Source: Treponema sp. (GTDB lineage Bacteria > Spirochaetota > Spirochaetia > Treponematales > Breznakiellaceae). Taken from it: a DNA stretch of 19,170 nt. The first letter of the stretch is position 1. The number at the start of each line of letters is the position of its first letter. Positions 1 to 19,170 of the stretch are shown piece after piece. The notes beneath the pieces were generated by a model. That model was given only the letters and a program-made list of their open reading frames with translations, was not told where the DNA came from and searched no databases. Location of the stretch: positions 1 through 19,170 of the forward strand of contig JAITLF010000262.1 in NCBI GenBank assembly GCA_031278025.1. Direction: 5' to 3'. Both the position numbers and the translations under genes were made by a program.

Positions 1-188
1 TGGGGGGAATAGGCGGGAGCGCCCTTGTGGTCGTTGTGGAAGGCGGCGTCGAAGGCGCTCAGGTCCAGTTGGTCGATGAGGTAGTTCACGGTATGCTCAA
101 AGGAGCCGGGTATGAGCTGTTCCTCGGGGTATTGTTTAACCAAAGGATTACGGAATGTGGCGGGGGAATTTTCCCTAACCTTTCTTGC
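1..188 (-). CDS. Transposase N-terminal fragment (DUF772-type DDE element), cut by window edge
   Basis: The minus frame from 188 to 1 is open and reads ARKVRENSP, then KQYPEEQLIPGSFEHTVNYL and LDLSAFDAAFHNDHKGAPAY. This matches the DUF772-type N-terminus of IS1182/IS5-like DDE transposases, in which a 'LIPGTFEH..NYLID' segment precedes 'LDLS.FDA...N...GAPAYPP'. The catalytic DDE core would lie beyond the left edge. No ATG occurs in this frame inside the window except at 197-195, and that one is separated from the conserved part by an in-frame TAG at 191-189. Either a non-ATG start is used (TTG at 143) or the 5' end is damaged; the TAG stands where an ATG would give a normal MARKVRENS start. 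No terminal inverted repeat was recognised in 198-403. Family assignment is from recalled similarity only. Confidence 0.6.
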
Positions 189-433
189 CTACAACATAAA
201 GCCGGGTAATCAATATACTAGGGTGCAAAAGGCTGATAGGATGCCTGGCTGGGTAGTTGTTCTCCGCCGCTCCTTGCTTACTGGAAAATCATATCTGCTT
301 GCTCTCCTGCTCTTAGCTCCTTAATGGCTTAAAAGACAAAGTTTTTACACGGTCTGGCCCCCCGGACCCTCCACCAAAATAAGCAAACCTGGGCGTCATT
401 GATATGCGGTATAGAATATTCTACACTGATTCA
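189..433. other. Intergenic gap between transposase fragment and capA-like gene
   Basis: No credible gene is visible; the short plus-strand ORFs here lack family resemblance and ribosome binding sites. It holds a small GC hairpin (351-357 GGTCTGG with 362-368 CCGGACC) and a possible -10 box TAGAAT at 412-417 without a convincing -35. Confidence 0.4.
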
Positions 434-1945
434 ATGTTGCGCCTGCCGTTTTTGCCTCCGCTCCTTGTTCTCCTGCTTTCCGGCTGCCTGGCCCAAAGCC
501 CGGTGTATACCGTCATGATTTCTGACAGCGGGGAATGGCCGGCGGAACGGGCTTTCCTGGATTCCGCTCTTGCGGAAACGGAACTTGCCGCCCTGGGTAT
601 GACCCTGGTCCCCGAAGAAGCCGCCGTCGTCGTCGAATTGCTTTCGTTCTGGGAATCCGATCCCCTTTCGGGCAGCGCGGACGAGGGCGGGTCCGTTGTT
701 CCCCTCGCCAGAACTTGGTATGTGCCTCAAGCGGATGCCCTGGCCGGCAGGCAGGATGCATCCCCTGCAGACTGCCGCGAGGGGCGGGAAACCCTTGTCC
801 CGCTACAGGAACTTGCGCCGCCGTTCACGGCTCTGCGGGTAAACGGAATGTCCGTGGATGATCCTCAGTATCCCCTGCGGCGGATAACCGGGGTGCGGGT
901 GCGGCCTGCGGACCGGGGGGGCGCTGAATTGCAGGGGAGTGCGTCCGAAAAGGCCGCAGCCCTGGAGGGGGTAATCCGTAACCGGGCGCGGTCCCTTTTG
1001 GCCGGGCCGCCGGAAATGCTCTGGATAGCCTCCGCGGGGGACCTGATGTTGGGCCGGGGGGCGGAACGCATCCTGCTGGACGAAGGAGCCGGCGGGCTTT
1101 TGGGGGAGGCGGCGGCGCTGTTCCGTGATGCGGACCTTGCCCTGGTTAACCTGGAAGGGGCGGTGAGTTCACGGGGGACCAGGGCGAAGAAGGCTTTTAA
1201 CTTCCGGTTTTCCCCTGCGGTCGCGGCGCCGCTCCGGAAAGCGGGGATAGACGCCGTGCTTCTGGCGAACAACCACGCCTTTGACTGGGGAATTGAGGGC
1301 TTCCTGGATACCCTGGACCATCTGGAACAAGCCGGCATAGGCGTCCTGGGCGCGGGACGGGATGAAGACGCCGCCGGACGGCCTTTTGTTTTTCGGAAGG
1401 GAAACGCCGGGGCGCGGGTTTTCGGGCTTGCCTCGTATCCGGTAGAACGGAGCGGATGGGACGGGCGTTCGGCTGCTGCCGGGGTAAACCGTCCGGGAAT
1501 GCTCCACACCAGGAGCGGCGGCGCTGGGGCGATCAAAGTCGGCCTTGTTGCAGGCGGAACATCCGGGGACCTCCAGGCGGTCCTCTTCCACGGCGGAGAC
1601 GAGTGGTCTTCCCGTCCTAACCGGGCCACGCGGGAACTGTGCCGGGACCTGGTTCGCGCCGGTGCGGATCTCATCATCGGGTCTCATCCCCACCTCGTAC
1701 AGGGGTTTGAATGGCTGGAGGGAAAGCCGGTCTTCTGGTCCCTGGGGAATTTCGTATTTGCCGGAATGGAAAACACCGGCGGCGGGGATAAAGGGCTGGG
1801 CATTAGACTGGGGTTTTGGGGGAAACGCTTGATATACCTCGAACCGTTTCCCTTGAGCCTGACCGGGCCCCGGACGGCCATAGCCCCCCGTGAGGAACTC
1901 GCCGGGTTTTACGACCGGTCCCGTGAATTACGCGGCGGTCATTAG
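434..1945 (+). CDS. CapA family lipoprotein (PGA_cap metallophosphatase fold)
   Basis: Predicted envelope lipoprotein with a C-terminal PGA_cap/CapA domain, a calcineurin-like phosphoesterase fold found in poly-gamma-glutamate capsule proteins. Numbered from the ATG at 434, the N-terminus is a hydrophobic signal ending in a lipobox (LLSGC, Cys18). Metal-site-type motifs follow: GDLMLG (202-207), NLEGAV, ANNHAFDWG (from 278), FHGGDEW (His386) and GSHPH (416-420). Residues about 20-195 form an N-terminal region I do not recognise; it makes the protein longer than a bare CapA domain. An upstream in-frame ATG at 404 adds ten residues, but the 434 start gives a textbook signal and a -10-like TAGAAT lies at 412-417. 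Neither start has a clear Shine-Dalgarno. No other capsule genes (PgsB/C-like) are adjacent, so a capsule role is uncertain; envelope polymer or peptidoglycan metabolism is as likely. Confidence 0.85.
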   Translation: MLRLPFLPPLLVLLLSGCLAQSPVYTVMISDSGEWPAERAFLDSALAETELAALGMTLVPEEAAVVVELLSFWESDPLSGSADEGGSVVPLARTWYVPQADALAGRQDASPADCREGRETLVPLQELAPPFTALRVNGMSVDDPQYPLRRITGVRVRPADRGGAELQGSASEKAAALEGVIRNRARSLLAGPPEMLWIASAGDLMLGRGAERILLDEGAGGLLGEAAALFRDADLALVNLEGAVSSRGTRAKKAFNFRFSPAVAAPLRKAGIDAVLLANNHAFDWGIEGFLDTLDHLEQAGIGVLGAGRDEDAAGRPFVFRKGNAGARVFGLASYPVERSGWDGRSAAAGVNRPGMLHTRSGGAGAIKVGLVAGGTSGDLQAVLFHGGDEWSSRPNRATRELCRDLVRAGADLIIGSHPHLVQGFEWLEGKPVFWSLGNFVFAGMENTGGGDKGLGIRLGFWGKRLIYLEPFPLSLTGPRTAIAPREELAGFYDRSRELRGGH

Positions 1946-1986
1946 CCTGAATTTATGAATTTGCAGGAAACAGCGGGTTCCCGCGT

Positions 1987-2142
1987 AAAGCTATTCTGGG
2001 TGGTGATGCAGAACGTATGATAAAGAAGGCACTGTGGCGGGAAGATGGTAAAATGGAAATATGCAAATAGCCATCACCATCAACTATTGGCCATGTGTGC
2101 CTTATCATACTCTCTGCATCACCACCCTATTCTGAATAGCTT
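1987..2142. repeat. Long imperfect inverted repeat (hairpin, MITE-like or RNA)
   Basis: The left arm (1987 to about 2031, starting AAGCTATTC, containing GGGTGGTGATGCAGA and GTATGATAA, ending GGCAC) is the reverse complement of the right arm (about 2097-2142), apart from two small indels and a few mismatches. The arms are about 45 nt and the loop about 65 nt. The loop carries a nested short pair (GATGGT at 2044, ACCATC at 2076). It sits downstream of the CapA gene, with a small GCGGG-TT-CCCGC hairpin just before it at 1974-1985. I see no clear target duplication, so a miniature element, a decayed inverted duplication and a structured RNA all remain possible. A 71-codon ORF across this stretch looks spurious. 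Confidence 0.6.
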
Positions 2143-2181
2143 CGCTGTACTGAACAGGGCGAGCGCATTAGACATTCTTAG

Positions 2182-2301
2182 GAATCAGCCGCCACAGGTT
2201 CCCTTACCGCCGCCGGCGGCAACGGCGGCGGCTACGGCGCCTCGCCAGACTTCATCATGATGTCCGGCGCGGTTATTGGCGGCGGTACTGCCGGCAACTG
2301 A
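2182..2301 (+). pseudogene. Remnant of Gly-rich beta-helix repeat protein (3' end)
   Basis: In one plus frame, after an in-frame TAG (2179-2181), about 39 codons run to a TGA at 2299-2301. They read GGNGGGYGASPDFIMMSGAV followed by IGGGTAGN. This resembles the 'GGGVY....F.MSGGTISGNTA' repeats of large surface proteins frequent in gut treponemes. There is no start codon with a ribosome binding site, and upstream the frame is closed, so this would be the decayed 3' end of such a gene. The resemblance is short and low-complexity; a chance reading of GGC-rich DNA cannot be excluded. Confidence 0.35.
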
Positions 2302-2330
2302 CGGCGGCGGGGCCTGGGGCGTGTAAACCT

Positions 2331-2413
2331 GGTTTTTTGCGCCGCAAAAATGTTTTTGCGCTACGGAAAAGTGTTTTTGCGCAGCGGAAAAGTGTTTTTG
2401 CGCAGCACAAACC
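2331..2413. repeat. 21-bp tandem repeat, three good copies plus one diverged
   Basis: Units start at 2351, 2372 and 2393 with consensus TGTTTTTGCGCAGCGGAAAAG; a diverged first unit covers 2331-2350. The first unit contains a 17-bp palindrome (TTTTTGCG-C-CGCAAAAA, 2334-2350). Because 21 is a multiple of three, frames stay open across it and would encode heptads such as GKVFLRS or VFAQRKS. One frame gives a short ATG ORF (ATG at 2350) ending in TGA at 2422-2424, but without a ribosome binding site. Confidence 0.75.
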
Positions 2414-2427
2414 CGGTTTTCTGATCG

Positions 2428-2463
2428 AAAATCCGGGGTCCGGCAACACCGGACCCGGATTTT
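2428..2463. terminator. Strong hairpin with A and T flanks, candidate bidirectional terminator
   Basis: AAAATCCGGGGTCCGG (2428-2443) pairs with CCGGACCCGGATTTT (2449-2463) apart from one bulged G, leaving a five-base loop CAACA. The A-rich 5' flank and T-rich 3' flank fit a rho-independent terminator usable in either direction. It lies directly upstream of the ribosome binding site of the 28-codon ORF, so an attenuator-like role is also possible. Confidence 0.5.
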
Positions 2464-2485
2464 AAGTTTCCATAAGGAGGGAAAT

Positions 2486-2572
2486 ATGGCAGATTGGCTT
2501 CTCCCTGCTCCCCGCGGGGCGCCGCCCCCGCCGGGGCTATTCTTTTTTAATGCGATCGCCTTGCTGTTCTGA
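2486..2572 (+). CDS. Small ORF (28 aa) with perfect Shine-Dalgarno, unknown
   Basis: ATG at 2486 is preceded by AAGGAGG (2474-2480) with a five-base gap, the best-looking ribosome binding site in this intergenic region. The 28-residue product starts MADWLLPAPRG, continues with a proline run and ends in a hydrophobic tail (FFFNAIALLF). The middle is coded by a GC-rich palindromic stretch (CCCCGCGGGG), so part of it may be repeat-derived. It follows a terminator-like hairpin and precedes the promoter of the Gld-like operon, and could be a leader peptide. I recognise no family; the ribosome site is the only support. Confidence 0.35.
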   Translation: MADWLLPAPRGAPPPPGLFFFNAIALLF

Positions 2573-2576
2573 ACAG
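2564..2576. promoter_or_regulatory. Palindrome CTGTTC-T-GAACAG, possible operator
   Basis: A perfect 13-bp palindrome centred on one T, lying 22 bases upstream of the -35 region of the operon at 2648. A near copy (CTGTAC-T-GAACAG, one mismatch) lies at 2145-2157. Dyad symmetry and position suggest a repressor site; no regulator can be named. The palindrome also overlaps the stop codon of the 28-codon ORF. Confidence 0.3.
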
Positions 2577-2597
2577 TCTCGCTTGATCAAAACTTTC

Positions 2598-2628
2598 TTT
2601 TCAAAATATAGTTAGCCCCATATATAAT
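2598..2628 (+). promoter_or_regulatory. Probable promoter of the Gld-like ABC operon
   Basis: A perfect -10 hexamer TATAAT lies at 2623-2628. A weak -35 (TTTTCA 2598-2603, or TTCAAA 2600-2605) stands 17-19 bases upstream, in an AT-rich island unlike the surrounding GC-rich DNA. The start of transcription would fall near 2635, giving a leader of only about 13 nt before the ATG at 2648. Confidence 0.5.
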
Positions 2629-2647
2629 CAGGGAGTGTAGTACTCAA

Positions 2648-3649
2648 ATGATAGAAGTACATGATCTTACCAAACGTTATGGTTCGGTTGAGGCGGTAAA
2701 GGATCTTTCGTTTACCGTTGGGAAAGACCAGGTTCTGGGCTTCCTGGGGCCCAACGGGGCCGGAAAGACCACCGTCATGAAGATATTGACCGGCTACCAT
2801 TTCCCTTCCGGGGGGGCGGCGCTGATAGACGGCGTTTCGGTCCTGGACGAACCGGTGGAAGTAAAGAAGCGAATCGGGTATCTTCCGGAAAGCGTGCCGC
2901 TCTACGGGGACCTTACGGTGCGGGAATACCTGAGCTTTATCGCCGAAGGGCGGCTCATTCCGGTCAATGAACGGAAGCGGGCCATAGACGCCGCAGTCTC
3001 GGCCTGCGGCCTTGAGCAGGTGCGGGCCAAGCGGATAGAGAACCTGTCTAAGGGGTACAAACAGCGGGTGGGCCTTGCCCAGGCCATCATCCACGATCCG
3101 CCCATCCTTATTCTTGACGAGCCTACTACCGGGCTTGACCCTAACCAGATCATCGAAATCCGCTTTCTCATCAAGAGTTTGGGTGAGCGGAAGACGGTGA
3201 TCCTCTCTACCCACATCCTCCAGGAAGTGGAGGCGGTCTGTTCTCAGGTGCTTATCATCAACGAAGGCCGCATTGCCGCCCAGGGAAAACCCGAAGAGAT
3301 AGCCGGGACCCTCAAGGGCGGGGATACCTGGGAACTGGTCCTCAAGGGAAGCGGCAAGGCCGGTGTGGACGGGCGGCTTGCCCGGCTTAACCTGCCGGGG
3401 CGGGAAATATCCGGCCTTGAAACCGAAGAGCGGGAAGACGGGACCGTGAAGGCCGCTTTCTTCCTGCGGAACTCAGGCGCTGAGGGCGAAAACCCCGGCG
3501 AAGGGATCTTCGACTGGGCGGTTTCCGAAGGCCTTAAGATCCTCATGATGAACCGCAAAAAACTCAGCCTGGAAGATATTTTCGTTAAACTAACCGGTGA
3601 TGAACGGACCGGCAAGCGGCAATCCAATGAAACAGGAGGCGGATTATGA
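2648..3649 (+). CDS. ABC transporter ATP-binding protein (GldA-like)
   Basis: Cytoplasmic ATPase subunit of an ABC-2 type exporter. Motifs are all present: Walker A GPNGAGKTT (34-42), Q-loop region with the GYLPE form seen in the GldA/CcmA group (78-82), signature LSKGYKQR (133-140), Walker B ILILDEP (153-159) and H-loop His189. Residues about 222-333 form a C-terminal extension of the sort found in GldA/NatA-like drug or lipid exporters, in place of a second nucleotide-binding domain. It is the first gene of an operon and ends in an ATGA overlap with the permease gene. The ATG at 2648 is chosen because the canonical MIEVHDLTKRYG opening begins there; GGGAG at 2631-2635 is rather distant as a ribosome site. 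Substrate unknown. Confidence 0.93.
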   Translation: MIEVHDLTKRYGSVEAVKDLSFTVGKDQVLGFLGPNGAGKTTVMKILTGYHFPSGGAALIDGVSVLDEPVEVKKRIGYLPESVPLYGDLTVREYLSFIAEGRLIPVNERKRAIDAAVSACGLEQVRAKRIENLSKGYKQRVGLAQAIIHDPPILILDEPTTGLDPNQIIEIRFLIKSLGERKTVILSTHILQEVEAVCSQVLIINEGRIAAQGKPEEIAGTLKGGDTWELVLKGSGKAGVDGRLARLNLPGREISGLETEEREDGTVKAAFFLRNSGAEGENPGEGIFDWAVSEGLKILMMNRKKLSLEDIFVKLTGDERTGKRQSNETGGGL

Positions 3650-4380
3650 GCCTTGTGCCTCAACGAGTTTTGGCCCTGGCCAAAAAAGAGCTCTATTCCC
3701 AGCTCAATGCGCCGGTATTCTACGGGATAGCGGTTTTTTTCCTTCTATTTACATCAATTTGGTTTTTTTACTTTCAGCAGTTTTTCACCCGGAACATGGC
3801 GACCCTGCGGCCTTTTTTCGCGGCCTTTCCCCTGGCCTTCATCCTGGTTATCCCGGTGATCACCATGAAGAGCTGGGCCGAAGAACGGAAGCTCGGCAGC
3901 GCGGAGATACTCCTTACCATGCCTTTTTCCGAATGGGACCTGACGGTGGGGAAATACCTTTCTTCCCTGGCGATGATCGCCGTCCTCCTGGTCCTGACCC
4001 TTCCGGTGCCTTTGAGCCTCTTCCCCCTGGGGGATTTTGACGGCGGGGTCATTGCCTCCGAATACCTAGGGGCCTTCCTGCTGGGATCCTCGGCGGCGGC
4101 TCTGGGGCATCTCCTTTCGGCGCTGTCCAAAAACCAGGCCGGCGCCTTTCTGGGAAGCGCGGTCGTATTGCTTTTGGTGATGCTGATGAATCAGTTTACC
4201 CTGAACTTGAACCTGCCCCCCCTGGCGGCGGAAACCATCAACGCGGTTTCCCTGGCTTTTCACTTTGAAAGTTTCTCCAAAGGCCTTATAGATACACGGG
4301 ATTTGGCGTATTTCATCTTGACCACGGTGTTGTTTTTGTACCTTAACACCAGGGTTCTCCTATTCAGGAAATGGAGGTAG
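3646..4380 (+). CDS. ABC-2 type permease (GldF-like)
   Basis: Inner-membrane permease partner of the preceding ATPase. Six hydrophobic segments are visible (about 24-44, 57-75, 105-127, 138-160, 166-186, 219-239). The cytoplasmic loop MKSWAEERKLGSAEILLTMP (74-93) is the typical coupling segment of ABC-2/GldF-like permeases (consensus 'M..WAEE...GT.E.LLT.P'). The start codon overlaps the ATPase stop as ATGA and is preceded by AGGAGG, so translation is coupled. At 244 residues it is of normal size for GldF. Confidence 0.9.
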   Translation: MSLVPQRVLALAKKELYSQLNAPVFYGIAVFFLLFTSIWFFYFQQFFTRNMATLRPFFAAFPLAFILVIPVITMKSWAEERKLGSAEILLTMPFSEWDLTVGKYLSSLAMIAVLLVLTLPVPLSLFPLGDFDGGVIASEYLGAFLLGSSAAALGHLLSALSKNQAGAFLGSAVVLLLVMLMNQFTLNLNLPPLAAETINAVSLAFHFESFSKGLIDTRDLAYFILTTVLFLYLNTRVLLFRKWR

Positions 4381-4383
4381 GGG

Positions 4384-6012
4384 ATGACGAAACGGCAAGC
4401 GCGGGTTTTAACCATACTTTCCCTTGCGGCCCTGGTCCTGGCCCTGCTCAACAGCCAGCGGCTTTGGCTCCGCCTGGACCTGACGAAAAACAAGGCCTAT
4501 ACCATTTCGCCGGTCTCACGGAGCCTCTACAACGAGATTCCCGACCAGGTGCGGATAACCTACTATGTATCGGACCGGCTGGCATCGGTGGTTCCCATTC
4601 CTGGGGAGATTACCGATCTGCTCCGGGAATATGCAGCCTATTCCCGTGGGCGCATACGCCTTTCCGTGAAGGACCCGGTCAAGGCCAACCTTGTGGAGGA
4701 AGTGGAACGCCTGGGCATACAGGGCCAGCAGATCGATATCGTGGAGCGGGACGAGGCCAGTTTCGCCACAGTCTACACCGGTATTCTCATCGAATACCTG
4801 GACAGGACCGAAGTGCTTCCTGTGGTGTTTTCCCTGGAAACCCTGGAATACGATTTGACCAGCCGTATCCGTTCCCTGGTGCGGGGTACGGAACGGGAAG
4901 TAGGGGTCATTGTCGGGGATGCCGGGAAGGACTGGTCAAACAGCTACGGATACCTCAACCAGGCCTTTATCCAGGCGGGCTTCCGGGTGCGGACCATAGG
5001 GGCGGGGGAAGAAATCGCCGATACCCTGCCGGCCCTGTTTGTCCTGGGCGGCATGGAGGATTTGGATGATTGGGCCTTGTACCGCATAGACCGGTACATT
5101 CAGGGAGGGGGCCGGGCGCTCTTTGCCCTGGAAGGGATAGTCGTGGATACCCAGACCGGCAATATCATGGTCCGGGAATTGAACGACCAGGGCCTTTTGG
5201 CTATGGCGTCGTCTTACGGCGCTCAGGTGAAACCCGCCCTGGTCCTGGATCGCACGGCCCAAACCTTGTCCTATCAGACCGGCGGACAGGGCAGTTTCGT
5301 GGAATACCGCATGGTCCGCTACCCCCACTGGATAGGGGTTATGGCACAAAACGGCAACGGCGAACACCCCATCAGCTCAGGCTTTGCCGGCATGGACCTG
5401 TTCTGGTCCAGCCCGGTGGAACTTAATCCGCCTGCGGGTGTTGAGGGGGCCATCCTCTTTACCAGCACTCCCGAAGCATGGCTTCAAACCAAAGACTTCC
5501 AGGTCAATCCCGATATGAGTTTTGCCTTTTCTCAGGAACTGGAAGCAACAAAGGGAACTAAAGTCCTGGCTGCGGCCCTGTCGGGGAAATTCCCTTCGTG
5601 GTTCGCGGGCAAGGACAAGCCGATCCGGGAAGGGAGTAGCGAGGAGTTGCCGGATCCTCCGGGCGCAACAAGGGACGCCCGCATCGTGGTCATAGGCGAC
5701 ACGGATATGGCTTCCCTCCTGTTCACCCGGAACCGCCAGCCTAACCGGAGCTTCCTCATTAAGGCTGCAGACTGGCTTTGTAATGATGACGACATCATCG
5801 GCATCAGGAACCGGAGTATCCTGGCCGGCCGGCTTGAAAAGATAATCGATCCCGAAAAGCGCATTACCGCTATGTATTTTGCTAGGGCTCTGAACGTAAT
5901 CGTCATCCCGCTGGCGGTAATCGCCGCAGGATTTCTCATCGCCCTAAGGCGGCGCCGCGCCATTAAGGAGGACGAATCAGTAAACAAGGGGAGGGCGAGC
6001 GATGACGTATAA
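4384..6012 (+). CDS. GldG-like ABC auxiliary protein
   Basis: Membrane-anchored extracytoplasmic component of the Gld-type ABC system. An N-terminal membrane segment (about 8-24) is followed by LDLTKNKAYTISP (31-43), the hallmark opening of GldG-like proteins ('R.DLTE...YTLS'), a large periplasmic ABC_transp_aux-type domain, and a C-terminal membrane anchor (about 501-523) with a short Arg-rich tail. It starts three bases after the permease stop with GGAGG just upstream, and its 3' end overlaps the next gene by 11 bases. In Bacteroidetes GldF and GldG act with GldA in gliding/secretion; in spirochaetes the role is unknown. Confidence 0.88.
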   Translation: MTKRQARVLTILSLAALVLALLNSQRLWLRLDLTKNKAYTISPVSRSLYNEIPDQVRITYYVSDRLASVVPIPGEITDLLREYAAYSRGRIRLSVKDPVKANLVEEVERLGIQGQQIDIVERDEASFATVYTGILIEYLDRTEVLPVVFSLETLEYDLTSRIRSLVRGTEREVGVIVGDAGKDWSNSYGYLNQAFIQAGFRVRTIGAGEEIADTLPALFVLGGMEDLDDWALYRIDRYIQGGGRALFALEGIVVDTQTGNIMVRELNDQGLLAMASSYGAQVKPALVLDRTAQTLSYQTGGQGSFVEYRMVRYPHWIGVMAQNGNGEHPISSGFAGMDLFWSSPVELNPPAGVEGAILFTSTPEAWLQTKDFQVNPDMSFAFSQELEATKGTKVLAAALSGKFPSWFAGKDKPIREGSSEELPDPPGATRDARIVVIGDTDMASLLFTRNRQPNRSFLIKAADWLCNDDDIIGIRNRSILAGRLEKIIDPEKRITAMYFARALNVIVIPLAVIAAGFLIALRRRRAIKEDESVNKGRASDDV

Positions 6013-7012
6013 GAAACAAGTTTTGATTTTATTGGTTGTAACGGCGGTCCTGGGGGCGATCTTTACCGGGACCCTTATTCTGACCCCGGAACGGCTGAAT
6101 TCCCGGAACGCCGCCTATACCTGGCTGGAGATGAAATGGGCGGAGCAGGCCGGGCGTATTGAGATTTCCGGAGGAGGAAATGAGCCGCTTGCGCTAGTCA
6201 ATCGGAACGCCGTCTGGTATGTGGAATCCGAAGGCGTGGAGTATCCTGCCAAACAGGGACGGGTCGCGGACCTGTTGCGGCTTCTTTCCACACGGGGCGC
6301 GTACCCCCTGCGGGGCAGCGCAGCTTCCTCTCACGAGCGCCTGGGGGTCGGTGAAAACGCCTCCCGCATCGTGGTCCGGGGAGCGGGGGCGGCCCCTCTG
6401 CTTGACCTTCTGGTGGGCGACGGGGATGCTACGGGACGGGAAGTGTACCTGAGAAAAAGCGGTCAAAACGAGGTCCGCTCTGGGGAAGACCAATTTACCG
6501 TCTATCTTTCGCCTTCCCCCACCGCCTGGTACAACCTCAGACTCTTCCCCCAGGAAGGGAGTGGCGCCCTGTCTCTGGATATGGTTCAGCGGGTTACGAC
6601 GGTATCTCCGCCGCCGTCTGGGGAAGATGGCGGGGAAGGGTTTCCGTCCGCACCCCTGGTCATTACCAGGAACGGTTCCGGCTGGACTGTGGAGGGGGTG
6701 GTGGCGGACGATCTTGATGCTTCCCGAATAGACCCTTATATCAGGGCCATCCTTGACGCCGAGGGGGACGGTTTTGCCGCGTCCGTCACGCCGGAGGACC
6801 CGGTGTTCAACGAAGGAATAATACAGATGGAACTGGGAGACGGGGCCGCCCGTACCATCAGGTTAGGGGCCGTCCTTCCCACCGGGGAGGGAGATGTCGG
6901 GAAACGTATCGCCGTGATATCAGGCTCTCGATACGTTTACACCCTTGCCGAATGGACGGTAAACCGCCTTTTTCGGGACGCCGCGTACTTTAAGAAACTG
7001 AGGGAAGAGTAA
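6002..7012 (+). CDS. DUF4340 domain protein, membrane-anchored
   Basis: A single N-terminal membrane segment (about 7-27) precedes a periplasmic region matching DUF4340: 'TWLEMKWAEQAGRIEISGGG' near the anchor and 'GRVADLLRLLSTRGAYPL' further on, typical of the repeat-like beta domain in this family. It overlaps the GldG-like gene by 11 bases with GGGGAGGG just upstream of its ATG. DUF4340 genes commonly close Gld-like ABC operons, so it is probably a subunit or partner of that machine. It is the last gene of the operon; the convergent gene begins seven bases after its stop, leaving no room for a separate terminator. Confidence 0.85.
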   Translation: MTYKKQVLILLVVTAVLGAIFTGTLILTPERLNSRNAAYTWLEMKWAEQAGRIEISGGGNEPLALVNRNAVWYVESEGVEYPAKQGRVADLLRLLSTRGAYPLRGSAASSHERLGVGENASRIVVRGAGAAPLLDLLVGDGDATGREVYLRKSGQNEVRSGEDQFTVYLSPSPTAWYNLRLFPQEGSGALSLDMVQRVTTVSPPPSGEDGGEGFPSAPLVITRNGSGWTVEGVVADDLDASRIDPYIRAILDAEGDGFAASVTPEDPVFNEGIIQMELGDGAARTIRLGAVLPTGEGDVGKRIAVISGSRYVYTLAEWTVNRLFRDAAYFKKLREE

Positions 7013-7019
7013 GATGCTT

Positions 7020-8387
7020 TCAGGTACCCCGGGAGCGGAGGAAAGCCCGGTACTTCTCGGGGTCGCTCTTAAAGGCGATGATGGGGGATACCGGGTCGTG
7101 CAGGGCTTTGTTTAGGGCTTCGTTGGCTTCAAAGTACAGCCGCTCGGCATCCACCAGCCTGCCGGCCCGGGTGCTTACCCCTATGCGGAAACGCGAGGTA
7201 TCGGTGAAGGTCGCCATAAGGTAGTTGAGAAAACCTTCGGCCTTGGTAAACCCCTGGTCCATATCCGCGTTGGGAAGGATGACGGTAATACCCTGTCCTC
7301 CCTTCTCAAAGATGAGGTCCCGGAGATTGAAAAAGCTTACCGCCATATCGGCAAACTGTTTGTACTGTTGGCTTGTTAATTCGGGTTTCCCGGAAAAAGT
7401 TACGACCATCACCGTCAAGTCCTGCTCAAAGGAAGCGCAACGGTGCAGTTCCGAATCAAGCCGGTCTTTCGTGTATTCCTCCCAGCCTATGTTGCTCTCC
7501 GGAGCGTAAAGTCCCTGGGGGGGGGTGGCCTCTTTTTGTTCCCCGACATCCGGAACTTCCACGACTGGGGGTTCTGGTACGGAAGCGTCGGGGGCAAAAT
7601 CCGCCTCCTGAGTATCGAAGTCCTCGGCAGGATCTTCCTCGTCAGTAAGCTCCAGACTTCCCCGATCCCATATCTCCGGCACTTCAGGAAGCGCTTTTTC
7701 CGGTCCTTTGACCCGGCGTCCGGCAGGCGGTTCCTCTTCCTCCTCCTCTTCTTCATCAAACGCTGATTTATCGTCGTCATGCCGGGAAAGCCGGCTGTCT
7801 CTCTTCCGTCTTCCTCCCGCCATTTTTTCCGCCGACGCATCACCCCGGGCCAGGGCGGATTCCACGAGGAAGGTAAGGAACGCCGCCGCAAGGGCGGCCA
7901 GGATCATCAGGAGGGAATGTTTCAGAATCGTAACGCCGTAATTGTAATCCACCGACCGAAAACCGGCGCTGATGTTCACGTTCCTCAGTCCGTTGATACG
8001 CAGGGGGACGGCTGATGTGGAGGAAACACCGAAACGCTTTACGAACCGGGGCGAATCCCCTTCCCAGCGTATGACCGCGCCCCGTTCCCGTTCAAAAGCG
8101 TATTCTCCTGAAGGGCCGGAAATGATAACTCCTTCAAGGGCCTGGGACAACGCAAGTCTGTCCTGGATCGTTTCCTGGAACGGAGCATCCATAAAGCCAA
8201 GAACGCCTGCGGCGGAGGCAATATCCGCAAGATCGTAGAATTCCCGTTCCGCAATTACCTGGCGATTGGTTACATTGGTATAGAAACGGTATGCTCCGAC
8301 AATGAGGGCCACAGCATAGACGGCAATGCAAAGAAAAGCAATTATTAAAGCAGGAATGGATGAATTCATTTTCCTCATAGGCGACAT
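7020..8387 (-). CDS. Membrane protein with degenerate GGDEF domain
   Basis: Two membrane segments (about 11-33 and 157-177) bracket a roughly 120-residue extracytoplasmic sensor-like region. A linker of about 120 residues follows, strongly acidic, with a run of eight glutamates near residue 215. The C-terminus (about 305-440) has the shape of a GGDEF domain: RLDSELHRC, then GGQGITVILPNADMDQG (from 363) where active cyclases have GGDEF, then FRIGVSTRAG and LYFEANEALNKAL. Loss of the acidic residues in the GG[DE]EF loop predicts no cyclase activity; a GTP or c-di-GMP sensing role is possible. The nominal ATG at 8387 overlaps a perfect TATAAT on the same strand; the ATGs four (8378) or seven (8369) codons in, the latter behind GAGG, are more plausible starts. 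Confidence 0.75.
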   Translation of the reverse strand: MSPMRKMNSSIPALIIAFLCIAVYAVALIVGAYRFYTNVTNRQVIAEREFYDLADIASAAGVLGFMDAPFQETIQDRLALSQALEGVIISGPSGEYAFERERGAVIRWEGDSPRFVKRFGVSSTSAVPLRINGLRNVNISAGFRSVDYNYGVTILKHSLLMILAALAAAFLTFLVESALARGDASAEKMAGGRRKRDSRLSRHDDDKSAFDEEEEEEEEPPAGRRVKGPEKALPEVPEIWDRGSLELTDEEDPAEDFDTQEADFAPDASVPEPPVVEVPDVGEQKEATPPQGLYAPESNIGWEEYTKDRLDSELHRCASFEQDLTVMVVTFSGKPELTSQQYKQFADMAVSFFNLRDLIFEKGGQGITVILPNADMDQGFTKAEGFLNYLMATFTDTSRFRIGVSTRAGRLVDAERLYFEANEALNKALHDPVSPIIAFKSDPEKYRAFLRSRGT

Positions 8388-8435
8388 TATATATTTTTTT
8401 CAAAATTCGTGCTAGGATAAAATAAAGGATTCGTC
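8388..8435. promoter_or_regulatory. Short divergent promoter region
   Basis: 48 AT-rich bases separate the divergent degenerate-GGDEF and MEMO genes. On the minus strand a perfect TATAAT overlaps the first ATG of the leftward gene. On the plus strand AAAGGA (8424-8429) is a good ribosome site for the ATG at 8436, with possible TTTTCA (8397-8402) and TAAAAT (8418-8423) boxes at a short 15-base spacing. The two promoters must overlap, so expression may be mutually linked. Confidence 0.45.
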
Positions 8436-9380
8436 ATGAATTTAAGAAGGCAGATTCTTCCCCCCGGATGGTATCCCCATTCCGCTGAAAAAGTACGGAG
8501 GTTCTTGGAACCAAGGTTCATAGAATCAGGATTCCCGAAACACGGTTCTCAGGATGCCATCGCCGTTATTGCCCCTCATGCGGGATGGTATTATTCGGGC
8601 CGTATTGCCGCGCGGGCATTACGGGCCTTGAAAACCGACGCCGACACGGTGATCGTCATAGGCGGACACCTCCCCGCCGGGACGCCGCCCCTCTTTGCCG
8701 AAGAAGACGGCGTTGTTACCCCCCTGGGGAACCTGGAAATAGACCGGGAATTCAGGGACAAGCTTTGGAAAGAATTAGGCGGCAAGCCGGATCGATATTA
8801 CGATAATACCGTCGAGGTCATGCTGCCCATGGTTAAGTTCTACTTCCCCCAATCCCGTTTGATCTGGCTGCGGCTTGGCGCGGAAATTCAATCGTATGCA
8901 GTGGGAAAGACTATCGCGGCAATCGGCGCTTCCCTGGAACGGCGGTTCGTACTCATAGGTTCCACCGATTTGACCCATTACGGGCTTAACTACGATTTTG
9001 CTCCCCGGGGCATGGGGCGGAAAGCCCTGGAATGGATGAAAACGGTGAACGACGCCGCCTTCATACAGGCGGTGATGTCCGGTGACGAGGACGAAACCTT
9101 CCGCCGGGCCGAGACAGATCGGTCCTCCTGTTCCATCGGGGCGGTCCTCGCCTGCATGGGGTATGCTCATGCCCTGGCCGCCTCCGATGCGACCCTCCTC
9201 TCCTACGGGACCAGCGTTGATTCGGCGGACGCCTCCTTTGAAGGAGCCGTCCAGGGCCGAGCTGCTTTGGGCGGCGGCTCGTCGGAGGAAGACGTTTCCC
9301 CCGATGTAGACAAGGTTCCCGACTCCTTTGTAGGCTACGCCGCTATGTCCTGGTATCCCGGTGAGGAAGCAGGCGGTTAA
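8436..9380 (+). CDS. MEMO1 family protein (AmmeMemoRadiSam system protein B type)
   Basis: Clear member of the Memo family, related in fold to class III extradiol dioxygenases. Diagnostic segments are APHAGWYYSG (46-55), VIGGHLP (74-80), GSTDLTHYG (175-183) and TDRSSCSIGAVLACMGYA (227-244). His48, His78, Asp178, His181 and Cys232 line up with the metal/active-site residues known in human MEMO1, so the site appears intact. The length of 314 residues is normal. In many bacteria this gene sits with an AMMECR1 gene and a radical SAM gene; neither is next to it here. Its start has AAAGGA six bases upstream. It converges with the DUF115 operon, the two stops sharing the bases TTAA at 9377-9380. Exact biochemical role unknown. 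Confidence 0.88.
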   Translation: MNLRRQILPPGWYPHSAEKVRRFLEPRFIESGFPKHGSQDAIAVIAPHAGWYYSGRIAARALRALKTDADTVIVIGGHLPAGTPPLFAEEDGVVTPLGNLEIDREFRDKLWKELGGKPDRYYDNTVEVMLPMVKFYFPQSRLIWLRLGAEIQSYAVGKTIAAIGASLERRFVLIGSTDLTHYGLNYDFAPRGMGRKALEWMKTVNDAAFIQAVMSGDEDETFRRAETDRSSCSIGAVLACMGYAHALAASDATLLSYGTSVDSADASFEGAVQGRAALGGGSSEEDVSPDVDKVPDSFVGYAAMSWYPGEEAGG

Positions 9381-11077
9381 GCCCGATTCAGCACGGCGTC
9401 CAGTTCTTTGAGGGAATAGTCCCTCACCGCTTCCAGTGCTTCCGGGGCGGTCAATCCGCTACGGCGGTGTTGTACGGCGGCCCAGGCGGGGAGCAGGGTC
9501 GTCAGGATACGGCTTTCCTGTTCCGTACATTTCCTCAGAAAATTCGTTATGTTTTGGCCGGACCGGGGGAGCGCGGCGATTTCCCTTCGGTAGGTTTCCA
9601 GAAATTCCCCGGCGCGTGTTGCCGCCTGACCTGCGGCAAAGAGGCGCATGGCTTCCCGGCGTTTCGGCGTTTTTTCCGGCAAGCGGATAGGAGACCCCAG
9701 GCCGGGGACGGCGGTTAGCATCGCGTCCTGGGAGCGGGCTTTTGCCTCAAGCTTTTCGCGGTAGCTTTGCAGGAGGGCCGTTGCGTAATACCAGGAGCCG
9801 TCTTCCCGTTGTTCGCTCTTAGTCAGGGGGGACCGGTAGAGGAAGGCCGATGCCTGGGCTTCCTGAGGGGCGAGCCGGGTTTGCCGCACTTCAAAATAAG
9901 GATGAATATAGGTTCCCCGTGCATAGGTCTGCCCCAAAGGGTAGGAAAAATCGGCCCCGTACAGTTCGATTTCCTCCGCCCCCAGGTATTCCGCCAGGGA
10001 CACAGCCGCGTAGGTTACGTTGACTCCCGACGTGTCTATGTTCGGAAAAGACCGCCAGTACCGGGAGATATACCGGGCCAGGGGATGTCCGCCTGAGAAA
10101 AACCGAGGATTCCCGCTCAGGGCGGCCAGGAGGGGAGGGCTTGCCAGGTCCATAAACAGGGGAATGTCCTGGGGAAGGCCCGCCATAAAATGGCGGTAAC
10201 TGATGTGCTGGCAGTCAATCGAGACTACCGCGCCCGGCATAAGGCCCCGGTTCAGCAGGGCGGGGAGGGCGGTGTCCGTGGCGATGACAAACCGGGACTC
10301 CCGTTTTCCCTCAAGACGGGGAATCTGTATGTCCAGGGAAGGTCCCGCAGCGCAAACGGCTGCCCGGCGTACCGGCGGCAACGGACGCTCCGGCCCTTCC
10401 GCCTGAAAAAGGTTCCTGATGATGTTGGAAAACCACCGGGTCCCAAAATACGCCTGTACCGAATAATCCCTGGCAAGCCGGTCTATGGCGGTTTTTACCG
10501 CGTCTGCGGCCCGGCCAAAGTTGAAAGGATCGAGTTCCGTCCTGATCCGCAGGGGGATGACCCTGATGCCCCCGTAGAGCGCAGGCTGGTAGGTTTTCAG
10601 GATGAAGGCTTCCAGAATTTCGGGATCCGGATCCACAAGGAGGTGGAACCGGGGGTCCTGAAAGATATGAATGTACGATCTGGAAGCGAGTAATTCCGCG
10701 ACCCCGTGTATATCGTAATCCACCACCAGAAGACGGTGGATGTCCTCCCTTTCCAGGGCGGCCTGGGCATGGTAGCCGCCGCCCAGACCCATGAGGACCA
10801 GGTACCCTTCGGCGGCGCGGGTGGATTGAGATCCTTCCGGAACCCGCAGGGCTGCGGTTATGATCCGTTCCCCCTCGCGGCAGGGGTCCATCAGGGAGTG
10901 GAGGGGATGAGCCGCTCCGGAAGGGTCCGTCAGGGCGGGTACCATCTCGCCGGAGCGGGCATCAAGGAACCGGTACCGCCCCCTGGTTGTTTCCGCCCCT
11001 GACAGCCGGGAACACAGGGCGGGGTCCTTCTGCGACAGGGCAAGCAGGTTCCGCTCAAAGAAGTATTGTTTATTCAT
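9377..11077 (-). CDS. DUF115/MptE-like motility-associated factor protein B
   Basis: Large DUF115 (MAF_flag10, 6-hydroxymethylpterin diphosphokinase MptE-like) protein, a family tied to glycosylation of flagellins and other surface structures in motile bacteria. From the ATG at 11077 it has 566 residues: a SAM/Rossmann-like N-terminal part with LMGLGGGYHAQAAL (from about 95), GTRWFSNI (212-219), then the DUF115 core CAAGPSLD (242-249), ATDTALPALL, SIDCQH (286-291) and GADFSYPLG (374-382). A longer reading frame starting with TTG at 11104 would add nine residues coded entirely by an inserted element, so 11077 is the native start. Its ribosome site was separated from it by that insertion (see 11080-11262). 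It is last in a four-gene operon and paralogous to the gene upstream. Confidence 0.85.
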   Translation of the reverse strand: MNKQYFFERNLLALSQKDPALCSRLSGAETTRGRYRFLDARSGEMVPALTDPSGAAHPLHSLMDPCREGERIITAALRVPEGSQSTRAAEGYLVLMGLGGGYHAQAALEREDIHRLLVVDYDIHGVAELLASRSYIHIFQDPRFHLLVDPDPEILEAFILKTYQPALYGGIRVIPLRIRTELDPFNFGRAADAVKTAIDRLARDYSVQAYFGTRWFSNIIRNLFQAEGPERPLPPVRRAAVCAAGPSLDIQIPRLEGKRESRFVIATDTALPALLNRGLMPGAVVSIDCQHISYRHFMAGLPQDIPLFMDLASPPLLAALSGNPRFFSGGHPLARYISRYWRSFPNIDTSGVNVTYAAVSLAEYLGAEEIELYGADFSYPLGQTYARGTYIHPYFEVRQTRLAPQEAQASAFLYRSPLTKSEQREDGSWYYATALLQSYREKLEAKARSQDAMLTAVPGLGSPIRLPEKTPKRREAMRLFAAGQAATRAGEFLETYRREIAALPRSGQNITNFLRKCTEQESRILTTLLPAWAAVQHRRSGLTAPEALEAVRDYSLKELDAVLNRA

Positions 11078-11264
11078 CTGAGGCTGTTCCAAAACCCACG
11101 CCAACGTTCAGAAGCCCGGCTATCCCGCTCAGAAACGCCGTATTCACGTATAAGAATGGTCCAGCCATAATCGTGAATGGTCTGGTTTTATACGTAAATT
11201 CGCCGTTTCTGAGTGGGAATACCGGGGAGATGAACTCAAGGCGCGGGTTTTGGAACAGCCTCAT
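11070..11264 (-). CDS. 64-aa relay ORF created by the inserted element
   Basis: This ORF starts with ATG directly after the TAG of DUF115 gene A, with GGAGG eight bases upstream at the end of gene A. It reads through all 183 bases of the inserted element without a stop and ends in TAA inside the first codons of gene B, overlapping its ATG by eight bases. Its ATG is formed by the duplicated target bases (AGAT) joined to the terminal G of the element. The product (MRLFQNPRLEFISPV...) resembles nothing I know and probably matters only as a translated bridge that reinitiates at gene B. Confidence 0.5.
   Translation of the reverse strand: MRLFQNPRLEFISPVFPLRNGEFTYKTRPFTIMAGPFLYVNTAFLSGIAGLLNVGVGFGTASDE
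11080..11262. mobile_element. MITE-like palindromic insertion, 183 bp, with target duplication
   Basis: Both ends carry GAGGCTGTTCCAAAACCC as perfect 18-bp inverted repeats; homology continues inward with gaps (CTCAGAAACG-CG, ACGTATAA) almost to the centre, so the whole element can fold back. The flanks repeat ATCT (11076-11079 and 11263-11266; alignment allows up to TCATCT), consistent with a target-site duplication. There is no transposase inside, so it must have been moved in trans. The end sequence is reminiscent of IS ends of the 'GAGGCTGT..CAAAA' kind, from memory only. It sits exactly between stop and start codons of two paralogous genes. Confidence 0.8.
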
Positions 11265-12752
11265 CTATCTCTCCTCCCCGGCGGCCAGCGCTTTGATTTC
11301 TTTGAGGAGCCGTGCCGCCGAGACCTCCACCCCGCCGGGGAGGAGAAGCGGCGCTAATTCCCGGCGGATCGCCTCAGCCGGCCCGGCTTTTTCCAGCAGG
11401 CAGGAGAGGACCCGGACCGCGTCATCAGAGACCGCCTGAGTCCCCGGAACCTGCGGGACCTTGCGTGATTTCACCTGCGGCGAGGAGCCTTGCCACGGGG
11501 AAGGTTGCGCGGGAAGGGCATCGAAAACAGGGTTGTTTTTTCCCAGGGAGCGGATGCGGCCAGGATAGGCCGCAAGCTGGCCGCCAAACCATTCGGCATA
11601 CACCCGGAGGCTCCCGAAAGCGGATAGTTGCCCGGCCCGGACAAAGGCTTGAGCGTACCGGGGATCAAGACGGTTCGCCCGGTCCTCCTGGAAACGATCC
11701 AATGCGTAGGGCCGGACGTGGGTCTTGATGTCCCTGTTGGAAAGGTCCATACCGGCCAGGAAGACGCCACCCTCTGTGCAGCGGAGGGCCAGATCCAGGG
11801 CAGTGGCGGTAACCGTCCCCCGCTGGGGAAGGGCCAGATGGGGAATGCCCAGCTTTTCCAATACCGCCTCTTGCCAGAGGCTGCCGTCGCTTAAAGGGAG
11901 GACGGGGAAACCGCCGCATTGACCGGGGAGGACGGCGGTGAGGGAGGCCGCAAGGAAAAAGGGCCGGCCCGATGCGCACCGTATCGCCTCCCAAAGATGG
12001 AAGTGCGCCCAGCCGCCGCCGTCGGTACTGATCGTTACATCCGGCAGTACGCCTCCTGCCGTAAGGGCGGGGACCGAGGAGGAGGAGGCCAGGACCGTCG
12101 CCCCTTCGCGTTGCATGTCCGCGATGACCGGGAGAACCTCTTCCAGGCCGGGTCCCGCGCCGGTAACAATCCAGGGACCTGAACCGGGGTCTATGCCAAA
12201 GAAAACCCGGAGGATGCCGAGGTTCCTCAGGAAATTTCTAAACCAGCGGCGGCCAAAACCTTTGACGGTACGGGCGTTGGCGTCCATCCGGCGTAAAAAG
12301 GTTACGGTTTTTTCCAGAAGGTCTTTATAGGCCGCCCCATAAGCCGCCAGCGCTGGCCGCCATTCCACGATTTTTACCGCCCCTATCCCGATGTCGGGGA
12401 TCTCCCGCTCCAGAAATTCCCCGCATGAAAGCCCCGATCCGGGAAACCACCGGGCCGTGGTTTCCGGGGCTTCACCGGGAAACCGGGCAAAGAAGTCCGA
12501 AACATGGAGGGCGATGACCTTTGCCTGGGGGAAAAGCCGCCTGAGTACCGGGATGATATAGCCTAAACCCGGTTCAATCAGGATGAAGAACCCTATTGTT
12601 TCACTCAATGCGCCCTTGCTCAATGCGCCAAAATCGAAGGCGTTGATATATTTTTCCGCTTCCCCGGCGGGATCATACCGGGAATGCAGGAATTTTCCGC
12701 CGGCAAAAACGGTGGGAAGGCCGGTTCCCGCCCTGGCGATCCGTTCAATCAT
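11265..12752 (-). CDS. DUF115/MptE-like motility-associated factor protein A
   Basis: A second DUF115-family protein, about 495 residues from the ATG at 12752. It shares the layout of its downstream paralog: FILIEPGLGYIIPVL (from about 56), GRRWFRNF (167-174), the DUF115 core VTGAGPGLEEVLP (from 196), STDGGGWAHF (from 242) and a late GVFLAGMDLSNRD segment. Divergence from protein B is high, so the two likely have distinct roles. The frame could extend to a TTG at 12806, but the ATG at 12752 overlaps the previous gene by eight bases, the usual coupling pattern here. The 3' end carries GGGAGGAG before the TAG, once the ribosome site of gene B. Confidence 0.82.
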   Translation of the reverse strand: MIERIARAGTGLPTVFAGGKFLHSRYDPAGEAEKYINAFDFGALSKGALSETIGFFILIEPGLGYIIPVLRRLFPQAKVIALHVSDFFARFPGEAPETTARWFPGSGLSCGEFLEREIPDIGIGAVKIVEWRPALAAYGAAYKDLLEKTVTFLRRMDANARTVKGFGRRWFRNFLRNLGILRVFFGIDPGSGPWIVTGAGPGLEEVLPVIADMQREGATVLASSSSVPALTAGGVLPDVTISTDGGGWAHFHLWEAIRCASGRPFFLAASLTAVLPGQCGGFPVLPLSDGSLWQEAVLEKLGIPHLALPQRGTVTATALDLALRCTEGGVFLAGMDLSNRDIKTHVRPYALDRFQEDRANRLDPRYAQAFVRAGQLSAFGSLRVYAEWFGGQLAAYPGRIRSLGKNNPVFDALPAQPSPWQGSSPQVKSRKVPQVPGTQAVSDDAVRVLSCLLEKAGPAEAIRRELAPLLLPGGVEVSAARLLKEIKALAAGEER

Positions 12753-13161
12753 CGTACCGGCAAGACGGTATCCGGGAGAGGACCTCTTCCGGAGATTCGG
12801 CTTCAAAACTTGTAAGCGCCCGGGCCCGCAGGGTCCTGGTCAGCCGGTGTGTTAAGAGTTCCCGGTCCAGGGTTTTGGAAAAAAGGATCAGGATGTTTTT
12901 TGAAGGCAAACAGATGACTTTGCCGAAAGACGATGCTGCGGAAACCGCCGCGGCGAAAAATTGTTTAAGGGCCGCTTCTCCGGGGTAGTTCGGCGGCTCC
13001 AGGACGATTCCCTGGCACGATGAATGGTGAAGCCAATAGGCCCGAATCATCTCCCGAACCGCCTCCATACCGGCAGGCTCTTCGGGATGTGAGGCGGGAA
13101 CCTGAGCGCCGGCGGTCCGTTCCGGAGGATTGGCAGTACTAGCCTTGCCCAGGAGTCCCAT
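12745..13161 (-). CDS. Small conserved-looking hypothetical, 138 aa
   Basis: No family recognised. The first 30 residues are Ala/Pro-rich and probably disordered. The rest looks like a compact alpha/beta domain: MIRAYWLHHSSCQGIVLEPP, then ALKQFFAAAVSAASSFGKVI, a hydrophobic strand KNILILFS (90s) and a helix DRELLTHRLTRTLRA. Its ATG overlaps the stop of the acidic scaffold gene by one base (TAATG) and its stop overlaps DUF115 gene A by eight, so it is translated in step with both. Given the context it may be an adaptor between scaffold and DUF115 proteins (inference). Confidence 0.65.
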   Translation of the reverse strand: MGLLGKASTANPPERTAGAQVPASHPEEPAGMEAVREMIRAYWLHHSSCQGIVLEPPNYPGEAALKQFFAAAVSAASSFGKVICLPSKNILILFSKTLDRELLTHRLTRTLRARALTSFEAESPEEVLSRIPSCRYDD

Positions 13162-15272
13162 TATGCTAAACCCAGATCCTCGAACAGTTTTTTATAGGTG
13201 TCAAAATATTCAGATTTGGCGAATTCTTCTATCTTGTTTTCCGGAAGAGACTCCAGAAGCTGATCCATGTAAGAAAGTACGCTCCGCAGTTCAAGCCTGA
13301 TGCCCGACGGGATGGCCGACACATCCACCGCCGGGTGCACGTTCCCATCCGCTTTATTGGGGCTTGCCGCGGACGGCGGTGAAATCCCGGCTTTGTCTTC
13401 TTCCGCCGGAATCGCCGCCGGCGCCTCCGCAGCCGGGACGCCATCCTCTTCCTCCCCGGCAGGCGTTTTTTCGGTTCCGGGCCCTTCGGGAACCGGCTCC
13501 AGGCCGGCGGAACCATCCTCCGCAGAATCCCCAGCCGCAGACTCCTCTGCCGCAAAGTCCGCAAAGTCCTCAATCGTAAAATCCGGGAAATCCTCAATTC
13601 CCAGTTCCAGCATATCTTCCGGCGCGGAGAGATCGGCGGGGGAATCATCACCCGTTTCGGGAAGCCCGCCGTTTAGACTGGTTTGTTCCCCCGCCGGGCT
13701 ATCCCCGGATTCTATGAGGAAACCATCGGGAATAGCCTGATCATAGGCGCCGTCCTCCAGGGTATCCCCGATATGCTCCGGCGCTTCCTCTGCAGGCGGC
13801 AGGCCGGGGAGGCTGTCAAGGGAAATACCGGCGGTATTCGCGAAATCGTCGTCCGGGGGGAACGCACCGGATAATTCACCGGAAAGACCTTCGGGCGAGC
13901 CCCCTGAATCAGCCACCGGTAATTCGAGTGCCCCGCCGGCATCCGTGCCATCCTCCCCGCTGCCCGGCGCCGCCAGAGGTTCTTCAAAATCAATGAAGGG
14001 GTCTTCAATGGAAGGTTCTTCGATAGCCGCGTCTTCAAATTCAAGGGGAGGTTCTTCGATGGCCGCGTCTTCAAAATCAATGAAAGGCTCCCCGATAGCC
14101 GCGTCTTCAAAATCAAAGGGAGGCTCCCCGATAACCGCGTCTTCAAAATCAAAGGAAGAAGTATCGTCAAAAGGAAGATTCAATGAAGGGTCTTCCAACA
14201 GAAAGTCTATATCCTCCGGCGCCGGCGTCATGGGTTCCACCCCGGTTTCCCTCAGCATTTCCAATTCGGGAGAAGCCGCCATTTCGGGCGGCGCTTCCTG
14301 CTCAGGGGGGATTTCCCTGGTTTCGGCGGGAAAGATGAAGGAGTCGTCAGTCTCCGGCAGGTCCTCTATAGCCGCGTCGATACCCGAAAAGAAGGCATCT
14401 TCCGATTCTAAAAGCGGTTCCGAAAAACCGGGGGCCTTCGGACGTTCGGTATCCGTTCCGGCACGGTCTGCGGGTTGGGGATCAACGGCTTCTTCCTCCT
14501 CAGCTGCCGCGGCCTCCGCGGGAAAATCCGCCGTGGTGAGAAAGGAGTTGAGTTCATCCCCGGTAAGGGCGATTTTTTCGTCTTCCGCTTCGTCAAAAAA
14601 GCCGCCGCCGCCGGTTTGTTCCTCCGCCTCCGCCGCTTCCGCCGCCGGATGTTTGCTCCGGGAGAGTTCCCGCTTCAAACTGGACAGCTCGCCCTTTATG
14701 GACGAGAGTTCCTCCACGATTTTCATCAGGAGCTGGGTGGAAAGATCCACGGCATTCCCCGGTTCCTGCTCCCCAATTTCCGGGAAAGGGGAGGGCGGGG
14801 CGGTTTCATACTCCGCCGCAGGGAGAAAATCCACCATGGAAAGAGCGGAAAGGCCATCCCCCTCCGCCGCGGCGTCCGCCCATTCACTGACCGGCGCCGG
14901 TTCCCCCGTTTCGGCTTCACCACCCAAAGGCTCCATCTTCACGTACTCTGTTTCCGTATCGGCGTCCATAAAATCCAGGCCGTCGTTGAACAAGGCGCCG
15001 TCCGCCGACGACAGGCCGAAGTCTGCCGCAGCCGCCATATCCGCCGGATTTTCGGAAAGCCACGGGTCCGCGTCGATTGCGTTAATATCCGGCGCATCAC
15101 CGGCCAGTTCCGGGGAGAAATCCTCCTCCGGTTTCGCAGCCTCCCGGGTATCCGTGGTTACCGGTGAAAGATCCTGGGGTTCGCTTTTTACCCAAACCCC
15201 GTATTCCTCAAGCTCTTCTGACGATCCGATTATGCTGCGATCGTACTGTGAAGGATCTTTGTTACTTGCCAT
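13161..15272 (-). CDS. Large acidic scaffold-like protein with conserved ends, 703 aa
   Basis: Extremely Glu/Asp/Ala/Pro-rich and mostly low-complexity, so probably disordered. The non-repetitive islands look functional: an N-terminal segment IIGSSEELEEYGVWVKSEPQ (14-33), a predicted amphipathic coiled coil at about 177-206 (TQLLMKIVEELSSIKGELSS onward), and a well-composed C-terminus (about 655-703) with GIRLELRSVLSYMDQLLESL and EEFAKSEYFDTYKKLFEDLG. I recall similar end segments in spirochaete hypotheticals. Residues 374-421 are a 12-residue repeat. There is no signal peptide or membrane segment, so it is cytoplasmic. It is the first gene of the DUF115 operon, with a G-rich run before the ATG; an organising or localising role is inferred. 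The long plus-strand frame opposite it is an antisense shadow. Confidence 0.75.
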   Translation of the reverse strand: MASNKDPSQYDRSIIGSSEELEEYGVWVKSEPQDLSPVTTDTREAAKPEEDFSPELAGDAPDINAIDADPWLSENPADMAAAADFGLSSADGALFNDGLDFMDADTETEYVKMEPLGGEAETGEPAPVSEWADAAAEGDGLSALSMVDFLPAAEYETAPPSPFPEIGEQEPGNAVDLSTQLLMKIVEELSSIKGELSSLKRELSRSKHPAAEAAEAEEQTGGGGFFDEAEDEKIALTGDELNSFLTTADFPAEAAAAEEEEAVDPQPADRAGTDTERPKAPGFSEPLLESEDAFFSGIDAAIEDLPETDDSFIFPAETREIPPEQEAPPEMAASPELEMLRETGVEPMTPAPEDIDFLLEDPSLNLPFDDTSSFDFEDAVIGEPPFDFEDAAIGEPFIDFEDAAIEEPPLEFEDAAIEEPSIEDPFIDFEEPLAAPGSGEDGTDAGGALELPVADSGGSPEGLSGELSGAFPPDDDFANTAGISLDSLPGLPPAEEAPEHIGDTLEDGAYDQAIPDGFLIESGDSPAGEQTSLNGGLPETGDDSPADLSAPEDMLELGIEDFPDFTIEDFADFAAEESAAGDSAEDGSAGLEPVPEGPGTEKTPAGEEEDGVPAAEAPAAIPAEEDKAGISPPSAASPNKADGNVHPAVDVSAIPSGIRLELRSVLSYMDQLLESLPENKIEEFAKSEYFDTYKKLFEDLGLA
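14010..14153 (-). repeat. 36-bp in-frame tandem repeat (four units) in the scaffold gene
   Basis: Four consecutive 12-residue units (consensus FDFEDAAIGEPP) are encoded by four 36-bp units with few differences; a partial copy (FIDFEEP) lies just downstream. High DNA identity indicates recent slippage or recombination, and copy number is likely to vary between strains without breaking the frame. Confidence 0.85.
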
Positions 15273-15559
15273 GCACTGCCCCCCGCTACAGGTATACTTC
15301 CCACAATCAGTATCGGCGATTTACCGGTTAAATTGAAGGCTATTTATCCGAATCATAACCGGTATCTGCTGCCCGCATCTCCCCGGTTTGCCCGATAACG
15401 AATGGCGCGTTTAGCCTGGCAAACTTTTTAATGGGGGGTCTGGGGGGCCCCTGGTCCCCCAGCGGGGTGGCGGGGCGGAGCCCCGCGAGGTTCGGGGCGG
15501 CGCCCGGGCATCGGGGGCCGGCTTAAGGTTCTTCAAGAAATTTCCGTAAATCATAACGA
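15273..15559. other. Intergenic region with GC-rich overlapping hairpins
   Basis: This divergent gap lies between the scaffold gene and the FtsB-like gene. At 15430-15520 it is extremely GC-rich and holds CTGGGGG/CCCCCAG (15440-15446 with 15456-15462), GCGGGGC-GGA-GCCCCGC (15470-15486) and an alternative pairing GCCCCG (15480-15485) with CGGGGC (15493-15498) that excludes the previous one. G-runs might form a quadruplex. No promoter is obvious on either strand. Confidence 0.5.
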
Positions 15560-16006
15560 ATGAAAGCTGTTAAATACCTCATTCCAATCTGGCTCTCCAT
15601 TGTTATCTACTCCATCCTTTCCATATTTTCCGGCGCCGTTGGGGTTTCCGCGTATGATCAGATGTTGAAGGAAAGGGACAAGCAGAAGCAGAATCTGGAG
15701 GCCCTGCAGACGCTTAACCGGCGGCTGAAAGGGGACGCCGACGCCCTTTTGTATGATTCGGACACGATTGCGGCCTATGCCCGTGAATTGGGGTACGGGC
15801 AGCCGGGGGAACGGTTTGTCCGTATTGTGGGGCTTTCGAACCAGCGGAAACAGAATCACGATCCGGGCCGGATTATCAGTGCCGGGAAGCCTGAATCCAT
15901 GGCCCAATCGGACATACGTATCATCTCCCTTACCTGCGGTTTGAGTATTTTTGCCTGTATGCTTGCGATTGATTTGCTGCGTACCCGGCGAACCGAACTC
16001 CGCTAA
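15560..16006 (+). CDS. Septum formation initiator family protein (FtsB/DivIC-like)
   Basis: Small bitopic-type division protein. A membrane segment (about 7-29) is followed by a short coiled coil (33-62, YDQMLKERDKQKQNLEALQ) and the family's signature after it: LLYDSDTIAAYARELGYGQP (63-82) leading to GERFVRIVG, matching the 'D...IE..ARE.L.....GE....' end of FtsB/DivIC. Unlike classical members it carries a second hydrophobic segment at 119-140 and an Arg-rich tail, so its C-terminus would return to the cytoplasm. FtsB/DivIC proteins join FtsL and FtsQ/DivIB in the divisome. No Shine-Dalgarno is visible before the ATG. Confidence 0.8.
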   Translation: MKAVKYLIPIWLSIVIYSILSIFSGAVGVSAYDQMLKERDKQKQNLEALQTLNRRLKGDADALLYDSDTIAAYARELGYGQPGERFVRIVGLSNQRKQNHDPGRIISAGKPESMAQSDIRIISLTCGLSIFACMLAIDLLRTRRTELR

Positions 16007-16012
16007 GGCCGG

Positions 16013-16074
16013 GCGGCTAATGGCCGGGGACCGGCTGGGGGATGTCCCACCGGCCCCTCGCGGCTAATGGCCGG
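16013..16074. repeat. 15-bp direct repeat flanking a hairpin
   Basis: GCGGCTAATGGCCGG occurs at 16013-16027 and again at 16060-16074. The second copy includes the stop codon of the leftward gene. The arrangement suggests a local duplication around the hairpin at 16026-16057. Confidence 0.7.
16026..16057. terminator. Hairpin between convergent genes, candidate shared terminator
   Basis: GGGG-A-CCGG-C-TGGG pairs with CCCA-CCGG-CCCC around a short loop, with two single-base bulges. It lies between the convergent stops of the FtsB-like gene (16006) and the exported hypothetical (16064). There is no T-run, so termination efficiency is doubtful. Confidence 0.4.
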
Positions 16075-16957
16075 AGCGGATCCATTCAACTTCCTGGATG
16101 GTGCCGTGGGTTACCTGCAGGATTCTTTCTAAATCGTAGTGTATAACGCTTGCCGTCTTGATTCCCCGTAAAACCGTGCCGTTCTCGTAGAGGAACAGTT
16201 CCCAGCGCATGGGTTTCGCCTCCTCGGCGAGGCGTCTTGCCACCAGATAGGGGATTGCCGCGGAGCGGTTTCCCTGCCGCTGGTAGTATTGTTCCGTATT
16301 GGGAGAATCCTGTACTACCTGCAGGGCGTTGTTTTCGATGGAATAGAGCAGGTTCATCTGGGCGCCGGAAGAAAAAACCGCAAGACCGCGGCCGCCCCGC
16401 CGGAGGCGGACTACCGCTATTCCCGGCTCTCCCTTCCAGGTACCGATAATGCTTCCTTCCGTAAGGACTTCGCCGGTTCTCTCAGGCAGGAGGGCGCCCC
16501 CCGCCGGTTCGCCTGCCTGGGGGAATCTTCCCACAAAGGCCGCTTCCACCCTGGAGCGGGCGTTGAGCGCCAGTTCCGCCACAGTCTTATATACCGAGGT
16601 GAGGGAAGCCCGTTCCCCGGTCCTGCTCTCGCCTACCTCCAGGGTCAGCATAAGGCCGTCCTCATTCCGGGTGATCCTTCCCGAAAAGGTATAGTCCGGA
16701 ATCCGGCCGCCCTGGAAGCCCGGGGGAGAACCAACGCCGTTTGCGGTGCCCGGAAGCATGAAAACATCTCCCAGGGTATTGATATAGGAGTATATCAGAT
16801 TTTCGATGATCCGGGACTCTTCGGCGTTTAACCCGTCAATTACCAACGGGGAAACTAAGACAAAGCGTTTTTCGGTATCCGCCGCCGAAAAGGGGGTGTG
16901 GAAAAAGATTAATGCCCCCGCAACTACCGCCTGCGTAAGGAAATCTCTTTTTTTCAT
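16064..16957 (-). CDS. Exported hypothetical protein, 297 aa
   Basis: A typical Sec signal peptide (MKKRDF, hydrophobic core, cleavage plausible after SAADT at about 25-28) and no further membrane segment indicate a periplasmic protein. The mature N-terminus (FVLVSPLVIDGLNAEESRII, then YSYINTLGDV) resembles the opening of periplasmic proteins that build on a 'regulatory/TolB-N-like' alpha/beta unit, but I cannot name the family. The second half (from about 165, TGEVLTEGSIIGTWKGEPGI) looks beta-rich and may form a lipocalin- or sensor-like barrel. The ATG at 16957 has no strong ribosome site. It appears to be a single-gene unit, convergent with the FtsB-like gene. Confidence 0.7.
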   Translation of the reverse strand: MKKRDFLTQAVVAGALIFFHTPFSAADTEKRFVLVSPLVIDGLNAEESRIIENLIYSYINTLGDVFMLPGTANGVGSPPGFQGGRIPDYTFSGRITRNEDGLMLTLEVGESRTGERASLTSVYKTVAELALNARSRVEAAFVGRFPQAGEPAGGALLPERTGEVLTEGSIIGTWKGEPGIAVVRLRRGGRGLAVFSSGAQMNLLYSIENNALQVVQDSPNTEQYYQRQGNRSAAIPYLVARRLAEEAKPMRWELFLYENGTVLRGIKTASVIHYDLERILQVTHGTIQEVEWIRSGH

Positions 16958-17059
16958 GCCTGAAAGTTATCTTTTTTTGGTGGTCCTGTCTATGTTTGTA
17001 TTAAAAATAGAAAACAGAAGGAGGGGGAAGCCGCGGCAACATCCCTGCCGGCCCCTCGC

Positions 17060-17104
17060 TCCGGCCCAGCGCCTTCACTCCGGCCCAGCGCCTTCACTCC
17101 GGCC
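17060..17104. repeat. 19-bp tandem repeat downstream of smpB
   Basis: TCCGGCCCAGCGCCTTCAC occurs twice in tandem (17060-17078 and 17079-17097), then begins a third, truncated copy. It lies in the gap between smpB and the exported hypothetical; the gap shows no gene. Confidence 0.75.
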
Positions 17105-17117
17105 CCCCGGCCCCCCG

Positions 17118-17627
17118 CTAGTGCAGGCTATGACGGAACTCCCGTGATATTTCCCGTTTTATATCCCGTTCCCGAATATCGGCCCGCTTGTCGTAGTCCT
17201 TCTTCCCCTTGCAGAGGCCGAGTTCTACTTTTACCCGGCCGTTTTTGAAGTAAAACGACAGGGGGATAAGGGTATAGCCCTTTTCTTCCACTTTCCGGGT
17301 AATCCGCTTAATCTCGTCCCGGTGGAGGAGGAGCCTTTTTTTCCGGTCCGGGTCGTGGTTGAAGACCGACGAAAAAGGATTCTCCGCGATCCTCAGGGAT
17401 CTAAGCCAGACTTCACCCGCCGCCGCTTCGGCCCAGGCATCGGGAAAGGAGATTTTTCCGTCCCGAAAGGACTTTACCTCGGTCCCTAAAAGCTCAATGC
17501 CGCATTCGTACTTGTCGTCTACCGCGTAATCAAACCGGGCTTTCCGGTTTACGGCGATGATCCTGATTCCCTCCGGTTTACTCATAGGCGCTTTACTTAT
17601 AGGAGGTTTCCCCCCAGGTTTACTCAT
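17118..17627 (-). CDS. smpB: SsrA-binding protein SmpB
   Basis: SmpB binds tmRNA and delivers it to stalled ribosomes for trans-translation. Family segments are clear: IAVNRKARFDY, CGIELLGTEVKSFRDGKISF, DAWAEAAAGEVWLRSLRIAE, the RKKRLLLHRDEI stretch, GYTLIPLSFYFKNGRVKVEL, GLCKGKKDYDKR and a basic C-terminal tail. From the first ATG (17627) the protein is 169 residues, longer than usual because of an extra MSKPGGKPPISKAP stretch; an internal ATG at 17585 (MSKPEGIRII) would give a normal-sized 155-residue SmpB. The first ATG has AGGGG six bases upstream and overlaps the stop of the PEGA/SUMF1 gene by eight bases. The tmRNA gene is not in the window. Confidence 0.93.
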   Translation of the reverse strand: MSKPGGKPPISKAPMSKPEGIRIIAVNRKARFDYAVDDKYECGIELLGTEVKSFRDGKISFPDAWAEAAAGEVWLRSLRIAENPFSSVFNHDPDRKKRLLLHRDEIKRITRKVEEKGYTLIPLSFYFKNGRVKVELGLCKGKKDYDKRADIRERDIKREISREFRHSLH

Positions 17628-17630
17628 AGG
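17577..17630. repeat. Three copies of a 12-bp motif at the smpB start
   Basis: TTTACTCATAGG occurs at 17577-17588 and 17619-17630, with a one-mismatch copy (TTTACTTATAGG) at 17592-17603. On the coding strand each reads CCTATGAGTAAA or CCTATAAGTAAA, so the repeats duplicate the start codon region and create the MSKP/ISKA/MSKP extension of SmpB. Confidence 0.8.
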
Positions 17631-19161
17631 AAGCCCCTTTTTTAAGGGCGATAACGGGCCGGAACGATACGAAAGGGGAACAGAAGCGGGGCGGCAGGGA
17701 AGCCCGTGCCGTTATGTCCCCGGAACCCGCCTGATTTATCCAGGAACCGCCCCTGAGGGACCGTTCCGGGGACCCTACGCGGGCCGCCGCCTCCTCCGGC
17801 GCGGGAAGCATGTCCAGGGGCGCGTAGAGATCCTTGCACCATTCCCAGAGGCTTCCCGCCGGATTCCGGATCCCGCCGTGCAGCCCTATGGCGTACTCCC
17901 ATTCCGCCTCCGTGGGAAGCCGCACCTCGTACGAAGAGAGGGCCGGCGGGAGGAAGGCGGTAAGCCATTCACCGTAGGCTTCCGCAGCGTACCATGAAAC
18001 GGCGGAGATTCCGGCATCAGGCGGGCCCTCGGAAAAAGGAACAAGATAATCCTCCGTGACCAAGCCCTGTTCCCTCAAGACGGCGGCGTGTTGAAGGCCC
18101 CAGCGGGGATTGGCGGCCAGGAAAGCCTCCCAGGATGAAGGGGGTACGGTCTCGGCGGCCAGGTAGAAATCCTCAATGGAAACACGCCGGGGAAAAGCCC
18201 CCCCGGTAACGAAGCTGCCCCCGGCTGTTTCCACAAACGAAATCCCCCCTACCTCAATGTTCCGGGAAGAAACGGTTCCCCGGTCCTGGGGGATGACATC
18301 CGGAAGCGCCTTGGCGTACCATGCGGAACCTTTGAGGGCCGACGCCGCTTCCGGGGGAAGGTACCCGGCAAGGGCGGCGGCAGCCCCAGGCGTTTCGGCC
18401 AGGCGGACGACCAGGCCGCGGGCGGAAGCCAGGGCCGACACCGGGGAAGGGGAAAGCCCCCCGTTATCAACCAGGAACTTCGCCCGCAGAAAGTCCCGCA
18501 GGCCGGCGCGGGTAACGGTGAATCTGAGGGCCGCGTCAAGAACGCCGTTCATGGCATCCCGGACCGCGGGATCCCTGGCGGCAGGTCCCCCGCGGTAAGC
18601 CCCCTCGGAAAGGGGTAACGGTATCTGGTAGACAGCGGTCGGTTCCCCCGCCAGGGACCATTCCGCAAATTCCGCCGCCCCCCGGACCAGGGGTTCCAGG
18701 GGATCGGCAGCTTCCAGGGTTCCCCTGACAAGCTGCCGGTGCGGGACGAACACCGAGGCAAAGACCCGTCCGGGGATTTCCGCTTCCACCGTTAGGGAGG
18801 TAAATCCCGGAAGCACGAATTCAAAAACCCGCTTCCCCCGGAGGACAAAAACATCGCGGGGGGCCGTCCCCCGGTAAACCCCGTCCACCCTGACCGCCGC
18901 TCCCGCGGGCTCACTGCGGAGGACCGCGATGCTGCCGGGCCTGGAAAGGCCGGGGTAGACCAGCGCAAAAAAGAGGATCCCCAGGATGACCAGAGAATAA
19001 ATCCACGCCAGATAGACGCCGGGCCTTACCCCCAGGATAGCGGGCAGCCTGACCCGGTCTTCCGGCTCCCCCCCCGCCGTCCCGATTTGAGCCGGACCGC
19101 CGCCCGCGGCCTTTTCCCCGATCCCGGCGGCGGGTTTTTTCGCCTTCTTCTTGTTGATCAT
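17620..19161 (-). CDS. Membrane protein with PEGA domain and SUMF1/FGE-like domain
   Basis: A Lys-rich N-terminus (cytoplasmic) precedes one membrane segment (about 49-70). It is followed by a PEGA domain (76-121: LRSEPAGAAVRVDGVYRG, VFVLRGKRVFEFVLPGF), a helical Ala-rich middle (150-300) and a SUMF1/formylglycine-generating-enzyme fold (about 306-505) with GGSFVTGG, AVSWYAAEAYGEWL, VRLPTEAEWEYA (413-424), GSLWEWCKD (436-444), RSLRGGSW (467-474) and the SFRPVI end. No Cys lies between 443 and 493, where the catalytic pair of true FGE sits, so it is probably a non-catalytic, binding-type SUMF1 protein. Its TAA overlaps smpB. The ribosome site cannot be judged because the window ends nine bases upstream. 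Confidence 0.85.
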   Translation of the reverse strand: MINKKKAKKPAAGIGEKAAGGGPAQIGTAGGEPEDRVRLPAILGVRPGVYLAWIYSLVILGILFFALVYPGLSRPGSIAVLRSEPAGAAVRVDGVYRGTAPRDVFVLRGKRVFEFVLPGFTSLTVEAEIPGRVFASVFVPHRQLVRGTLEAADPLEPLVRGAAEFAEWSLAGEPTAVYQIPLPLSEGAYRGGPAARDPAVRDAMNGVLDAALRFTVTRAGLRDFLRAKFLVDNGGLSPSPVSALASARGLVVRLAETPGAAAALAGYLPPEAASALKGSAWYAKALPDVIPQDRGTVSSRNIEVGGISFVETAGGSFVTGGAFPRRVSIEDFYLAAETVPPSSWEAFLAANPRWGLQHAAVLREQGLVTEDYLVPFSEGPPDAGISAVSWYAAEAYGEWLTAFLPPALSSYEVRLPTEAEWEYAIGLHGGIRNPAGSLWEWCKDLYAPLDMLPAPEEAAARVGSPERSLRGGSWINQAGSGDITARASLPPRFCSPFVSFRPVIALKKGASYE

Positions 19162-19170
19162 GGCCGCATT

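Follow-up and report, generated by a model that had tools for sequence, protein, structure and literature searches.

An inserted palindromic element separates two adjacent genes, A and B, in the window, i.e. the whole 19,170-nt stretch of DNA that was analysed, from a Treponema sp. whose habitat is probably a termite gut, and a 64-codon open reading frame, hereafter called the relay ORF, crosses the entire element and ends inside gene B (Table 1). On balance, we are inclined to explain these features by an insertion that was tolerated because predicted translation can pass through the relay ORF. A sequence-only reading of the window had proposed such a relay, and its overall interpretation is partly supported by the results described here.

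An insertion at the junction of two neighbouring genes

Direct reading of the minus strand gives ...GGGGAGGAGAGATAG|ATGAGGCTG..., and the empty site in the genus-mate L003 reads GGAGGAGATATAG|ATGAATAAACAA, with TAG followed directly by ATG. This is the junction that the sequence-only reading had obtained by removing the element and one ATCT copy, and an empty site in a related genome, which it had proposed as a check, is thereby found. The arms of the element are 96% complementary over the terminal 24 nt and 77% complementary over the inner 48 nt, and a 261-nt stretch containing the element folds with z = -12.6. Element and target site duplication (TSD) clearly exceed chance; the terminal inverted repeats (TIRs), the TSD of constant length and the empty site are those of a miniature inverted-repeat element (MITE).

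Table 1. Positions of the genes, the relay ORF and the parts of the inserted element in the window
Feature	Position	Strand	Remark
Gene A, MptE-like (PF01973)	11265..12752	-	ends with TAG at 11267-11265
Gene B, MptE-like (PF01973)	9377..11077	-	begins ATGAATAA; intact
138-aa gene upstream of gene A	12745..13161	-	8-nt overlap with gene A
GGAGG Shine-Dalgarno, once gene B's, now preceding the relay ORF	11273..11277	-	dG -11.0
64-codon relay ORF	11070..11264	-	starts on the element boundary, stops 8 nt inside gene B
Palindromic non-autonomous MITE-like element, 183 bp	11080..11262	.	ends GAGGCTGTTCCAAAACC
Terminal inverted repeat, arm beside gene B	11080..11102	+	repeat pair 11079-11102 / 11240-11263, 96%
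Terminal inverted repeat, arm beside gene A	11240..11262	-	same repeat pair, 96%
Target site duplication copy 1, ATCT	11076..11079	.	contains AT of gene B's ATG
Target site duplication copy 2, ATCT	11263..11266	.	gives AT of the relay ATG

Gene A and gene B are spaced by ≤4 nt in all 69 relatives having both genes, none of which carries an insertion at this junction, and in 53 of the 69 gene A itself runs exactly 8 nt into gene B. As judged from this spacing, an old coupling of the two genes, which the earlier reading had assumed, is supported. In the window, the stop of gene A and the start of gene B are now 187 nt apart, so that their direct spacing lies outside the stop-start proximity of termination-reinitiation coupling, and the junction between the relay ORF and gene B, at -8, lies within it. 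Since 53 relatives have the 8-nt overlap, the point where the relay ORF ends is the ancestral position of coupling; its stop occupies the position of the gene A stop in L001 (GATGAATAA) and L002 (GGTGAATAG).

The architecture that had been claimed for the relay ORF agrees with the sequence. Its ATG (11264-11262) consists of the AT of the duplicated target and the terminal G of the element, the GGAGG (11277-11273) is located 8 nt upstream, and the frame spans the whole element up to a TAA that forms nt 6-8 of gene B. The Shine-Dalgarno dG of the relay ORF is equal to that of gene B in L003, and gene B in the window has a value of -3.3. The overlap was also said to be of the same size as the others in the operon; this holds for the 8-nt junction at 12752 (ATGATTGA), where the start of gene A was set by the overlap and by orthologues, and fails for the 1-nt junction at 13161 (TAATG). 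For the 64-aa product no homologue was found, the only match (1 candidate) among ~5.8 billion proteins, in a search that requires shared short words, being the sequence itself; an argument from conservation is therefore not possible.

A plausible course of events begins with a small non-autonomous palindromic transposon that would have entered the TAG|ATG junction of two coupled genes after the split from L003, placing gene B's start too far from gene A's stop for direct termination-reinitiation. The open frame in this copy could let ribosomes restart and cross the element. Those ending gene A would restart at the boundary ATG with the help of the former GGAGG, translate the element into a 64-residue by-product, stop at the TAA 8 nt inside gene B and re-initiate gene B there. 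The relay would be no designed device but a lucky by-product, retained through purifying selection acting on gene B.

Chance and alternative explanations

The sequence-only reading held that three things have to fit, namely the length of the element, its terminal G and the open frame, and this proved too strict. Among the 25 long copies of the family (the cut-off between long and short, 80 bp, was picked after the fact) 47 of the 50 ends start with G, which makes the start codon of a relay nearly automatic. The exit frame is free, since the start of gene B, ATGAATAA, provides stops in both other frames, while the third fuses with gene B. A fine-tuned element length is thus ruled out, and only the open frame has to fit. 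First-order Markov versions of the element were open in 10% of cases in the single frame tested, and 31 of 126 frames are open in 21 other long copies. When 24 other long copies were placed at the junction in both orientations, 10 of 48 placements had a start codon and kept gene B coupled, four by relay and six by fusion; minus the three copies that lie within genes, the count is 7/42. The probability of an open frame alone by chance is about 0.1-0.25. The relay frame is not strongly above chance and the coincidence is modest.

Were this an ordinary insertion by which coupling was lost, gene B would be poorly translated and the open frame a functionless coincidence. We regard this as rather unlikely, even though an open frame is expected in about 10-25% of cases and the large predicted hairpin in the path of the relay ORF (-116 kcal/mol), which counts against a relay, could block or slow ribosomes. 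Gene B has undergone 11 amino-acid changes on the window branch versus 2 in L003 (N/S 11/13 versus 2/8). However, most genes compared, gene A included (16 versus 6), have a longer window branch, and relaxed selection on gene B gives no clear signal. Gene B is moreover a full intact ORF with a dN/dS of 0.22 versus L003, although the insertion may be young, and gene B could hence seem intact despite poor expression.

The remaining explanations leave the element untranslated or give gene B a start of its own, and we consider both improbable. In T4 gene 25, a hairpin is looped out between the halves of a split ribosome site; likewise, the folded palindrome could bring the GGAGG near gene B's ATG. 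The predicted hairpin has both element ends paired at its base, and with the stem looped out the distance from GGAGG to ATG would be 12 nt, but ribosomes coming from gene A meet the well-spaced relay ATG first, and in the MFE structure of a wider stretch the GGAGG region is paired with the 5' end of gene B. An independent start could arise from the element end, either through the GGAA before gene B's ATG or at an in-frame TTG at 11104 that would lengthen gene B by nine codons. The family end TTTTGGAACAGCCTC does leave a weak Shine-Dalgarno sequence, but it is far weaker than the median dG of -8.3 among 54 relatives (L003 and the 53 with the 8-nt overlap), 9 of which, all having this overlap, are as weak or weaker. 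In 10980-11400 a promoter-like match occurs only once, on the plus strand, and none is on gene B's strand, which speaks for the relay.

Related systems and significance

The MITE Chunjie of Geobacter uraniireducens reportedly resides in an operon whose structure, by the title of the paper, is undisturbed; going by this title, the window copy resembles it as a MITE inside an operon. The review PMC10969869 has Chunjie disrupting one of two phosphate uptake operons, and describes Rickettsia palindromic elements as small palindromic elements that are tolerated inside translated sequence, often in frame. With the latter the treponeme elements share the tolerance of small palindromic elements in translated sequence. 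They differ in that the copies are mostly intergenic, have no peptide conserved across copies and belong to another host phylum, and in that the window copy yields no fusion but an ORF of its own between two genes; likeness in sequence was checked via searches of Rfam and a plasmid collection alone, where the element had no match. In-frame insertion inside genes, as in Rickettsia, applies to the copies L237, L249 and L369, not to the window copy.

According to PMC10666635, reinitiation in E. coli was (almost) abolished when the gap was +38 nt, the overlap of -8 ranks among the three most common, and the final 15 nt of the upstream gene are enough. The ancestral A/B and the relay/B junctions, both at -8, resemble such coupled overlapping pairs (-8, -4, -1 nt). 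Unlike in known overlapping pairs, a mobile element has here supplied the ORF that serves as upstream partner. The QMITE elements of Coxiella burnetii likewise add coding sequence derived from MITEs, including an in-frame C-terminal extension (PMC5896051, in part); in contrast, a relay between coupled genes is absent from that portion of the QMITE account, and the TSD lengths of QMITE differ. Searches of open-licence papers found no description of this treponeme palindromic family, no occurrence of the 15 letters with which the repeat end begins, and no paper joining miniature inverted-repeat elements with translational coupling, or treponema, MITE and termite.

If the relay is translated, the window offers a natural experiment on the survival of an operon after a mobile element has inserted, with a disposable transposon-made ORF carrying coupling over 187 nt. 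Given the genus-mate with the empty site and the 53 relatives with the ancestral overlap, it would then become directly testable whether coupling is selected for, what a translated hairpin costs and how insertions survive.

The element family and its other copies

The element is a member of a widespread MITE-like family, and the results point to such a palindromic family in these treponemes. The exact TIR is present in 97 of 195 genomes, and in the genus-mate G001 there are 164 TIR matches (≤2 mismatches) versus 5 controls. Copies are mostly intergenic. A TSD of 4 nt is the rule, being perfect in 51 of 196 copies versus 2, 1 and 1 at 3, 5 and 6 nt; 86 of the 196 have it with ≤1 mismatch. The 183-bp interior has no second copy in the genomes compared, the window's own not among them, and a likeness in L090 (77% over 52 nt, E 4e-4, 1/195 genomes) is regarded as chance. 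Copies share no conserved peptide, as the interior is not common to other copies and the 64-aa ORF is without homologue. A family-wide coding frame was likewise rejected, since the open frames, 18/72 when the window element is taken together with 11 long copies from G001, are scattered over all phases. As for a parent transposase, TIRs on both sides were found at none of 17 G001 loci around PF01609/PF13751 hits, many of them cut by contig ends, and TIR pairs 600-3000 bp apart enclosed no obvious transposase as judged by eye.

Gene starts and the census of copies come from a home-made codon-usage caller in place of curated annotation. For the L237 gene the caller failed to find the true start, which was placed via the orthologue L239. 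Inside genes, the reading frame runs through three long copies: L117/L237 (+62 codons), L173/L249 (+51) and L180/L369 (+45). As a control, 11 of 126 frames of 21 long copies would be read through in this way, and control copies keep the gene open in 12.5% of frames at a cut-off of 60 bp and in 4% at 100 bp. Frame-keeping is not general, because all eight shorter in-gene copies break the frame (L011, L089, L135, L153, L158, L229, L316, L335).

At co-directional junctions 12 of the 196 copies were located by the gene caller. The sequence-only reading had suggested looking there for further relays at TAG|ATG junctions; none of the 12 is a second such case, but two contain relay-like ORFs and two others, L237 and L249, are in-frame insertions just past the start of the downstream gene, read into that gene. 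In L328 (59 bp) and L366 (39 bp) the start of the ORF overlaps the upstream stop by 1 nt, and the ORF crosses the element, ending 17 nt inside the downstream gene and 1 nt before its start, respectively. The L328 ORF pre-exists (23 codons) without the element, and the empty site of L366 reads in frame into the downstream gene. By a like definition, relay-like ORFs occur in 2 of 108 element-free co-directional gaps of 60-260 nt versus 3 of 10 element junctions (p 0.004), or 2 of 9 minus the window (p 0.03); for gaps of 60-120 nt the counts are 2/6 with and 2/45 without element (p 0.06). This excess, barely above background and tested after the fact, is suggestive only. All three frames contain stops in L233 (153 bp, at a co-directional junction whose empty gap is 27 nt), which counts against the relay. 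L299 offers a single open frame, running to a TGA that overlaps the next ATG, with no start codon near the upstream stop. That the family is translation-friendly by structure, its copies repeatedly surviving at translated sites in these treponemes, as coding linkers (L237, L249, L369) or as stop-restart relays that join co-directional genes (the window, perhaps L328 and L366), appears doubtful to us. G-terminal ends make a start codon from any target ending in AT, GT or TT.

The gene A–gene B junction and its history

The layout described in the sequence-only reading is seen on direct reading of the minus strand. The TAG of gene A abuts an ATG that consists of two target-duplication bases and the first G of the palindromic, MITE-like element, with GGAGG 8 nt upstream. 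The relay ORF starting there comprises 64 codons, traverses the whole element and ends with a TAA at bases 6–8 of gene B; the two genes lie 187 nt apart. The terminal arms of the element (24 nt) are 96% complementary, and the predicted fold of the junction stretch reaches −136.7 vs −74.4 kcal/mol for shuffles (z −12.6). The other-strand frame that likewise spans the element is probably a by-product of the palindrome.

Relatives were collected by a contig scan of genomes with gene B, and the best 80 of 96 were used. Their records read Treponema, Spirochaetaceae, Spirochaetia or Spirochaetes, and the isolate names suggest termite-gut bacteria. Of these 80 loci, 69 have gene A ahead of gene B, and in the other 11 no gene A was detectable. 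Since the A/B gap is −8 nt in 53 of the 69, the ancestral junction was of the ATGGATAA type, with 8 nt of overlap; the others have −4 (n = 3), −1 (n = 3), 0 (n = 1, the genus-mate locus L003), +1 (n = 2), +4 (n = 1) and, in six loci, −11, −20, −23 or −77. According to a published study, −4, −1 and −8 are the commonest gene overlaps, and a gap of +38 nt almost abolishes reinitiation in E. coli reporters (PMC10666635). TAG|ATG is a derived form common to the window and L003, both of which retain ATGAATAA, and the relay stop falls exactly on the old coupling position.

The empty site that was to be sought in a related genome is present in L003, where gene B has 95% amino-acid identity to that of the window and one of the last 40 bases before the site differs. 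The insertion therefore arose within the window's lineage. The window retains an intact gene B; compared with L003, gene B has a dN/dS of 0.22 and gene A one of 0.33. The N/S counts of gene B are 11/13 on the window branch and 2/8 on the L003 branch; the window branch is the longer one for most compared genes, and gene B does not clearly stand out.

SD duplex energies were computed with an assumed anti-SD tail. The relay start scores −11.0, equal to gene B of L003, and gene B of the window −3.3; across 54 relatives (L003 and the 53 whose A/B gap is −8 nt), gene B has a median of −8.3. Values of −3.3 or weaker occur in nine of the 54, all nine with the 8-nt overlap, and a weak SD at an overlap is thus a natural arrangement. 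The only promoter-like match at 10980–11400 is on the strand opposite to both genes. The relay is anatomically complete and sited on an ancestrally coupled junction, and ribosomes would probably still reach gene B by traversing the element.

Features of the window and of retrieved loci (L handles)
Feature	Position	Strand	Description
Gene A	11265–12752	minus	MptE-like, PF01973; stop TAG
Gene B	9377–11077	minus	MptE-like, PF01973
Palindromic element	11080–11262		183 bp, read directly from sequence
Open frame across element	10987–11439	other	150 aa
Inverted repeat	1998–2127		long, intergenic; 26-nt arms, 92%, 78 nt apart
Tandem repeat	2334–2418		~21-bp TTTTTGCGC..GGAAAAGTGTTT unit, four copies, upstream of gene cluster
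Repeat in 703-aa gene	13969–14184		five copies, 36-bp spacing; acidic FEDAAI-type
L117/L237	L237 2892–3073		+62 codons, five codons into gene; element-free orthologue L239
L173/L249	L249 1350–1498		+51 codons, signal-peptide start; element-free orthologues L250, L254
L180/L369			tail of gene, +45 codons; element-free orthologues L370, L372, L373
L328 short copy	463–521		co-directional junction; relay-like ORF
L366 short copy	1532–1570		co-directional junction; relay-like ORF
L090	1501–1552		52 nt of coding gene, 77% like element interior

The element family

The terminal inverted repeat (TIR; 16 nt, at most 2 mismatches) has 164 matches in the genus-mate genome G001 vs 5 for the control. Exact TIRs occur in 97 of 195 family genomes, with 0 control matches; the top count is 174, in G070. 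From 368 loci and the window we delimited 196 palindromes, 25 of them at least 80 bp (long copies). This set is a sample, which covers G001 places among 100 listed, most listed places of nine other genomes, and few or none elsewhere. Perfect target duplications are of 4 nt in 51 of the 196 copies vs 2, 1 and 1 at 3, 5 and 6 nt. According to a home-made gene caller, the sampled copies are chiefly intergenic, 10 being inside genes; 41 rows lie at most 30 nt beyond a stop and 27 at most 30 nt before a start. No transposase-bearing copy was found in loci around transposase matches in G001 or among widely spaced TIR pairs. The TIR is absent from the inverted repeat at 1998–2127, and the resemblance in L090 is likely due to chance.

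Chance and the open frame

The reading had held that element length, terminal G and open frame must all fit; this triple fit reduces to one modest coincidence. Ends begin with G in 47/50 cases in the long copies and 355/392 in all 196, and the relay start codon is nearly automatic. The entry of gene B tolerates every exit frame (TGA at nt 2–4, TAA at nt 6–8, or fusion), and the sole remaining requirement is an open frame over 183 bp. Such a frame occurs in 10% of first-order Markov versions of the element, and 31/126 frames are open in 21 other long copies. When the 24 other long copies were placed at the A/B junction in both orientations, 10/48 placements had a start codon and gene B coupled (relay 4, fusion 6), 7/42 without the three in-gene copies and 11/48 without the start-codon requirement.

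Other copies in translated sequence

Three long copies are in frame within genes, each with element-free orthologues. By sequence, we take the genes to be lytic-transglycosylase-like (L237), TPR-like (L249) and RnfD-like (L369). The L237 gene has a TTG start overlapping the upstream stop; its copy was placed in the gene via the orthologue L239, not via the gene caller. The L249 frame has 715 aa vs 656–670 aa in ten other clear orthologues, outside of which stands a weak, partial match in the family genome G030. As 11/126 control frames keep a gene open, three out of three would arise by chance at ~7e-4, for a set picked after the fact. In the shorter in-gene copies the frame is broken in 8/8.

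The home-made caller puts 12/196 copies at co-directional junctions. The suggested check of whether other copies keep the same frame open at such junctions had a mixed outcome: beyond the window and two in-frame copies, relay-like ORFs are found in L328 and L366, but no fitting ORF in seven. At L233 (153 bp) there are stops in every frame. The ORF of L328 is present without the element too, and at the empty site of L366 a GTG overlapping the upstream stop would read in frame into the downstream gene, presumably ABC-ATPase-like. Matched element-free gaps have such an ORF in 2/108 cases; the excess at element junctions (p 0.03 without the window, p 0.06 for 60–120 nt gaps) is suggestive only. 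The simplest history would be survivorship, i.e. among many insertions those letting translation pass would persist. The relay would combine two known phenomena, MITE insertion in translated sequence and termination-reinitiation at −8.

Elsewhere in the window, the gene cluster downstream of the tandem repeat is presumably ABC-transporter-like.
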